Shown: in pieces, positions 1 through 64,000 of the stretch
Layout of the letters: each line of letters starts with the position of its first letter
Numbering within the stretch: the first letter of the stretch is position 1
NCBI GenBank assembly: GCA_945861755.1
Contig: CAMAVQ010000001.1
Coordinates: 1-64,000, forward strand
Direction of reading: 5' to 3'
Length of the DNA stretch: 64,000 bases
Origin: Gemmatimonas phototrophica
Lineage (GTDB): Bacteria; Latescibacterota; UBA2968; UBA8231
Notes under the pieces: generated by a model
Database searches by the model: none
What the model was told of the DNA's origin: nothing
What the model saw: only the letters and a program-made list of their open reading frames with translations
Position numbers and translations under genes: made by a program

Positions 1-44
1 GAAATAATTCGCGGTTCGCTTCTGCGTTGCGTTAGGCGCGGAAA

Positions 45-82
45 CAAAAAACGCAACCCCCGGCGAGCATCGAGGGTTGCGT
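45..82 (-). terminator. Rho-independent terminator of the initiator tRNA gene
   Basis: A perfect 9-bp stem (ACGCAACCC at 51-59 with GGGTTGCGT at 74-82) is followed on the minus strand by a run of six T (45-50). It starts 8 bases downstream of the tRNA 3' end, so it most likely ends that transcript. Confidence 0.85.
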
Positions 83-89
83 CTGAATT

Positions 90-166
<77 letters not shown>

Positions 167-179
167 TCTTGTGGAGGAT

Positions 180-208
180 AATATATGCCACCACCGGGTC
201 CGGCGCAA
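180..208 (-). promoter_or_regulatory. Sigma-70-type promoter of the initiator tRNA
   Basis: On the minus strand TTGCGC (203-208) is separated by 17 bases from TATATT (180-185), which lies 14 bases before the mature tRNA 5' end. The -10 box TATATT recurs at other promoters in this window (7375 and 30534). Confidence 0.65.
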
Positions 209-213
209 GGGCT

Positions 214-1533
214 TCAGCGCAGATCGGTTGGCGGGGAAGCCTCGGACAGGGGCAGACGGCGGATCCGGACCTTGGCTAGGCGCTGGCCCTCTACCTGGAG
301 GATTTCGATCTGCAGGCGGTCCACGGTGAAATGCTGGCCCTGGTCGGGAACCTGGCCGAGGTGATCATAGATGAAACCGCCAAGGGTCTCGAAGCCCTCG
401 TTGGGCAGGTCGGTCTCCAGCAGTTCGTTCAGGTCGTCGATGTGGATGCGCGGGTTGACGATCAGCACCTGCCCGGGCTCGGCCCAATGGAACAGCGCCT
501 CCTCGTCGTCGTATTCGTCCTGCAGCTCCCCGACAATCTCCTCGACCAGATCCTCGGTGGTCACCAGGCCAGCGGTGCCGCCGTACTCGTCGACCACCAG
601 GGCCAGACGGGTGCGGCTGACCCGCATCTCGTGTAACAGGTCGTCGATCTTTTTGGTCTCGGGGACGTAGAAACCTTCGTGGAGAAAGGGCGGATCGGGC
701 TGCCCAATAAAAACCTGCAAGGGCGTATTGAGATCCAGGTCTGGACGGCCCAGCAGTTTCAGCAAGTCTTTGGCGTAGACAATGCCCAGGATCCGGTCGA
801 GGGTCTCCTCGTAGACCGGCACCCGCGAGTGGCGGGTGTCCTCAATAACGTGCAGTAGTTCGGCCAAGGTGGCGGTCTGCTCCACGGCGGCGATATCGAC
901 TCTAGGCACCATCACCTCTCGGACGATCGTCTCGTGGAAGCCGAAGACTCCCTGGATCATGTCGCGCTCGCCCTCTTCCAGCACCCCGGTCTCGCTCTCG
1001 GCTTCGACCAGGTTGCGCAGTTCCTCCTCCTTCTCCGCCTTCAGTTCCTCCGACAGGATATGGGTGCCGGCGTCCAGTCGTTCGACCAGCAGCACCAGGG
1101 GCCAGAGGGCCAGGCGCAGGGGGATGAAGGCCAGCGCCAGTCCTGGGATTCTGGGTTGCGCGCCTTCTTCTTCGAAACGGATGCGGCGGGGCAGGGCGCT
1201 GACCAGTGTCAGCAGCACGGCCAGCAGCAGCGCGGCCACCGTCGCCCAGCCCGAACCCCCCAGCATAGGGGCGCAGAACTGGCCGGCCCAGCCCAGGCCC
1301 AGGGCCAGAAAGATGGTAGCGAAGGCCTGGCCCAGGCGGGCCAGCAGGAAGAGGCGGTGGCGGGGCTCGTAGATGCGCAGCATCAGTCCTGCGCGTCGCA
1401 CCTGGTTCTCCTGCATCTTTTCCAGCGCCGAGCGGGAGAGCACCGCAAAGGTGGCCTCGTAGCTGGACAAGAGCAGCAGGGCGATCAGGGCCAGGGCGGC
1501 GGTGACCAGCGATACCAGTAAGGGAGGTTCCAA
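214..1533 (-). CDS. CNNM/CBS-domain transporter, hemolysin C / CorC family
   Basis: This 439-residue integral membrane protein has the standard order of the family: an N-terminal DUF21/CNNM membrane domain (residues ~1-180, several hydrophobic helices), two CBS domains after the EEGERDMIQGVFGF linker with the MVPRVDI motif, and a C-terminal CorC_HlyC transporter-associated domain. Family members are implicated in Mg2+/Co2+ export or membrane integrity; the ion cannot be read here. The open frame runs back to 1665 inside ybeY without any ATG near the membrane domain. I chose the TTG at 1533 because an AGAGGA site lies 11 bases upstream. It is the last gene of the aspS operon and overlaps nothing with this start. 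The phoH-ybeY-corC-type neighbourhood is widely conserved. Confidence 0.85.
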   Translation of the reverse strand: MEPPLLVSLVTAALALIALLLLSSYEATFAVLSRSALEKMQENQVRRAGLMLRIYEPRHRLFLLARLGQAFATIFLALGLGWAGQFCAPMLGGSGWATVAALLLAVLLTLVSALPRRIRFEEEGAQPRIPGLALAFIPLRLALWPLVLLVERLDAGTHILSEELKAEKEEELRNLVEAESETGVLEEGERDMIQGVFGFHETIVREVMVPRVDIAAVEQTATLAELLHVIEDTRHSRVPVYEETLDRILGIVYAKDLLKLLGRPDLDLNTPLQVFIGQPDPPFLHEGFYVPETKKIDDLLHEMRVSRTRLALVVDEYGGTAGLVTTEDLVEEIVGELQDEYDDEEALFHWAEPGQVLIVNPRIHIDDLNELLETDLPNEGFETLGGFIYDHLGQVPDQGQHFTVDRLQIEILQVEGQRLAKVRIRRLPLSEASPPTDLR

Positions 1534-1540
1534 GCTGGGA

Positions 1541-2059
1541 CTATTCCTCTGCGGAAAAACTGCTGGCCAGAGCAGTAGCGGTGAGGGTGGCGGGGAGCAG
1601 GCCGGCTTCCAAAAGCAGGCGTTCGGTCTCCCCTTCCATAAAACGCAGACCGTCCTCGTCGGCATGGTCGTGGCCGGCCAAGTGCAGCAGGCCGTGGACC
1701 AACAGTCGGGCTAGTTCGGTCAGCAGGGGCACCTGCTGTTCTTTGGCCTGGGCCTGGGCACGAGCCAGAGAAATGTAGATCTCCCCCCATATCGGCGCGG
1801 CGCCACCCAGCTGGGCCTCGGGGCCGGGGTCGAGGTTGAAGGAGAGCACGTCCGTGCTGCGGTCCTTGCCCAGGTACGCGGCGTTGAGGCGGCGCAGTTG
1901 CCGGTCGCCGGCAAGCACCAGCTGGACTGGTCCTCCCAGCGGGTGAGCAGCGATGGCAGCCCGTCCCACCCGCGCCAGGCGGCGGTGCTGGGTGGTCGGC
2001 AACTCAGGTGTTCCTGGGCTGCAGAGGATGGCCAAGGTCTTTGCGGGCTTTTTTTTCAT
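1541..2059 (-). CDS. ybeY: Endoribonuclease YbeY, rRNA maturation factor
   Basis: The 172-residue protein carries the diagnostic zinc-binding motif HGLLHLAGHDH (H-x3-H-x5-H) near residue 125, preceded by the family block RSTDVLSF. YbeY is a single-strand-specific RNase for 16S rRNA 3' processing and 70S quality control. The start lies 56 bases inside the 3' end of pgpH, so translation is probably coupled. A later internal start is possible because the ribosome binding site at 2059 is weak. Its position between phoH/pgpH and a CNNM protein matches the common ybeZ-ybeY-corC arrangement. Confidence 0.93.
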   Translation of the reverse strand: MKKKPAKTLAILCSPGTPELPTTQHRRLARVGRAAIAAHPLGGPVQLVLAGDRQLRRLNAAYLGKDRSTDVLSFNLDPGPEAQLGGAAPIWGEIYISLARAQAQAKEQQVPLLTELARLLVHGLLHLAGHDHADEDGLRFMEGETERLLLEAGLLPATLTATALASSFSAEE

Positions 2060-4277
2060 TTTGCTGCCAGGGATAGTCGACCCGGCTGTGCAGGGTGCCC
2101 ATCAACACCGGGATGAAACTCTCTTCGATCTTGTGCAGGTCCCTCATCGTCAGGCTGCACTCGTCCAATTCTCCGGCGCTGTATTTCTGCTGGACAATGC
2201 TGCGCACTAGCTGGCGGGCCCGGTTGGGGGTGCGTTCGACCAAGGTGCGGGCTGCCGACTCCACCGAGTCGGCAAGCATCAGCACGCCGGCCTCCCGAGT
2301 CTGCGGCTTGGGGCCGTCGTAGCGGAAATCGTCGCGGCGGATCTTCTCCACTCCCATCTCGACGGCCCGGTTGTAGAAATATTCGATGACGGTGGTGCCG
2401 TGATGCTGGGGGATGAGGTCGGCGATGGACTTGGGCAGCCCGTGTTCCTCGGCCAGTTCCAGCCCGTCTTTGACGTGGGCGGTGATGATCAGCATGCTCA
2501 TGGTGGGGGTCAGGTGGTCGTGGGGATTGCGCCCCCCCTGGAGGCCCTGATTTTCGGTGAAATACTCGGGCTTCATCATCTTGCCGATGTCGTGGTAGTA
2601 GCAGCCCACCCGGGCCAGCAGCGGATTGGCGCCGATGGCCTCGGCCGCCGCCTCGGAGAGATTGGCCATGATCAGACTGTGGGTGTAGGTCCCCGGTGCC
2701 CGGATGGCCAGTTCGCGCAGCAGCGGGCGGTTGAGATCGGACAGTTCCAGCAGGGTAATGTCGGTGGTGATGTGGAAGAGACTCTCGAAGATGGGCAGCA
2801 GCCCGGTGGTGAGGATGGGGGCGGCCACCCCGGAGAAGATGCCAGGCAACAGGTGCTGGTACACCTCGTCGAGGGCGACAAAGCGCGACAGGTCAGTGGC
2901 GGCGATGAGCAGGGCGTAGGACAGGGGCAACAAGATCATGGCGCGGTAGAATTGGTTGCGGTGGCGCACGTGGCGCACGGTATAGACGGCCACCGCCGAG
3001 GTCAGCCCGCAGACCAGGGAGACCGAGAAGTCGCCGAAGATGTTGCCCACAAAGAGGGCCAGCAGGGCCGAGAGCACCAGCCCCACCTGGGGGCTGAGCA
3101 GGATGGTGATCAGCATTGCGGCTAGCGGGGTGGGCACCAGATAGGTGTGGATCTCGTTGGCCTTGATGTAGGAGGCCACGGCCACGGTGGCGCCGCCGAT
3201 GAGGGCCAGCAGCAGCAGGTGCCCTGGTTTCTGGTAGATTTCGATCTCGAGGATGGAGAGATAGTAGCCAAAGATCAGCACCAGAAAGGCGGAGATCACC
3301 ACCGCGGCGGCCAGTTGCAGCAGCCGGGTGGCCGGGTCGGCCAGTTCTTGCTCGGCCAGCTTTTCGGCCAGGGCGTTGAGGGCCTCGACGTGGTCCTGCT
3401 CGACCTTGGCATTTTTGTCGATGATCATTTCGTTTTGCAGGTAGGGCCGCTGAATGCGGGCCACACTGCGCCTGGCCTCGGCCCGCATCCGGCGGGTCTC
3501 GCCGGCATCTAGGGTCAGGTTGGGCTCGATGAAAAAACGGAGTAACTCGTGGACCGCCGTCAGCGCCTCTGGAGGGGCAGGCATGCCGGCGCCTTCGATC
3601 AGGGGGATCAGGTCGCCCTTCTCGAGGGCCTCCTGGCTGTAGATGGCATCGATGGCCAGCTCGCGTTCGCCCACCCGCACTTGAGAGTTGAAACTGTTGA
3701 GGATTTCCGATTTGGAGGAGACGATACCGGGGGTGTAGAGCTCGTTCAGCAGGCGTCGGCAGGAGGACTGGAACTGTTCCAGTTGGGCTGGGGTGGCATC
3801 GGCGAAGAACTTGGCCAGGGTCCGCTCCGATGCGGTCGAGAGTGCGCCGAGCAGCTGGGGCAGCTCCCGCTGCAGCCGCCGCTGCCTGGCCGCCTCGGGC
3901 ATCTGCAGTCTCAGATCGGCGATCAGTACGGCGAGGCAGGAGTCCAAGCGGGCCAATTGCTGTTCCTGCACCTGGGGCGCCTGGCGCAAGACCGTGGGCA
4001 CGGCTCTTTCGGCCTCCTGGCGTTCTTTTTCGAGGCGTTCCTCACTTTTGCGGACGTAGAACAGGAAGGGGGAATTGATGCGTTCGGGAGCGACGCTGCC
4101 CACCCGCAGCCGGCTGATATTGTAAGGCCGCTGGGCCGGCGAGAGGTAGGCCAGCAGGCCGATGACCGCACCGGCCAAGAGCAGCCGGTAGATCCGCAAG
4201 CTCTGGGGGTTCCAGAGGGGCTTGTGGCGGCGGGCCCAAAGGCGGGGCCACCAGCGTCTGATCAGCTCTAGGTCCAT
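2004..4277 (-). CDS. pgpH: 7TM-HD phosphohydrolase, PgpH-type (c-di-AMP phosphodiesterase family)
   Basis: At 757 residues it has the full family layout: a short cytoplasmic N-terminus, one membrane helix (~residues 28-45), a large extracytoplasmic 7TMR-HDED domain (~50-320), about seven membrane helices (~325-490) and a C-terminal HD domain. HD residues are visible in THSLIMANLSEAA, CYYHDIGKM, HDHLTP and IPQHHGTT. In Listeria and other Firmicutes, PgpH hydrolyses cyclic di-AMP; activity in this lineage is inferred only. The gene lies 16 bases after phoH and overlaps ybeY, consistent with one operon from aspS to the CNNM gene. Confidence 0.9.
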   Translation of the reverse strand: MDLELIRRWWPRLWARRHKPLWNPQSLRIYRLLLAGAVIGLLAYLSPAQRPYNISRLRVGSVAPERINSPFLFYVRKSEERLEKERQEAERAVPTVLRQAPQVQEQQLARLDSCLAVLIADLRLQMPEAARQRRLQRELPQLLGALSTASERTLAKFFADATPAQLEQFQSSCRRLLNELYTPGIVSSKSEILNSFNSQVRVGERELAIDAIYSQEALEKGDLIPLIEGAGMPAPPEALTAVHELLRFFIEPNLTLDAGETRRMRAEARRSVARIQRPYLQNEMIIDKNAKVEQDHVEALNALAEKLAEQELADPATRLLQLAAAVVISAFLVLIFGYYLSILEIEIYQKPGHLLLLALIGGATVAVASYIKANEIHTYLVPTPLAAMLITILLSPQVGLVLSALLALFVGNIFGDFSVSLVCGLTSAVAVYTVRHVRHRNQFYRAMILLPLSYALLIAATDLSRFVALDEVYQHLLPGIFSGVAAPILTTGLLPIFESLFHITTDITLLELSDLNRPLLRELAIRAPGTYTHSLIMANLSEAAAEAIGANPLLARVGCYYHDIGKMMKPEYFTENQGLQGGRNPHDHLTPTMSMLIITAHVKDGLELAEEHGLPKSIADLIPQHHGTTVIEYFYNRAVEMGVEKIRRDDFRYDGPKPQTREAGVLMLADSVESAARTLVERTPNRARQLVRSIVQQKYSAGELDECSLTMRDLHKIEESFIPVLMGTLHSRVDYPWQQNEKKARKDLGHPLQPRNT

Positions 4278-4293
4278 TGCCGGGCCGGGAGGG

Positions 4294-5388
4294 TCAGCGT
4301 CCCTGGCGGGCGGGGCCGGGATCTCCCGCCTGCTCGTGGCGCTCGTAGGCCTTGATGATCTCCTGCACCAGGGGATTGCGGATCACATCCTGATCGGTCA
4401 GGTAGCAGAAGGCCAGTCCGGGGATGCTGGTGAGGATCTTCTGGATCTCGACCAGGCCCGAGGGTTGCTCGCGGGGCAGGTCGCTCTGGGTGATATCCCC
4501 GGTGATGGTGGCTTTGGACCCACTGCCCAGCCGGGTGAGGAACATCTTCATCTGCTGGGGGGTGGTATTCTGTGCTTCGTCCAAAATGATGAAGGCCTCG
4601 TTGAGGGTGCGGCCCCGCATATAGGCCAGGGGCACCACCTCAATGATCTTCATGTCCTGGTAGCGTTTCAGGCGTTCGGGCTCCAGCAGGTCGTGCAGCG
4701 CGTCGTACAAGGGGCGCAGATAGGGGTCTACCTTATCCTCAAGGGCGCCCGGCAGAAAGCCCAGGTTCTCGCCGGCCTCCACGGCCGGCCGGGCCAGGAC
4801 GATGCGGGAGACCTGCTTCTGGCGCAGGGCCGCGACGGCCGCCGCCACCGCCAAATAGGTCTTACCAGTGCCAGCCGGGCCGATGGCGAAGACGATGTCA
4901 TACGCCTCGATGGCTTTCAGATATTGGGCCTGGCCGTTGCTGCGGGCCCGCACCGCCGCCTTGTAGGTGCGCATGGCACCTTCGCTCTCGCCGGCGGGGG
5001 CGGGATCACTTTGCTGCAGTTCGCGGGCGATGAGGGCGCGGATTTCCTCGCCGGAAAGGCGGGGGGTCTGGCGCAGACGGGCGATGAGATGGGTCAGCAG
5101 CTCGCGGGCCTGGCTCACCCCTGTAGCAGGTCCGTCGAGCAGTAGCTTCTCGCCGCGTACGACCAGATTGATGCCGTAGTTTTCCCCAATCAGATCCAGG
5201 TGCCGGTCGTTGTGGCCCAGGAGGCTCAGGGAATCGACTTCAGCGATGGAGATACTGGTCTTGTGGGCAGTTGTTGAGGAATCGAGACGCAGGGCGAACG
5301 ACTCCTGGAGAGGGTGGAACGCGGGCGCAGAAAACCGCCGCGTCGTGGGGAAAGATAGGCAAAACAGCCCGGAAAGCAAGGCGGGCAA
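4294..5388 (-). CDS. phoH: PhoH-like ATPase (YbeZ)
   Basis: A P-loop ATPase with Walker A GPAGTGKTYLA and Walker B FIILDEAQNTT. The TYKAAVRARSNGQ linker and the C-terminal half match PhoH/YbeZ, a protein that works with YbeY in RNA metabolism. At 364 residues it is slightly long. The first ~30 residues look unlike the family, and the true start may be a CTG near residue 33 that follows AGGAG with about 9 bases of spacing. The TTG at 5388 is the outermost possible start. It begins within a few bases of the aspS stop. Confidence 0.9.
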   Translation of the reverse strand: MPALLSGLFCLSFPTTRRFSAPAFHPLQESFALRLDSSTTAHKTSISIAEVDSLSLLGHNDRHLDLIGENYGINLVVRGEKLLLDGPATGVSQARELLTHLIARLRQTPRLSGEEIRALIARELQQSDPAPAGESEGAMRTYKAAVRARSNGQAQYLKAIEAYDIVFAIGPAGTGKTYLAVAAAVAALRQKQVSRIVLARPAVEAGENLGFLPGALEDKVDPYLRPLYDALHDLLEPERLKRYQDMKIIEVVPLAYMRGRTLNEAFIILDEAQNTTPQQMKMFLTRLGSGSKATITGDITQSDLPREQPSGLVEIQKILTSIPGLAFCYLTDQDVIRNPLVQEIIKAYERHEQAGDPGPARQGR

Positions 5389-5391
5389 AGC

Positions 5392-7179
5392 TCAGGGGCG
5401 CAACTGGATGCCCAATTCCCTCAGCTGTGCCGGATCGACCTGGCCGGGCGCGTTTTCCATCAGGCCCACGGCCTTGTTGGTCTTGGGAAAGGCGATGACC
5501 TCGCGCAGCGAATCCACCCCCGCCAAGAGGGCGATGACCCGGTCAAAACCGAAGGCGATACCCCCATGGGGCGGGGCCCCATATTCGAGGGCTTCGAGCA
5601 GGAAGCCGAATTTCTCGGCCGCTTCTTCCTGGGAGATGGACAAGAGCTCGAAAAGCCGGCTCTGCAGCGGGCGCTGGAAGATACGGATGCTGCCCCCGGC
5701 GATCTCGTTGCCGTTGAGCACCAAGTCGTAGGCCCGGGCCCGGGCTGCCAAAGGTTGGGTATCCAGCAGCGGGACATCGGCTTCCAAGGGAGCGGTGAAG
5801 GGGTGGTGCATGGCCACGTAGCGGTTGGCCTCCGCGTCGTGTTCCAGCAGGGGGAATTCGGTCACCCACAGTGGCCGCCAAACCCCGGCCGGCAAGAGCT
5901 TGAGGCGCCGGGCCAGTTCCAGGCGCAGGGCGCCCAGGGTCCTGGCGACCATCGCCGGCTGGTCGGCGACCAGCAGCAACAGGTCGCCCGGTTCCGAGGC
6001 CAAGGCCTCGGTGAGCAGGGCCTGGGCTGGGGCTGGGAAGAACTTGGCGATGGAGGACTCCAGGCCCTGGGGGGTGTGTTTGATCCAGCTCAGGCCCTTG
6101 GCCCCCAGCTGCTGGGCAAAGGCGATCAACTCGTCCAGCTGGCTGCGGGAGAAGGTGGCGCAGCCTTTGACATTGATGCCCTTGACCTGGCCGCCGGCGT
6201 CCAACACGCTGTGGAGCACCTTGAACTCCGATGCTTTGGCCGCAGCGGCGACATCTTTCAGCTCGAGCCCGAAGCGCAGGTCGGGTTTATCGGAGCCGAA
6301 GCGATCCATCACCTCCTGGTACGTAAGCTGCAGGAAGGGCCGGGGCAGCTCGACGTCGATCAGCTCTTTGAAGAGGGTGCCGATGAGTTCCTCGGCCGCG
6401 GTCATGATCTCCTTTTCGCTGATGAAGGACATCTCCATATCGATCTGGGTGAACTCGGGCTGGCGATCGGCGCGCAAATCCTCGTCGCGGAAGCACTTGA
6501 CGATCTGAAAGTAGCGGTCGTAACCGGCGACCATCAGGATTTGCTTGTAGATCTGGGGCGACTGGGGCAGGGCGAAAAACTTACCAGGGTGCACCCGGCT
6601 GGGGACCAGGTAGTCGCGGGCCCCCTCGGGGGTGCTGCGGATCAGGAAGGGGGTCTCCACTTCCATGAATCCTAGACCATCGAGGAGCCGGCGGGTGAGT
6701 TGGTAGGCCCGGTGGCGCAATAATAAATTTTGCTGCATGGAGGGCCGGCGCAGATCCAGGTAGCGGTAGCGCAGCCGCAATTCCTCGCCCAGTTCGGTGC
6801 TGTCGTCGATGGCAAAGGGCGGGGGCGGCGAGGTGTTGAGCACCCGGAGCGTATCGGAATTCACCTCGATGGCCCCGGTGGCCAGGCGGGCATTGAGCAT
6901 GCCTTCGGGCCGGGTTTGGACCAAGCCCTCGACGGCGATCACATATTCGCTGTGGAGGTCCTCGGCTTTCTGGTGCGCTGCGGGATTGTGTTGGGGGTTG
7001 AAGACCACTTGGGTGATGCCGTGGCGGTCGCGCAGATCCACAAAGATGACACCGCCGTGGTCGCGGCGTTTGGCCACCCATCCCATCAGGGTGACCCGCT
7101 GGCCGATATGCGGAGATCCCAGGGCGCCGCAGTGGTGGGTGCGTTGCCAGTCGCCCAGGGGTTCGATCGCGGTGGACAT
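5392..7179 (-). CDS. aspS: Aspartyl-tRNA synthetase
   Basis: The 595-residue protein is the expected size for the bacterial type. It has an N-terminal OB-fold anticodon-binding domain (GQRVTLMGWVAKRRDHGG), class II motif 2 (FRDEDLRADRQPEFTQ), a bacterial GAD insertion domain and motif 3 (GGIAFGFDRVIALL). I chose the ATG at 7179, preceded by GAGAGGA, rather than the longer frame to 7245, because that extension runs through the promoter. It is the first gene of the minus-strand operon. Whether it also charges tRNA-Asn cannot be told, as no gatCAB genes are in the window. Confidence 0.96.
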   Translation of the reverse strand: MSTAIEPLGDWQRTHHCGALGSPHIGQRVTLMGWVAKRRDHGGVIFVDLRDRHGITQVVFNPQHNPAAHQKAEDLHSEYVIAVEGLVQTRPEGMLNARLATGAIEVNSDTLRVLNTSPPPPFAIDDSTELGEELRLRYRYLDLRRPSMQQNLLLRHRAYQLTRRLLDGLGFMEVETPFLIRSTPEGARDYLVPSRVHPGKFFALPQSPQIYKQILMVAGYDRYFQIVKCFRDEDLRADRQPEFTQIDMEMSFISEKEIMTAAEELIGTLFKELIDVELPRPFLQLTYQEVMDRFGSDKPDLRFGLELKDVAAAAKASEFKVLHSVLDAGGQVKGINVKGCATFSRSQLDELIAFAQQLGAKGLSWIKHTPQGLESSIAKFFPAPAQALLTEALASEPGDLLLLVADQPAMVARTLGALRLELARRLKLLPAGVWRPLWVTEFPLLEHDAEANRYVAMHHPFTAPLEADVPLLDTQPLAARARAYDLVLNGNEIAGGSIRIFQRPLQSRLFELLSISQEEAAEKFGFLLEALEYGAPPHGGIAFGFDRVIALLAGVDSLREVIAFPKTNKAVGLMENAPGQVDPAQLRELGIQLRP

Positions 7180-7216
7180 GAGGTCCTCTCGAAGGTCTAT
7201 TTGACTGAAAAATCTA

Positions 7217-7245
7217 ATAATAGGCCACACTAGCTGGGCTGTCAA
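7217..7245 (-). promoter_or_regulatory. Sigma-70 promoter of the aspS-phoH-pgpH-ybeY operon
   Basis: On the minus strand a perfect TTGACA (7240-7245), a 17-base spacer and TATTAT (7217-7222) precede the aspS start by about 38 bases. Confidence 0.8.
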
Positions 7246-7350
7246 GGAAGGCGGAAAATGGTTTGGCCCTGCGCCAAATCGAGGGTATTGACGGATTGTT
7301 GCTGGGCCTGGGCTTGCACACCATGTGGCAGTTATTTCCTAATGGGCACT

Positions 7351-7380
7351 TTGACATCTCGGTTAGGCCGTAGATATATT
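7351..7380 (+). promoter_or_regulatory. Sigma-70 promoter of the cNMP-binding / cysM operon
   Basis: TTGACA (7351-7356), an 18-base spacer and TATATT (7375-7380, followed by GGG) lie about 43 bases before the TTG start at 7423. The box pair and spacing are the same as in the promoter at 30510-30539. It points away from the aspS promoter, so the 240-base gap is a divergent regulatory region. Confidence 0.75.
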
Positions 7381-7422
7381 GGGCTGAGTCTCAGGGCCTC
7401 AGGAACCGACTGGAGGTGATTC

Positions 7423-7953
7423 TTGGAGGACGATAGGGCCAAAGCACTGCTGCGGATTATCGAAAAGGTGCCCATCTTCAATAATATGGGGGCAGAGAAC
7501 GTCAAGACCGTACTCCAGTTGTGCGAGCGGCGCACGGTCCAGCCCTGGGACACCCTGTGCAAGGTCAGGGAACAGAGCAACGATATGGCGATCCTGCTCA
7601 GCGGCCTGTTGGGGGTGTTCAACGCGGAGAACCGCCAGCTTTCGACCATCCAGCCCGTGGCCCTGGTGGGCGAGGTGGGACTGATCACCGGCCAGCCCCG
7701 CACCGCGACGGTGCGGGCCATCCAGCAGTCCAGCATGCTGGTACTGGGCAAAACCGCTTTTGACCGGCTAATGCGCTCCAATGCGGCGATCTGCCTGTGT
7801 ATCTACCGCAATGTGGGCCGCACGATGATGGGGCGTTACGAGGAGACCGAGATCCAGGGCAAGGCCCTGGCTCAGGAACTGACAGCCAGCGACGAACAAC
7901 TGCACCAATTACACGAGGAGATCGAAGCCCTGCGCAGCGGTCAGGTAGAGTAG
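7423..7953 (+). CDS. Cyclic-nucleotide-binding domain protein without DNA-binding domain
   Basis: The 176-residue protein is one cNMP-binding beta-roll (residues ~15-130) with the phosphate-cassette-like segment VGEVGLITGQPRTATVRA; the family's usual glycine pattern and the Arg are present. A C-terminal helix (~140-175, rich in E, Q and L) looks coiled-coil-like. There is no helix-turn-helix, so it is not a full Crp/Fnr regulator. The TTG start is chosen because GGAGGTG precedes it by 6 bases. It lies 8 bases before cysM, so it may be a stand-alone sensor for that operon. Ligand unknown. Confidence 0.75.
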   Translation: MEDDRAKALLRIIEKVPIFNNMGAENVKTVLQLCERRTVQPWDTLCKVREQSNDMAILLSGLLGVFNAENRQLSTIQPVALVGEVGLITGQPRTATVRAIQQSSMLVLGKTAFDRLMRSNAAICLCIYRNVGRTMMGRYEETEIQGKALAQELTASDEQLHQLHEEIEALRSGQVE

Positions 7954-7961
7954 AGGTCGGC

Positions 7962-8924
7962 GTGGAGCCAGCGGCACCGCCCGGCAGACCCCCGGGCCAT
8001 TCAGTGGTGGACCAGATCGGCAACACCCCCCTGCTGCGTCTGCGCGACCCCTCCCTTCCGCCCCGGGTAGAAGTCTACGCCAAGTTGGAATTCTTCAACC
8101 CCGGCGGGTCGGTGAAGGACCGACCCGCCCGGCGCATGATCGAGGAAGGGGAGGGTGACGGCCAACTGCAGCCGGGCAAGATCATCCTCGATTCGACCTC
8201 CGGAAACACCGGCATCGCCTACGCCATGATCGGGGCGGCCAAAGGGTATCAGGTGATGCTGGCCATGCCGGGCAGCGTTACCCAGGAACGGCGGGCCATC
8301 CTGGCCGCCTATGGCGCTGAGGTGGTGTTCACTGATCCGGGTGAAGGTTCGGACGGGGCCATCCTCGAAGCCCGCCGGATCTACGAGGCCGCACCGGAGC
8401 GCTACTTTAAGCCCGACCAGTACAACAATCCCGCCAACTGGCAGGCCCACCGCGATACCACCGCCCCGGAGATCTGGGCCCAGACCCAGGGGCGGGTCAC
8501 CCATTTCGTGGCTACCATGGGGACCAGCGGCACGGTGATGGGAACCGGGCGGGGGTTGAAGGCGTTGAACCCGCGCGTCCAGGTCATCGGGGCTGAGCCG
8601 GCCGAGCCCTTCCACGGCATCGAGGGACTCAAACACATGGGCAGTTCCATTGTGCCGGGGATCTATGAAGAATCCTTCCTGGACCGCAAGATTCTGCTGG
8701 AAACCGATACCGCCTACGACACCACCCTCAAACTGGCCAGGGAGTTGGGGGTGTTGGTGGGGCAGTCCTCGGGGGCTGCCTGCTGGGCTGCCCTGCAGGT
8801 GGCCAGGGAACTGGCGGAGGGGGTGGTAGTGACCGTGTTCTGCGACGGGGGCGACAAGTACATGAGCACGCCGATGTGGCGCCAGGCCCTCAAAGGGGCA
8901 GTGAGTGTGGCGACCCAAGACTGA
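7962..8924 (+). CDS. cysM: Cysteine synthase, CysM-like (probable O-phosphoserine / CysO-thiocarboxylate dependent)
   Basis: A 320-residue fold-type II PLP enzyme. The PLP lysine is K52 in NPGGSVKDR, the substrate loop is STSGNTG, and the phosphate loop is GTSGTVMGTGR. The GTGRGL...EGLKHM region resembles mycobacterial CysM, which uses O-phosphoserine and sulfide carried on CysO, more than CysK. A JAMM protease gene follows 9 bases later and a CysO-like gene lies 2.4 kb downstream, which supports that reading. The GTG at 7962 follows AGAGG by 5 bases; the frame further upstream overlaps the preceding gene. Confidence 0.82.
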   Translation: MEPAAPPGRPPGHSVVDQIGNTPLLRLRDPSLPPRVEVYAKLEFFNPGGSVKDRPARRMIEEGEGDGQLQPGKIILDSTSGNTGIAYAMIGAAKGYQVMLAMPGSVTQERRAILAAYGAEVVFTDPGEGSDGAILEARRIYEAAPERYFKPDQYNNPANWQAHRDTTAPEIWAQTQGRVTHFVATMGTSGTVMGTGRGLKALNPRVQVIGAEPAEPFHGIEGLKHMGSSIVPGIYEESFLDRKILLETDTAYDTTLKLARELGVLVGQSSGAACWAALQVARELAEGVVVTVFCDGGDKYMSTPMWRQALKGAVSVATQD

Positions 8925-8933
8925 GGAGAGGGC

Positions 8934-9407
8934 ATGCTGAAATTGAAGAGGAAAGATCTGGAGCGGCTGTACGGCCAAGCCCTGGCCGAGTACCCGGCGG
9001 AGTGCTGCGGAATCCTGAGCCTTGGCAGGGGCGAAGAATACGCACAGGTCCATCTCTGCCAGAACATCCAGGACCGGCTTCACGACGAAAATCCCGTTGA
9101 CTACCCGCGCACCTCGCGCACCGCCTACTTCATCGACCCTAGGGAACTGAGCCGGCTCATCGCCGGCGCCGAGCAATCGGGTGGGCAAATCTCGGGTTTC
9201 TACCACTCCCACATCGATTGCCCGGCGTACTTCTCCGCAGAGGACAAAAAGCGGGCCATGACCATGATGGGGGACGAGCCCGATTTCCCCGACGCCGCCT
9301 ACCTGGTCCTGTCGGTGGATCAGGGAAAGGTGCAGGCGTCCAAGTGCTTCGCCTGGGACGAGGGTGTGCGCGATTTCGCCGAGGTGGAGCTGGTGGTGGT
9401 GGACTAA
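8934..9407 (+). CDS. mec: Mec-like JAMM/MPN+ zinc metalloprotease
   Basis: The 157-residue protein is a single MPN domain with a complete JAMM signature: E in PAECCGIL, then HSH with S and D in the pattern H-x-H-x7-S-x2-D (HSHIDCPAYFSAED). In Mycobacterium, Mec cuts the CysO-cysteine adduct to free cysteine; in other bacteria related proteases trim extra residues from sulfur carriers to expose Gly-Gly. Both jobs are possible here, because the CysO-like protein in this locus ends in one residue beyond Gly-Gly. RBS GAGGAGAGGGC precedes the ATG. Confidence 0.85.
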   Translation: MLKLKRKDLERLYGQALAEYPAECCGILSLGRGEEYAQVHLCQNIQDRLHDENPVDYPRTSRTAYFIDPRELSRLIAGAEQSGGQISGFYHSHIDCPAYFSAEDKKRAMTMMGDEPDFPDAAYLVLSVDQGKVQASKCFAWDEGVRDFAEVELVVVD

Positions 9408-9417
9408 CCCGCCGGCC

Positions 9418-11271
9418 ATGAGATTCGACTGGCGCGGGCCCCGGGCCACTGTCATAGTTGCCTTGGCGGCCGCCGGCCTGTACCTCAACACCTGGGGCCA
9501 CGGCTTCCACTACGACGACTTCCATTCGCTGGTCAACAACCCCCACATCCGCACCCTGGCCGAGGTCCCGGCCTTCTTTCTCGATCCGACCCTTTTTTCC
9601 GCCAATCCCGAAAGCGCCATGTACCGCCCGGTGCTGCTGGTCTCCTACGCCCTCAACTATGCGGCAGGGGGGCTGCAGCCGGCCGGGTACCACTTGGCCA
9701 ATGCCCTGATCCACGGGATCAACGCCGGCCTGGTCCACCGCCTGCTCTTGGCGCTGGGGCAGGGGGGGCTGGCCTTGCCGGCGGCTTTCATCTTTGGCCT
9801 GAGTCCGGTCAACGCCGAGGCCGTCAACTACGTCAGCAGCCGCTCAGAATTGCTGATGGCGAGCTTTTTCTTGCTGGCCTGTCTGGCCCATCTGCGCGGT
9901 GGCCGAGGGTGGGGGCCGGTCGGGTTGGGTGCCGGGGTTCTGGCCTTGCTGACCAAGTCGGTGGCCGCGGTCCTGGTCCCGGTCTTGGCGCTGTGCCAGT
10001 GGTTCAGGGGAGGCTGGCTGGCGTTGCGGCGTGGCTGGCCAGCGCTCTTGGCCTTTGCGGGTTTGGTGTTGGGGTATGTGTTCTTCACCCGGGAACTGGT
10101 GGGGCAGGCTCTGCTCGAACCCATCCGTCCGCACGGGGTGCAGTTGTGGACCCAGCTCAAGGCGGGGGTCTACTATCTTTTGCTGCTGGTCATGCCGGTC
10201 CACCTGAGCGCCGAGCACCAGTTCTCCCTGGCCCGGAACTCATATGATGGGGCGGTGCTGGCGGCAGCGGCGCTGTTGCTGTCGCTGGTCCTGGCGCTGT
10301 GGCCCTGGAAACGAGGCCGTTTTGCCGGGGCCTGGGCAATCCTGTTGCTGCTGCCTGCGGCGCTGGTGCCCCTGGTAGTGCTGGTCAACGAACACCGTCT
10401 CTACCTGGCGGGCATCGGTTTTGCGCTGAGTCTAGCCTGGGCCCTGGGCCAGTTGGCTGGCCGGCGCGGCCCAGTGGCCTGGGGGGCGATTGGTGTGTAT
10501 TATATTGTGCTCGCGCTGCTGGTTCTGCAGCGCAGCGTGGCCTGGGTCGACGAGTTGAGCCTGTGGCAGGATGCGGCTCGCCACGCCCCCCTGATGCTCA
10601 AGCCCCACCTGCGCCTGGCAGACGCCCTGGCCGCGCAAGGACGCCTGGCCGAGGCCGAGGCCGCCTATCTGCAGGCGCTGGCCCTGCGGCCCCAGCATCC
10701 GGGGGCGCGCAACAACCTCGGGTCTCTGTATATGAAACAGGGCCGGCTGCCCGAGGCCGAAGCCCAGTTCGCGGCCCTGCTGCAGTCTTCGCCGGACAAT
10801 ATCCCGGCCCGACTCAACCTGGGGGCGGTGCAGATGGCCCAGGGGCAATGGCAGGAAGCGGCCCTGCAGTACCGTCAGGCGCTGGCTGCGGGCGAAGCTG
10901 GGGGGGAAGCCGAGGAGAAACTGGGCCTCATCGCCCTCAACTATCAGCAGGACCCGTACCAGGCGCTCGGCCATTTTGACCGCGCCCTGGCCCGGCACCG
11001 GCACCCCCAGTTGCTGGTCCTGCGCGGGGTGGCCCTGCGGGCCCTGCAGCGACCGGCCGAGGCCGAGGAGGCTTACCGCCAGGCGCTGAGTCTGGACGCC
11101 GGCAGCCTCGAAGCTTGGTTCAACCTGGGCAATCTCTGCGCCGCACAGGGTGACCGGTCCGGGGCGGCGGCGGCGTACCGCCAGGTGGTGCAATTGGCAC
11201 CGGCCAGCGGGTTGGGCCGGCGCGCTGCGGGGGAACTGAATAAGATCGACGGGTCTCAAATACCACCATAA
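9418..11271 (+). CDS. TMTC-like GT-C membrane protein with TPR tail (paralogue 1)
   Basis: A 617-residue protein with ten or so hydrophobic segments (~10-400) and about six TPR units (~400-610). The first extracytoplasmic loop has HGFHYDDFHSLVNNPHIR, with the Asp-Asp expected for GT-C glycosyltransferases, followed by MYRPVLLVSYALNY, NYVSSRSE and LVNEHRLY. This pattern and order match eukaryotic TMTC O-mannosyltransferases, which transfer mannose from a lipid donor to secreted proteins. The substrate is unknown here. The ATG at 9418 lies 10 bases after mec with no clear RBS. Paralogues are at 11621 and 16125. Confidence 0.75.
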   Translation: MRFDWRGPRATVIVALAAAGLYLNTWGHGFHYDDFHSLVNNPHIRTLAEVPAFFLDPTLFSANPESAMYRPVLLVSYALNYAAGGLQPAGYHLANALIHGINAGLVHRLLLALGQGGLALPAAFIFGLSPVNAEAVNYVSSRSELLMASFFLLACLAHLRGGRGWGPVGLGAGVLALLTKSVAAVLVPVLALCQWFRGGWLALRRGWPALLAFAGLVLGYVFFTRELVGQALLEPIRPHGVQLWTQLKAGVYYLLLLVMPVHLSAEHQFSLARNSYDGAVLAAAALLLSLVLALWPWKRGRFAGAWAILLLLPAALVPLVVLVNEHRLYLAGIGFALSLAWALGQLAGRRGPVAWGAIGVYYIVLALLVLQRSVAWVDELSLWQDAARHAPLMLKPHLRLADALAAQGRLAEAEAAYLQALALRPQHPGARNNLGSLYMKQGRLPEAEAQFAALLQSSPDNIPARLNLGAVQMAQGQWQEAALQYRQALAAGEAGGEAEEKLGLIALNYQQDPYQALGHFDRALARHRHPQLLVLRGVALRALQRPAEAEEAYRQALSLDAGSLEAWFNLGNLCAAQGDRSGAAAAYRQVVQLAPASGLGRRAAGELNKIDGSQIPP

Positions 11272-11292
11272 AAATATCTGAGGAGGAAATCG

Positions 11293-11571
11293 ATGGCAGT
11301 CAAAGTACATATCCCCACTCCGCTGCGCCGCTTGACCGAAAACCAGGCTGAAGTGGAGATCGAGGCGGGCAACGTGGCCGAACTGGTGGAAAACCTGGAA
11401 AAGGCCCACCCGGGCATCCGGGAAAAGCTGCTCGACGAGAGTGGGGAGATCCGCCGCTACGTCAATATCTACGTCAATGAGGAAGACATCCGCTTCCTGG
11501 ACGGGGCGCAAACCGCCCTGAAGGACCACGACGTGGTCTCCATCGTGCCGGCCATCGCCGGGGGGTATTGA
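11293..11571 (+). CDS. cysO: CysO-like MoaD/ThiS-family sulfur carrier with Gly-Gly-Tyr end
   Basis: A 92-residue beta-grasp protein. The N-terminal VKVHIPTPLRRLT and the C-terminal VVSIVPAIAGGY are typical of CysO-type sulfur carriers, which are adenylated and converted to a thiocarboxylate at the terminal glycine. Here the stop codon follows GGG GGG TAT, so one Tyr lies beyond the diglycine and must be removed before activation if the protein works in the usual way. The Mec-like protease encoded upstream is the obvious candidate. RBS GAGGAGGAAATCG precedes the ATG. The activating E1-like enzyme (MoeZ/MoeB) is not in the window. Confidence 0.88.
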   Translation: MAVKVHIPTPLRRLTENQAEVEIEAGNVAELVENLEKAHPGIREKLLDESGEIRRYVNIYVNEEDIRFLDGAQTALKDHDVVSIVPAIAGGY

Positions 11572-11620
11572 TCCCGGCCGTGCGGCGGGGTACTCCAGAC
11601 GGGTGCCTGGCTCCTTTTTA

Positions 11621-13588
11621 ATGGGCCTCTTTACTTCGCCAGCACGTTTCCTGGGCCTGGTGGCGTTGCTCTTGCTGGGCGTCTACGCCGGCTCCTTTCG
11701 CAACGGTTTTCACTACGACGACTTTCATTCCCTCGTCGAAAACCCGCACATCCGGGATTTGGGGAACTTAGGGCGCTTTTTTGTCGATCCCCAGCTCTTC
11801 TCCTCGCAGCCGGAGCGGGCCATGTACCGACCGCTGCTGCTGGTCAGCTACGCGTTCAACTACCAGGTTTCCCAGTATGGGCTGCCCGGGTACCACCTGG
11901 TGAACTGGGGCCTGCACCTGGTCTGTACCTTCCTGGTTTACCTGCTGGGGCGTTCGCTCTTGGGTTCGGCCCTGGCACCGGCCCTGGGGGCATTGTTTTT
12001 TGCGCTGCACCCCCTGCAGGTCGAGGTGGTCAACTATATCAGCAGCCGCTCCGAGACCCTGGCGGCCTGCGGCTGTCTGGGCAGTTTGGTGGCCTACGCG
12101 TACTGGCGGCGGGGAGGGCCGGTTTGGCTCTATGGGGTTTCGCTGGGGGCGCTGGTCTGCGGGCTGCTGGGCAAGTCCACGGCCCTGGCCTGGCCGCTGG
12201 TCTTAGCGCTGTACGAGTGGTCGCAGCCGGCGGTGGGTCCGCGGCGCTGGCGCTTCCATCTGGGCTACTGGCTGGCAGCGGGTCTCTACCTATTATTCAC
12301 CCAGTCGATGGTGGCCAAGGCCCTGGGGCAACCGGTGCGCCCCCTGGCGGTGCAATTCTTCACCCAGCTCAAGGCCGGGGTCTATTATATATACCTGACC
12401 GCCGTGCCCCTGCACCTGAGCGTTGAGCACCCTTTCGCCGAAGCCCTTTCTCTGTTCAGCCTGCCGGTGGTGCTGGCGACGCTGATGCTCGGGTCGCTGG
12501 GCGCGGTTTGCTGGCACCTGGGAAAGGGGGGCGCATCGACTTGGTTGCTGGCCGGGGGTGCGGTGCTGGCGCTCTTGCCGGCCTCATTGGTGCCCCTGAA
12601 CGTGCTGGTCAACGAGCATCGCTTATATGGATCTCTGGTTTTTGTCTCGCTGGGCCTGGCAGCCGTGGTGGTCCGGCAGGACCGGCTGGCCTGGGCCGGG
12701 GTCGGGGTGCTGCTGGTGTTGGGACTGCTGGCCCACCAGCGCAGCCAGGTGTGGCGCGACGAATTGAGCCTCTGGCAGGATGCCGTGGCCAAAGCCCCAG
12801 GTATGTACCGGACCCATTTGCACCTGGGAGGGGCGCTGGAACAGGAGGGGCGCCTGCCCGAGGCCCTGCGCAGCTACCAAGGGGCGGCGCAACTGGCCCC
12901 CGAAGCGGTGGAGGCCCACTACAATCTGGGCAATGCCCTGCGCCAGGTCGGCCGTTTCGACGAGGCGGCGGCGGCCTATGCCCGGGCCCTGGCGCTGGAA
13001 CCGGATTTCTTTCAGGCCCAGGTCAACCTGGCGGCGCTGTACCTGCAGGCCGGCAAGGCCGCCCAAGCCGAACCCCTGTTGCGGCGGGCCGTCCAGTTGC
13101 GCCCGGAAGTGGCACAGACTCACCTGCAACTGGGCGTGTTCTGCCGGACTCAGGGGTTGCTGGCCGAAGCGGAGCGCGAGTACCAGCAGGCCGCGGCGCT
13201 GCGTCCCGATCTGGTGGAGGCCTATTTCAATCTGGCCAATCTGTACTTCGATACCGACAGGTACCCGCAGGCGATCCAGGCGTACCAGCGGACTCTGGCC
13301 CTGGGCCCCCACGGGGATGCCTATTACAATCTGGGTGATCTGTACCTGCACCAGGGGGAGTACCAGCGCGCCGCCGAGATCTTTGCCCAGGGCCTGGCGC
13401 GTGTTCCCGGCACAACCAAGCTCTCCTATGGTCTGGGGCGGGCGCAGGACGGGCTGGGGCTGGGTCGCGAGGCCGCCGCCAGTTACCGCACTTTTCTCAA
13501 CAGTAACCAGGCACCCCCGGCTTTGGCAGAACAGTTGCGCCAACGCCTGCAGACCCTCGAAAACATCACTTCCCAGGAGCCAAGATGA
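11621..13588 (+). CDS. TMTC-like GT-C membrane protein with TPR tail (paralogue 2)
   Basis: At 655 residues this is the largest of three paralogues. It shares NGFHYDDFHSLVENPHIR, MYRPLLLVSYAFNY, HPLQVEVVNYISSRSE, LLGKSTALAWPL and LVNEHRLYG with the others, then has about seven canonical TPRs (for example AHYNLGNALRQVGRFDEAA) from residue ~415 to the end. The GT-C-type membrane part predicts lipid-linked sugar transfer outside the membrane, and the TPRs predict partner binding. Start uncertain: the ATG at 11621 or an in-frame GTG at 11603, both with poor ribosome sites. Its stop overlaps the cysK start. Confidence 0.75.
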   Translation: MGLFTSPARFLGLVALLLLGVYAGSFRNGFHYDDFHSLVENPHIRDLGNLGRFFVDPQLFSSQPERAMYRPLLLVSYAFNYQVSQYGLPGYHLVNWGLHLVCTFLVYLLGRSLLGSALAPALGALFFALHPLQVEVVNYISSRSETLAACGCLGSLVAYAYWRRGGPVWLYGVSLGALVCGLLGKSTALAWPLVLALYEWSQPAVGPRRWRFHLGYWLAAGLYLLFTQSMVAKALGQPVRPLAVQFFTQLKAGVYYIYLTAVPLHLSVEHPFAEALSLFSLPVVLATLMLGSLGAVCWHLGKGGASTWLLAGGAVLALLPASLVPLNVLVNEHRLYGSLVFVSLGLAAVVVRQDRLAWAGVGVLLVLGLLAHQRSQVWRDELSLWQDAVAKAPGMYRTHLHLGGALEQEGRLPEALRSYQGAAQLAPEAVEAHYNLGNALRQVGRFDEAAAAYARALALEPDFFQAQVNLAALYLQAGKAAQAEPLLRRAVQLRPEVAQTHLQLGVFCRTQGLLAEAEREYQQAAALRPDLVEAYFNLANLYFDTDRYPQAIQAYQRTLALGPHGDAYYNLGDLYLHQGEYQRAAEIFAQGLARVPGTTKLSYGLGRAQDGLGLGREAAASYRTFLNSNQAPPALAEQLRQRLQTLENITSQEPR

Positions 13589-14502
13589 AGAAAGCCCGCA
13601 ATGCCCTCGAACTGATCGGCGCCACTCCCCTGGTCCGCCTCAACCGGGTGGTGGACCAGGGCGGGGCCGAGGTCTGGGCCAAGATAGAAGGGACTAACCC
13701 GGGCGGCAGCGTCAAGGACCGCATCGCTCTGGCCATGGTCGAGGCAGCCGAGGCGGCCGGTCAGCTTAAACCTGGCAGCACCATTGTCGAGCCCACCAGC
13801 GGCAATACCGGTATCGGCCTGGCCCTGGTGGCGGCAGTCAAAGGATACAAGTTGATCGTCACCATGTTCGACACCGCCAGCCGCGAGCGCCGCCTGCAGA
13901 TGCAGGCCTACGGGGCCGAGGTGGTCCTCACCCCGGCGGCCGAGGGCATGCGGGGGGCCATCGACAAGGCCCTCGAACTGAAGCAGCAACACCCCGAGTA
14001 CTTCCTGCCTCAACAGTTCACCAATCCGGCCAACCCGGAGATCCACCGACGCACCACCGGCCCAGAGATCCTCGAGCAGATGGAGGGGCAGGTCGATGCT
14101 TTTGTGGCCGGGGTGGGTACTGGTGGCTCGATCACCGGGGTAGGAGAGGCCCTCAAGGCGGTGCTGCCGCAGGTGCGTATTATCGCGGTGGAACCCCAGG
14201 GGTCGCCGGTGCTTTCGGGAGGGGAACCGGGCTTCAGTTATATAGAAGGGATCGGGGCCGGCTTCGTGCCTCAGGTGCTCAACCGCGCGGTCATCGACGA
14301 GGTGCGCACCATAAGCGACGACGACGCCTACAGCATGACCCGCCGGCTAGCCAGGGAAGAGGGGTTGCTGGTGGGCATTTCGGCCGGGGCCAATGTACAC
14401 ATGGCCGGAGTGGTGGCCCGGGAATTGGGGCCGGGAAAGAAGGTGGTCACCATCCTGTGCGACGACGGCCTGCGCTACCTGAGCACCCGGGTTTTCGAGT
14501 AG
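13585..14502 (+). CDS. cysK: Cysteine synthase, CysK type
   Basis: A 305-residue fold-type II PLP enzyme with K44 in NPGGSVKDR, the substrate loop PTSGNTGIG and the phosphate-binding GTGGSITGVG. The block SYIEGIGAGFVPQVLN is the CysK-type signature, so this is the O-acetylserine sulfhydrylase of the pair, distinct from the CysM-like enzyme at 7962. The ATG overlaps the stop of the preceding TPR protein (ATGA), so the two are translationally coupled. It converges on the minus-strand paralogue with only 9 bases between stop codons and no visible terminator. Confidence 0.93.
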   Translation: MKKARNALELIGATPLVRLNRVVDQGGAEVWAKIEGTNPGGSVKDRIALAMVEAAEAAGQLKPGSTIVEPTSGNTGIGLALVAAVKGYKLIVTMFDTASRERRLQMQAYGAEVVLTPAAEGMRGAIDKALELKQQHPEYFLPQQFTNPANPEIHRRTTGPEILEQMEGQVDAFVAGVGTGGSITGVGEALKAVLPQVRIIAVEPQGSPVLSGGEPGFSYIEGIGAGFVPQVLNRAVIDEVRTISDDDAYSMTRRLAREEGLLVGISAGANVHMAGVVARELGPGKKVVTILCDDGLRYLSTRVFE

Positions 14503-14511
14503 CCCACTACT

Positions 14512-16125
14512 TCAGGGGCCAAATCGTTCCTTGAGGGCGGGGTCCAGCTGAATGGCCCGGCCCAGGGCCAGGACGGCCTGCTCGCGCCGCCCGCTGTCGC
14601 GGCAGGCCAGCCCCAGATTGAGCCAGATCTCCGCCTGCTCAGGGGCGCGCGCCAGGGCCTGCTGGTACAGGGCGATGGCTCGGTCGCTTTGCCCCTGTCC
14701 CGCATAGACCAACCCCAGGTTGTTGAGCGCTTCCACCATGCCCGGCTCGGTTGCCAGCGCCTGTTCAAACGCCGCAGCGGCCTTTCCCAAGGCGCCCTGT
14801 TCCCGGTAAACCGCTCCCAGATTGACCTGGGCCCGCGTATAGGCTGGGCTGAGGGCTACCGCTTTTTCATACGCCTGGCGGGCGTGTTCCAGGTCACCTG
14901 CCTGGTGGTAGGCGTACCCTAGGTTGTACTGGGCTTCGGCCATCAAGGGCGCGCGCCGCACCGCGTCCTGCCACAAGGTCAATTCATCCCGCCACACCCC
15001 GGCCCGCACAAAACACAGCACGCCCAGCAACAGGCACAGGACCCATAGCGGCCAGTGCGCCCGGCTCTCCGTCAGCCAGTGGGCCGCCAGCAAAGCCATG
15101 CCGAAGAGGGCGAGGTACAGGCGGTGGTCATTTACCAAGATGTTGAGCGGGATCACCAGCGTGGGCGAGAGGCTGAGCAGGAACCAGCCCAGGGCAAAGG
15201 GGACCCAGGGGGAACCGCTCCGCCAGGCCCACCAGACCAGGCTGAGGGAAACCAGCAGACCCAGCAAGGGCAGGGCGGCACCGAGACTGGCTGAGGTGAA
15301 AAACTGCTGCTGGATATTGAGGTGTACCGGCATGATGCTCAGGAGCAGGTAGTGGACCAGGGCCTTGGCCTGGGTGGCGACTTGGGAGGAGAAATCGCGG
15401 ACCTGGGAGGCCTTCTCGATGCCCTGGCCCGAGAGTGCGGCATAGAGAAAGACATAGAGACTGCTCAGGATCCAGTAGGGCAGGTGTGGTTTCAGCGGCC
15501 GGCGCGGGGCGAGGAGGTAGTGATGGAGCAGCAGCAGCAGGGGCAGGGCCAGCGCCGTGGACTTGCTCAACAACCCCAGGGCGAAGGCCAAAAGGGACAG
15601 AGGGAGCCATAGCCGGCGGGCCGGTGCGTCCAGCGAATGGAGATAAGCCGAAAAGGCGGCGAGGCTGAAGAGGCCGGCCATGGATTCGGAGCGGCTGCTG
15701 ATATAATTGACCACCTCAGTCTGCGCCGGGTGCAGGCCGAAAAGCAGGGCACCTGCCAGGGCCGGCAACCGGGCAAAACCCAACTGGCCGAGCAGGTGGA
15801 AGACCAGCAGGGTCGCCAGGCAGTGGATGGCCAGGTTGAAGGCCAGGTACCCGCGCGCCGTATAGCCGCTCAGGGCATAGTTAAAGGTATAGGTGACGAC
15901 GACCAGGGGCCGGTACATGGCGTAGGTGGGATTTTCGGAGAAGGTGCGGGCGTCGGTGAAAAAGGAGGGCAGGGCCTCCAGGCTGCGGACATGCGGGTTT
16001 TTTAAGAGGGAGTGCTCGTCGTCGTAATGAAAGCCGTTGCCCAGGCTGCGGACGTGGAAAACCAGCAGGACGAGGAGCAGGAAGAGGTAGGGGACCACTC
16101 CCTGGCGGGCGAACCCCACAGCCAT
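14512..16125 (-). CDS. TMTC-like GT-C membrane protein with TPR tail (paralogue 3)
   Basis: A 537-residue paralogue on the opposite strand to the other two. It keeps NGFHYDDEHSLLKNPHVR, MYRPLVVVTYTFNY, VVNYISSRSE, LLSKSTALALPL and LVNDHRLY, and has about four TPRs after residue ~390, so the TPR tail is shorter. The ATG abuts the T-run of the rpsT terminator, leaving no room for a leader from rpsT unless the terminator is read through. An internal GTG about eight codons later is an alternative start. Role as for the other copies: predicted lipid-donor sugar transferase. Confidence 0.72.
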   Translation of the reverse strand: MAVGFARQGVVPYLFLLLVLLVFHVRSLGNGFHYDDEHSLLKNPHVRSLEALPSFFTDARTFSENPTYAMYRPLVVVTYTFNYALSGYTARGYLAFNLAIHCLATLLVFHLLGQLGFARLPALAGALLFGLHPAQTEVVNYISSRSESMAGLFSLAAFSAYLHSLDAPARRLWLPLSLLAFALGLLSKSTALALPLLLLLHHYLLAPRRPLKPHLPYWILSSLYVFLYAALSGQGIEKASQVRDFSSQVATQAKALVHYLLLSIMPVHLNIQQQFFTSASLGAALPLLGLLVSLSLVWWAWRSGSPWVPFALGWFLLSLSPTLVIPLNILVNDHRLYLALFGMALLAAHWLTESRAHWPLWVLCLLLGVLCFVRAGVWRDELTLWQDAVRRAPLMAEAQYNLGYAYHQAGDLEHARQAYEKAVALSPAYTRAQVNLGAVYREQGALGKAAAAFEQALATEPGMVEALNNLGLVYAGQGQSDRAIALYQQALARAPEQAEIWLNLGLACRDSGRREQAVLALGRAIQLDPALKERFGP

Positions 16126-16150
16126 AAAAAGCCCGCCCCCGGTGGCGGGC
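16126..16150 (-). terminator. Rho-independent terminator of rpsT
   Basis: A 7-bp stem (GCCCGCC at 16131-16137 with GGCGGGC at 16144-16150) is followed on the minus strand by five T (16126-16130). It sits directly between rpsT and the TMTC-like gene, whose ATG is the next three bases. Confidence 0.85.
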
Positions 16151-16164
16151 GGGCCCCCAGGAAA

Positions 16165-16419
16165 CTAGGCCAGTTTCTGAACCAGTTTGGTAAGGCGGGA
16201 TTTGTAGCGGTCAGCGGTTTTCTTATGGATCACGCCTTTTTTGGCGGTTTTGTCGATCTGTGAGGCGGCTTTGACCAGCGCCAGCTTGGCCACGGCCGGG
16301 TCGGCGGCGGTGCGCACCGCTTTGATGGCCGAGCGCATGGCCGTGCGGGTAGCGCGGTTGCGGATCTGGGCCTTGCGGCTCTGCAGCAGACTCTTCTTGG
16401 AGGCTCTAAGTTTTGGCAA
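16165..16419 (-). CDS. rpsT: Small ribosomal subunit protein bS20
   Basis: An 84-residue, Lys/Arg/Ala-rich helical protein of normal S20 length, with SRKAQIRNRATRTAMRSAIK and a C-terminal HKKTADRYKSRLTKLVQ that match the family. It binds 16S rRNA early in 30S assembly. The start codon is TTG, with AGGAG 7 bases upstream. E. coli rpsT also starts with UUG, which is linked there to autoregulation; the same may apply here. It has its own terminator and a long AT-rich upstream region in which I could not fix a promoter. Confidence 0.96.
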   Translation of the reverse strand: MPKLRASKKSLLQSRKAQIRNRATRTAMRSAIKAVRTAADPAVAKLALVKAASQIDKTAKKGVIHKKTADRYKSRLTKLVQKLA

Positions 16420-16550
16420 CGCGGGGCTCCTTTTCTGGGGGTGCGGGCAAAAAATTCCAGTGTAGCTACAATCTCAGCAAGGACAGTAATTGGCGTTATT
16501 GTATTAAAAACAACAAATTAAATTAGAAGTAATACGTGATACAACGTGCT

Positions 16551-16566
16551 TGGCACATGCCTTGCT
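16551..16566 (+). promoter_or_regulatory. Sigma-54 (-24/-12) promoter
   Basis: TGGCAC, five bases, TTGCT, with the GG and GC elements 12 bases apart, which matches TGGCACG-N4-TTGCW at all but one core position; a pyrimidine precedes it as in the consensus. The predicted start is near 16577. No open reading frame follows within 600 bases on this strand. Confidence 0.55.
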
Positions 16567-16693
16567 TAAACCTGCTGCCAAGTCCATGTCCCTCACCAAG
16601 GCCTCATCGTCTGGCGCGCTCCCTAAGACTCTTGCGGGCCTGGCGATGAATATCCCCACCCAAAGGGACACAACAGGGACTGAAAGCGGAAAA

Positions 16694-16721
16694 GAGCCGG
16701 TTCCCCCCTAGGAACCGGCTC
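16694..16721. terminator. Strong hairpin, possible terminator
   Basis: A perfect 11-bp stem (GAGCCGGTTCC with GGAACCGGCTC) with a 6-base loop. On the minus strand TTTT follows directly, which is terminator-like; on the plus strand a loosely T-rich stretch follows. It could end a short sigma-54 transcript or a minus-strand transcript. Confidence 0.45.
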
Positions 16722-17184
16722 GCATATTCCTTCAATCTTTCCAATATAAACCGCCGTCTCGGAACTGGCAAGGCGCGGCGGGCCGGCAGCGAGAAATTAA
16801 GTCCTCAAAAAAAGGCTCCAACATCCGATAAAGTAGTACAGCAGCGCCCTAAGCCCACAGACCATCGATCGGAAGACAGCGCCAAAAAACAGAGAAGGGA
16901 AGGGGTCGTGTGGGTTCAAGTTCCGGAAGGAAAATAGTTCTGAAGTTCGCAATTTGGCTGCCGATAAGAAGAAATAAGGCCAATAGTTGTCCACGGATAT
17001 AGAGCTGTGAAAAAACTTGTTCCCCAAGGTAGTGTTCAACATGAGATGAAAAAACAATCGCCATATCCATCCACATTTGTTTGCCGCCAGATGGCAAGGA
17101 GGTGTCGCATAACCTTCAAAAAACCAGACTCAAGGACCCGTAGGGGCGGGTCCGATGGTCTTTTGCTACGAAGGGCCTGGCCCC

Positions 17185-17223
17185 CCGTCGATAGGGAAGT
17201 CGACGGTGGCCGGCTGCTATATT
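17185..17223 (+). promoter_or_regulatory. Palindrome next to a TATATT box, upstream of the giant secreted protein gene
   Basis: CCGTCGA (17185-17191) and TCGACGG (17200-17206) form a perfect 7+7 inverted repeat with 8 bases between. TATATT lies at 17218-17223, where a -10 box would give a start near 17230. No TTGACA-like -35 box is present; the palindrome occupies that position, so it could be an activator or repressor site. Confidence 0.4.
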
Positions 17224-17269
17224 CCGCTTTCAGTCATCCAAGTTGTGTCCATGGAAGGAGCGTCGAAAT

Positions 17270-20200
17270 ATGAGTCCAAAGCTTAAGAGTTTTCTCGCGT
17301 TCGTTCTCATTTTCGGGTTGGCGACCCTGGCGTCTGCCCAGCCCATCTTTGAGAATCGGACTCCGGTGGGGTTCTCCCCCTCGGACAGCAGCAGCAGTGC
17401 TGCTTTTGTGACCGACAAGGACATCACGGTCCTTGTCGATCTAAACAAAGCCGCCAATTCGACCAACCCAGTGACCGGGAATTTCCAGAAGGTCGAAAAA
17501 GCGGTGCCCTATTTTAGCACCGCCAAGACCGCCGGGTACATGTCCCAGGCCATCGCGGTGGACGCCAATGGCGTGATCCACCGCGCCTGGATTCAGGCGC
17601 GCGGCAATGCGGTGACCGGCTTCGGCACCTCCGCAGACGCCACCACCACTCCGGCCTATGGTGTGGTCTACGCCAAGAGCTTCAACGGCGGCAAAACCTT
17701 TACCGACACCGTAGCAGTATCGGGGTCGCTGCGTTTTGACATGATCACTACCAACCTCGCCATGACCAGCGGGTTTTCCACGGTCGACATGGTGCTGGAC
17801 AGCAAGGGCAATCCGCGCATCGCCTATGCTATGGACCAGTCGCCGGACGGTATAAATGGTGTGAATGTGGCTGCGGATGGGTTTCAGACCTATCGCTACA
17901 GAAGCGGCAGGTTAACCCGCCAGTTCGATAATATCTATTTCAATTACTCCAATGACGGCGGCAGTACCTGGTTGCCGGCCAACAGCGCAGTGGTCATCAA
18001 CGACACCTCGACCACAACCGCCGCCACCTGGCCTGGCCGCAAGTGCGCCTTCCCGCGCCTTGGGGTTACGTCCACGGACGACATCTTCGTCGCCTATGAA
18101 CGGCAGACGGGCACGGCCACCCAGGACATCATGCTGGCCAAGATGGATGCCGACAGCCTCAAGTCCGGCTCGGCCCAGCAGGTGCGGATCGGCTCGCTGG
18201 GCACGGTGGGCAGCACCGGCGGGGTGCGCATCGATCTCGATGCTTCCTCGGGCGTTTCTCCGGATATTGCCATCGGCGACGATGACGCCCTCCATGTGGT
18301 CTTCTTTAGCCCAATAGGTGTCGCGTCTCCGATTTACCACAAGACGGTGCCCGCCACTTCTTGGAGCAATGTCGGTCTCACCGGCTGGAACCAGAATGTG
18401 GTGGGGGCCACTGTGGGTAGTTTCAACACCAGCACTACCAACCTGGGCATAGATGCCACCGCGTTCTTAGGAGATAACGTTCTTTTTGCTCTTGGCGCCG
18501 GGAAACTACATCTCTTCCCGACGGTGGTGGTGGACAAGGAGCGCACCCCGGACCGGGTGTACATCTTGTGGAAGCACACCGACGCTCTGGCAGCTTCTCC
18601 GGGAGCGGATGAGAACATCGCTTACAACACCTTCAGTTACGATGGCTCGACCGGCGGTGCGTCCACCTGGGGAACCACCCAGTACGCCTTCCCGACCGGC
18701 GCCGGCACCGCCTACTACAATGTCGGTGGCAGCGGCCTGTTCCAGCAGGGCAGCATCTATCAGGTCGAAGGGTTCTGGGGGTTTGTCGACCGGGTCTCTG
18801 CCTGGGTAGACCAAGCCGTCCCCGGGTCGCGGGGTGATCTGCACATCGTCTTCTCCGGCGGTGCCAGCGAGAAGGGGCCGCGCGCCCTGGGCGGCAGCCT
18901 GGCAAGCGCCAGTATAGCTGGCAAGGCCAATTCCCTCTATTATTCCCGCTACAACGGCACCGAATGGGAACTGCCCCAGGTCGTGGCTTCGGCGCGCAAC
19001 AGCAGTGTGGTGGCCAGCACCTCGACCACCTACGACGACGGCGTGCAGTCGACCAGCCGCGATCTGTTCTCGCCCGACATCGCCATGCGGTCGGGAGACA
19101 GCAATGTGTACCTGACCTTCGTGGGCGGCTCACCCCGGAGCCCTGGTGTAGGTATCGGTAACAGAGCTAGGCGCTTCTTCAACACCACTGCCTCCCAGTA
19201 CGCCAACACCCCTGGGCGGGGTTTTGCGACCCTGCACCAGACCAACGTCCAGCCCTTGCCGTACTTCAAGGTCATCGGCAGGGTGGTGACCTACTCCGAT
19301 ATCTCGGTACCCACCGGCGCCAACAAGTACCTGTTGACCTATAATCCGATCAACCCGCAGGCGGCAGCCCTGAAGAACCTGGTTTCTGTCACGGTGCCAG
19401 ACAATGTCAATGGGTCGGGCATCGGCGGCGCTACCCCAGGTTCCTCGGCGGCACCAGGCGGTTTCCTCACCGGCCAGTGGCGGCGGGTCGGCTTCGGCTC
19501 TCTGGGGGTGACTTCGCTCAATCCCGGAGACGCCGGTGGCATCTTCAAGGGGGCGGTCAGCGCCTCTGAAGCTAACAATGACAACGGTATCTTTGAAGGT
19601 AACGTCGACGACTCCGGCACCCTCGGCTTTGCAGAGTGGGGTGACGACGACGACAAGACCGGCCTGATGGTCAAGCTGAATGTGCTGGGCAGCGACTCGG
19701 CCAGCAACCTCTTTGTCATCCAGGCCAGTTCCTCGGCCAGGGGTGGTGGGCTGGGAACCGTCACTACTACTGGCGGCGTGTTGACCGACTCTTCGACCCA
19801 GAGCATCAACGTGGATACCTCGAGTAGCGTTGGTGCCAACTTTCAACCGCGTGATGCCACCTTCGTCCAGGGGATCACCACCGAATACGGGCTCGCCGGA
19901 GCGGCTGCTAATGCCGTCAACTTTGCGCCCAACGGCTCCTACTTCTGGATGGGCGCCAACATCAACATCGTGGCGACCAATGTCGCCCCGGTGGTGCAGG
20001 TCACCGATCCAGATGCTACCACCGCCTCGTCGGGTTTCTCCAACGAGACTGCGGGCATCAAATACATCCTCTTCGACTCGGACACCAATGTCCTGACTTC
20101 GACCACCGGGTTGCAGATGGAGCTGTACGCTTATCCCGACAAGGGCCTGAGGAATGTGCAGGATGTGCGCACCTTTGGTCTGCTGATCGTGGACGAGCAG

Positions 20201-23200
20201 GACAACACGACGGTTAATGCTGCCAGCGGTTCCAACGACTTCACCGAGGGCACTTCCGCGTCGAACACGCAGAGCTATACCTGGGATGATCCGGGTGCCG
20301 CCCTGCGCGCCCTGGGCTTTGCCGCCCTGCCCAAGACGTCGGATGGACAGTATTACATCTATCTGGTGGCCGACGACCTGGTCAATCCGCCGGTCTACGC
20401 GGTGAGCGCCGGTCCGCTCCGGGTGCGGCATATCCCGCTGGTCAAGAGCCTGGCCCCGGTGACCAGCGATACCGTGGACACGGGCGAAATCTCCAACCTG
20501 AGCAAGACCAATCCGTACAAGATCAACTTCCTGGTGAAGGACTACGACGACAACGCGCAGGTGCGGCTCTTCTTCTCCACCAATGCCAGCATCCCGCGCG
20601 ACAGTGTCAAGGTCACCGGTACTTTCCCGAGCTTGACCCTCGGCCTGGGCGGGGCTTCGGCGATCCAGAAGTCTGACACCCTGCGCTCGGAAGAGGATGT
20701 CAACTTCACCTTTGACGTCACGACTCAGGGCGCCAGCCGGGACTCGATCCTGGCTCAGGGTAGCTACACCATCTACACCGTGGTCTCCGACGGCGATACC
20801 ACGATCCTGAGCGCTTCGACCAAGGCCCTGGCCGTGCGGCATTCGCCTTCGTTCGAGTTCACCGCGCCGCTGACAGGCACGGTAAACAAGCTCAACAGCA
20901 CCCAGCAGGACCGCTACACCCTGGAGTGGCAGCGCGGCCGTTCGGATCGCGATCTGGACGGCAACGCGATCATCTCGCTCTACTACATCGGGCTCGACCC
21001 GCAGCGCAAGAACTTCAGCGGCACGGATTCGACGGCGCTGATCGACAGCGGTGCAGTGTTGATCAAGGGCAGTCTGCGCGAGAACGATGAGGGCGGCGGC
21101 GACCAGTTTGTCTGGGATTTCCGCAATCCGCCCAGCGCGCTGCCCAAGACCTTCCGGCCCAAGCCAAACGGCACCTCCGGTGGTCAGCCGAATGTGTACC
21201 AGGTTGGCCGCACCACGGATACGGCCTGGGTGTATGCGGTGATGCGCGATAGCCTCAGTAACACCCGGGTACAGGTGGGTGGGGCGGTGCTGCTGCTGGG
21301 TTCGCAGCAGACCCCCGGATCGCCGGCGCCCAAGGTCACCATGATGACACCGCCCTCGGGTGGCCAGATCGTCAAGAACGGTGATATCGTCCGCCTCGAG
21401 TGGGATTCCTTCCTGATCGACGACGGCACCGGCACCGACGACGCGTATCTGCGTCTCTACGCCGCACCCAAGGGGTTGTACTCGACCCTGACCCAACTGG
21501 AAGGCAACAACACTGCCAACGGCGGCCAGGTGATCCTGGTCAACAGCATCAAGGGCCGCGACAACGTGTCCAGCCAGATCCAGACCATCCGCGAGAGCGA
21601 TCCCAAGTTCTTCATGTGGGATACCAAGACCCATTCCTTCGGCATCAGCGGCACGCCGATCGAATACGACATCTTCATCGCCGGCAGCATGGACCCGCAG
21701 TTCGGTGACAATATCTTTGTCAACGGGCGGCTGGACTCCATCGCCACCGGCATCGGTTCTCAGGCGCAGCGGGCCGTGTTGTCCAAGGCCCCGGGTGCCC
21801 TCAAAGTAGTGGGCACTGACCCGATCTTCAGCATGGAGCTGGGACCGGGCTCAATGACCGCTGCATCGGGCGACACCCTGACCATGGACGTGTTGGTCAA
21901 CTCGCAGGGCAGCAGCGTCAATCTGATGGATCTGCACCTAAATGTGCCGCGCCGATACTTTGAACTGATCGACATGGACGCTTCCACGGCCGGACTCCAG
22001 CCTTTCAAAGACTCCACCGGTGCCTTCCAGGCGGCCAGCACCATCGCCCAGAACGACACCACGGTTGGCACGGACCAGTTCTACGAGCTCAACTTCGTGG
22101 AGAGTGTCATCCTGGGTGAGGCCATCGGCCGCACGGTAACACCCTTTGACAGCTCCCAGGTGGCTGCCCGGATCAAGCTCAAGGTCAAGCGCTACACCGG
22201 CGGTGCGTCGATGGATACCACGATCGACTGGTCCATCGAGTCGGGTCGCAAGAGCGCCCTCTACCAGAACAACCAGTCGATGGCCACCTCGACCAGGGAG
22301 GCCACCATCAAGCTGGTGCCTCGGGCCCGCATCATCGCCACGGTGCCCCTGGAAGGTCGCTCCAATGACTACTCCGACAGCCTGGACGTACACTTGCGCA
22401 AGATCGGCAGCACCAACGACATCACCGACACCTCGTACATCGCCACCAATGATGTAAAGCAGGTGCGGGTCAGCGGTGTCTTGCAAGATTCGGTGAATGT
22501 GGTCAGCAACTCCTTTGGTACCTTCACCCTCACCGAGGTCCCACCTGGGACCTATGAATTGACGGTGAAGGCCAGGGGCTTCATCTCGGGCCGCAGCGAT
22601 ACGCTCCGGCTCTTCAACGGCAGCACGGCCAACATCAGGCCGATCTTCGGGTCGGATGCACTGGGCGCGCTCTCACCCGCTACTGAACTGGCGGCCCTGC
22701 GCGGCGGCGATGCCACAGGCGACAATCAGGTAGACATCGCCGATGCCAACCTGATCTTCAGCCGCTGGAACCTGACTCCGTCCAGCCCGACCTTTGTGCG
22801 GGACGCGGACTTCAACAAGGACAACGTCATCAACTCGCTCGACCTGATCTTGGTGACCACCAACTTCGGCAACGATGGGTACGGGGCACCGCCGGTCTTC
22901 AAGCGCACCAGCATCGCCGGCGACAACTCCTCTGCCCTGGTGGAGTTGCAAGGGGTCGAAGAGGTCGAGAAGTGGTGGGCTGGCCGGACCTTTGAGGTCA
23001 AGGCCAAGGCCACCGGGATGCAGGATGTGGCCGCTTATGGCTTCACCCTGACCTACGATCCCGAGAAGGTCAAGCCGCTGGGCGACAGCCAGGCGGTCAC
23101 TGAGGGCGGGATCTTTAAGGCCAATCCGCGTGGAACGCTCTTCTACCAGCAGGTGCAGCCCGGCGTCATCACCGTCGGTGCCGGCCGCGTCGGCCGCGAG

Positions 23201-23629
23201 TGGTCCGCCAGTGGCGAGGCAGAACTGGCCGTCATCCGCTTTGTCGCACTGGGGGATGATCCTGGTCAGCTCGAAATCGCCTCCGGCGACCTGGTGAACA
23301 GCGATTTCCGCGGGGTGTCCATGCGGGTGAAGAAGGCGCAGTCGCTGCCGATGGCGGCCGCATTGCACCAGAATTACCCGAACCCCTTCAATCCTTCAAC
23401 CGAGATCCGCTTCGACCTGCCCACCGCGCGGGAGGTGAAACTGACCATCTACAATCAGGTCGGTCAGTCGATCCGCACCCTGGTGGACCGGCGGATGAAG
23501 GCCGGGGCGTACGCCCTGAAGTGGGACGGCACCGACAATGCTGGACAGGGAGTCGCCACTGGCGTCTACTTCTACAGCATCGAGGCTGGTGACTTCTCGC
23601 AGATCCGCAAGATGACCCTGGTCAAATAA
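17270..23629 (+). CDS. Giant secreted multidomain protein with type IX-style sorting domain
   Basis: This 2119-residue protein has a signal peptide (MSPKLKSF... ending LASAQ). The N-terminal ~550 residues carry sialidase-like Asp-box motifs (SNDGGSTW, SFNGGKTF). Several Ig-like stretches follow, then a cohesin-like segment (~1515-1640), a carboxypeptidase-regulatory-like domain (~1685-1800), a dockerin-like pair of calcium loops (GDATGDNQVDIADAN and DADFNKDNVINSLD, ~1811-1870), a second cohesin-like domain (~1904-1997) and a C-terminal FlgD/Ig-like sorting domain (HQNYPNPFNPSTEIRF ... KMTLVK, ~2027-2119). It is probably cell-surface or secreted. The ATG at 17270 is preceded by AAGGAG; the longer frame from 17243 spoils the signal peptide. 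Whether the propeller is an enzyme is unknown. Confidence 0.85.
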   Translation: MSPKLKSFLAFVLIFGLATLASAQPIFENRTPVGFSPSDSSSSAAFVTDKDITVLVDLNKAANSTNPVTGNFQKVEKAVPYFSTAKTAGYMSQAIAVDANGVIHRAWIQARGNAVTGFGTSADATTTPAYGVVYAKSFNGGKTFTDTVAVSGSLRFDMITTNLAMTSGFSTVDMVLDSKGNPRIAYAMDQSPDGINGVNVAADGFQTYRYRSGRLTRQFDNIYFNYSNDGGSTWLPANSAVVINDTSTTTAATWPGRKCAFPRLGVTSTDDIFVAYERQTGTATQDIMLAKMDADSLKSGSAQQVRIGSLGTVGSTGGVRIDLDASSGVSPDIAIGDDDALHVVFFSPIGVASPIYHKTVPATSWSNVGLTGWNQNVVGATVGSFNTSTTNLGIDATAFLGDNVLFALGAGKLHLFPTVVVDKERTPDRVYILWKHTDALAASPGADENIAYNTFSYDGSTGGASTWGTTQYAFPTGAGTAYYNVGGSGLFQQGSIYQVEGFWGFVDRVSAWVDQAVPGSRGDLHIVFSGGASEKGPRALGGSLASASIAGKANSLYYSRYNGTEWELPQVVASARNSSVVASTSTTYDDGVQSTSRDLFSPDIAMRSGDSNVYLTFVGGSPRSPGVGIGNRARRFFNTTASQYANTPGRGFATLHQTNVQPLPYFKVIGRVVTYSDISVPTGANKYLLTYNPINPQAAALKNLVSVTVPDNVNGSGIGGATPGSSAAPGGFLTGQWRRVGFGSLGVTSLNPGDAGGIFKGAVSASEANNDNGIFEGNVDDSGTLGFAEWGDDDDKTGLMVKLNVLGSDSASNLFVIQASSSARGGGLGTVTTTGGVLTDSSTQSINVDTSSSVGANFQPRDATFVQGITTEYGLAGAAANAVNFAPNGSYFWMGANINIVATNVAPVVQVTDPDATTASSGFSNETAGIKYILFDSDTNVLTSTTGLQMELYAYPDKGLRNVQDVRTFGLLIVDEQDNTTVNAASGSNDFTEGTSASNTQSYTWDDPGAALRALGFAALPKTSDGQYYIYLVADDLVNPPVYAVSAGPLRVRHIPLVKSLAPVTSDTVDTGEISNLSKTNPYKINFLVKDYDDNAQVRLFFSTNASIPRDSVKVTGTFPSLTLGLGGASAIQKSDTLRSEEDVNFTFDVTTQGASRDSILAQGSYTIYTVVSDGDTTILSASTKALAVRHSPSFEFTAPLTGTVNKLNSTQQDRYTLEWQRGRSDRDLDGNAIISLYYIGLDPQRKNFSGTDSTALIDSGAVLIKGSLRENDEGGGDQFVWDFRNPPSALPKTFRPKPNGTSGGQPNVYQVGRTTDTAWVYAVMRDSLSNTRVQVGGAVLLLGSQQTPGSPAPKVTMMTPPSGGQIVKNGDIVRLEWDSFLIDDGTGTDDAYLRLYAAPKGLYSTLTQLEGNNTANGGQVILVNSIKGRDNVSSQIQTIRESDPKFFMWDTKTHSFGISGTPIEYDIFIAGSMDPQFGDNIFVNGRLDSIATGIGSQAQRAVLSKAPGALKVVGTDPIFSMELGPGSMTAASGDTLTMDVLVNSQGSSVNLMDLHLNVPRRYFELIDMDASTAGLQPFKDSTGAFQAASTIAQNDTTVGTDQFYELNFVESVILGEAIGRTVTPFDSSQVAARIKLKVKRYTGGASMDTTIDWSIESGRKSALYQNNQSMATSTREATIKLVPRARIIATVPLEGRSNDYSDSLDVHLRKIGSTNDITDTSYIATNDVKQVRVSGVLQDSVNVVSNSFGTFTLTEVPPGTYELTVKARGFISGRSDTLRLFNGSTANIRPIFGSDALGALSPATELAALRGGDATGDNQVDIADANLIFSRWNLTPSSPTFVRDADFNKDNVINSLDLILVTTNFGNDGYGAPPVFKRTSIAGDNSSALVELQGVEEVEKWWAGRTFEVKAKATGMQDVAAYGFTLTYDPEKVKPLGDSQAVTEGGIFKANPRGTLFYQQVQPGVITVGAGRVGREWSASGEAELAVIRFVALGDDPGQLEIASGDLVNSDFRGVSMRVKKAQSLPMAAALHQNYPNPFNPSTEIRFDLPTAREVKLTIYNQVGQSIRTLVDRRMKAGAYALKWDGTDNAGQGVATGVYFYSIEAGDFSQIRKMTLVK

Positions 23630-23648
23630 CCACCAGGTTCAGTTCGGT

Positions 23649-23684
23649 AAAAGTGCCACGGGGCTTTGGCTCCGTGGCACTTTT
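23649..23684. terminator. Symmetric (bidirectional) terminator hairpin
   Basis: A 13-bp perfect stem (AAAAGTGCCACGG with CCGTGGCACTTTT) with a 10-base loop, lying 20 bases after the stop of the giant gene. The A/T-rich ends let it act on both strands. Confidence 0.85.
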
Positions 23685-23856
23685 GCGTTTGCGGAAAGAA
23701 CTTCCTCTCCTGGACCGGGGGTTCGATTGAAACTCAGGCGTGGTTGAGTAGTTATATTATTGAAAAGAAAGGGGATGACTGAAAAGGGAGGAGGGAGGGG
23801 AAAGACAAGGCACGTATTTTGCGTTCCCCTGCAGGGACTCTCCATAGGAAGCGCAA

Positions 23857-26800
23857 ATGAGACGATTGTTGCCCTTGCTTTTGCTGCTGTTGATGTGGGA
23901 AGGAAGTCTTGCCCAGAGCGCCCAGGTGCGCATCCCGGGCTTTAATGGCGACCGCTTCTCGGCGCGGGTCGGCCAGACCATCACCCTGGAAATCTTCGCC
24001 GATCTTTCGGGGGTGACGGCTTCCGGTTTCTCGCTCTATCTCACCATCCCCAACGGTCCCTTTCAGGTGGTGGATGCCAACGAGAGTGCGGTGGGGACTC
24101 AGCCCTTTGTGCCAGGTCCGCTCTTTGAAGGGGCCGGTGAAAACCGCAATATTCTCTATTCGGAGGATGAATCGCCGGCCAATGTGCTGGAGGGGCTGCA
24201 GCTCCAGTACGCCGCCGTATTCGGCCAGGGGCAGAGCCGCCAGCGCACCGGCAGCGGCATCCTGGCCACCTTTAAGCTGCGTTGTATCAAACCCATTCTC
24301 AGCGGCCGCCTCAGTGTCGACAATAACCCGGTGCTGGAGACTTTCCTCACCCTCTCCGACGGGTTGACCGCCGTGCCTTTCAACACCATCCAGGGCGTCG
24401 AAGTCACGGTGACGGGGATTTCGCTTGTCGATATTCCGGATGTGATCTTGTTGCCCGATCGGGCCGACAGCACCACCATCGGTTCACTCGACCGTTATCT
24501 GGAAAACGTGCTCTCGCCGGTGGACTCCATCCGCTGGACTTTTGAGCCGACCAGTTTCGACAGCCTGACCGTGGAAATCGATCCCCGGACCCGGGTGGTC
24601 AAGATCACCCCGGCCACAGGTTGGCGGGGACAGCGGCAGGTGGTGTGGACGGCCACCGAGTCCCAGGGCCTGTTCTCCGGAGAGCCGCCGCTCTCGGCCA
24701 CGGAGTTCTCGCGCATCGTGGTCAACAACCCGCCCGAGTTCACCGGGGGGAGCCTCGATCTGAGTGGCGGGCTCAAGCGGATCGCGGTGTTTGCCCACGA
24801 AGATCTGAATTCCTATATCCCCGGGGTGCTGAACAACAACCGCAGTCGGGCCTTCAGGGCGCTGGATCTGGATACCCTCATCATCGATCCGGATATCATC
24901 GACCCGCAGACCGAACTCGATTTCACCGTGTTGCTCTACACCAATGACAGCAATCCGCCCGTCCTCAGCGAAGACGACGAGATTACCCACGAATTGCTGG
25001 TCTGGACGCGGCCCGATTTTTCCGGGGTCGATTCCTTCAAGGTGGTGGTCCGCGACCAGCTCAGGGGAGAGGATTCCCTGCGGGTGGTGGTCACGGTCGA
25101 GGAGGTAGCCGACGCGCCCCACTTCCTGCTCAGCGGCCAGACTTTGCGCCTCAGCCAGGGCGGGGAGCGCCGCATCGCCATCCGGGACTTCCTCGCCGAT
25201 CCCGACACCCCCCTGGATCAGCTGCAACTGAGTTGGGACGATGATCCGGGCGGGCATTTCACCGTCCAGTTGAATGCGACGGGGGACTCGCTGATTTTCC
25301 AGGGCGATCTGTCCTATCTGGGCTCGGGGCTCTTCGTGTTCCGGGTAAGTGATCCGCTCGATCCGGAAAATCTGCGCAGCACCCTGGTCCTCGACATCTC
25401 CTCGGCCGAGGCGCTGCCCCCGACCCGGACCCCGGATGATCTGCAGATTTGCCTGACCCCGCCGGGGGTCTTCCCAGCTACGCCGACCTTTACGACGGAT
25501 CTGGATGATTTGCTGGACGACCCGGACAGTGCGGACAGCCAGATCATCTGGGAACACCCCTTCCCGACCAAGAGTGTCATCGAGATCGATGCCGAGCACG
25601 TACTGAAAATATCCGAACCCTTGCCCACCGGCTTTGTGGGTTTTGAGGAGACCACCCTGGTCGCTACCGACCCGTCGGGGCAGACCTCTTTCCTGACGCT
25701 GCGCATCTACTCCTCGGACCGCACCCCCATCGCCGGCGGTCTGCCGGACTTACATCTGCAACGGGGGGAGATCAACAACACCCTGGATCTGGACGAGTCC
25801 TATTGTGACTGCAACAATCTAGATGCGGAGATGAAATGGGATGTGGCGGTGGGGAGCAGGGGAACCTTTGGGGCCAATTTTTCGTCAGCCGATTTTGATC
25901 TCAGCATCGATCCGCTCAACCACAAGGTCACCTTTTCGGTGGGGCCCACGGCCACCTTCAGGACCGAGACGCTGATCTTTCAGGTCACCTCCAAGCCCGA
26001 AGGCATCTCCTCCCTGGATACCATGGAGGTTACCATCGGCGAGGAGGGGGGGGAGACCGGAGGGGATTTCCAACTCAAGCCTCTGGGGGCGCTGGAGGTG
26101 CTGGTCAATCAGATCATCACCCTCGACCTAGACGACTATGTGCAGGTGACCCCCGAACTCGACAAGGCCGATATCAACTGGGTCGTCAACAATGGGAGTG
26201 TTACGCCCCATACCCTTTCCTCGATCGATCAGGAGCACGTGCTGCAGATCTACGGGCAGAGTTCGGGGACCGACACCCTGACCATCGCCGCCCAGGACCA
26301 GGCCGGCAATACCCAGAGCCTCTTGACCACGGTGCGGGTGCTGGGGCAGGACGAGGCGCTCAAATTGCAGGCTATCCCCGACATCCAGTTTATCGCCAAT
26401 GTGCCTTTCTCGGGATTACACCTCAACGAATTTGTGCTCGACCGCCAGGCCCACCCCGATTCGGTGCTCATCTGGAACGCCAGGGCCCTGGACACCTCGG
26501 CCATCATTGTGGACGTGCGCGGTGATTCGGTGAACGCGATCTCCCGGGTGGTCGCTGAGGCGGATTGGGTTTTCGAGGTGCTCGACGTGGCCCACAACTC
26601 GGTGGGCCGGGACACGGTGCGGGTTTTTTCCCTCGATCCCTCCACCGCCTCCAGGCCCCTCAAGGATTTGCCGCCCATCACTTTCGCCACTACCCAGGAG
26701 GACAGTTCCCTCTTCCTGGACGATTTTCTGCCCGATGGGGTTTCTCGGGCCAAGGTGCGCTGGTCGGTGTCGAGCCAGGGTATCACCAGCCCCTTCATCG

Positions 26801-27876
26801 ACCCCCGGGAGCCGCACGAATTGCACCTGAAGGCGGTGGGGAACAAGGTGGGTATCGACACCCTCCAATTTGTCGCTGACCTGGGCGGGGGCTTCACCGC
26901 CACCGGCATCATGCTGGTGACGGTTACCGAGGCGGTGGATTCCTCTACCCTGCACCTGGAACTGGTTCCCAATCCTTTCAATCCAGAATTCATCGATGTG
27001 TTCATCGTCGCCCGCAAGGCCTTGGCCGGCACCCCCAACGTGGTGCGCTCCTTTGAGGGCAAGGACAGCACGGTGGCGGTGCGCCAAATCGAGGAGGACT
27101 TGCTCCAACGCGGGGCTCTGATCTGGACCGGCAATGTGCGGCTGCGGCCCCAGGCTTCGGGGCTCATCTTCTTCAGCACCCAGGCCAAGACCGTCCTGGG
27201 CACCGCCTTGCTCGACACCGCTTCGGCGGCCATCGCCCCGGTGGTGGCCGGCAAACCGGTGGCCCTGGAACACGGCGGCGTAGAGTTGTGGCTGCCCCCC
27301 GGCGCGGCGGTGGGAGCGACCACCGTGGTCCTGAGGACCCAGGGGCCCACCGAAGAGGAAGGGGCAGCCAAGGTCGGCAGCGGCTCACCGGAAGTGCGCA
27401 AACACATTGATCTCTATCCAGCGGGCTTGGACTTGGGGGAGGCGGGCAGGTTGCAGGTGGAACTGGCGGCAGACGAGGGGCTTTACTACCAGCGGGGAGG
27501 GCGTTGGGTACCCGCTGCCCAGACCATCACCCGCCTGGGCCGGTACGCGGTGCTGGCAGGCCGGACCGAAGACCAGATCTTGGCCGGAACCTTGCCCCAA
27601 AACTCGTGGCTGGGGGTCAATTACCCCAATCCCTTCAATCCCGAGACCCTGATCCCCTTTGCCCTGGACCAGGAAGGCCGGGTCCGCCTGGGTATCTACA
27701 ACCTTTCCGGCCAGCGGGTGCGCCTGCTGGTGGACGAAGTCCGCGGCCCTGGGCAGTACCAGGCGCACTGGGACGGGCACACCCAGACGGGCGACCCGGT
27801 GGGCAGCGGGGTGTATATCTACCGGCTCGAGGTTGGGGGCCAGGCGTTCAGCCGCAGGATGAGTTTGCTCAAATAG
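23857..27876 (+). CDS. Large secreted Ig/cadherin-like protein with type IX-style sorting domain
   Basis: The 1339-residue protein has a signal peptide (MRRLLPLLLLLLMWEGSLAQ). An N-terminal cohesin-like domain (~24-165) is followed by a long series of Asp-rich beta-sandwich repeats resembling cadherin or bacterial Ig modules, a ZU5-like stretch near residue 1150 (VELWLPPGAAVGATTVVLR), and a C-terminal sorting domain (NYPNPFNPETLIPF ... RMSLLK, ~1251-1339). It is a probable surface adhesin or scaffold. RBS AGGAAG precedes the ATG. The only upstream promoter hint is TATATT at 23753-23758. Three more envelope genes follow closely, so it may head an operon. Confidence 0.82.
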   Translation: MRRLLPLLLLLLMWEGSLAQSAQVRIPGFNGDRFSARVGQTITLEIFADLSGVTASGFSLYLTIPNGPFQVVDANESAVGTQPFVPGPLFEGAGENRNILYSEDESPANVLEGLQLQYAAVFGQGQSRQRTGSGILATFKLRCIKPILSGRLSVDNNPVLETFLTLSDGLTAVPFNTIQGVEVTVTGISLVDIPDVILLPDRADSTTIGSLDRYLENVLSPVDSIRWTFEPTSFDSLTVEIDPRTRVVKITPATGWRGQRQVVWTATESQGLFSGEPPLSATEFSRIVVNNPPEFTGGSLDLSGGLKRIAVFAHEDLNSYIPGVLNNNRSRAFRALDLDTLIIDPDIIDPQTELDFTVLLYTNDSNPPVLSEDDEITHELLVWTRPDFSGVDSFKVVVRDQLRGEDSLRVVVTVEEVADAPHFLLSGQTLRLSQGGERRIAIRDFLADPDTPLDQLQLSWDDDPGGHFTVQLNATGDSLIFQGDLSYLGSGLFVFRVSDPLDPENLRSTLVLDISSAEALPPTRTPDDLQICLTPPGVFPATPTFTTDLDDLLDDPDSADSQIIWEHPFPTKSVIEIDAEHVLKISEPLPTGFVGFEETTLVATDPSGQTSFLTLRIYSSDRTPIAGGLPDLHLQRGEINNTLDLDESYCDCNNLDAEMKWDVAVGSRGTFGANFSSADFDLSIDPLNHKVTFSVGPTATFRTETLIFQVTSKPEGISSLDTMEVTIGEEGGETGGDFQLKPLGALEVLVNQIITLDLDDYVQVTPELDKADINWVVNNGSVTPHTLSSIDQEHVLQIYGQSSGTDTLTIAAQDQAGNTQSLLTTVRVLGQDEALKLQAIPDIQFIANVPFSGLHLNEFVLDRQAHPDSVLIWNARALDTSAIIVDVRGDSVNAISRVVAEADWVFEVLDVAHNSVGRDTVRVFSLDPSTASRPLKDLPPITFATTQEDSSLFLDDFLPDGVSRAKVRWSVSSQGITSPFIDPREPHELHLKAVGNKVGIDTLQFVADLGGGFTATGIMLVTVTEAVDSSTLHLELVPNPFNPEFIDVFIVARKALAGTPNVVRSFEGKDSTVAVRQIEEDLLQRGALIWTGNVRLRPQASGLIFFSTQAKTVLGTALLDTASAAIAPVVAGKPVALEHGGVELWLPPGAAVGATTVVLRTQGPTEEEGAAKVGSGSPEVRKHIDLYPAGLDLGEAGRLQVELAADEGLYYQRGGRWVPAAQTITRLGRYAVLAGRTEDQILAGTLPQNSWLGVNYPNPFNPETLIPFALDQEGRVRLGIYNLSGQRVRLLVDEVRGPGQYQAHWDGHTQTGDPVGSGVYIYRLEVGGQAFSRRMSLLK

Positions 27877-27887
27877 GAGAATGAACG

Positions 27888-28586
27888 ATGAAAAGGTATT
27901 GGTTGCTGGCGGGTATCGCGTTGTTCTGCGCCGCCTGCGGTGGCGGGAACGGGCTGGGACCAGGGGAAGCGCGGAAGCGGGAGGACAAGCTCAAGGAACG
28001 CCTGCCCCTGGATTGGAAGAGTTATAGAACGGGCGACTACCAGGCGGCTATCGCCGCCTTCACCGAGACCTTGGAGAAGGCCGAAGCGCTCGAAGGAACG
28101 GAAGCGGTGAAAAATCAGGTCAAGTCCGAGGCCCAGAACGGCATCGGCTGGTCCTTCTTCCGGACGCAGGACCTCGAAAGCGCAGCGTCGTCTTTCAAGC
28201 AGGCCACCCAACTGGACCGGCGCAATGCCGACGCCTGGGTGGGGTGGGCTGGGGTGGTTCTTGCCCAACGGCGCTACAACGACGCGATCCAGTACGCCAA
28301 TCAGGCGCTGGAGATCGATCCCAACTATACCACCGACAACCGCCAGGATGAGCGGGGACACGACCTGGCCCACGACGTGTACGGCGAGGAGCATGTGCGC
28401 CTGGTGCTGGCCGAGTCCTACTTTCAGTTGGGCCGGTACAGCGCCGCTGATCGTCCCGATCCCAACAACGCCGCGGCCCAGCTGCGGCTGATCGATTCCG
28501 GCTATCGCTATCGGGACCCGGGCCAGTTGCTGGAGGCCATTGCCCAGAACGCCGCGACGCTTCAAGCCGAAAACGCCCTACCCTAG
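27888..28586 (+). CDS. TPR lipoprotein
   Basis: A 232-residue predicted lipoprotein: the signal peptide ends FCAAC, with the lipidated Cys at about residue 17 and glycines after it. About three TPR-like helix pairs follow (YRTGDYQAAIAAFTETL, SFFRTQDLESAASSFKQA, RRYNDAIQYANQALE). Such proteins often serve as outer-membrane assembly partners. It starts 11 bases after the large secreted protein, with RBS AGGAG, and ends 7 bases before the barrel/CsgG-like gene, so these form one transcription unit. Specific role unknown. Confidence 0.7.
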   Translation: MKRYWLLAGIALFCAACGGGNGLGPGEARKREDKLKERLPLDWKSYRTGDYQAAIAAFTETLEKAEALEGTEAVKNQVKSEAQNGIGWSFFRTQDLESAASSFKQATQLDRRNADAWVGWAGVVLAQRRYNDAIQYANQALEIDPNYTTDNRQDERGHDLAHDVYGEEHVRLVLAESYFQLGRYSAADRPDPNNAAAQLRLIDSGYRYRDPGQLLEAIAQNAATLQAENALP

Positions 28587-28593
28587 GCCCGAG

Positions 28594-30072
28594 ATGAACC
28601 TATACCTATTAATAGTCGGGCTGGTCCTAGGCGGGCTGGCCGTTCCAGGGGGGGCTCAGACCGATCTCGCCCTGCTGCGGCAGCCCACCAACGCGGCCCT
28701 CTCCCTGCCCCTGGGCCAAGGGCTGGATCTGGTTCACGGCGCCGAGCCCCTGGGCAAGGGGCGGTTCCGCCTGCGTCTGGCCAACCGCTCCAATTCGGTG
28801 GTGGTCCCCGACCTGGGGAAGGGGAGCGCCTATACTGGCCTGTACGGCATGGCCTATGGCCTGCGGCCGGACCTGGACCTGAGCCTGTTGGTGCCTTTCC
28901 TGATGGATACGGTGGGGGGGCTCACCAAGTACGGGACCGGGGACCTGGTGCTGGGGGCCAAATGGGCGCGTCCCAAACAGGTGCCCGCCCGGGCCTACAC
29001 TTCGGTCCAGATCCTGCTCGGCCTGCCTCTGGGATTCAAAGGGGAGACCGGCCTGGACCAGTTCCAGGGTGGGGTGCGTCCCTACAGCAGTCAGGCCCTG
29101 GACATCGGGCTACAACTGGAGACGGACCTGCATTTCCGCCATGGCTCCATGTATTTCAATGGTGGATTCTACCGCTCCGGCAATCCGGAGATCCTGCCCC
29201 AGCTGGTGTACGGGATCGGGTTGGAGAGCAGCCGGCGCCATCGACGCCTGCGTTTGAACGCCGAATATCAATCGCGGGTGGCCTTCTCCAGACAGACCCA
29301 GGCTTCAGCGGTGTTCAAGGCCGGGGTTCGGGGGGAGATCTTCCGCGGGGTGGAACTGGAATTGAACCGGGAATTTGGTTTTCTCGACTACCCCTATGGC
29401 ACCGCCACCACCTTCGGTTTGCGCTTCCACGGAACCATGACCGGGAGACGCCGGTTGGAATCCCGTCAGGCCCTGTATCAGGTAATTCCTCCGGTCAAGC
29501 CCGGGTACAAACCCAAACGGATCACCCGCCTGGCGGTGGTGGATTTTGCCGGTTTCGAGGAATACCAGGCCGGTCGGCGTCTGGTAGAAAAGATCAAGAC
29601 CCGCCTCGAACCACATGACAGCCTAGTGGTGGTGGACCTGGCCCGTTATGCCGATATCCCTAGAAAAGGGGTACTCACGCCCGCACAAGCCGCTGAGCTG
29701 GCCCGCAAACTGGGCGTGGATGCGGTGATCACCGGCAGTATTTCCGTCTACAATATCGACCGTTTCTCCGGGCGGCATGTGCCCTATGTATTCGAAGTGC
29801 CCCAGACCAAGGTGCAGGTGGAACTTCGGTATCGCGTGCTCTCCTTCCAGGCCCCAGGCCGGATCGAGACCTTCACCCAGCAGGTGGGGGGGCAGGGCCG
29901 GGTGCGCGACCAGGTGCGTCTGCTGCCGACGGACAAACACGACATCACGGTATCGGCCTCCTCCCGCGAAGTGGAGGCCGCTCAGGAGGAGGCGCTGGAC
30001 GACCTGGCCGCCCGGGTGTTGACCTCGATGGCGGCGAAATTTACCTGGATGCCCCCGGATTTCCTGCCATGA
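28594..30072 (+). CDS. Outer-membrane barrel fused to CsgG/TolB-like domain
   Basis: The 492-residue protein has a signal peptide (to about residue 22). The region ~25-300 alternates aromatic and polar residues with glycines like an outer-membrane beta-barrel (GLYGMAYGLRPDLDLSLLVP, SMYFNGGFYRSG, TTFGLRFHGTMTG). The C-terminal region ~308-470 (TRLAVVDFAGFEEYQAGRRL, ARKLGVDAVITGSISVYN) resembles CsgG and TolB N-terminal domains of secretion and lipoprotein-assembly factors. The ATG at 28594 is used since it opens the signal peptide. The fusion is unusual; export or assembly of neighbouring surface proteins is plausible but unproven. Confidence 0.6.
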   Translation: MNLYLLIVGLVLGGLAVPGGAQTDLALLRQPTNAALSLPLGQGLDLVHGAEPLGKGRFRLRLANRSNSVVVPDLGKGSAYTGLYGMAYGLRPDLDLSLLVPFLMDTVGGLTKYGTGDLVLGAKWARPKQVPARAYTSVQILLGLPLGFKGETGLDQFQGGVRPYSSQALDIGLQLETDLHFRHGSMYFNGGFYRSGNPEILPQLVYGIGLESSRRHRRLRLNAEYQSRVAFSRQTQASAVFKAGVRGEIFRGVELELNREFGFLDYPYGTATTFGLRFHGTMTGRRRLESRQALYQVIPPVKPGYKPKRITRLAVVDFAGFEEYQAGRRLVEKIKTRLEPHDSLVVVDLARYADIPRKGVLTPAQAAELARKLGVDAVITGSISVYNIDRFSGRHVPYVFEVPQTKVQVELRYRVLSFQAPGRIETFTQQVGGQGRVRDQVRLLPTDKHDITVSASSREVEAAQEEALDDLAARVLTSMAAKFTWMPPDFLP

Positions 30073-30467
30073 GGGCGCGCAAGAACTATAGATGGATATG
30101 GGTAGCTGCAGGTCTGGGCCTGGCCGGCTGCGCTTTTTCGGTGGCGCCTACCGCAACCGAAGACAAGGAGATCAGCCTGGAACTGGCCCTTTTCCCGGCG
30201 CGGATCTCGGTCGAGGACACGCTGGCCACGGCCGAAGTCTGGGCCACCGTCCGGCAGGGCAGTAAGCCGGTCAAGGACAGCACAGCGGTGGCTTTTGCGA
30301 CGACCGTAGGCACTATTACTGCCACCAGCCTGACGCACGATGGCCTGGCAGTGGCGCTGCTGACCGGGCCGGGGGACAGCAGACCGCGCACCGGGGAAGT
30401 GGTAGCCCAGGTGCTGACCGTGCGCGATACCATCGAAGTGGATCTGGTTTTCTTTGAGCAGCAATGA
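30069..30467 (+). CDS. Small lipoprotein with Ig-like domain
   Basis: A 132-residue protein with a clear lipobox (LAGC, Cys at residue 21) and one Big1/invasin-like Ig domain (AEVWATVRQGSKPVKDSTAVAF ... in shape, with GTITATSLTHDGLAVALL). The ATG overlaps the stop of the barrel gene (ATGA), so the two are coupled and probably made in step. It is the last gene of the envelope group. I recognise no specific family, and it may be a surface-exposed partner of the barrel protein. Confidence 0.65.
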   Translation: MRARKNYRWIWVAAGLGLAGCAFSVAPTATEDKEISLELALFPARISVEDTLATAEVWATVRQGSKPVKDSTAVAFATTVGTITATSLTHDGLAVALLTGPGDSRPRTGEVVAQVLTVRDTIEVDLVFFEQQ

Positions 30468-30509
30468 ATCCAGTAGGTGCAGAAGCACGGCAGATCGCCG
30501 GATAAATTC

Positions 30510-30539
30510 TTGACATAACCCGCGCAAAATCGGTATATT
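30510..30539 (+). promoter_or_regulatory. Sigma-70 promoter at the head of the glycan locus
   Basis: TTGACA (30510-30515), an 18-base spacer, then TATATT (30534-30539) followed by GG. The boxes and spacing are identical to the promoter at 7351-7380. The next gene starts about 100 bases downstream. Confidence 0.75.
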
Positions 30540-30635
30540 GGCGAAACTTCCCCCCTTGTTTTCCCCCAGGGCCCTCACGCCCCAGGGTGTTTGCATCCTG
30601 CTCCCCGCTGCTGCCGCCGGCAGGTCGGCTCCCTC

Positions 30636-31124
30636 ATGTCCTCCCGTCGCACTTCCAACGAGCAACTAGGCCTTCCGCTTGGCAATCCGGATTCGACCAC
30701 CGGCGGAAAGGTTGAGCCCAAGGCCTTTTGCAGCTTCTGCCAGAGCCAGATAGATCTGCCAACGTGGTGCGATACCTTAGAGGTTTCCCTGCGATTTTGC
30801 AGTCCCCAGTGCCGCCGGGCCTGGACCGAAGAGATGCCTTCTTTTGCGGTCGAGCTCGGCGGTCGCCCTGGGCGCCGGGGGGCCAATTGGGAAATTCAGG
30901 CCCGCCAGGCGCGCCAGCGCGATGGTTTCAGGTGCCAGGCATGCGGGGTGACCGAAGAGGAATTGGGGCGCCAACTCGATGTGCACCACAAGATTCCCTT
31001 TTCCAGTTTCAAATCCAATCTAGAAGCCAACAAGCTCGAGCATCTGGTGAGTCTGTGCCCAGCCTGTCATACCAAACTGGAAGCCCAGCTGCGACGGGAG
31101 CTGCCGCTCTTCCGCCAGCCTTAG
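30636..31124 (+). CDS. HNH endonuclease-like zinc protein
   Basis: The 162-residue protein has an N-terminal treble-clef-like zinc motif (CSFC ... CSPQC) and a C-terminal HNH domain: CQAC, then DVHHKIPF, an Asn in the EANKLEHL stretch, and CPACH. All core HNH residues are present, so nuclease activity is plausible. Start uncertain: the ATG at 30636 or a TTG at 30591. It is the first gene after the promoter at 30510 and runs in the same direction as the glycan genes. It shows no mobile-element context, and its role there is unclear. Confidence 0.7.
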   Translation: MSSRRTSNEQLGLPLGNPDSTTGGKVEPKAFCSFCQSQIDLPTWCDTLEVSLRFCSPQCRRAWTEEMPSFAVELGGRPGRRGANWEIQARQARQRDGFRCQACGVTEEELGRQLDVHHKIPFSSFKSNLEANKLEHLVSLCPACHTKLEAQLRRELPLFRQP

Positions 31125-31168
31125 GGAGGACCAGGGTCTGGGTCCAGGTCCGGAGAGGGGAGGTCTGA

Positions 31169-32059
31169 ATGGGGGCGCCACAGTTGGAGCTGAGCATCGT
31201 AATTCCCGCCTATAATGAGGCCAAATCCATTGCCGGGGTCGTGGAGCGCCTGGCGCAAAACCTCGAGGGCCAGGGCCATACCAGCTACGAGATCCTGGTG
31301 GTCGACGACGGGTCCAAGGACGGCACTGCGGACCAGGTCCGGGGGCTCAGGCCCCAAGTCCGGGTGGTGGAGCACCCCTATAATCTGGGCAATGGCGCGG
31401 CGGTGAAGACCGGCATCCGCCAGGCCCGGGGGGCCCTGTTGATCTTTATGGACGCCGACGGGCAGCACGATCCCGAAGACATCCCGCGTTTCGTGGAGGG
31501 CTGCCGGCGTTTCGACATGGTGGTGGGGGCCCGCGGCCGGGGGTCGCAGGCCGGCTGGCATCGCTGGCTGGCCAATGCCCTTTACAACTACCTGGCCAGT
31601 TATGTCACGGGCCGGCCGGTTGCGGACTTGACTTCCGGTTTCAGGGCGATGAAGTGCGATCTGGCCCGGCGCTACCTGGGCCTCTTGCCCAACGGCTTTT
31701 CCTACCCCACGACGATCACCCTCAGCCTGATGCGGGCGGGGTTCAGCGTCAATTACATCCCCATCCAGGCGCCCCGCCGGCAGGGGAAGAGCAAGATCAA
31801 ATTATTATCGGACGGCACCAAGTTTCTGCTGGTGATCATGAAAATCTGCATGCTCTTCTCCCCCTTGAAGATCTTTCTGCCCGTCAGCGGGTACCTCTTT
31901 CTGATGGGGGTCGGCTACTACGGGTATACCTTTGTCACGGACCACCGCTTCACCAATATGTCGATGTTGCTCTTCACTACCGCGGTAATGGTTTTCATGA
32001 TGGGTCTGGTAGCCGAGCAGATCGCCCAGATGCGTTCGGAGCGGGCCGAAGCGTCCTGA
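31169..32059 (+). CDS. Family 2 glycosyltransferase, DPM/GtrB-like, with two C-terminal membrane helices
   Basis: The 296-residue protein has a GT-A domain at the N-terminus (LSIVIPAYNE, VVDDGSKDGT, MDADGQHDPED) and the acceptor motif region NGFSYPTTITLSLMRAG typical of polyprenyl-phosphate transferases, then two hydrophobic segments (~225-245 and ~255-275). It probably makes a polyprenyl-phosphate sugar at the cytoplasmic face, a donor for GT-C enzymes. RBS GGGGAGG precedes the ATG. Confidence 0.85.
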   Translation: MGAPQLELSIVIPAYNEAKSIAGVVERLAQNLEGQGHTSYEILVVDDGSKDGTADQVRGLRPQVRVVEHPYNLGNGAAVKTGIRQARGALLIFMDADGQHDPEDIPRFVEGCRRFDMVVGARGRGSQAGWHRWLANALYNYLASYVTGRPVADLTSGFRAMKCDLARRYLGLLPNGFSYPTTITLSLMRAGFSVNYIPIQAPRRQGKSKIKLLSDGTKFLLVIMKICMLFSPLKIFLPVSGYLFLMGVGYYGYTFVTDHRFTNMSMLLFTTAVMVFMMGLVAEQIAQMRSERAEAS

Positions 32060-32063
32060 AACC

Positions 32064-33209
32064 ATGAGGATCTGCTTCTTTGGCACGTACACTGTTTCTG
32101 AAGGGTATCCAGTTAATAGGGTCTTGCTCAAAGGGTTACAGAGAATAGGAATCGAAATAGATGAGTGCCGGGAAGAATTGTGGGAAGGGTTCCTGCACGA
32201 GACCTTCAGCCAGCGCCGCTGGCAGACCTACGGGCGTCTCGGTTGGCGATTGCTGGGCTGTTACGGGCGATTGATCCGCCGTTACCAGCGCCTTGGGAAA
32301 CATCAGTGGGTGTTGGTGGGTTATGCCGGGTATTTGGATATCCTGTTGGCCCGCCTGCTCAACTGGCGCCGGCAGCGGTCCCTGGTGCTGGTGGCCTTTA
32401 TCTCGCTGTATGATACCATCGTTTTGGATCGGCGGCAAGTACCAGTTGACTCCTTGAAAGCAAGGGCGCTTAAGTGGTTCGAGCAGTTGGGTTTCAGGTG
32501 CGCAGACCTGATCCTGGTGGACACCGTGGAACACGGCAAATATCTGGCTGAGCTATATCACCTTCCTCTCGAGAAATTCGTCCGCAGTTTTGTGGGGGAG
32601 GACGACGACTTTTTTCCACTTCTCCCCGAAGCCCAAACCGAGGAGATGTTCCGGGTGCTTTTCTTTGGCACCTATGTGCCTCTGCACGGGGTTGATACCG
32701 TGCTAGCAGCGGCTGGGCACCTCCGGGAGGTGCCTGGGGTCGAATTGGTACTGGTCGGCAAGGGCCAACTCTATGCTCAGATTCGCCAGGAGGCAGAGCA
32801 GCTCCAATTGCCCAATCTGCGTTTTATCGACCAATGGATCAGTCCAGCCCAGCTCCGGGAACAGGTGCGCCAGGCCGATGTGTGCCTGGGGATCTTTGGG
32901 CAGACCGCCAAGGCGGCCCGGGTCATCCCGCTCAAAGTTTTCGATGCCCTGGCCCTGGGCCGGCCGATCATCACTCGGGATTCGCCGGCCATCCGGGAAT
33001 TGCTCGAACACGAGAGGAACGTCCTGCTCTGTCCGGCCGGGGATGGTCTGGCCTTGGCCGCAGCGATCTTGAAACTCAAGCAGGACCCTGGCCTGGGCAA
33101 GGCGCTGGCGCTGGCAGGCCGCGCCTGTTTCAACGCGCAGGCGGCACCAGAAGCCGTGGCGCGCACCCTGGTTCAACGGTTGGAGCGAGGTTTTGAACAA
33201 CCAGTGTGA
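32064..33209 (+). CDS. Family 4-type glycosyltransferase (GT-B)
   Basis: The 381-residue protein has the N-terminal start RICFFGTYTVSEGYPVNRVL and a C-terminal Rossmann half with VLFFGTYVPLHGVDTVLAA, ELVLVGKGQLY, FIDQWIS and IPLKVFDALALGRPIITRDSPAIRE, which places it in the GT4 group of retaining, nucleotide-sugar-dependent enzymes. It starts 4 bases after the upstream family 2 gene. Parts of its first third are lower in GC than the neighbours. Sugar and linkage unknown. Confidence 0.8.
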   Translation: MRICFFGTYTVSEGYPVNRVLLKGLQRIGIEIDECREELWEGFLHETFSQRRWQTYGRLGWRLLGCYGRLIRRYQRLGKHQWVLVGYAGYLDILLARLLNWRRQRSLVLVAFISLYDTIVLDRRQVPVDSLKARALKWFEQLGFRCADLILVDTVEHGKYLAELYHLPLEKFVRSFVGEDDDFFPLLPEAQTEEMFRVLFFGTYVPLHGVDTVLAAAGHLREVPGVELVLVGKGQLYAQIRQEAEQLQLPNLRFIDQWISPAQLREQVRQADVCLGIFGQTAKAARVIPLKVFDALALGRPIITRDSPAIRELLEHERNVLLCPAGDGLALAAAILKLKQDPGLGKALALAGRACFNAQAAPEAVARTLVQRLERGFEQPV

Positions 33210-33978
33210 AGAGATTAAGCCTATCCATTGGGGGGAGAGTGAGATACGTGGCCCCGTTCATCTCTTCCGGGAGCATCTTTTGCTCCGTCTCTTTGCCAGG
33301 ATGTTGCCCACCGGGCGGGTGCTGGACGCTGGGTGCGGCAGCGGCAGCCTGGCCTTGGATCTATGCCGGGCTGGGTACCGGGTGTATGCTTTCGAGTATT
33401 CGCCCGAATTTGTTAATTTGTTGCACCAGAAGGTTATGCGATTTGGACTTGAAGAGAGATTGAGTGTCTGTCGCGCTTCGGCCACGGCCCTGGCCTACCC
33501 CGATGCCTGTTTCGAGGGGTTGGTCTGCGGGGAGGTGTTGGAGCATCTGGCCCCGGAGTTGGGGGGAGATGAGGCGGCGGTGCGGGAGTTCCACCGGGTG
33601 CTCAAACCCGGAGCGCCCTGTGTCGCCAGTGTGCCCCTCAACCCCAAGTTATGGGACCACAGCGATGAATGGGCCGGCCACGTCAAACGCTATACGCGGG
33701 AGCAGTTTATCGCCCTCTTCACCCAAGCTGGATTCAAGGTGGAGCAAGTGCGGGTCTGGGGATTCCCCTTGGGCCGGATCTATCACCGCCTGCTTTTTGC
33801 CCCCTGGCTGAAAAAGACGGCCGGTCAGGAGGCACCAGTGCGCGAAAAGCGCCTGGACACGCGGGCCGCCGGGCGCACCGGGTTGGTCAAACTGGCAGCC
33901 GGGCTGCTGCGGGTGGATGAGCTGTTCTGGCGTTGGCCCTGGGGAAGGGGCATGGTGTTGTGTGCCCGGCGTCTATAA
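33193..33978 (+). CDS. SAM-dependent methyltransferase
   Basis: A 261-residue class I methyltransferase with the SAM-binding motif I VLDAGCGSGSLAL and the later motifs CGEVLEHLAPELGG and FHRVLKPGAPCVASVP. The C-terminal part (~190-240) is basic and may touch membrane or lipid. It starts at a TTG 17 bases inside the preceding gene, with a GAGG site nearby, so it is translationally coupled. The target is probably a sugar in this locus; O- versus C-methylation cannot be told. Confidence 0.8.
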   Translation: MNNQCEEIKPIHWGESEIRGPVHLFREHLLLRLFARMLPTGRVLDAGCGSGSLALDLCRAGYRVYAFEYSPEFVNLLHQKVMRFGLEERLSVCRASATALAYPDACFEGLVCGEVLEHLAPELGGDEAAVREFHRVLKPGAPCVASVPLNPKLWDHSDEWAGHVKRYTREQFIALFTQAGFKVEQVRVWGFPLGRIYHRLLFAPWLKKTAGQEAPVREKRLDTRAAGRTGLVKLAAGLLRVDELFWRWPWGRGMVLCARRL

Positions 33979-33996
33979 TTGAGGAAAGGGGTAGCG

Positions 33997-34941
33997 GTGT
34001 ACAGGAATAAGCGGGTCTCGCTGGTCATTCCGGCGCACAATGAGGAGCGGCTCATCGGCCCTACACTGGACGGGGTGCCCCCGCTCATCGACCGGGTCTT
34101 TGTGGTGGACGATGGCAGCGTTGACCAGACCGCCCAGGTGGTGCGCCAGCGGGCCGAGCGCGATCCCCGCATCCAACTTTTGCAGCACCAGGGCAACCAG
34201 GGGGTGGGGCAGGCCATCATCACCGGATACTGGCGCTCCAGCAAGGAGGGCTACGATCTGTGCGTGGTGGTGGGGGGCGACAACCAGATGCCCTTGGAGC
34301 AGGTGGAGGACATGCTTGCGCCGCTGGTCGAAACCGAGGTGGACTACACCAAAGGCAACCGCTTCCTCATGCCCGAGGTGGGCCTGGAAGATATGCCGAT
34401 GTCGCGTTTTGTCGGCAACGCGCTGATTTCGATCATGACCAAGGTATCCTCGGGCTACTACAAACTCTTCGATGTGGTAGACGGGTATACCGCCATCACC
34501 AAGCGGGCCATCGACCTGGTCGACTGGGGCCAGGCCTGGAAGGGATACGGCTACCCGATGGACTTCCTGGTCCGCCTCAATGCCTATGGCCTCAAGGCCA
34601 AGGATGTGCCCAGGCGGGCCATCTACCTGGCCGGGGAACGCCAGTCCCAGATCAAGGGTTTTCGTTATGCCTTGCGGGTAGCCCCCATGTTGGTGCGCGG
34701 CTTTTTCTGGCGGCTCTTCACCCGCTATCTGGTGCGGGACTTCCACCCCTTGTTCTTCTTTTATCTGTTTGGCCTGATCCTTTTTCCGCTCGGGGTGGTC
34801 TACGGCCTGGTCCTGTCCTACCAACAGTGGATCGGGGAGGGGGTCACGGGGCCGCGTTCGGTGGTGTGCGCCCTGATGATCATCATGGGCATTCAGTTCC
34901 TGCTCTTCGCCATGCTCTACGACATGCAGGAAAGCGAATGA
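33997..34941 (+). CDS. Family 2 glycosyltransferase, polyprenyl-phosphate type with membrane tail
   Basis: A 314-residue protein with VSLVIPAHNEERLIG, VFVVDDGSVDQT and VVVGGDNQMPLEQ (GT-A core), the motif KLFDVVDGYTAITKRA, and C-terminal hydrophobic segments (~245-270 and ~285-305). It resembles DPM1/GtrB-like donors-makers. The GTG at 33997 is preferred (AGGGG 5 bases upstream); a TTG at 33979 is the outer alternative. Its stop overlaps the next start (ATGA). Confidence 0.83.
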   Translation: MYRNKRVSLVIPAHNEERLIGPTLDGVPPLIDRVFVVDDGSVDQTAQVVRQRAERDPRIQLLQHQGNQGVGQAIITGYWRSSKEGYDLCVVVGGDNQMPLEQVEDMLAPLVETEVDYTKGNRFLMPEVGLEDMPMSRFVGNALISIMTKVSSGYYKLFDVVDGYTAITKRAIDLVDWGQAWKGYGYPMDFLVRLNAYGLKAKDVPRRAIYLAGERQSQIKGFRYALRVAPMLVRGFFWRLFTRYLVRDFHPLFFFYLFGLILFPLGVVYGLVLSYQQWIGEGVTGPRSVVCALMIIMGIQFLLFAMLYDMQESE

Positions 34942-36113
34942 AGGTATGCGTGTTGACCACTGGTTTCCCCCGCTTTGCCGGCGACTTGTTCGGCAGTTTC
35001 GTGTTGGAGTTGTGCCGGGCACTGGTTGCTCAGGGCGTGGTCCTGGAGGTGGTGGCGCCGCATGCGGGGGGTTTACCTAGGCGCGAACAGGTGGGTGGGA
35101 TCAGCATCCGGCGTTTTTCCTACCTGTTCCCCGCCTCTTGGCAGCGGGTGGCGTACGGGGGGGGCATTCCCACCAACCTCAAGCAGAGCTGGGTGGCCCG
35201 CCTGCAGGTGCCCCTCTTCCTGGCCGGGTTCTGGTGGCGGGCCTGGCAGAGCAGCCGGCCCGCTGAACTGATCCACTGCCACTGGACCATCTGCGGTCTG
35301 ATCGGCTATCTGGCAGCACCGCGCGGGTGCCCGGTGGTGCTGAGTGTGCGCGGCAGCGACATCCATCTGCTGGAAGGGAAGTGGATGAGCCGACTCAACC
35401 GCTGGATTTACCGGCGGATGGAGATGCTGATCGCCGTCAGCCAGGACATCGCCGTCAAACTGGAACAGGCCGGGGTGGCCAAAGAAAAGATTCGGGTGGT
35501 GTACAACGGGGTGGACAGCCGCTTCATTCCTCGCGATCAGCATGCGGCCAGAGCGGAATTGGGCCTGCCCGACCAGGCCTTCATCCTTCTTTTTGTCGGT
35601 TTTCTGGTTCCCGTCAAAGGGGTGGAAGTGTTGTTGGCCGCGCTGGAGCGCCTGGGCGATACGCAGTGGTACTGCGCCCTGGTCGGCGGCGGTCCCCTCG
35701 AAACGGACCTGAAGGCGCAGGCCAGGGGCCTGGGGTCCCGGGTGCTCTTTGCCGGGGTGCAGCCCACGGAGCGTATCCCGCGGTGGATGAATGCGGCGGA
35801 TGTGCTGGTCCTGCCCAGCTTTTCTGAGGGGCGGCCCAACGTGGTGCTCGAAGCCCAAGCCAGCGGCCTGCCGGTGATTGCCACCCGGGTGGGCGGGACC
35901 CCGGAGTTGATCCGGGATGGGCAGACCGGCCTGCTGGTGGACAGCGGCGATCCCGAACAACTGGCCCAGGCCATCGCCCGTCTGCAACAGGATCGGCAAG
36001 GCCGATGCCAGTTGGCCTGGGCCGGACGACAAAGCGCCCAAGCCTATACCTGGGAGGCCAGTGCCCTAGAGGTGCGGGGCATCTACGACCAGTTGCTGGG
36101 GGTGCGGAACTGA
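34938..36113 (+). CDS. Family 4 glycosyltransferase
   Basis: A 391-residue GT-B enzyme: N-terminal KVCVLTTGFPRFAGDLFGSF, then HCHWTICGLIGYLAA, and a classic GT4 C-terminal domain with YNGVDSRFIPRD, FVGFLVPVKGVEVLL and the E-x7-E signature in PSFSEGRPNVVLEAQASGLP. It uses a nucleotide sugar and retains the anomeric configuration. The ATG overlaps the previous stop (ATGA), and its own stop overlaps the asnB start (TGATG). Confidence 0.92.
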   Translation: MKVCVLTTGFPRFAGDLFGSFVLELCRALVAQGVVLEVVAPHAGGLPRREQVGGISIRRFSYLFPASWQRVAYGGGIPTNLKQSWVARLQVPLFLAGFWWRAWQSSRPAELIHCHWTICGLIGYLAAPRGCPVVLSVRGSDIHLLEGKWMSRLNRWIYRRMEMLIAVSQDIAVKLEQAGVAKEKIRVVYNGVDSRFIPRDQHAARAELGLPDQAFILLFVGFLVPVKGVEVLLAALERLGDTQWYCALVGGGPLETDLKAQARGLGSRVLFAGVQPTERIPRWMNAADVLVLPSFSEGRPNVVLEAQASGLPVIATRVGGTPELIRDGQTGLLVDSGDPEQLAQAIARLQQDRQGRCQLAWAGRQSAQAYTWEASALEVRGIYDQLLGVRN

Positions 36114-37996
36114 TGTGCGGCATTGCCGGCAAGGTCTACGCCGATCCCCAGCGGCCGGTCGGGGAATCCCTGCTGCGCTCGATGTGTCGGGCCATCGCCC
36201 ACCGGGGGCCCGACGACGAGGGCATCTATCGGCAGGGGCCGGTGGGGTTGGGCATGCGCCGGCTCAAGGTCATCGACCTGGAGGGGGGCCACCAGCCCAT
36301 GAGCAACGAGGCACAGTCCCTGTGGATCGTCTTCAACGGCGAGATTTACAATTACCGCCAGTTGCGCCGGGAACTGGAAGAGCAGGGGCAGGTGTTCCGC
36401 ACCCATTCGGACACCGAGACCATCCTCCATTTATATGAACGGGAGGGTGTGCATTGCCTCAGACATTTGCGGGGCATGTTTGCCTTTGCCCTGTGGGATT
36501 TGCGCACCCAGACCCTGATGCTGGCCCGCGACCGCTTGGGCAAGAAACCGCTCTTTTACGCCCTGATGAAGGAGGGAATCAGCTTCGCCTCGGAACTGGG
36601 CGCCCTGCTCTGCGATCCCCAGGTGGACCGGAGTATCGACAGGCAGGCCATCGACGAGTATCTGAGTTTCCTCTTCATCCCTCAGCCGCGCACCATCTAC
36701 GAACAGGTCAAGAAATTGCCGCCGGCCTCCTATGGCCTCTATCAGGATGGGCAGTTCCAGATTCACCCCTACTGGGAGGTGCGGTACGACCAGGTGAGGG
36801 TGCGGCGCGAGGAGGAAAGTGTCGAGGAGTTAGATCTGTTGCTGCGCCAGGCCGTGGAGATGCGCATGCTGGCCGATGTGCCGGTGGGTGCCTTTCTCAG
36901 CGGCGGCCTGGACTCCAGCCTGGTGGTGGCCCTGATGCAGAAGGTGGGCGGGCAGCAGGTGCGGACCTACTCGGTTGGCTTCCGCGAGTCCTCCTTCAAT
37001 GAATTGGACCATGCCAGGAAAGTGGCCCAGTTCCTGGGGACCCAGCACCAGGAGTACGTGGTCGACTACCAGGTGCAGGAACTGCTCCCCGGACTGCTGG
37101 ACCACTTTGGCGAGCCCTTTGCGGATTCATCGGCCATCCCCACCTACCACTTGTCCAAGGTGACCCGGCAAGAGGTCACCGTGGCCCTCAGCGGGGACGG
37201 GGGGGATGAGGTTTTCGGGGGGTATCGCCGTTATCTGGCCCGGCGCTGGGCCGACGCTTTTAACCGCTGGCCTGCCTGGGGGGGGCGGGGCGCCGTGGAA
37301 TGGCTGGGCCGGGCGCTGAATGAGCCGGCCACCTACTACGGCCGAAGTTTCAGGAAAAAGTTCAAACGCTTTCTCGAATTCTCCGCTGCCTTGCGCGAGG
37401 CACCTTCGACCAGTTGGGGGTTTTTTTTTACCCAAGAGGAAAAAAGGTACCTTTACGGGGAAAATATTGCCGATATATTAACATCAGAGTTCGCCTCCAT
37501 GCGTCTGAAGTACGAGCAGGCGCAGGCCAGGGCCCCGGGCCAGGAAATGCTGTGGCTGGACCTGGTGACCTATCTTCCCGACGATATCCTGGTCAAGGTC
37601 GACCGCATGAGCATGGACTGCTCCCTGGAGGTCAGGTCGCCGCTGCTGGATCACCAGGTGGTGGAGTTCGCTGCCCGGTTGCCCCGGGATCACAAGTACA
37701 CCCTGACCCAGGGCAAACGATTGTTGCGGCGCTTGGCTGGCCGTTATCTGCCCAGTGCCATCCTCCAGCGGCCCAAACAGGGTTTTGCCGTGCCCCTGGC
37801 ATCCTGGCTGCAAAAAGAGTTGCGCCCCTGGATGGAAGAAATCCTGCTTTCTAAGTCCTGTCGCCAGCGCGGTTTTTTTGTGCCTTCCCGCCTCCAGCAA
37901 ATGATGTCAGAGCACCTCAAAGGGCAGCGCGACTACAGCCAGCAACTGTGGGCCATGCTGGTCCTGGAGTTATGGCTGCAACGGGAGGCGCGGTGA
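36113..37996 (+). CDS. asnB: Asparagine synthase-type glutamine amidotransferase (AsnB family)
   Basis: The 627-residue protein begins MCGIAGKV, so after Met removal Cys2 is the N-terminal nucleophile of a class II glutaminase domain (~2-200, with RGPDDEG and FNGEIYN). The second domain has the ATP-pyrophosphatase motif LSGGLDSS (~260). In glycan loci such enzymes usually amidate uronic acids or similar acceptors rather than aspartate; the same family accompanies exosortase-linked polysaccharide clusters. A run of nine T (37421-37429) inside the gene codes for FFF and is a possible slippage site. The start overlaps the upstream stop. Confidence 0.92.
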   Translation: MCGIAGKVYADPQRPVGESLLRSMCRAIAHRGPDDEGIYRQGPVGLGMRRLKVIDLEGGHQPMSNEAQSLWIVFNGEIYNYRQLRRELEEQGQVFRTHSDTETILHLYEREGVHCLRHLRGMFAFALWDLRTQTLMLARDRLGKKPLFYALMKEGISFASELGALLCDPQVDRSIDRQAIDEYLSFLFIPQPRTIYEQVKKLPPASYGLYQDGQFQIHPYWEVRYDQVRVRREEESVEELDLLLRQAVEMRMLADVPVGAFLSGGLDSSLVVALMQKVGGQQVRTYSVGFRESSFNELDHARKVAQFLGTQHQEYVVDYQVQELLPGLLDHFGEPFADSSAIPTYHLSKVTRQEVTVALSGDGGDEVFGGYRRYLARRWADAFNRWPAWGGRGAVEWLGRALNEPATYYGRSFRKKFKRFLEFSAALREAPSTSWGFFFTQEEKRYLYGENIADILTSEFASMRLKYEQAQARAPGQEMLWLDLVTYLPDDILVKVDRMSMDCSLEVRSPLLDHQVVEFAARLPRDHKYTLTQGKRLLRRLAGRYLPSAILQRPKQGFAVPLASWLQKELRPWMEEILLSKSCRQRGFFVPSRLQQMMSEHLKGQRDYSQQLWAMLVLELWLQREAR

Positions 37997-38955
37997 AGCG
38001 CTGGATGCGGGGGCTGATACGCGGGGTCGGCCTGTTGCTGCTGGTCTGGATCCTCAGCCAGGTCGACGGTCAAAAGCTGGGGATCTTGATCGCCAAAGTG
38101 GACCTGGCCCAGTTATGGGCCGTGCCCTTGCTGGGGCTGGCCATGACCGGGATAAGGGCCTGGCGGTGGAATATGTTGCTGCGCCTGCAAAAGTTGGAAC
38201 TGCCGCTCTGGCGGGCGGTACTCTTGTATTCCAGCGGCATTTTCCTGGGCAGTTTCACTCCGGGAAGGCTGGGGGATTTGGCCAAGGGCTTGTACCTGCG
38301 TCAGGATCAGGGGGTCTCCTGGGAGAAGGCCATGGCCGGCACCTTGACCGACAGATTACTGGATCTGGCCGTCATGGCCGCACTCGCGGTCTGGGCCCTT
38401 TTCCACCTGGGCCTATACTCCGGTTGGATGGGGTGGACGGTCTGGGGATTGGCAGGCCTGGGTTTGGGTGGTTGGATTTTTGCTTTGAGAGGGAGAAAGA
38501 TCGCGGGGCAGGCCTGGCTCAGCCGGCTCCGGCAGCAGCCTTTTTGCCAATTTATCCGGGGGATGGGCCTAGAAATGCGCGGCGTAGTCAGTTGGGCAGG
38601 CGGTTGGATGCTGGGGCTGACGCTTTTGGCCTATCTCCTCTATTTCACCCAGACTTTCCTGCTGGCCCAGGCCCAAGGGCTGGCCCTTTCGCCTGCCGAT
38701 GTGAGCGCGGCCATTGTCCTGGTGGGGCTGGCTTCATTCTTGCCGATCTCAATTGCCGGGCTGGGCACCAGGGAGGGATTGCTGATCTTCATCCTGGGCC
38801 GCAAGGGCATACCTGAGAGCACCGAGGCAGGGGTGATCTATTCCCTGTTGTTCTTCAGCGCCTGTTTTGTGTTTCCCGCGGTGGTTGGCGCCCTCTGCTG
38901 GCTCAAGGCACCCCTGCCGCTGACAGACCCCAAAAACGCTTGGCGATGGCGATGA
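37993..38955 (+). CDS. Flippase-like membrane protein, lysylphosphatidylglycerol synthase TM family (UPF0104)
   Basis: The 320-residue protein has about eight hydrophobic segments and the family pattern RAWRWNMLLR, GSFTPGRLGDLAKGLYL and DRLLDL, then PISIAGLGTREGLL near the C-terminus. Relatives are membrane domains of MprF/AglD-like proteins linked to lipid or lipid-linked sugar handling. Start GTG at 37993 overlapping the asnB stop, with GGGAGG 4-5 bases upstream. Function in this locus: possibly lipid-linked intermediate transport, inferred. Confidence 0.8.
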   Translation: MKRWMRGLIRGVGLLLLVWILSQVDGQKLGILIAKVDLAQLWAVPLLGLAMTGIRAWRWNMLLRLQKLELPLWRAVLLYSSGIFLGSFTPGRLGDLAKGLYLRQDQGVSWEKAMAGTLTDRLLDLAVMAALAVWALFHLGLYSGWMGWTVWGLAGLGLGGWIFALRGRKIAGQAWLSRLRQQPFCQFIRGMGLEMRGVVSWAGGWMLGLTLLAYLLYFTQTFLLAQAQGLALSPADVSAAIVLVGLASFLPISIAGLGTREGLLIFILGRKGIPESTEAGVIYSLLFFSACFVFPAVVGALCWLKAPLPLTDPKNAWRWR

Positions 38956-40676
38956 GTTGGTTGCAGTCAGAAAGGGTTGATCCCGATCGGGGAAGCGCCT
39001 CTCCATACGGCAAGTTGGTGCGGGGGTGTCTGCCCCGGCTGCTGTCGATGGTGGACCGCAATCCCTGTTCCCCGACCTACGGGTGTTTCGACCGGGGTTA
39101 CTGGCACTACCGCACCTTGACCGACTTTGCTGCGCCCCTGCACCAGGAAGATGCCCTGACCTTGGTGATTAGTGCCCAACAGGCGCCGGAGGAGCGAGGG
39201 GCTGCAGAACTGGTCGAATTGGCCCGGGCCGCTCTGGCTTTCTGGTGTACCTTGCAGCGGCGCGATGGTTCCTTCGACGAGTTCTACCCCTATGAACGCA
39301 GCTTCGTGGCCACGGCCTTTACCGCGTACGCCATCTCGGAAACCCTGTTGAAGCTGGGGCCAGAGGCCGGCACCGAACTGTGGTCCAGGGTGGGAAAGGC
39401 GCTGGAGCGGGCCGGCCACTGGCTGGGCCGCCACCAGGACGTGGTGGTGGTCAACCACACGGCCGGTGCCATTGCCGCCCTGCAGAATATCCATCGCCTC
39501 AGCGGCGATCCTTGTTTTGCCCGGTACCGGGCTGCCAAAGTCGAAGAATTGCTGGCGCACCAGCACCCCGAGGGCTGGTTCTATGAATACGGGGGGGCCG
39601 ATCCGGCGTACCTGAGCCTCGCCGTGGACTATCTGGCCAAGGACTACCGCCACTCTGGGGACGAACGGGTGGGCGCGGCGCTGTGCCAGGCTCTCGATTT
39701 CATGGTCTGGTTCCTGCACCCGGACGGCAGCTACGGGGGAGAGTACGGCAGCCGCAACGCCAAGTACCTTATGCCCCACGGCCTCGAACTGATGGCCGGT
39801 CAGTCGGCCGCCGCCCGTTATCTGCTGCGGGGACTGTACCGGGCCCTGCAGCAGGGCAAGGTGGTGTCGCCGGCCCTGATGGACGACCGCTACACCGGCT
39901 TTTTTCTCAACAAATACGCCGAAGCCTGGGCCGATCACCAGCCGCTGACCGGAACGGAAGCAGAGGGGGCGCCGACGGGGACCCGCATCTTCCCGGGCGC
40001 GGGCCTGGCGGTTGTCCGCGGTCCCTGCGCCCATACCGTGGTGGGGCTGAGCAAACATGGAGTGATCAAGAGTTATACCCGGGGTGTTGAGCCGGACGCC
40101 CTGTACAGCGATGCCGGGTATTTCGCGAGTTTCACTGCCGGCGTGGTGGGCACCACCCAATGGCTGGATCTGGGGGCGCAGTACCAGGTGTCACCAGGCA
40201 CGGGCCGACTCGAGATCGAACTGGAGTGTACGATGGCGCGAATGAACACTTCGCTGCCCTTGGTCCGACTGCTGGCGCCTTTTCGTCTCTTCCTGCACTG
40301 CTTTGGCTGGAACGGCCCTTTGATGGAATGGTTCGGGAAAAAGGTGAAAGACCAGATGATCCGATCCCACCACCCAGTACCTCTGCAGGTGAACCGGCGC
40401 ATGGTACTGGGGGAAAACCAAATGGAGGTGGTCGACCAACTGCGCCTGGGACGGGGAAAACGACTGACCCGCCTGATCCGCAGCGCCCAGGCCGGGGCCT
40501 TACACGTGGCCTCTTCGCGGTACTGGCAGCCAGCCGATCAAGGGGTGGCCGGAGATTGGGAGGCGCCGGCCGAATGCCTCGCCCTGCTCAACCGGGGCCG
40601 CTCAGTTCAGATCAGGACCCAGGTTGACTTTGATGATGGCCAGGTGTATTGCCAGGTACAGGAGGTCGCCGCATGA
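38952..40676 (+). CDS. Putative alpha/alpha-toroid glycan-active protein, function unknown
   Basis: A 574-residue soluble protein without a signal peptide. The first ~330 residues read like an all-helical toroid of polysaccharide lyases, epimerases or terpene cyclases, with regular helix pairs and blocks such as FWCTLQRRDGSFDEFYP, HQHPEGWFYEYGGADPAYL and WFLHPDGSYGGEYGSRN. The last ~230 residues look beta-rich, as in heparinase II-like proteins. I do not recognise an exact family. The ATG overlaps the preceding stop (ATGA). The acidic and aromatic loops suggest carbohydrate binding; lyase, C5-epimerase or hydrolase activity are all possible. Confidence 0.5.
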   Translation: MSWLQSERVDPDRGSASPYGKLVRGCLPRLLSMVDRNPCSPTYGCFDRGYWHYRTLTDFAAPLHQEDALTLVISAQQAPEERGAAELVELARAALAFWCTLQRRDGSFDEFYPYERSFVATAFTAYAISETLLKLGPEAGTELWSRVGKALERAGHWLGRHQDVVVVNHTAGAIAALQNIHRLSGDPCFARYRAAKVEELLAHQHPEGWFYEYGGADPAYLSLAVDYLAKDYRHSGDERVGAALCQALDFMVWFLHPDGSYGGEYGSRNAKYLMPHGLELMAGQSAAARYLLRGLYRALQQGKVVSPALMDDRYTGFFLNKYAEAWADHQPLTGTEAEGAPTGTRIFPGAGLAVVRGPCAHTVVGLSKHGVIKSYTRGVEPDALYSDAGYFASFTAGVVGTTQWLDLGAQYQVSPGTGRLEIELECTMARMNTSLPLVRLLAPFRLFLHCFGWNGPLMEWFGKKVKDQMIRSHHPVPLQVNRRMVLGENQMEVVDQLRLGRGKRLTRLIRSAQAGALHVASSRYWQPADQGVAGDWEAPAECLALLNRGRSVQIRTQVDFDDGQVYCQVQEVAA

Positions 40677-41503
40677 GTGCCTTTCGCTGGGTCGCGCGCC
40701 ATCCCTTCGACTGTTCCTTGACCACCCGCTTCAAGGCCATACACGTGCTCGATTTCCTGAAGCCGCGTTCCGGGGACACCCTACTCGATGTGGGTTGCGG
40801 TCTGGGGTACTTCCTCAACAACCTGGCCCGGAGCGGAGTCCGGGGTTGGGGACTGGATTATTCGCACAAATCCCTCGCCCTGGCCCGGCGGCTGTGCTCC
40901 GGATATTTTGCCCAGGGCGACGCGCAGGTATTGCCCTTCCGCGACAATGTTTTTGACAGGATTATTTTTACTGATGTGCTGGAGCATGTGGCAGACGACC
41001 GGGCGGCGCTGCGCGAAATCGTCCGGGTCGCCCGACCGGGGGCCAGGCTCGCCCTGGTGACTCCGGGGGTGCGCGGGGCCCTGTCCCGCACCCGCTGGCG
41101 CCGGCTCTTTCACGACGAAGAAGGCACCCCCGAGTTCGACCAGCGGGCCGGTTATACCCCCGAAGGACTGCGCCGGCTGCTCGAGGAAGAGGGCATCCGG
41201 GTTGAGGACCAGCGGCAGACGCTGATTTTTTTCGGGGAGTTTTTCCTCCAACTGACCAAATGGTACCTGGCCCGCAAGCAGGTGCGTTACCAGACCCAGG
41301 GAGACCTGCTCGAAATCACCGACACCTGGGCGTACCGCCTCTATCGCCGCCTGCTCTTTCCGGTGTTCTGGAGCATCGGCAGGCTCGAGGAGAGGTTGCT
41401 GGGTAGCTGGGTCGAAGGCCACAGCCTGATCGCCCTGGGGGTGGTGGACAAGCCGGTGGTCCCGCAGCGGCAGACCGCCGAGGAACTGGTGCTGAGCCGA
41501 TGA
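40673..41503 (+). CDS. SAM-dependent methyltransferase
   Basis: The 276-residue class I methyltransferase shows motif I TLLDVGCGLGYFL, the acidic end of beta 2 (GLDYSHKSLALARR) and FTDVLEHVADDRAALREIVRVARPGARLALVTP. It is coupled to the gene on each side by ATGA overlaps and is followed by a second methyltransferase. RBS AGGAGG lies inside the upstream gene. The two may act one after the other on the same glycan. Confidence 0.85.
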   Translation: MSAFRWVARHPFDCSLTTRFKAIHVLDFLKPRSGDTLLDVGCGLGYFLNNLARSGVRGWGLDYSHKSLALARRLCSGYFAQGDAQVLPFRDNVFDRIIFTDVLEHVADDRAALREIVRVARPGARLALVTPGVRGALSRTRWRRLFHDEEGTPEFDQRAGYTPEGLRRLLEEEGIRVEDQRQTLIFFGEFFLQLTKWYLARKQVRYQTQGDLLEITDTWAYRLYRRLLFPVFWSIGRLEERLLGSWVEGHSLIALGVVDKPVVPQRQTAEELVLSR

Positions 41504-42129
41504 GCGCCGCAGTGCTGACCACACCCCGGGCCGGGTTGATAGCCGGCAATATCTACGACAAGTACCACACCAGAAACCCGCTGGCCCGCCGGCTGATGGC
41601 GGGGTTCCTGCGCTCCTTTGATGCCCTGCTGGACCTGAGGCCCGGGGAAGGGCTGCTGGAGGTGGGGTGCGGAGAAGGATATCTGTTGGAACGGGTGCGC
41701 CGCCGTTATCCAGCCGCCCGTTTGGCGGGTCTGGACCTGTCGCTGGACATCGTGCAGCTGGCGGCCCGCCAGGGGTGCCCTGGAACCCCCTTGCTACAAG
41801 CGTCGGCTTACCAGCTGCCCTGCGCGGATCAGAGCTGGGAGGTAGGGGTGGCCTGCGAGGTGCTGGAGCACCTCGACGAACCGGCCCAGGCCCTGGCTGA
41901 GTTGCGGCGGGTGTGCCGGCGAGGTTGTCTGATCAGTGTGCCCTGCGAGCCCTACTGGAGCCTGGCCAACCTGGCCCGCGGCAAATACCTGGGGCGCCTG
42001 GGCAATACCCCCGGCCACGTGCAGCAATGGCGGCGGGAAAGGTTTATTTCACTGGTGGCCAAATATTTTTCCGTGGAGCAGGTGTCTTCTCCTTTTCCGT
42101 GGACGATGATATGGGGAACCCAACGATGA
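41500..42129 (+). CDS. SAM-dependent methyltransferase
   Basis: A 209-residue class I methyltransferase: motif I GLLEVGCGEGYLLERV, LAGLDLSLDIVQLA, and CEVLEHLDEPAQALAELRRVCRRGCLISVP. It overlaps both neighbours by ATGA. The substrate is unknown; the position right before a lipid-sugar type family 2 enzyme suggests glycan or lipid-linked sugar methylation. Confidence 0.85.
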   Translation: MSAAVLTTPRAGLIAGNIYDKYHTRNPLARRLMAGFLRSFDALLDLRPGEGLLEVGCGEGYLLERVRRRYPAARLAGLDLSLDIVQLAARQGCPGTPLLQASAYQLPCADQSWEVGVACEVLEHLDEPAQALAELRRVCRRGCLISVPCEPYWSLANLARGKYLGRLGNTPGHVQQWRRERFISLVAKYFSVEQVSSPFPWTMIWGTQR

Positions 42130-43079
42130 GCACCGAAACCACGGAGGAATTCAAGGTCGAGGGCATCAGCCTGGTGATTCCGGCCTACCGCGAGGAATTG
42201 GCCATCGTCGGGGTGATTGAGGAATACCGGCAGATGTTGGAACAACTGGGGTACCCTTACGAGATCATCGTCGTCGACGATGCCTCTCCCGACCGCACCG
42301 GGGAGCTGGCCCTGAAGGCCGGCGCCAGGGTTATCCGCCATACCACCAACCGGGGCGGCGGGGCGGCGCGCAAGACCGGGATCAAGGCGGCCCGCTGGGA
42401 TGCGGTGCTGATGACCGACGGCGACGGCACCTACCCGGCCGACGCCCTGGGCGAGATCATCGACCGCTTGCGCCACGCGCACATGGTGGTAGGGGCGCGT
42501 GTCGCCGAAAAGGGCACCCTCAAGGTGATTCGCTGGGCAGCCAAGTGGCTGATCCGCCGCCTGGCCTGTTTTTTGGCCGGCACCCACATCCCCGACCTCA
42601 ATTCCGGCCTGCGCCTGGTGCGCCGGGATCTGGCCCTGCGGTTTTTCTATTTGCTGCCCAACGGCCACTCCTGGGTGAGCACCATCACCCTATGCGCCCT
42701 GACCAATGACTTGCGGGTGGACTTTGTGCCGGTGAGCTACCGGCCGCGCCAAGGGGTTTCGAGCTTCCACCCCATCCGCGATACCTACAATTATTTTCTG
42801 ACCGTCGTGCGCACCGTGACCTATTTCAACCCGCTCAAAGTCTTCATGCCGGCCAGCCTGCTGATGCTGGCCGTGGGGGCGGCAACCCTGGTCCACGGGA
42901 TGATCCGCGGTGATGTGTACGAGTCCAGTATGTTGATCACCATTGCTGGCCTGCTGACCTTTTTCTCTGGGCTGCTGGCCGACCAGAATGCCCGCATCCG
43001 CAACGAATTGGAACACCACCGGCAGGCGCAGCAGCACCAAGAGTTGCTGCTGGCCGAAAAGCTCGAAAAAAGGAAATAA
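42126..43079 (+). CDS. Family 2 glycosyltransferase, GtrB/DPM-like, with membrane tail
   Basis: A 317-residue protein with ISLVIPAYREE, IIVVDDASPDRTGE, LMTDGDGTYPAD (DxD-like) and the polyprenyl-phosphate-type motif NGHSWVSTITLCALTND, then two hydrophobic segments (~240-262 and ~272-290) and a charged C-terminal helix rich in Q, E and K. The ATG at 42126 overlaps the previous stop; an earlier ATG at 42111 is possible. It is similar in design to the enzyme at 31169, so it probably makes a second lipid-linked sugar donor. Confidence 0.87.
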   Translation: MSTETTEEFKVEGISLVIPAYREELAIVGVIEEYRQMLEQLGYPYEIIVVDDASPDRTGELALKAGARVIRHTTNRGGGAARKTGIKAARWDAVLMTDGDGTYPADALGEIIDRLRHAHMVVGARVAEKGTLKVIRWAAKWLIRRLACFLAGTHIPDLNSGLRLVRRDLALRFFYLLPNGHSWVSTITLCALTNDLRVDFVPVSYRPRQGVSSFHPIRDTYNYFLTVVRTVTYFNPLKVFMPASLLMLAVGAATLVHGMIRGDVYESSMLITIAGLLTFFSGLLADQNARIRNELEHHRQAQQHQELLLAEKLEKRK

Positions 43080-43086
43080 TACGAGT

Positions 43087-44238
43087 ATGGTCGACATCTC
43101 CGCGGTCTTCAACCGGGTCAAGGGCGCCTACGGGCGCCTGGCCAAGACCTTGCACCCGATCCTGACCCTGCCGCCCCTGCGGGTCACCTTCGAGGTCACC
43201 TACCGCTGCAATCTCAGTTGTCCCTTCTGTTTTCAGGAGTTCGCCCGGGAGCAATCTCCGGAGTTCAAGAAAAACTTTGAGCTGAGCAACGATGAAATCC
43301 TGGCTGCCGTCGACGAGTTGCCGCGGCACACCTTGATCACCTTCAACGGCGGCGAGGTCTTTGTGCGCAAGGACTTTCCCGACCTGTTGCAGACGATCAA
43401 GGCTCGGGGCAGACGCTGCAATATCGTCACCAATGGCACCATGCTCTTTGCGGACAAGGCCCGGTTGCTGGTCGACCAGAGCAGCGTGCTGAGCGCCGGG
43501 GTATCCATCGACGGGATCGGCGAAACCCACAACCTCATCCGCCGGCTGCCCGGGGCCTTTGAGCGCACGGTGGCCAACCTGCGCGGCCTGACCGCCTACC
43601 GCCGCCAGCAGGGGAAACGTTTCCCGGTGGTCGACGTGAAGACGGTGATCACCTCCCAGAACCTGGAAGAGCTTCCAGAGATCTATCAACTGGCCAGGGA
43701 GATCGGCGCCGATTATCTGACCCTTTCCTGTCTGCGCACCTCGGAATTGCTCTTCGCCCTGCCCTGCCGCGCCTCGATGGCGGATGGCGCCTGGAACCAG
43801 GTGCCGGCGCCGCTGACCGAACCGATGGACCTGGAGCTGCTGCGAACCCAACTTGAAACCCTGCACCGGCTGGCAGCCGCAGGCAAACCCGCGCTGCGCT
43901 TCTATCCGGACTATCCGGAGATTTCCGGCATTCTCAAGTACTATGCCAACGAGGGGGAACTAGAAGACTACGAATTGTGCCGGGCCCCCTGGACCAATAT
44001 CCGGGTGGCGCCCAATGGCGATGTGTACCCCTGCCTGGCCTATCGCATGGGCAATGTCCGCGAGACGCGGCTGATGGAAATCTGGAAGGGCGCGGCCCTC
44101 GACCAGTTCCGGGCTGGGTTGGAGCGGGAACTGCTGCCGGCCTGCATGGGGTGCTGTTTCCTCACCGCCAAGCCGGGCGTCACCTACCAGGCCGGGACAG
44201 GGTGTGCCCGGGCCGCTTTGGTCGAAAGCCATGGCTGA
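43087..44238 (+). CDS. Radical SAM / SPASM-domain enzyme
   Basis: The 383-residue protein has the [4Fe-4S] motif CNLSCPFC (C-x3-C-x2-C, residues ~34-41), FNGGEVFVRKDF (GGE motif) and a C-terminal SPASM-like cysteine set (LCRAPW, CLAYR, CMGCCF). SPASM enzymes bind extra clusters and often modify peptides or sugars. In this locus a carbohydrate or lipid-linked substrate is more likely than a peptide, because no small precursor peptide gene is clear. It lies 7 bases after the family 2 gene and overlaps a small membrane protein gene. Confidence 0.88.
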   Translation: MVDISAVFNRVKGAYGRLAKTLHPILTLPPLRVTFEVTYRCNLSCPFCFQEFAREQSPEFKKNFELSNDEILAAVDELPRHTLITFNGGEVFVRKDFPDLLQTIKARGRRCNIVTNGTMLFADKARLLVDQSSVLSAGVSIDGIGETHNLIRRLPGAFERTVANLRGLTAYRRQQGKRFPVVDVKTVITSQNLEELPEIYQLAREIGADYLTLSCLRTSELLFALPCRASMADGAWNQVPAPLTEPMDLELLRTQLETLHRLAAAGKPALRFYPDYPEISGILKYYANEGELEDYELCRAPWTNIRVAPNGDVYPCLAYRMGNVRETRLMEIWKGAALDQFRAGLERELLPACMGCCFLTAKPGVTYQAGTGCARAALVESHG

Positions 44239-44398
44239 TAAGCTCTCTGTAGCGACACCGGCGGCGCCCAGCAGCAAGACGAGGTGGGCACTAGAAGTCC
44301 TGCTCTGCATCTGGTGCTTGGCCGGTCTAGGATATTTCTATTACTCCCAGGGATTTCTCACCCTGTTAAAGCAGCTCTGGAATCAGGCCCTTGGTTGA
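44231..44398 (+). CDS. Small single-helix membrane protein, unknown
   Basis: The 55-residue frame encodes a polar N-terminus (MADKLSVATPAAPSSKTR) and one hydrophobic helix (~19-38, with an aromatic YFYYS end). It overlaps the radical SAM gene by 8 bases and the GT-C gene by 8 bases, the same packing as the rest of the operon, which is the main reason to think it real. There is no close family I recognise. It may be a helper subunit of the membrane glycosyltransferase that follows, or a chance frame. Confidence 0.5.
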   Translation: MADKLSVATPAAPSSKTRWALEVLLCIWCLAGLGYFYYSQGFLTLLKQLWNQALG

Positions 44399-46274
44399 GC
44401 TGATCTACATCTTCCTGCTCTGTGTGGTGGCGGTCGGATTTGGCCGCCGCCTCTTGCGTTGGCTCGGTATCTCCACCACCGGGATGGCCGAGGAGTTGGC
44501 TTTCTCCTTGGGGCTGGGTATGGGCGCCTTTGCCCTGGGCGTGCTGGTCCTGGGGCTGGTCCACCTGCTCTACGAGGGTTCGCTGTACCTGTTGCTGCTC
44601 GGTTTTGGCGCGGTGGGCAGCAAGGAGTTGCTCGGGGTGGGGGGCAGGCTCAAGGGCCGGACCCAGTACAGCTACTGGCAGCCCGGAACTTTCTACTTCT
44701 GGCTGGGGGTTCTGGCCCTGGCCGGGTTCTGCTTCAATCTGCTCAGAGCGCTGACTCCGGCGTACGGAGCGGTAGATCCGCTGGCCTACCACCTGGCCCT
44801 GCCAGCGCTGTACCTAAAGAAGCATTTGCTGAGTTTCGAGCCGACCATTACCGGGACCCTCTACCCGGACAACATCGGCATGCTCTACACCCTGGCCATC
44901 GGCCTGCGGGGCGCCATTCTGGCCCAACTGCTCCACCTGGCCCTGACAGTGGCCACGGTGCTGGCCATCGTCGGCTTCTGTCGGCGGTTTTTCGATCTGC
45001 GGGTGGGGCTGTGGGCGGCGGTGATCTTCAGTTCGCTGCCGGTGCTGGTCTTTTATGCGCCCCTGGGTTATGTGGATCTGGGCGTGTGTTTTTTTCAGTT
45101 TCTCGGGTTCTGGGCCCTGTTCAACTGGCTGGATGAGCGGGATAACCGGATGTTGCTGCTGGCGGCAATTTTCACCGGGCTGTCCATGGGCGCCAAACAT
45201 ACCGCAATCCCAATGTGGCTGCTGGGCATGGTGCTGGTCGCCGGGGCGGAAGGGTGGCGCAAGACCCCGGTCAGCAAGGTCCTCGGTCAGTGCGCCTGGT
45301 TTGGGGGGGTGGCGCTGATGCTGGTTCTGCCCTGGTACCTGAGGGCATATATCGTCGCCGGCAACCCGGTGTGGCCCATCGCCAACAGCGTGTTCTCCGG
45401 CATCCCCTACTATAGCGTGTACAACAGCGGTGGAGATGGGGGTGGTGCGGGCGGTGCAGGCGGCTGGTTGCCTTCGCTGGAGCGGCTACAAGAACAGCTA
45501 TACTGGAGTGCGATCTCGCTGTGGAAGTGGTCCTTTGAGCCGGGCGAGGCGCAAAAGGCGGTTGGCGGCTATCTGTTCGTCCTGCTGCCCGGTCTGCTGC
45601 TCTATGCGCGCCGCCGCCGGGTGCTGCTCCTGGCGGCTTTCTGCCTGGTCAACTACCTGGTGCTGGTGCTCTTTATCGGCGGTGTGCCCCGCTACAGCCT
45701 GTATCTGTTCGCTTATCTGAGCGTACTGGCCGGGTACGTGGCCGAAGGTATGGTAAAGGGCCCGCTGCGCCCTTGGCGCTGGGTTTTCCAGGGCGTGTTC
45801 GCCCTGACCCTGTTCTGCAACTTGGCCTGGGGATACTACACGGCCATTGAGGCCATCGACTACCATCTCTCCAACAAATCTCCAGAGCAGTTCCTCGCCG
45901 AACACGAGGGCAACTACCGGGTCTTTCAGGCCGTGGACCGCATGTTGCCGGAAGAATCCACCGTGCTGCTCCAGGGCCTGGTCCAGGGCTACTACTGCAA
46001 GCGCCCCTATCTGTGGGATCACCCTTATCAGCGAGTCATCAACTACCAGGATTACCACACCCCCGAGGCGCTGTTCAAACGCATGCAGGAACTGGGCATC
46101 ACCCATCTGGTGCGCCTGATCAACGTGCCGGGAATCCGCATCAGCCTCGGCTACCCTCAGTACTTCGCCGATCCCTTTCACGAGGAATTCAGAAAGAGGT
46201 ACCTGAAGCTGCTCTACCGCGACGAATCCTATGCCCTTTTCGAGCTGAAAAATGGCACTGCCAGCGAGCCCTGA
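44391..46274 (+). CDS. GT-C membrane glycosyltransferase, PMT/ArnT-like
   Basis: The 627-residue protein has about eleven hydrophobic segments, an early loop with TPAYGAVDPLAYHLALPALY carrying the acidic residue expected of GT-C enzymes, and a C-terminal soluble domain (~500-620). A Gly-rich loop (NSGGDGGGAGGAGG) lies near residue 350. The family transfers sugars from polyprenyl-phosphate donors outside the membrane. The start is a TTG at 44391 overlapping the small membrane protein gene; the ribosome site is weak. Confidence 0.78.
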   Translation: MVELIYIFLLCVVAVGFGRRLLRWLGISTTGMAEELAFSLGLGMGAFALGVLVLGLVHLLYEGSLYLLLLGFGAVGSKELLGVGGRLKGRTQYSYWQPGTFYFWLGVLALAGFCFNLLRALTPAYGAVDPLAYHLALPALYLKKHLLSFEPTITGTLYPDNIGMLYTLAIGLRGAILAQLLHLALTVATVLAIVGFCRRFFDLRVGLWAAVIFSSLPVLVFYAPLGYVDLGVCFFQFLGFWALFNWLDERDNRMLLLAAIFTGLSMGAKHTAIPMWLLGMVLVAGAEGWRKTPVSKVLGQCAWFGGVALMLVLPWYLRAYIVAGNPVWPIANSVFSGIPYYSVYNSGGDGGGAGGAGGWLPSLERLQEQLYWSAISLWKWSFEPGEAQKAVGGYLFVLLPGLLLYARRRRVLLLAAFCLVNYLVLVLFIGGVPRYSLYLFAYLSVLAGYVAEGMVKGPLRPWRWVFQGVFALTLFCNLAWGYYTAIEAIDYHLSNKSPEQFLAEHEGNYRVFQAVDRMLPEESTVLLQGLVQGYYCKRPYLWDHPYQRVINYQDYHTPEALFKRMQELGITHLVRLINVPGIRISLGYPQYFADPFHEEFRKRYLKLLYRDESYALFELKNGTASEP

Positions 46275-47544
46275 GCCCTCACCGGCCCTCCGGGTTTACT
46301 TCATCGCCTGCTGTTTCCCGCCCTTCGGGCGCGGCAACTCGGTGACCAATGCCTGCGTGGCCAATGGCCTGGCCGAGGATCTGGCGGTGGAGGTGATCTG
46401 TATGGAGCAGGAATCTGGCTTGCTGCTCTCCTACCAGCAGGACCCTAGCCTGGTGGCCTCGCTCCATCCCCGGTTGAAGGTGCATCGGATAAGGGCGGCC
46501 CGTTGGGCCGGGTTGAACGAAGTGCTCTATGCGGTGGGCCTGCTGCCCTGTTATTACCTGAACTGGGCGTGGAAGGTGTGGCGCCAGCGGCACCAGCTCT
46601 TCGCCGAGCCCGGCGTACTTTTTGCCGTTTATCCGGTGTTCTCGGACTTGGCCATCGCCTACTGGTTGCAGCGGCGGTACGGTTATCCGCTGGTGATCGA
46701 TTTCAGGGATGACTTTTCGGGGGTGATGGCGCGGGGCTGGCGGCGGATTTTCAGGGGTGTTTACCGCTGGCTGGAAGGCCGGCTCCTCAACCGGGCCGCA
46801 CGGGTCACGGTCACCACCGAAGCGCTCAAGGCCGACCTGGCCGGCCGGCACCAGGTGGACCCGGATAAAATCGAGGTGGTGTACAATATCGTCCCGACCA
46901 GCCCATCCCCGCCGAAGCATACAGAAAATACCCCCCTGCGGCTGGTATATGCAGGGGCGATGTCGGCGGTGCAGCGGCCCGAGATTCTCTTACAGGCCTA
47001 CGCGCGGTTGATGGCCCGCCGGCCCGAGTTGCGGCAGCGTCTGCAGGTGGACTTGTACGGACCGGACAGCCCCTACTTCAAACTGCGCATCCGGCAGTAT
47101 CTGGTGCCGGGGACCCATTTCCACGGTTTCGTCGCCCACGATCAGGTGGCCGAACGGCTGCGCCAGGCCGATCTGGGTTTTCTCTCGCTGGGCGACCCGA
47201 TCTACGCCTACGCTACCCCGACCAAGCTCTTCGAGTACATCGAATACGAGGTCCCCATGGTGGGCGTCCTGCCCCCCGGCGCCTCGCGGGAGTTGATCAC
47301 CAGGCATGACCTAGGTTTGGTCGCCGAGGTGGGGGATGTGGAGGGTCTGGCCCATTGTCTGGAACAGTTGTGCTGCCAGGAGGCCTTGCGCCAGCGCTTG
47401 CGGGCCAACCTGGCGCGGGTGAAACCCCTGTTCAGGCCAGAGACCCAACTGCACAAGTGGCGGGTCGCGATCGAAGCAGCGGCAGCTTTGGCTGCACCCC
47501 AACCCGATCTGGTAAACCGACTGGACCTGGTCGGCAGTCCCTGA
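46252..47544 (+). CDS. Family 4-type glycosyltransferase
   Basis: A 430-residue GT-B enzyme: N-terminal CCFPPFGRGNSVTNACVANGL, then VIDFRDDFSG, YNIVPTSPSPP, LRLVYAGAMSA and the C-terminal TPTKLFEYIEYEVPMVGVLPPG. It overlaps the GT-C gene by 23 bases. Nucleotide-sugar-dependent transfer in the cytoplasm is the family role; sugar unknown. Confidence 0.82.
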   Translation: MALPASPEPSPALRVYFIACCFPPFGRGNSVTNACVANGLAEDLAVEVICMEQESGLLLSYQQDPSLVASLHPRLKVHRIRAARWAGLNEVLYAVGLLPCYYLNWAWKVWRQRHQLFAEPGVLFAVYPVFSDLAIAYWLQRRYGYPLVIDFRDDFSGVMARGWRRIFRGVYRWLEGRLLNRAARVTVTTEALKADLAGRHQVDPDKIEVVYNIVPTSPSPPKHTENTPLRLVYAGAMSAVQRPEILLQAYARLMARRPELRQRLQVDLYGPDSPYFKLRIRQYLVPGTHFHGFVAHDQVAERLRQADLGFLSLGDPIYAYATPTKLFEYIEYEVPMVGVLPPGASRELITRHDLGLVAEVGDVEGLAHCLEQLCCQEALRQRLRANLARVKPLFRPETQLHKWRVAIEAAAALAAPQPDLVNRLDLVGSP

Positions 47545-47578
47545 AAGTGAAACACCACGCACAGAGAGGATCTGGACG

Positions 47579-48643
47579 ATGAGATACCGTCTGCTTGAAT
47601 TGCTGGCTTGCCCGAAATGCCGAGCGCCCTTTGTTCTGGAAGCCTTTGAATGCGCCACCGACCCCCGAGGGGAGGAGGAGGTAGAGCAGGGCTTGCTCAA
47701 ATCTCCTTGCGGGGCGTGGTACCCCATTGTCGACGGGGTGCCGGTGATCCTGCCCAATGCGCTCAACATCTACAGCCAGTTTGCCGAGCGTTATCACGCC
47801 CGCCTGCCGGAATGGACCTTTTCCCTCGAGGAAATCGCCCAGTTCGAACGAGAAAAAAAGAAAACCCAGGAGAGTTTCGGCTTCGAGTGGACCATCTACT
47901 CGGCGGTACACGAGGAGCGGGACCAGGGCTATGCCCTCGAAGGGGGACTGACCCCCGAGTTCTTCCGCGGCAAGCTGGTGTTGGATGCCGGCTGCGGGTA
48001 CGGCCGCCATTCGCGGGCAGTGCAGGAGTTTGGGGCTGAGGTGGTGGGACTAGACCTGAGCGTGGCGGTGCGCAATGCCCGGCGTCTGACCCGCGACAAC
48101 CCCAAGATCCACATTGTCCAGGGGGATCTCTTTTCGCCGCCTTTCCCGCACGAGACCTTTGACCTGGTCTACAGCTGGGGCGTGCTGCACCATACCCCAG
48201 ATCCTCGGAGAGCTTTCGAAGGGTTGGTCGATTTCGTCAAGGAAGGCGGGGATATCTCGGTGAAGATCTACCGCAAACGGCCGGCCCCGGCGGCGGTGGT
48301 CGAGAGCCTGATCCGCAAAGTGACCCTGCGCCTGCCCCTCAAGACCCTCTACAATCTGGCCTATCTGGCAGTGCCGGTGAACTGGTTCTACTGGAAGATC
48401 GGCCGCCACCTGCCCGGCGTGCGCGAAGCGATCTTGGGCGTGATCAAGGTGGACCCCAAGTGGCGCATCGCCCATATCGATACCTTCGATTGGTACCATC
48501 CTCAATACCAATTCCATTTCCCCATGGAGGAAGTGGTCTCCTGGTTCGAGGGACAGGGGCTGCGCGAAATTGCCGCTGAGGAGAGCAAGGGCGTGCGCGG
48601 CCACAAGGCGGTCCGGCGCGGCGATCTGGAACTGGCGCGCTGA
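47579..48643 (+). CDS. Methyltransferase with N-terminal Trm112-like zinc domain
   Basis: The 354-residue protein starts with LLELLACPKCRAPF and a second short Cys site (SPCGAWYPIVDGVPVILP), a Trm112/UPF0434-like domain fused to a class I methyltransferase (VLDAGCGYGRHSRAV, YSWGVLHHTPDPRRAF). A basic region follows (~230-270). The fusion is common in glycan loci. RBS AGAGAGGA precedes the ATG. Substrate inferred to be a sugar or lipid-linked glycan. Confidence 0.87.
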   Translation: MRYRLLELLACPKCRAPFVLEAFECATDPRGEEEVEQGLLKSPCGAWYPIVDGVPVILPNALNIYSQFAERYHARLPEWTFSLEEIAQFEREKKKTQESFGFEWTIYSAVHEERDQGYALEGGLTPEFFRGKLVLDAGCGYGRHSRAVQEFGAEVVGLDLSVAVRNARRLTRDNPKIHIVQGDLFSPPFPHETFDLVYSWGVLHHTPDPRRAFEGLVDFVKEGGDISVKIYRKRPAPAAVVESLIRKVTLRLPLKTLYNLAYLAVPVNWFYWKIGRHLPGVREAILGVIKVDPKWRIAHIDTFDWYHPQYQFHFPMEEVVSWFEGQGLREIAAEESKGVRGHKAVRRGDLELAR

Positions 48644-48654
48644 GCGGAGGAAAT

Positions 48655-49578
48655 ATGCGCAAGACGCTGTTGAGGAGGGTGGGCCGGGCCGGCTGGCCAC
48701 GGCTGAAGCAGGCGGCCACGGTGTTGTGGCCGGATGCCAGCTTTGAGGCCATCATGGAAGCGCAGCAGGGATTCGGACCCTATTGCACCCTCTCCTTCGA
48801 CTGCGATTTTCCCCGCGACGTGGAGGCCCTGCCCCAGGTTGCCGAGTTGTTGGACCACTATGCCTGCCCAGCCAGTTTTGCCTGCATCGGCCAATGGGTC
48901 AAACGCTTTCCGGACGAGCACCGTTGCCTGGTCGAAGGTGGCTTTGAGCTGCTCAACCACACCCAGACCCATCCCAATCTCTATCATCCGGATTATGCCT
49001 ACGCCCGCGGGGGGGAGTTGAGCCGCAAGCGCTTCGACCTACTGGTGCCCAGAGAGAAAGGGCAGGAGATCGAGCAGGCCCACGCCACTTTTGTAGAGGT
49101 ATTGGGTTATGCCCCGGTCGGCTTCAGGACGCCCCATTTTGGGACGCTGCACACCGCCGAGGTGTATCCGATCCTGCGCGACCTGAATTACCGTTTCTCC
49201 ACCTCAGCCATGGCCGGGTCCAGCCCCCACGGCGGGACACCTTATCAGACGGACGCGGGGATCTGGGAATTTCCCCTCAGCCCCTGCCCGGCCCATCCCT
49301 TTGGGGTGTTCGACTCTTGGCACAGCCTGGGGAAGCGCGACGGCGCCCATGCCAGGCCGGGGGAGATGACCGCGCTTTTCGTGCGCCTTTGCGAGCAGGT
49401 CCAGGGGCGGGGGGGCTATGTGAATATCTACCTGGACCCGAGGGATGCCTTGGATTCGGGCGAATTGCGGCGCATCCTGGACTACCTGCGGGGCAGCAGC
49501 CTGGTGGTGCTCAACTACGGACCCCTCCTGGAGCGGCTGCTGGCCGATCCCACCCGCGGTTTGTTCACCGGGCCATGA
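48655..49578 (+). CDS. Polysaccharide deacetylase (CE4/NodB family)
   Basis: The 307-residue protein has the NodB motifs: SFDCDFP (metal and catalytic Asp), NHTQTHP (the H-x3-H metal pair) and GFRTPHFG. No signal peptide is visible, so it may act in the cytoplasm or on membrane-bound precursors; exosortase-type loci carry similar enzymes. It removes N-acetyl groups from amino sugars. A perfect GGAGGAAAT ribosome site precedes the ATG; the stop overlaps the next gene (ATGA). Confidence 0.88.
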   Translation: MRKTLLRRVGRAGWPRLKQAATVLWPDASFEAIMEAQQGFGPYCTLSFDCDFPRDVEALPQVAELLDHYACPASFACIGQWVKRFPDEHRCLVEGGFELLNHTQTHPNLYHPDYAYARGGELSRKRFDLLVPREKGQEIEQAHATFVEVLGYAPVGFRTPHFGTLHTAEVYPILRDLNYRFSTSAMAGSSPHGGTPYQTDAGIWEFPLSPCPAHPFGVFDSWHSLGKRDGAHARPGEMTALFVRLCEQVQGRGGYVNIYLDPRDALDSGELRRILDYLRGSSLVVLNYGPLLERLLADPTRGLFTGP

Positions 49579-50699
49579 GGTTCTGCGTCTTCAGCAGCGA
49601 TCCGCTTTATAAGTACCACCAGAAGGGCGAGATCAAACCCCGCTATTGGAACCCCGAAGAGATCTTCGACGAGGTTTGTGTTTTCAGTTTCTGCGACCAG
49701 GACATCGAACCAGCAAAGGTCCAGGCCCTGGTCGGCAGGGCGCGGCTGCGCATCGTCCCGCTGGGTTATCCCAGTCCCTGGCGTCTGTGGGGCCAGCGCC
49801 GGCGGGCGGTGGAGGTGCTGCGCGACTGGCAGCCCGATCTGGTCAGGGTCCACAATCCCTGGCACGCCGGCTTCGTCGGGGTGGGGGCAGCCAGGCAGCT
49901 GGGGATTCCGGTGTTGCTCTCCCTCCATACCCACTATGTAGCGCGCCGCCGCTGGGAGCGGCGCTGGCTGCTGGAGGCGCTGCGCCTGTTCGAGCATTAT
50001 TCGATCCGGCGGGCCGACTGTGTTTTGTGCGTCAGCGAGTACCTGACCGCTTATGCTCATCAACTGGGGGCGCGCCAGGTCGAGGTTATCTACAACCGAG
50101 TATACGCCGAGCAGTTTGCGGTGAAACGACGGCCCATGCCGGTACGCCCGGTGATCCTGTCGGTGGGCCGGCTCGACCCGCCCAAGGACCAGGCCTGCCT
50201 GATCCGGGCCATCGGCGACTTGGATGTAGAGTTGTTGTTGGTGGGGGACGGGGTCAACCGCCGGGATCTGGAGCAGTTGGCCAGCCGCTTGGGCCTGGCG
50301 GATCGGGTCCACTTTGCCGGCGCAGTGCCCCACGAAGGGATCCAGGCGTATTACGCCAGGGCCGATATCTTCGCCATGGCCACCCATTACGAGGGGTTCT
50401 GCATTCCGGTGCTCGAGGCGATGGCCGCCGGCCTGCCGGTGGTGGTCGGCCAAACGGCCCCCTTGCCCGAGATCCTGGGGGATACTGGCCTGACCGTGCC
50501 CCACGACCCGGAGTGTTTCAACCGGGCTTTTGCCCAACTCATCGCCGATCCGGGCACTGCCCTGGAACTGGGAAGGTTGGCCAGATCCCGGGCTGAGAAA
50601 CTAGATGGAAAAGAGATGGAACGCCGGGAGGCGGCGCTGTATCAGAAATTGATCTCGCGTCGGTCCGCTGTATTGCTAGGCACTCTATTTGCTCGATAG
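49575..50699 (+). CDS. Family 4 glycosyltransferase
   Basis: A 374-residue GT-B enzyme with VRVHNPWHAGFVGVGAAR, LLSLHTHYVARRRW, a C-terminal ILSVGRLDPPKDQACLIRAI and the E-x7-E motif in THYEGFCIPVLEAMAAGLP. It is coupled to the deacetylase by an ATGA overlap. A 100-base gap follows, the largest break in this part of the locus, with a 7-bp hairpin at 50704-50723. Confidence 0.9.
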   Translation: MRFCVFSSDPLYKYHQKGEIKPRYWNPEEIFDEVCVFSFCDQDIEPAKVQALVGRARLRIVPLGYPSPWRLWGQRRRAVEVLRDWQPDLVRVHNPWHAGFVGVGAARQLGIPVLLSLHTHYVARRRWERRWLLEALRLFEHYSIRRADCVLCVSEYLTAYAHQLGARQVEVIYNRVYAEQFAVKRRPMPVRPVILSVGRLDPPKDQACLIRAIGDLDVELLLVGDGVNRRDLEQLASRLGLADRVHFAGAVPHEGIQAYYARADIFAMATHYEGFCIPVLEAMAAGLPVVVGQTAPLPEILGDTGLTVPHDPECFNRAFAQLIADPGTALELGRLARSRAEKLDGKEMERREAALYQKLISRRSAVLLGTLFAR

Positions 50700-50801
50700 C
50701 TACTTTGCCCCTGAGTGGGCAAAAAGCGCTGCGTTGTCGATATAGTGGGTACCAGGCAGCGGAAATATCTTCCGGCATGTATCTTTCACGAGAGACCTCA
50801 T

Positions 50802-52235
50802 ATGAGTAGAATAGCCGTTTTAGGTGGAGGAATCACCGGCCTGACCTGCGCCTGCCAGCTGGCGCAAGCCGGGCACGAGGTGATTATCTATGAGAAAGCC
50901 GCCCACACTGGAGGGTTGGCCGGTTCGCTGGTACGCGGGGAGTTCATCTTTGATTTTGGCCCTCACGAGTTCTGCACCGAGAACCCCACGCTGATGGCCC
51001 TGCTCGAAGATCTGCTGGGGGATGATCTGCTGGTGCGAGAGAAACATGCCGCCCAGTTCTTCAACGGGCGATTCATCGACTATCCGCTTTCTCCGCTGCA
51101 TGTGATCCAACAGTTGCGCCCGGCGCTGGTGGCCAAGATCCTCAGCGAGGTGGTGCTAGAGCGCTTCAAGAGTCTGGTGTGGAGCAGCAGCGATCATTCT
51201 TTCGAACGGTGGGTGGCCAGTCGTTTTGGCCCCACCCTCTATGAGACCTACTTCAAGCCCTTCACGCAAAAGGTCTGGGGCATAGATCCAGACCACCTGG
51301 ATCCGCGCACCGCCTCGCACCGCATTGCCTTCAATTCGATCTTCGACTATGTGATCAAGACCTTTTCCTATTTCTTTTTTCACCGGAACGACTTCTCCTC
51401 CATCCATTCGCCGCTGAAGGACAAGTTCTACTACAGTCGGCGGGGGATCGGGACCCTGACCCAGAGCCTGGCGGCGCGCTGCCTGGAACTAGGGGTGGAA
51501 TTCCGCTGCGGATACCAGGTCGATCGCATCGATCAGCAGGAGGGCCAGGCCAAGGCTCTGCACTTCACCAATGGGGAGACGGTCCGCGATTTCGACTACG
51601 CCGTCAGCACCATACCCTTGTCGCTCTTGCTGGGCAGCCTGGGCCATCCGGTCCGGGAATTGCCGATCAAGTTCCGCAGCATGGTCTTTGTCTTTCTAGA
51701 ATTGCCCCGCGCGCAGATGACCCCGTATTCGTGGATCTACTACCCAGATCCGGAAGTCATCTTCCAGCGCTCGACCGACTTTGCCCTCCTGGACGCGGGC
51801 ATGTGCCCGGCCGGGCAGACCGGCATCTGCCTGGAGATCTCTTGTTTCCCCGAGGATGAGGTCTGGTCCTGGCGGGACGAGCAGGTGCTGGCCAGGGTGC
51901 GCCGCGATCTGGAGCAGGTGGGCGCTCTGCCCGAGAGTGTGCCCTGCAAAGGACATGTGGTCCGCAAGCAGTTCATCTATCCCATCCAGGTGACCGGGTA
52001 CCTCGAGATTGTCCAGGAATTGCTCAAGCCGGTGCAGCAGATCAGCAACCTGGTTACCACTGGTCGTCAGGGTCTCTACAAATATTGTAATATGAACGAG
52101 TGTATGGAGATGGCCATCGACGTGGCCGACCAGATCGAGGCGGAGGTGGGCCAGTTCAGTTACGACCTCAACTCGAACTGGCGAGGCGCCGGCCTGGAGC
52201 AGGAGCGGGTGATTCGGGCCGAGGGTACTGGCTGA
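50802..52235 (+). CDS. FAD-dependent oxidoreductase, protoporphyrinogen oxidase / UDP-galactopyranose mutase-like
   Basis: The 477-residue protein has the N-terminal dinucleotide-binding motif AVLGGGITGLTCACQLAQAG, the EKAAHTGGLAG second strand, and FGPHEFCTENP. The middle region FKPFTQKVWGIDP and YSRRGIGTLTQSLAARC match the amine-oxidase-like family common in glycan clusters. It could oxidise or isomerise a nucleotide or lipid-linked sugar; a mutase is only a guess. ATG at 50802. The upstream gap has a TATAGT box at 50741 but no good -35. Confidence 0.8.
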   Translation: MSRIAVLGGGITGLTCACQLAQAGHEVIIYEKAAHTGGLAGSLVRGEFIFDFGPHEFCTENPTLMALLEDLLGDDLLVREKHAAQFFNGRFIDYPLSPLHVIQQLRPALVAKILSEVVLERFKSLVWSSSDHSFERWVASRFGPTLYETYFKPFTQKVWGIDPDHLDPRTASHRIAFNSIFDYVIKTFSYFFFHRNDFSSIHSPLKDKFYYSRRGIGTLTQSLAARCLELGVEFRCGYQVDRIDQQEGQAKALHFTNGETVRDFDYAVSTIPLSLLLGSLGHPVRELPIKFRSMVFVFLELPRAQMTPYSWIYYPDPEVIFQRSTDFALLDAGMCPAGQTGICLEISCFPEDEVWSWRDEQVLARVRRDLEQVGALPESVPCKGHVVRKQFIYPIQVTGYLEIVQELLKPVQQISNLVTTGRQGLYKYCNMNECMEMAIDVADQIEAEVGQFSYDLNSNWRGAGLEQERVIRAEGTG

Positions 52236-52255
52236 GCTGATGGATGGAGCGGGGC

Positions 52256-53740
52256 ATGGACCAGCAACAGACTAAGCTCCTTCCCGCGCTGCAGGGTGGG
52301 AATGGGCGGCTTCCTGCCCTGGTCCTGGGCGCCCTGGTACTGCGCCTCAGTTTTGGCATGCCCTACTATCTGCCTGGCGACAGCCTCAACTACCTCAACG
52401 GGGTCAAGGCATTCGGTTGTCTGGAACTGGCCAATACCATGCACATCACCCGGTTGGGCATGGTGGGGCCTTTGGCGCTTTTGGAGTGGCTGACCCGCGG
52501 CGTACATCCGCTTTTGCAGCTTTTTCCGCTGGTCTGTTCGTTGGCCATGGTGGTATTGGTTTACCACCTCGCCCGCGTTTGGGCCGGGGAAACGGCGGCC
52601 TTGCTGGCCGGTGGTCTGATGGCGCTGGTGCCCATGGAGATCGTCTACGGCACGGTGCTGCTGCCCGATACACCGCTCAGCTTTTGGGCCCTGATGGCCT
52701 TCTGGTTGCTGGTCCGGGCGACTGGCCCGCGCCAAGTGCTGGGGGCGGGAATCTGTCTGGGGCTGGCCTACACCTGCAAAGAGACGGCGCTCTTTTTTGC
52801 GATTCCAGCGCTGGCCCAGGCGTACGCCCGCCGGCGGAGCATACCCGATGCCGCCTGCCTGGTCGGCGGCCTGGCAGCGGTAGTAGTGTTGGAGGTGGCG
52901 CTCTTATGGGTGTTGTTGGGAGAGCCGCACCTGCGTGTCCTCCAGACCGTGGGTTTTGCCTATGGGAGCAAGGGCCAGTTCACCGGCGTTGAGCACACCT
53001 GGCAGTGGTGGCTGCAGCAGGTGTGGCTGAAGCTGGGGGCGCTGTTCTGGGGGGGCCATCTGCCCACCGCCGCCTTGCTGCTGGGCCTGCCCCACCTGCT
53101 GGTGCTGGCCCTGGTCCGCCATTGGCGCGCCAAGCTTAGCCTGGCCTGGTGGCCGGCCCTCTGGCTGGTGGTGTGGTGGGGGCAACAGCTGGCCCTGTCG
53201 ACGATTGAACCCGAACCCCGGTATCTCCAGGCGGGCCTGCCTTATGCGGCCCTGCTCATCGCCCTGGCAATCGCCCCCTGGTGGGATCAATGGCAGGCCG
53301 GCATCCGTTGGGCCCTGGTAGTGCCGGCCCTGGTCCTGGTCGTGACGGGGGCGGGTTTTTTCAAGCTCTCCTTTGCCCCACGGGCAGCAGCCACCGAAGT
53401 GCTCTACGAAAGGCTGCACACCCTTGCCGGGCAGGAGCCTCAGACGGTGGTGGGGGGGCCGTCGGAGTACGTTTTGCGCCTGGCCGAATATGCGGGCTTG
53501 ACGACCACCCTTTCCCAGCCGGATCTGCCCATTACCCACTGGGCCAGGTTGAGCAGCGGCTACTCCAAGGAGGAAGCGCAGGGCTCTCCGCCCGCTGGCA
53601 TGAAGGCCTGCATGCAGGAACAGTTTGCGCTTCTTTTTCCTCAGCTGTATCAACGTTTAGGGGCCGTGCCGGCCCTAGGACTCAGTTCAACTGCAGAACT
53701 CTACTGCCTCAGCCTGCCCCCTCTTACGACCGCCAGATGA
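52256..53740 (+). CDS. GT-C membrane glycosyltransferase, PMT/ArnT family
   Basis: A 494-residue membrane protein with about ten hydrophobic segments. The first extracytoplasmic loop has SFGMPYYLPGDSLNYLNGV with the family Asp, and LLPDTPLSFWALM is the second typical block. A C-terminal soluble part (~390-490) follows. The predicted role is sugar transfer from polyprenyl phosphate in the periplasm. The ATG at 52256 is preferred over 52244 because GGAGCGGGGC precedes it. Confidence 0.82.
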   Translation: MDQQQTKLLPALQGGNGRLPALVLGALVLRLSFGMPYYLPGDSLNYLNGVKAFGCLELANTMHITRLGMVGPLALLEWLTRGVHPLLQLFPLVCSLAMVVLVYHLARVWAGETAALLAGGLMALVPMEIVYGTVLLPDTPLSFWALMAFWLLVRATGPRQVLGAGICLGLAYTCKETALFFAIPALAQAYARRRSIPDAACLVGGLAAVVVLEVALLWVLLGEPHLRVLQTVGFAYGSKGQFTGVEHTWQWWLQQVWLKLGALFWGGHLPTAALLLGLPHLLVLALVRHWRAKLSLAWWPALWLVVWWGQQLALSTIEPEPRYLQAGLPYAALLIALAIAPWWDQWQAGIRWALVVPALVLVVTGAGFFKLSFAPRAAATEVLYERLHTLAGQEPQTVVGGPSEYVLRLAEYAGLTTTLSQPDLPITHWARLSSGYSKEEAQGSPPAGMKACMQEQFALLFPQLYQRLGAVPALGLSSTAELYCLSLPPLTTAR

Positions 53741-53747
53741 GCCGGCT

Positions 53748-54803
53748 ATGCGCTTCAGTGTGATCGTGCCCTGCTACAACGCCCAGAGCACCCTGGCCCG
53801 CTGTCTGGACAGCCTCTTTGCCCAAGGGGTGGCCCGCGAGGAATACGAGGTGATCGTGGTGGACGACGGCTCCACGGATCAGAGCCTGCAGATCGTCTCC
53901 GGTTATACATGCCAGTTGTTAGGCAACCCCCGCAATATGGGGCCTGGGGTGGCGCGCAACCTGGGGGCCGCCAGGGCTCAGGGGGAGATCCTGGTCTTCA
54001 TCGATTCGGACTGCATCGCCCCGCCGGATTGGCTGGCTGGCATCGGGAGGCATTTTGCGGGGGACCTGGTACAGGCGGTGTGGGGGGGGTACTGTGGTTC
54101 TGCGGGGGATTCGGTGGTCGAGCGCTTCGCCTTTCTGGAGTGCCTCTACCGGCAGACGGCCCTGGAGTTCCACCTCGAACTGAGCAGCACCTCGAATTTT
54201 GCCTGCCGGAAGAGCGCCTTTGCGCGCATCGGCGGATTCCCCCAGTACGCGCTGTGGTGGAATGATCCTCAGGAGAAGCCTTTCTGGGGAAATGAAGATA
54301 TGGATGTCGCCTATCTCCTTTACCGAATTTTTCCGCAAGGCATGGTGTGGGACCGCGAAAACGGGGTGGTCCACCATTTCCGGCCCAGCGGGTGGAAGTA
54401 CTGCCGGCAGCAAGCCTTCTTCGCCTCGGCCTCGGTGGTTTCGTACGCAGTCTTTCCCGACCTGCGCAAGGCCGGCAATGCAGCGGGTCGCCACAGCGTC
54501 CTGGCCCAACTCTTGAGCACCGTGCCGCTGGGGCTGCTGCTCTTGGCGGGGCAGTGGCCAGTACTGCTGGCCGGGCCACTGCTGAGCTTGTTGGCGGTGC
54601 CCCTGTTGAACAGACAGTTTCTCAAACTGGCGCAAAAACACGAAGGGCGATTTTTCTATCTGTTACTCTTTGCCGCCTACTTACTGGCGCGCAATCTGGC
54701 CTGGGCAGCGGGATGCCTGCGTGGGATGGTGTGGGGAATAGGTGGATTGGTGGGCAGGATGAGCAAGCGTATCACCCTGATGGAATCCTCCTCTCTGAGG
54801 TGA
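53748..54803 (+). CDS. Family 2 glycosyltransferase with C-terminal membrane helices
   Basis: The 351-residue protein opens with FSVIVPCYNAQSTLARCLDSL, VVDDGSTDQS, FIDSDCIAPPDW (DxD-like) and GNEDMDVAYLLYR, a GT-A inverting enzyme of the processive or backbone type. The last ~110 residues have two or three hydrophobic segments, so it is membrane-bound. It starts 7 bases after the GT-C gene. Confidence 0.87.
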   Translation: MRFSVIVPCYNAQSTLARCLDSLFAQGVAREEYEVIVVDDGSTDQSLQIVSGYTCQLLGNPRNMGPGVARNLGAARAQGEILVFIDSDCIAPPDWLAGIGRHFAGDLVQAVWGGYCGSAGDSVVERFAFLECLYRQTALEFHLELSSTSNFACRKSAFARIGGFPQYALWWNDPQEKPFWGNEDMDVAYLLYRIFPQGMVWDRENGVVHHFRPSGWKYCRQQAFFASASVVSYAVFPDLRKAGNAAGRHSVLAQLLSTVPLGLLLLAGQWPVLLAGPLLSLLAVPLLNRQFLKLAQKHEGRFFYLLLFAAYLLARNLAWAAGCLRGMVWGIGGLVGRMSKRITLMESSSLR

Positions 54804-54820
54804 AAGGGGACAGTTGATTC

Positions 54821-56071
54821 ATGGCCGCGAGCCGCAATGTTTTTCTCAAGGGGTGGCAGAGTTGCATGAAATGGTTGGATGTGGCCGCCCAGATGCTGGT
54901 TGGGTTGTTCTGGGCCCCCCATGCCTATCTCATCTTCTTTGTCACAGCCCGGTGCAACGCCCGCTGCAGCTTCTGCTTCTACTGGGAGGAGATCGAGAAT
55001 TCTTCCAAACGCAAAGAGTTGAGCCTGGAGGAAATAGCGCAACTGGCTAAAAAACTCAAACACCTGCTCTACCTTTCCATCGGCGGCGGCGAACCTTTCC
55101 TGCGCGCCGATCTGGCGGATCTAGTCGGGCTCTTCTACCGCCATTGCCGTACCCGCTTTGTCAATATCACCACCAACGGCCTGCAGCCAGAGCGCACCGC
55201 AGCACTGGTAGAACGCATGCTGGTCGAGAACCCCCACCTCAATCTTAAATTGAGTATCAGTCTGGACGCGCTCGGAGAGAAACACGACCAGCTCCGCAAG
55301 GTGCCGGGGAATTTCAAGAAGATTTTGGAGACCCATCACCGTCTTTGCCAACTGCGCGAACGCCATCGCTTTTTTGGCCTCAATATCGCCACTACCTTTT
55401 CAAAGTTTAACGAGGACGAGATCGAAGAACTGATCGACTTTGTCGATGAAAAGCTCGATGTCAATGACCACACCCTGACCTTTATTCGCGGCGAGGCCAA
55501 GGACCGGCAGGCCTTGGATGCCTCGATTGGAAAATATAAAAAGGCCATCTCCTACCTGGATATCAAACACCGGCCGGACAAGCTGGTGTTCCAGCTGCTG
55601 CACAATGTCCTCCGCCTGATGTTTAAGATCAACATCGACACCCTGGAGCAGGACCGGATGATTGTGCCCTGTGTCGCCGGTGGCAAGATGATCACCCTCG
55701 ACGACCAGGGGGTGGTCAAGCCCTGCGAGATGCTGCAGCAGATCCACCACAGCGACCGGTTCAACATCGGGGATGTGCGCACGGCGGACTACGATATCCC
55801 GGCGGTGATGAAGACCCTCAAGGCCCGCGAGGTGCGAGCCTGGATAAAGGATACCAAATGCCATTGCACCTTTGAATGTGCCAATATGGCCAATGTGGTT
55901 TTTAATACCCGGTCCTGGCCACGGGTGGTGGCCGAATTCTTCCGCAAGAGAGAGGTGCCTGTGACTCAAGGCCTCAAACCATCCTCGGGCAGCACAGTGT
56001 CGGCGGGTATGAAGGGCAGTGGGGTACGCGGCGAAGACCAGGTGCCGGCAGAACACGCGACAGTGCGCTAG
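54821..56071 (+). CDS. Radical SAM / SPASM-like enzyme (second copy type)
   Basis: The 416-residue protein has CNARCSFC (C-x3-C-x2-C, residues ~45-52), IGGGEPFLR (GGE motif) and C-terminal cysteines (VPCVAGG, KPCEML, CHCTFEC) that may bind an extra cluster. Its N-terminus has a hydrophobic, amphipathic segment, unusual for this family, which may dock at the membrane. It is only loosely related to the radical SAM protein at 43087. RBS AGGGGAC precedes the ATG. Substrate unknown, inferred glycan or lipid carrier. Confidence 0.85.
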   Translation: MAASRNVFLKGWQSCMKWLDVAAQMLVGLFWAPHAYLIFFVTARCNARCSFCFYWEEIENSSKRKELSLEEIAQLAKKLKHLLYLSIGGGEPFLRADLADLVGLFYRHCRTRFVNITTNGLQPERTAALVERMLVENPHLNLKLSISLDALGEKHDQLRKVPGNFKKILETHHRLCQLRERHRFFGLNIATTFSKFNEDEIEELIDFVDEKLDVNDHTLTFIRGEAKDRQALDASIGKYKKAISYLDIKHRPDKLVFQLLHNVLRLMFKINIDTLEQDRMIVPCVAGGKMITLDDQGVVKPCEMLQQIHHSDRFNIGDVRTADYDIPAVMKTLKAREVRAWIKDTKCHCTFECANMANVVFNTRSWPRVVAEFFRKREVPVTQGLKPSSGSTVSAGMKGSGVRGEDQVPAEHATVR

Positions 56072-56078
56072 GAGCAGC

Positions 56079-56693
56079 ATGGAGAACCAGGTGGGGCAGC
56101 GAATGAAAACCGGCCTGGTATACCGGGCTCCGGCTGTCTACAACCTGGTGCTGTGGGGGTTGTACCGGGGTCGGCCGCGCGACCGTTTTTTGGCTGTCAG
56201 TCAGGAAGTGGAGGCCGGCGACACCGTGGTGGACCTGTGTGCCGGCACCTCCCTGCTCTACGAAACGCTGGCTGGGCGGGCAAAACACTACCAGGCCTTT
56301 GATCTGAACGAGCGTTTCGTCGCCGCCATGGGCCGCCAGGGCATCGAGGCCCACTGCTGCGATGTGGGCACGCTGGAGATTCCCGCCGCCGATGTGGTCA
56401 CCATGTCTTCGGCCCTTTACCATTTTCACCCCCATTGCCTGGAGCTGCTCGAACGCATGCGGGCGAGCGCCCGCAAGAAGGTGGTGGTGGTCGAACCGGT
56501 GCGCAACAACGCCAACTCGGCGCTGCCCCTTTGGGGAGCGTTTGCCCGCTGGGCCAGCAGAGTGGGCGACAATCCGGTGGACTTCCATTTCACCCCCGAG
56601 AGTCTCACCCGCCTGCTCGATCAGCTGCCAGGTCCGAAGCGGATGGAGTTGATCTGCAAGGGGCGGGATGCGCGGATCGTCCTGGAGAACTAA
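56079..56693 (+). CDS. Small SAM-dependent methyltransferase
   Basis: A 204-residue class I methyltransferase with VVDLCAGTSLLYETLAG (motif I), YQAFDLNERFVAAMG and TMSSALYHFHP. The ATG at 56079 is preceded by GGAGCAGC at the end of the radical SAM gene. Tight packing suggests that it acts with the radical SAM enzyme or the aminotransferase that follows. Confidence 0.8.
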   Translation: MENQVGQRMKTGLVYRAPAVYNLVLWGLYRGRPRDRFLAVSQEVEAGDTVVDLCAGTSLLYETLAGRAKHYQAFDLNERFVAAMGRQGIEAHCCDVGTLEIPAADVVTMSSALYHFHPHCLELLERMRASARKKVVVVEPVRNNANSALPLWGAFARWASRVGDNPVDFHFTPESLTRLLDQLPGPKRMELICKGRDARIVLEN

Positions 56694-56699
56694 CGCGAT

Positions 56700-57851
56700 A
56701 TGCGAGATGACTTCCTAGTATTCGGCGCGCCATATATCGGAGAAGAGGAAATCGCCGAGGTGGTGGCGACCCTCCGCTCGGGATGGATTGGGACCGGGCC
56801 CAAGGTGGGCCTCTTCGAGCAGGCCTTCCGCGAGTACGTCGGGGCGGAGTGCGCGGTAGCGGTCAATTCCTGTACCGCAGCCCTGCATCTGTCCTTGCTG
56901 GTCTCCAGGGTGGGACCGGGGGACGAAGTGATCACCACTCCCATGACCTTCTGCGCCACGGCCAATGCCATCGCCCATACCGGCGCCAAACCGGTCTTCG
57001 TCGACATCGACCGGCGCACCCTCAACATTGACCCCGAGCGCATCGAAGCGGCGATCACCAGCCGCACCCGCGCCATCGTTCCGGTCCACTTTGCCGGCCG
57101 TCCCTGCGCCATGGATCACCTCCAGGCCTTGGCCCAGCGCCGTGGGCTGACCCTCATTGAGGATGCGGCCCACGCCATCGAAAGCTGGTCGACAGTGGGC
57201 AAGATCGGCGCCGTGGGGGATCTCACCTGCTTCAGTTTCTACGTCACCAAGAACGTCGTGACCGCCGAAGGCGGAATGATCACCACCAACCGGCGCGACT
57301 GGGCCGAGCAACTCAAGGTCTACGCCCTGCACGGCATGACCCACGACGCGTGGAAGCGTTATTCGGACGAAGGCTACAAGCATTACGCGGTGGAACTGGC
57401 TGGTTTCAAGTACAACATGACCGACATCCAGGCTTCGCTGGGCATCCCTCAGCTCAAGAGGGTCGAGGCCAACCTGCAGCGCCGGGTGCAGATCTGGGAG
57501 CGGTATGACCGAGCATTTGAGGACCTGCCCCTGATCACCCCCGCACCTCCCGAAGTCGGTACCGTACACGCGCGGCATCTCTACACGGTATTGGTGGACC
57601 GCGAACAGGTGGGGATCACGCGCGACGAGTTTGTCAGTCGGCTGCACCGGCTCAGGATCGGTAGCGGCATCCACTATGTGGCGGTGCACCTGCAGCCGTA
57701 CTATCAGCGAACCTGGGACTACCGCCGGGGCGACTTCCCCGAGGCTGAATACATCTCCGACCGCACCCTTTCCCTCCCACTGGGGGTGAAGATGACCGAC
57801 CAGGATGTCGAGGACGTGATCGAAGCCGTGCGCAGTCTGGCCGGCGCCTGA
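56700..57851 (+). CDS. DegT/DnrJ/EryC1/StrS-family sugar aminotransferase
   Basis: The 383-residue PLP enzyme has NSCTAALHLSLL, the IEDAAHAIES block and the PLP lysine in FYVTKNVVTAEGG (K about residue 184), and a C-terminal GIHYVAVHLQPYYQ typical of NDP-sugar aminotransferases. It makes amino sugars from keto-sugars, fitting the polysaccharide deacetylase and glycosyltransferases around it. Full length. It is followed by a 248-base regulatory gap. Confidence 0.93.
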   Translation: MRDDFLVFGAPYIGEEEIAEVVATLRSGWIGTGPKVGLFEQAFREYVGAECAVAVNSCTAALHLSLLVSRVGPGDEVITTPMTFCATANAIAHTGAKPVFVDIDRRTLNIDPERIEAAITSRTRAIVPVHFAGRPCAMDHLQALAQRRGLTLIEDAAHAIESWSTVGKIGAVGDLTCFSFYVTKNVVTAEGGMITTNRRDWAEQLKVYALHGMTHDAWKRYSDEGYKHYAVELAGFKYNMTDIQASLGIPQLKRVEANLQRRVQIWERYDRAFEDLPLITPAPPEVGTVHARHLYTVLVDREQVGITRDEFVSRLHRLRIGSGIHYVAVHLQPYYQRTWDYRRGDFPEAEYISDRTLSLPLGVKMTDQDVEDVIEAVRSLAGA

Positions 57852-57901
57852 ACTGGCGGCCTTCCCCTGATCCTCCCTTGATATATCAGCCTCAAGGCAG
57901 G

Positions 57902-57987
57902 CTGGGTATCCTTTTTGCTGGTCCTTGATCGGGAATCACGGGCTGGCGAGGAATTTGATTTGAAAACAAGAAAAAATGTCGATAACT
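57902..57987 (+). promoter_or_regulatory. Promoter module with repeated upstream element (copy 1)
   Basis: The element CTGGGTATCCTTTTTGCT (57902-57919) is followed 40 bases later by TTGAAA (57960) and GATAAC (57981). The same 18 bases and a matching TTGAAA/GATAAT pair, at almost the same spacing, lie at 59474-59556. A 10-bp palindrome TGATATATCA (57879-57888) is just upstream. It faces the APS-kinase-like gene. Confidence 0.65.
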
Positions 57988-58099
57988 AGGGAGGATGGGA
58001 AGAATTATTTCCCCCTGGGCAGCGGCCGAACAGGCGTGAGCGCGAGTGAATCTGGACCGCCGTTTCCCAGCAATGCCTCTTTTGAGGCGAGGAGCCTGC

Positions 58100-58717
58100 A
58101 TGCCACCTTTTGTCATTTCCATCATCGGCTTGTCGTCCAGCGGCAAAACCACCCTGGGCCGGCGCCTGCACCGCCACCTGGCCGGACTGGCCGTCGAATT
58201 GATCGACGGAGACAGCATCCGCGACTTCCTCAAGGGGAAGATCGACTACACCCCCGCAGGGCGCCGGTTGTCGGCCTCGGTTCAGACGCTGGTGGCCTGT
58301 GCGCTGTACAAGCACGGCGTCTCCTCGATCGTCTGCAATATATCTCCTTTTGAGGAGAGCCGGCGTTTCGCCCGCAGTCGCATACCCAACTTCACCGAAG
58401 TCTATCTGGAATGCCCGCTTGAGGTCTGCATGCAGCGGGACCAGATCCTCCACAAGAACGTATACCAGCCTGCCCGCAAAGGGCTGATCCAGGGCGCCAA
58501 TGTGGTCGGCCTAGATATCGAATTCGAGGTGCCGTCGGCTGCCGATCTGGTGCTGCCTACCCACGCAGAGAGCGAAGAGGAGAGCTTTTTGCGGCTGCTG
58601 GCCTACCTGGAGCAGCACTGGGTGGGGCCGGTGGCAGGGGAGTCCTGGCGGCAGGAGCAGAAAGCAGGGGGTGAGAGTCGGGATTGTTTCCAGCCCGGCT
58701 TTGGTCAGAACCGTTGA
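58100..58717 (+). CDS. Adenylylsulfate (APS) kinase-like protein
   Basis: The 205-residue protein has the P-loop GLSSSGKTTL, DGDSIRDFLKG, the family block ISPFEESRRFARSR and EVYLECPLEVCMQRD with GLDIEFEVP near the end, all positions of APS kinase (CysC). APS kinase makes PAPS, the sulfate donor for sulfation. No sulfurylase or sulfotransferase gene is visible, so a related sugar- or alcohol-kinase role remains possible. ATG at 58100 follows AGGAG; a longer GTG start at 58046 lacks support. Confidence 0.78.
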   Translation: MPPFVISIIGLSSSGKTTLGRRLHRHLAGLAVELIDGDSIRDFLKGKIDYTPAGRRLSASVQTLVACALYKHGVSSIVCNISPFEESRRFARSRIPNFTEVYLECPLEVCMQRDQILHKNVYQPARKGLIQGANVVGLDIEFEVPSAADLVLPTHAESEEESFLRLLAYLEQHWVGPVAGESWRQEQKAGGESRDCFQPGFGQNR

Positions 58718-58770
58718 GACAGGGAAGCACCAGGGCTGATGACCAGGCTCTGAGCAGAGAGGAGAGTTAG

Positions 58771-59463
58771 ATGTCACTGCAGTCGGAAGTCGGTGTCCAA
58801 GTGGTTGCCGCAGACCGCTTTTGCCAACACGACCAAATCATGTACGAGTACTACGACCGTAACCCGCCCTACGATCCCACTCTTGCAGCCCTGGAGCGGT
58901 CGGAAGAGGGGTTGCTGGTCAGTCGGCTGCAGCAGGTACTGAGGGGCCGGCGGGTCATGGAGATCGCCTGCGGCTCGGGATGGGCCACCCGCCTAGTGGC
59001 GGATGTGGCGCGGTCGGTGGTAGCCACCGACCTTTCTCCCACGCGGCTGGCCCTGGCCCGGCAGCGGCTGGGCCAGGCCCGACCCCAGGTCCGCTTTGTC
59101 TTGGCCGACGCCTATGCCCTCGACCAGGTGGAGGGGTGCTTCGACGCGGCCTTTGCCCTGGCCTGGTTCGCCCATGTGCCCAAAGACCGCCACCGGGTAT
59201 TCCTCGACGGCCTTCACGACCGGATCGGGAAGGGGGGGCGAATCTTTCTCGCCGACGAACGTTACAACATAGGGGAGGAGTGCCCCTGCCCAGGGGAGGA
59301 GGACAGTTATGAACTGCGCCGTCTGGAAGGGGGGGACTACTATACCATCGTCGACAACAAGTTCGAAGAAGAGGAACTGCGCTGCATCTTCGGCCCGGGA
59401 ACCAAGGATCTGGTTGTGCACCTGAGCCGCGACTACTGGTGGCTGGATTATACCATCAGCTAG
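58771..59463 (+). CDS. SAM-dependent methyltransferase
   Basis: A 230-residue class I methyltransferase with VMEIACGSGWATRLVA (motif I), VVATDLSPTRLALARQRLG and FALAWFAHVPKDRHRVFLDGL. RBS GAGAGGAGAG precedes the ATG. It lies between the APS-kinase-like gene and the second copy of the promoter module. Substrate unknown. Confidence 0.83.
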   Translation: MSLQSEVGVQVVAADRFCQHDQIMYEYYDRNPPYDPTLAALERSEEGLLVSRLQQVLRGRRVMEIACGSGWATRLVADVARSVVATDLSPTRLALARQRLGQARPQVRFVLADAYALDQVEGCFDAAFALAWFAHVPKDRHRVFLDGLHDRIGKGGRIFLADERYNIGEECPCPGEEDSYELRRLEGGDYYTIVDNKFEEEELRCIFGPGTKDLVVHLSRDYWWLDYTIS

Positions 59464-59473
59464 GAAGCTCATC

Positions 59474-59556
59474 CTGGGTATCCTTTTTGCTCAAACGACA
59501 GAGGAGGCTGCTGCAGGCGAGAAAGAACTTGAAAATGGGAATATATTGCCGATAAT
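59474..59556 (+). promoter_or_regulatory. Promoter module with repeated upstream element (copy 2)
   Basis: CTGGGTATCCTTTTTGCT (59474-59491) recurs exactly, 37 bases before TTGAAA (59529-59534), with GATAAT at 59551-59556 after a 16-base spacer. The hydrolase gene starts 37 bases further on. The match with the region at 57902 implies shared regulation. Confidence 0.68.
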
Positions 59557-59592
59557 TGTGATAGCTGGCATAAATTTTCCCATGGAGCAGAC

Positions 59593-60834
59593 ATGCATAT
59601 CATCCTGATCTCCAAAGACATGTTGCCGGCCAGCGATTTGCCGGTGTACGGCAACAGGTCTAGGTGTATGCCGAACCTTGGTCGCCTGGCGGCTGGGGGT
59701 ACGGTGTTCAGGAACTGTATTTCTCCCTGCCCCTCCTCGGCCATGGCCTACAGCTGTGTGATGGTGGGCCGGCAGCCCTATGAACTGCAGCGCGAGACCA
59801 TGGAAAGCCAGCGGGACGTGCACAACGACCAGTCCCTTTTTGCCGCGCTGGCCGGCCGCGGATTTCGCACCGCCGTGGTGTGGGACAAGTTCTGGACCCT
59901 GAAGGGCCGGCACCACGCCCTGAAGATCTACGACCAGGGCACCACCTTTCACAACCTCGATATCTACCACGAAATCGGCATTCACCGCAATGGCAAAACG
60001 GGTTCCCTCCGCACCCAGGCACCGGGCACGTCCCCACCCCTGACCCAGATCCTCGAGGTCGTGGAGCAGATCCGCAGCGAAAGCAGCGACACCTTCATCT
60101 GGCTCCACTGTCCCCATATCCTCGCCGGTCACAGTTCTATCGGCGCCGACCTGGAGTACTTCGACCACATCCTCGGCCAACTCATGGAACGCTACGACCG
60201 GCAGCACATCTACTTGTTTTCCGACCACGGGCACATGGATTTTTTCGGCGGCGAGATTCTCTACGGGAAAACCATGAACCAGCCCGTGCTCCACGTCCCG
60301 CTGATTGTGCCCCTGCTGCCCGCTGTCGGCCCCGCAACCGACCAGGTGTTCAGCAGTGTGCGCCTCAAGGAGTTGATCCTCGAGTCGCGGGCGGTCTTCG
60401 ACCCCTTTGTGTTTTCCATCAACCAACTGCCCCATCAGCCGAACCGGGTGCTGACCATTGTCGAAGGGCGTTTCAAATACTGGTTTTTCAAGAAATACCA
60501 GGCCGAAGGGCTGTACGATCTGGAATTTGACCCCCTCGAACAGCGAAATCTGTTGTTAGAGGAGGTGTACAGCCGGGCCAAGAAGCGGACCATCGCCATG
60601 CATCAGGCCATCACCTATACGGCATGGGAAGAAGCCGAGCAGGCGTATCTGCGCCTCCGCCGCGAGCGCGAAAGGGTCTGGAACGATCCCGGGTTGTGGG
60701 TCAATGCCAAGGGTCTGGGCAAGAACCTGATCCGCGACGGTATCTGGAACTCGCTGCGCGACCGCTTCTTCCCGCGCACCAGTGCCAGTGGTAGGTGGGG
60801 AAGCACTGCAGCGGCGCAGCAGTGCCTCTTCTAG
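59593..60834 (+). CDS. Alkaline-phosphatase-superfamily hydrolase, sulfatase-like without the sulfatase signature
   Basis: The 413-residue protein has the superfamily pattern: an N-terminal nucleotide/metal core, an active-site-like CPSSAMAYSCVMVGRQP and the metal motif FSDHGH. The canonical sulfatase C-x-P-x-R is absent, so it cannot be matured to formylglycine in the usual way; it may be a phosphohydrolase or phosphotransferase instead. It has no signal peptide. Coiled, basic residues fill the C-terminus. It follows promoter module copy 2. Confidence 0.72.
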   Translation: MHIILISKDMLPASDLPVYGNRSRCMPNLGRLAAGGTVFRNCISPCPSSAMAYSCVMVGRQPYELQRETMESQRDVHNDQSLFAALAGRGFRTAVVWDKFWTLKGRHHALKIYDQGTTFHNLDIYHEIGIHRNGKTGSLRTQAPGTSPPLTQILEVVEQIRSESSDTFIWLHCPHILAGHSSIGADLEYFDHILGQLMERYDRQHIYLFSDHGHMDFFGGEILYGKTMNQPVLHVPLIVPLLPAVGPATDQVFSSVRLKELILESRAVFDPFVFSINQLPHQPNRVLTIVEGRFKYWFFKKYQAEGLYDLEFDPLEQRNLLLEEVYSRAKKRTIAMHQAITYTAWEEAEQAYLRLRRERERVWNDPGLWVNAKGLGKNLIRDGIWNSLRDRFFPRTSASGRWGSTAAAQQCLF

Positions 60835-60850
60835 CAGAGGGGATGAGAGG

Positions 60851-62545
60851 ATGAATTTGTCAGGGGACAAGCTGCTGGTCATCGGCCTAGACGGGGCCGG
60901 GTACCCATACCTTAAGGAAGCGCTGGCCGGCGGCCACTTGCCGGTGTTGGCCAGGCTGGTGGCCAAGGGGTCGATGGCCCAACTGGAATCCACGGAGATT
61001 GTCCTGACACCGGTGGCCTGGTCCACCTCCTACACCGGCAAGAATCCGGCTGCGCACGGAATATGTGGGTTTACCAGGCGCAAGCCGGGCACCTACCGTT
61101 GGGGATATGTGAGCCCGTCCGACAGAGCCAGCAAGGAATATTGGCGGGTGCTGGACGACCAAGGGCTCCAGAGTGTCCTGGTCGGGCCGATCTTCTGCCG
61201 CAAACAGGAAGAGTTCGGGGGTGTTTATGTGGGGGGGGAGTATTGCGGAGAACTGGCGAACAACGTCCATCCCGTATCCCTGCTGGACCTGGTGGCCGGC
61301 CGTTTCAACTATCAGCCGGTCTCGCCTTGCAGCAACCTGGAAGAAGTGGAACTATTCATCCAGCGGAAGTTCGCCCTGGCTCGTCAGCTGCTGGTCGACC
61401 ATCCGTGGAATCTAGGATTTGTAGGCTTCATGGAGCCCGACCTGCTGCACCACACCAATGATCCGCAGTTTGCGCTGGAGGGGTATCGCATCTTCGACCG
61501 CTTGCTGGGCGAGTTTCTGGCAGGCCTGCCCGAGGATCTGCCGGTTTTGCTCTACTCTGATCACGGACACCGCACCTGCGCCCAAGCCTTTCACGTCAAT
61601 TCCTGGCTCTGTGCCGAGGGATTTCTGGCCAAAAAAAAGGGGTCCGAAGCCCTGGCCCAGCGCTGGCGCGAGGTCAAGGAGGGGATCAGCCAGCTGGCCA
61701 ACAAGCTGGATTCGCCCTTCGAGCGGGTATTCTTTTCGGCGCTCTTCGCCGGTCGCGCCCTGGTGCGCAGCCTGCCTTCCCTGCACCGGGCCTTGCTGAC
61801 ACTTTTCCCCAATGCCGGGCTGCCGGACAAGGCGCGCCCGGTGGTCTTCGGCGAGCAATTCAACGTCGGGGTACAGTTGGGGGACCTGGAACCGGGGGTC
61901 CTGCTGGATTACGGGCGCACCAAGGCCTATGCGGACCTGAACCGCGGCGGCAACATCGCCGGCATCTGCATCAACCGCCGGGGGAGGGACCCGCAGGGTG
62001 TGGTGGCGGACGAGGAGTACGAAAGCGTCAGAGAGCAAATCTGCATGGCCCTGAGGCAGATACCCGAGCCACAAGATAGGGGACCTCTGGTCAAGCGGAT
62101 CTGGCGGCGGGAGGAGCTCTTCTCGGGGAAATTCGTCGAGGATTTTCCGGATCTGCTCTTCGAGATCGACGAGCGCTACTATACCTATATCTCGGAAGAC
62201 AATGTCGATCCGCGCCGGCTCTTTGTCGATTTGCGCGATTCCCAACACGCCCGCGAAGGGGTGATGATCTGCTCGGGGGGGTGTTTTGCCCAGGACACTC
62301 CGGTGCCGCAGGCCGTCCCTGGTTTGATCGACGTGGCGCCCACCATTCTCTATGCTTTGGGCGCCGCGATTCCCACCGACCTCGAGGGCCGGGTCTTAAC
62401 GGAATTGTTTGACCCGGTACACCTTGCCGCCCACCCGGTGTATTGGTCCGAGGCCTCCAGCCTGGCCGATCAGGGGGCCGGGTACAGTCCCCACGAAGAA
62501 CAGCTCATCGCCGCGCGCCTGCGGGGACTGGGCTACATAGAATAG
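60851..62545 (+). CDS. Alkaline-phosphatase-superfamily phosphodiesterase-like protein
   Basis: The 564-residue protein resembles type I phosphodiesterase/nucleotide pyrophosphatase: metal Asp in VIGLDGAGYPY, a nucleophile-type Thr in LTPVAWSTSYTGKNPAAHGI and the metal motif SDHGH. A C-terminal block GLIDVAPTILYALGAAIPTDLEG is the usual family end. It has no signal peptide. With the hydrolase before it, it may cut phosphodiesters or sulfate/phosphate esters of a glycan donor. RBS AGAGGGGATGAGAGG precedes the ATG. Confidence 0.85.
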   Translation: MNLSGDKLLVIGLDGAGYPYLKEALAGGHLPVLARLVAKGSMAQLESTEIVLTPVAWSTSYTGKNPAAHGICGFTRRKPGTYRWGYVSPSDRASKEYWRVLDDQGLQSVLVGPIFCRKQEEFGGVYVGGEYCGELANNVHPVSLLDLVAGRFNYQPVSPCSNLEEVELFIQRKFALARQLLVDHPWNLGFVGFMEPDLLHHTNDPQFALEGYRIFDRLLGEFLAGLPEDLPVLLYSDHGHRTCAQAFHVNSWLCAEGFLAKKKGSEALAQRWREVKEGISQLANKLDSPFERVFFSALFAGRALVRSLPSLHRALLTLFPNAGLPDKARPVVFGEQFNVGVQLGDLEPGVLLDYGRTKAYADLNRGGNIAGICINRRGRDPQGVVADEEYESVREQICMALRQIPEPQDRGPLVKRIWRREELFSGKFVEDFPDLLFEIDERYYTYISEDNVDPRRLFVDLRDSQHAREGVMICSGGCFAQDTPVPQAVPGLIDVAPTILYALGAAIPTDLEGRVLTELFDPVHLAAHPVYWSEASSLADQGAGYSPHEEQLIAARLRGLGYIE

Positions 62546-62554
62546 CAGGTTGGA

Positions 62555-63730
62555 ATGGCCATCGCGGTCAGAGAAGTAGAGAACCCGGATCCAGCCCTGT
62601 GGAATTGCCGGGTGGAGTCCGTGCCAGAGGGCACCATCCACCAGAGCACTCACCTGGCGAATTTCCACATGGTTACCGGGGGCGGTTACCGGCCCCAGTA
62701 CCTGGTGGCCGAGGATGAGCGAGGCGAGGTGGTGGGCCAGCTGGCGCTGCTGGTAGGTTTTTTCGCCGCGCAGGAGGTGGTTGCCCGCCCGTACTTAAAA
62801 GGGTTGATGCCCTTGTGTGCCCGGGCTTTTGGGGTCTACACCTGGATGCAGGGTCCGCTGGTCTTTGCCAAAGAGCGCTTTGCCGAGGTACATCAAGCCC
62901 TGTTGGGCGAGGTCGACCGTCGGGCAAAGGCTGGTGCGTACCAGGTCCGACGCGCGACTTTGCCGCCCTACGAAGATCCAGCCCTGAGTCTGAGCGGGGG
63001 GGAAGCCCTGCTGAAGCTGGGTTTTGTGGCCCAGCCGGAGGCTACCTTTCACGTGGACCTGCGCCGGTCTCCGGAACTCATGTGGCAGCAGCTCAAGTCC
63101 TCGGCCAGGAAAAACCTGCGCAAGATGCTCGACGAAGGCCGGCTGGTTCTCAGCACCATCGAGTCCCCCGAGGATGCCAGGTGCTACTGGGAAATGCTGG
63201 TAGAGACTCAGCGGCGCAGCCGGAGGTTCATCTCCTACCGCAGTCAGGCGGCTTTTGCCGACAAATTCTGGTCGGCGCCTCACCAGCAGGGGGTGATGCG
63301 GGGGGTACTGGTGCGAACGCAGGCAGGAGAGGCGGTTGCCGGGTTGTGTTTCCGCTGCTACAACGGCTGGATCCATGAGTTGGGCGTGGCCTATACCGAG
63401 TTTGGGACCCAAAACAAGCTCTACGGGCAGGATCTCATCAAGTGGCACCTCATGGGCTGGGGCCATGCCCAGGGGCTGCGATACTACGATCTTATGGGTG
63501 TAGAACCCAAATCCACCGATGCGAAGAAACGGGCGATTTTCCAGTTCAAGGAAAAGTGGGGCGGCGTCCTGGTCGAGTTCCAGTCCTACACCAAGGGGTA
63601 CTCCCCGTGGCGCGAGGCCGTGGTTCGCCTCGGAACTAACCTGACCCGCAGCCTGCGCCAAAGGTCGGCCCGCCCGCCGCGTTTGGCTGCCAGTCGCGAG
63701 GAGCGCCAAGTGCCGCTCCCACCGCCATGA
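62555..63730 (+). CDS. FemAB/GNAT-like acyltransferase
   Basis: The 391-residue protein has a FemAB/BioF2-like C-terminal GNAT fold (SSARKNLRKMLDEGRL, YYDLMGVEPKSTDAKKRAIFQFKEKWGG) and an N-terminal related half. Such proteins transfer amino acids or acyl groups; similar ones accompany exosortase/polysaccharide loci. The basic tail is probably disordered. It starts 9 bases after the phosphodiesterase gene and overlaps the next gene by ATGA. Confidence 0.83.
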   Translation: MAIAVREVENPDPALWNCRVESVPEGTIHQSTHLANFHMVTGGGYRPQYLVAEDERGEVVGQLALLVGFFAAQEVVARPYLKGLMPLCARAFGVYTWMQGPLVFAKERFAEVHQALLGEVDRRAKAGAYQVRRATLPPYEDPALSLSGGEALLKLGFVAQPEATFHVDLRRSPELMWQQLKSSARKNLRKMLDEGRLVLSTIESPEDARCYWEMLVETQRRSRRFISYRSQAAFADKFWSAPHQQGVMRGVLVRTQAGEAVAGLCFRCYNGWIHELGVAYTEFGTQNKLYGQDLIKWHLMGWGHAQGLRYYDLMGVEPKSTDAKKRAIFQFKEKWGGVLVEFQSYTKGYSPWREAVVRLGTNLTRSLRQRSARPPRLAASREERQVPLPPP

Positions 63731-64000
63731 AGGTGCTGTTCACCGGCAACATCGACAATATCGCCTACAGTTGCGCCAAGTTTTCCCGCTGGTTGGGCAC
63801 CGAGGCCGAGGTGTTGGTCTCCTCGGCTGAACAACAAGTCTCGCATCCCTTCTGGGAGGACGACGAGCAGACCGCCTCGGCCCTGATGCGCTCCTTCACC
63901 TCGCCGCGCGGCTGGCAGGTGCCTTCCTCTTTGCTGGAGCTGCGCGGCATCTTCAAGCAGTACGATGTGGTGGTGGCTATGGGCATGATGGGGATCGCCA
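63727..64000 (+). CDS. Partial gene, glycosyltransferase-like N-terminus, cut by the window edge
   Basis: From the ATG at 63727, overlapping the preceding stop, an open frame of 91 codons runs to the edge with no stop. It begins MKVLFTGNIDNIAYSCAKF and continues VLVSSAEQQVSHPFWEDDEQ, which looks like the N-terminal Rossmann half of a GT-B enzyme. The rest is outside the window, so the family call is weak. Confidence 0.5.
   Translation, partial: MKVLFTGNIDNIAYSCAKFSRWLGTEAEVLVSSAEQQVSHPFWEDDEQTASALMRSFTSPRGWQVPSSLLELRGIFKQYDVVVAMGMMGIA

Follow-up and report, generated by a model that had tools for sequence, protein, structure and literature searches.

A predicted sigma-54-dependent small RNA beside rpsT in Latescibacterota, complementary to the leader of a neighbouring giant protein gene

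A sigma-54 promoter motif lies in the gap between rpsT, encoding ribosomal protein S20 (16165–16419, minus strand; Pfam PF01649), and a long divergent plus-strand gene with its ATG at 17270, which raises the question of what is transcribed from it and on what such a transcript would act. The window, that is, the whole stretch of 64,000 nucleotides that was analysed, belongs to a genome of 4.39 Mb in 255 contigs (G000), whose closest relative by rpsT is G001, a Latescibacterota record (Baikal). Sigma-54 promoters carry GG at -24 and GC at -12 with fixed spacing. The motif TGGCAC-ATGCC-TTGC (TGGCACATGCCTTGC), found by motif scan at 16551–16565 (+), fits this consensus and has the exact -24/-12 spacing given in a preliminary description of this DNA; the start is predicted at about 16577. 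It is the single exact match in the 64 kb. With up to one mismatch allowed, two matches were found in the window against 2.87 expected from shuffling, so the motif by itself is unconvincing, in agreement with the earlier judgement that a lone motif is suggestive rather than proof.

What places the motif above chance is its conservation at one position relative to rpsT. This gene was searched in 60 related genomes and found in 54 of them; in the family of the window's genome, which comprises 25 genomes, it was found in 21 (not in G006, G009, G012 and G013). At 13 of these 21 loci (G000–G005, G007, G008, G010, G011, G014, G015 and G019) TGGCAY-N5-TTGC is placed divergently at -125 to -144 from rpsT. 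It was absent from the first 400 bases of the remaining eight (G016–G018 and G020–G024), as well as from the first 900 bases of ten rpsT loci read outside the family. A chance motif is ruled out by this conservation across the family loci. A search of the window's genome for the factors that such a promoter needs, proposed in the preliminary description, returned both: RpoN (one match, E 8.7e-58) and, for Sigma54_activat, 33 matches, some of them fragments, with 29 strong ones at E below 1e-18.

Downstream of the promoter a 3' motif, GGGRCRCRNC-N(4-9)-TGAAA(A)GCG, was found about 100–115 bp past it in all 12 complete loci, the thirteenth promoter locus (G010) being cut by a contig end before the motif; in the window it reads GGGACACAAC...TGAAAGCGG (16665–16689, +). 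A scan for promoter plus 3' motif over contigs of 84,980 species gave ten matches, every one at this locus (G001–G005, G007, G011, G014, G015 and G019). All of them are Latescibacterota-type MAGs, labelled Candidatus Latescibacterota (six), Gemmatimonadetes bacterium (three) and Candidatus Handelsmanbacteria (one). A covariance model built from the five RNAs of the genus (R1) did not find the RNA in other genera; run unfiltered on 12 loci it scored 14.4, 12.5 and 11.7 bits at the right place (L036, L032 and L040, respectively), and a wrong place in L045 scored more, at 16.6 bits. The case across genera therefore rests on synteny and on the pattern.

Two other origins for the element were dismissed. 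Searches of Rfam 15 gave one tRNA and nothing else for the whole window, only mir-268 (E 1.5, far under the cut-off) for 16420–17290 at E up to 5, and no match for five related loci at E up to 1, which speaks against a known RNA family. A mobile or plasmid repeat was set aside as well, since neither a plasmid search nor a viral search gave a match, and a search of the own genome, self aside, returned only fragments of 33 bases or less (E 0.011 or worse). In those parts of the Latescibacter literature accessible as full text, no report on such a small RNA or RNA motif was found; the 2015 Latescibacteria genome paper, as far as accessible, mentions flagella genes, and the word 'sigma' is absent from its main text.

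The reading that best accounts for this locus, with a probability of about two in three, is a sigma-54-dependent base-pairing small RNA of about 120–150 nt that acts on the neighbouring gene of its own strand as a riboregulator. The possible sigma-54 small RNA of the preliminary description is thus supported, given the presence of rpoN and activators and the conservation of promoter and RNA core. Sigma-54 RNA polymerase would make this RNA when one activator fires. We infer its transcription, a discrete 3' end, its pairing in cells and an effect there.

The predicted RNA covers 16577–16725 (+), with an uncertain 3' end, and folds with a z of -4.6 against shuffles, a value partly owed to its 3' hairpin. 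With that hairpin removed, z is -1.8 in the window's genome and varies from -4.9 to 0.0 across the 12 genomes, being near 0 in G005, G011 and G019. The genus consensus consists of an outer helix P1 (AGTCC/GGACT), a helix P2 (TGTCCC/GGGACA) and a central hairpin. In the window the 5' arms of P1 (16581–16585) and P2 (16587–16592) have their partners at 16677–16681 and 16665–16670, respectively, and the central hairpin occupies 16604–16649, with the loop UCCCUA at 16620–16625. Across the genus 6 of the 37 pairs change on both sides (5 of the 16 in the central hairpin), and as many are seen in 4 of 500 shuffles, in a test biased in favour of the structure, which was derived from the same sequences; sliding the partners drops the pairing from 93.5% to 40–47%. 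P1 is invariant within the genus, and covariation is therefore silent on it there. In other genera both helices can still form from different sequences, such as GCCAA/TTGGT in G005 and GACAAGTT/AACTT-GTC in G015; on cofolding, P1 or P2 is not the preferred pairing in G007, G008 and G019. The region of the central loop is C-rich in all loci, with UCCCU in the genus and CCCCC in the other genera, and is complementary to G-rich loops of the target's leader described below. The RNA of G005 (L021/L075), an assembly 86% complete, looks much diverged and is possibly a relic or a retargeted copy.

A GC-rich hairpin (16694–16721, +), perhaps the 3' boundary or a stabiliser, follows the 3' motif. Its arms, GAGCCGGTTCC (16694–16704) and GGAACCGGCTC (16711–16721), form the perfect 11-bp stem reported earlier. 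A GC-rich hairpin starting with AGCCGG stands after the motif in the genus and in G007, G008, G011, G015 and G019, and a different sequence takes its place in G005; automatic detection of perfect arms gave a 3' hairpin at 7 of the 12 loci. Conservation in relatives, the other check called for in the preliminary description, was accordingly seen for the promoter, the RNA core and, mostly, a hairpin. The idea of an ordinary intrinsic terminator was abandoned: no run of five T follows the hairpin in the genomes examined, the best being TTTT four bases on (G011), and the terminator scan of the window did not list 16694–16721. The stem also lacks the U-tail that ends Hfq-type small RNAs. Since no proper U-tract follows, the 3' end is unproven, and room is left for a long leader acting in cis, which is weighed below. 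The opinion that no reading frame follows the promoter fails in the strict sense, a 41-codon ATG ORF running from 16586, and stands in substance. This ORF is present in G000, G001 and G004, stops after 20 codons in G002 and G003, where it is broken, and could not be found in any of the seven genomes folded from other genera; as it is unconserved, noncoding is the better reading, and a small protein was rejected.

The T-run of the hairpin had been described as better on the minus strand, which is right for the window's genome (TTTT); by eye it is missing in G007, G008 and G011, and it is therefore not a conserved minus-strand terminator. A structure conserved on the minus strand, with rpsT as the gene that it precedes or attenuates, would accommodate this TTTT and also a sigma-70-like TTGCCA-N17-TATATT at 16771–16743 (-), conserved by eye in the genus, that reads across the small RNA towards rpsT. 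Such a minus-strand function is nonetheless very unlikely. All 12 complete loci combine the plus-strand sigma-54 motif with the 3' motif, z without the hairpin is more negative on the plus than on the minus strand in all 12 genomes (by a small margin in G008 and G011), the minus-strand T-run is not kept, and the element is missing beside rpsT in 8 of the 21 family genomes.

The partner of the small RNA, absent from the preliminary description, was found in the leader of the gene that follows on this plus strand. The repeat finder placed an inverted copy of 16666–16697 at 17216–17250, and the 3' motif is complementary to 17224–17250 of this leader. The pairing site there, CCGCTTTCAGTCATCCAAGTTGTGTCC (17224–17250, +), is unique in its own genome with up to three mismatches and ends one base ahead of the Shine-Dalgarno block TGGAAGGAG. 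The blocks of the RNA for which leader pairing is proposed include GGACACAAC and TGAAAGCG. In the proposed duplex the partners of UGAAAGCGG and GGACACAAC would be CCGCUUUCA and GUUGUGUCC, immediately ahead of the Shine-Dalgarno. A two-block pattern run over 47 genomes of the class gave 22 matches, of which nine are the RNA, eight the leader and five others; the reversed control gave five. The five others (G006, G008:C701, G014:C404, G017 and G027) were set aside, their number being that of the control, after the context of the G006 match had been read and G008:C701 and G014:C404 had been scanned for motifs. The G003 leader was missed by the pattern and was added for the pairing analysis. RNA and leader are both present in nine genomes of five genera (G000–G004, G007, G008, G011 and G015), and the 3' motif is complementary to the leader in all nine.

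The duplex between the last 46 nt of the RNA and the leader has energies of -37.7 to -49.9 kcal/mol in the nine genomes. Single-base shuffles (200 per RNA) gave means of -19 to -27, and none of them reaches the real duplex in any genome. Own pairs of RNA and leader average -46.1 and swapped pairs -43.1, a small loss of stability that points to modest specificity between genomes. In block GGACACAAC/GTTGTGTCC G008 has CAGC/GCTG for CAAC/GTTG, a two-sided compensatory change, and G004, G007 and G011 have one-sided A-to-G changes, each retaining a G.U pair. Block CTGAAAGCG/CGCTTTCAG has a mismatch in G003 and a bulged A in G008. A pairing of RNA and leader near the ribosome-binding site is predicted, and sequence comparison shows the complementarity conserved in nine of nine genomes.

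The same inverted repeat (16666–16697/17216–17250) could be read as a DNA element, either two sites of one DNA-binding protein or the ends of an invertible segment, since each arm is an inverted copy of the other and both are conserved. We consider this about as improbable as the minus-strand function. The spacers differ between the arms, a single base separates the leader arm from the Shine-Dalgarno block, all eight genomes with both arms on one contig show them in the same orientation, and the one-sided differences in GGACACAAC keep G.U pairs for plus-strand RNAs only.

The leader itself shows a conserved fold in the alignment of eight sequences. Hairpin 1 (17134–17153, +), with the loop UAGGGG (UGGGGG in other genera), and hairpin 2 (17185–17206, +), with the loop AGGGAA, have three and two, respectively, of their six pairs changed on both sides, and the AGGGA of the second loop is common to the eight leaders. 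The Shine-Dalgarno block (17252–17260, +) is invariant in 8/8, and CTTTCA at 17227–17232 can pair with TGGAAG of this block; these six pairs are invariant in all eight and covariation is therefore uninformative for them. Over the 18 pairs of the leader structure 95% of cells pair and five pairs change on both sides, a number that 14 of 500 shuffles reach. By eye, one change is shared by the C-rich loop of the RNA and leader loop 1, with U-A in the genus and C-G outside; in G008 leader loop 1 is not predicted open. A kissing contact between the C-rich loop and the G-rich leader loop, which possibly helps pairing, is a lead, not proof, drawn from this one change between the genus and the rest. 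The stretch 17105–17260, with its two hairpins and G-rich loops (URGGGG and AGGGA), might also serve as a site for CsrA or for a ligand; it has no Rfam match. We considered control by CsrA, which occurs in 14 of the 47 genomes, all of them FliA-positive, and AGGGA/AUGGA sites exist in the leader.

The gene behind this leader, the predicted target (17270–23629, +), encodes a protein of 2,119 aa. Above the Pfam cut-off it contains dockerin, carboxypeptidase-regulatory-like and FlgD-Ig-like domains, and the C-terminal sorting domains CHU_C and Por_Secre_tail are seen below the cut-off only. From this domain content, the sub-cut-off sorting domains included, the target is probably a secreted surface protein. 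Relatives of its N terminus occur in 14 of the 47 class genomes, all within the family; the target was not found in G005 and G014, though both have the RNA. At 11 of 12 loci of its paralogues TGGCAY-N5-TTGC lies upstream, and none of the 12 has a complete small RNA site or a CCGATA box. One of these loci in the window's genome (L129, G000:C25:20500–22200) and 11 related paralogue loci probably represent a second sigma-54-controlled locus of this protein family.

As to the direction of control, CUUUCA of the free leader can pair with the Shine-Dalgarno and the small RNA would compete for it; hence, within the main reading, the folding models make us lean slightly towards activation of translation over repression. 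When the small RNA site was blocked, accessibility of the Shine-Dalgarno rose in all nine genomes, beyond random blocks in seven of them; in the window's genome it went from 0.10 to 0.19, not above the random control of 0.20. In dimer folds of small RNA and short leader, the mean probability that the two sites are paired to the RNA is 0.77–1.00, and 5–24 kcal/mol are gained over the monomers. The Shine-Dalgarno is freer there than in the short leader alone in six of nine genomes and partly paired to the small RNA (0.28–0.70), which fits repression equally. Given these mixed accessibilities, the direction is a lean and no result. Repression, in which the small RNA of the main reading would silence the giant gene by keeping ribosomes from binding, perhaps at times when the sigma-54-dependent paralogues are on, is a tentative variant at less than even odds, whose share is included in that of the main reading. 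The duplex lies directly against the Shine-Dalgarno, part of which is paired to the small RNA in the dimer fold, and the paralogous giant genes with the sigma-54 motif at 11 of 12 loci would suit such an alternation; against it, block GTTGTGTCC stops one base before TGGAAGGAG in 9/9 leaders, and blocking the site makes the Shine-Dalgarno more accessible in 9/9, above the control in seven.

The mRNA of the target appears to have a promoter of another kind. The FliA (sigma-28) consensus is TAAAGTTT-N11-GCCGATAA, and a site matching 14 of its 16 letters, TGAAGTTC-N11-GCCGATAA, was found at 16941–16967 (+). Boxes and spacing are identical in G002, G003 and G004, and G001 has GCCGAAAA; TGAAGTT and a 12-base spacer are seen in G008, G011 and G015, with GCCGATAG at the end in G011, and G007 has TGGAGTTC-N11-GCCGATAT, so the -10 box is altered in G001, G007 and G011. 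The evidence for pairing is independent of this variation. Genome-wide the promoter variant of the target is not enriched (34 matches against 31 in the control, up to two mismatches), and the target is the only exact match of its own pattern. A second, weaker site, TCAAAAAA-N11-TCCGATAA at 16805–16831 (+), was seen by eye, with similar ones in the four genus relatives, and falls under the scoring limit of 11/16. The two FliA-like sites stand in tandem ahead of the giant gene, the weaker one in the genus only.

These promoters bear on the strongest rival explanation, a cis version in which the sigma-54 transcript continues past about 16721 and enters the giant gene, the element forming the 5' domain of a leader of about 700 nt that folds back on the ribosome-binding region. 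The missing run of five T would suit it, and so would the arrangement of the motifs of RNA and leader, which lie on the same strand about 550–660 nt apart in the eight genomes that have them on one contig (in G002 they are on two contigs). We hold it to be unlikely, though less so than a DNA element or a minus-strand function: a GC-rich hairpin mostly comes directly after the motif, and the downstream FliA-like promoter together with the leader hairpins would give an mRNA without the 5' domain.

The distribution of flagellar genes is in keeping with the main reading. FliA was found above the cut-off in 18 of the 47 genomes and in 13 of the 25 of the family. The window's genome is among these, and its FliA gene has others nearby that we take, by eye, to be flhA, flhB, fliP and fliM; FliA was not found above the cut-off in three RNA-bearing genomes (G005, G008 and G014). 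Flagellin is present in 15 of the 25 family genomes, and in 12 of the 13 with the RNA (not in G005) against none of the eight without it, with a Fisher p of 4e-5 that is uncorrected for phylogeny, seven of the eight RNA-less genomes being one genus. G005 has the RNA, and flagellin, FliA above the cut-off and the target were not found in it. By comparison of the genomes, then, promoter, genus helices, 3' motif and C-rich loop are conserved and the RNA goes with flagellin. Among 21 scored flagellin loci five have promoters with at least 12 of the 16 FliA letters, against 1.4% in single-base shuffles; some of the five are orthologues, and nine of 30 loci were dropped because the start was not recognised. 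The flagellin loci of the family differ in promoter type. Seven flagellin-domain matches occur in the window's genome, two each on C49 and C77 and one each on C138, C146 and C66.

A more specific form of the main reading, which we regard as rather doubtful, is a coincidence gate of two sigma factors. The sigma-54 small RNA and the FliA mRNA of the adjacent genes would have to meet, by a kissing loop and a split duplex of about 20 bp, before the giant secreted protein of the flagellar programme is translated, and its paralogues would answer sigma-54 directly. If the main reading is right, the two flagellar sigma factors would be linked after transcription, and the giant secreted protein would be an unsuspected part of the motility programme of an uncultured phylum. 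Because a candidate target accompanies the RNA, a laboratory host would allow joint tests of promoter, seed and target.

Several known systems share parts of this arrangement. According to the portions consulted of PMC7073468, GlmZ of Escherichia coli is a trans-acting RNA that activates glmS translation by base-pairing, and its decoy homologue GlmY has a sigma-54 promoter; the likeness, should the RNA of the window activate, lies in the raising of translation by base-pairing. In contrast with GlmZ/glmS, here a single RNA has a neighbouring candidate target, organism and target are others, no Rfam match exists and activation is only a lean. In Campylobacter jejuni, as described in the accessible text of PMC11187230, CJnc230 (FlmE) is an RpoN-dependent small RNA inside the flagellar hierarchy, processed from the flgE mRNA and repressing flgM and Cj1387c. 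The RNA of the window resembles it in its sigma-54 motif and in tracking flagellin; it differs in that this motif is its own and intergenic and that its complement is the adjacent FliA-type mRNA. For the flagellar-regulon small RNAs UhpU, MotR, FliX and FlgO of Escherichia coli, which are sigma-28-dependent and UTR-derived in the sections seen of PMC10578931, the promoter logic is the opposite, since here the RNA has the sigma-54 motif and the target the sigma-28-like one.

In their promoters the Qrr RNAs of Vibrio are close to the RNA described here, as they are intergenic, sigma-54-dependent and base-pairing. They exist in several copies, depend on Hfq and have many targets, whereas the RNA of the window was seen at one locus per genome and is without a U-tail. 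GlmZ opens the Shine-Dalgarno hairpin of glmS.

On the other side of rpsT the window contains three similar large membrane-plus-TPR proteins (9364–11271, +; 11603–13588, +; 14512–16125, -), the last being the one that was domain-scanned, with a cysteine-synthase-like gene (13585–14502) amid them.
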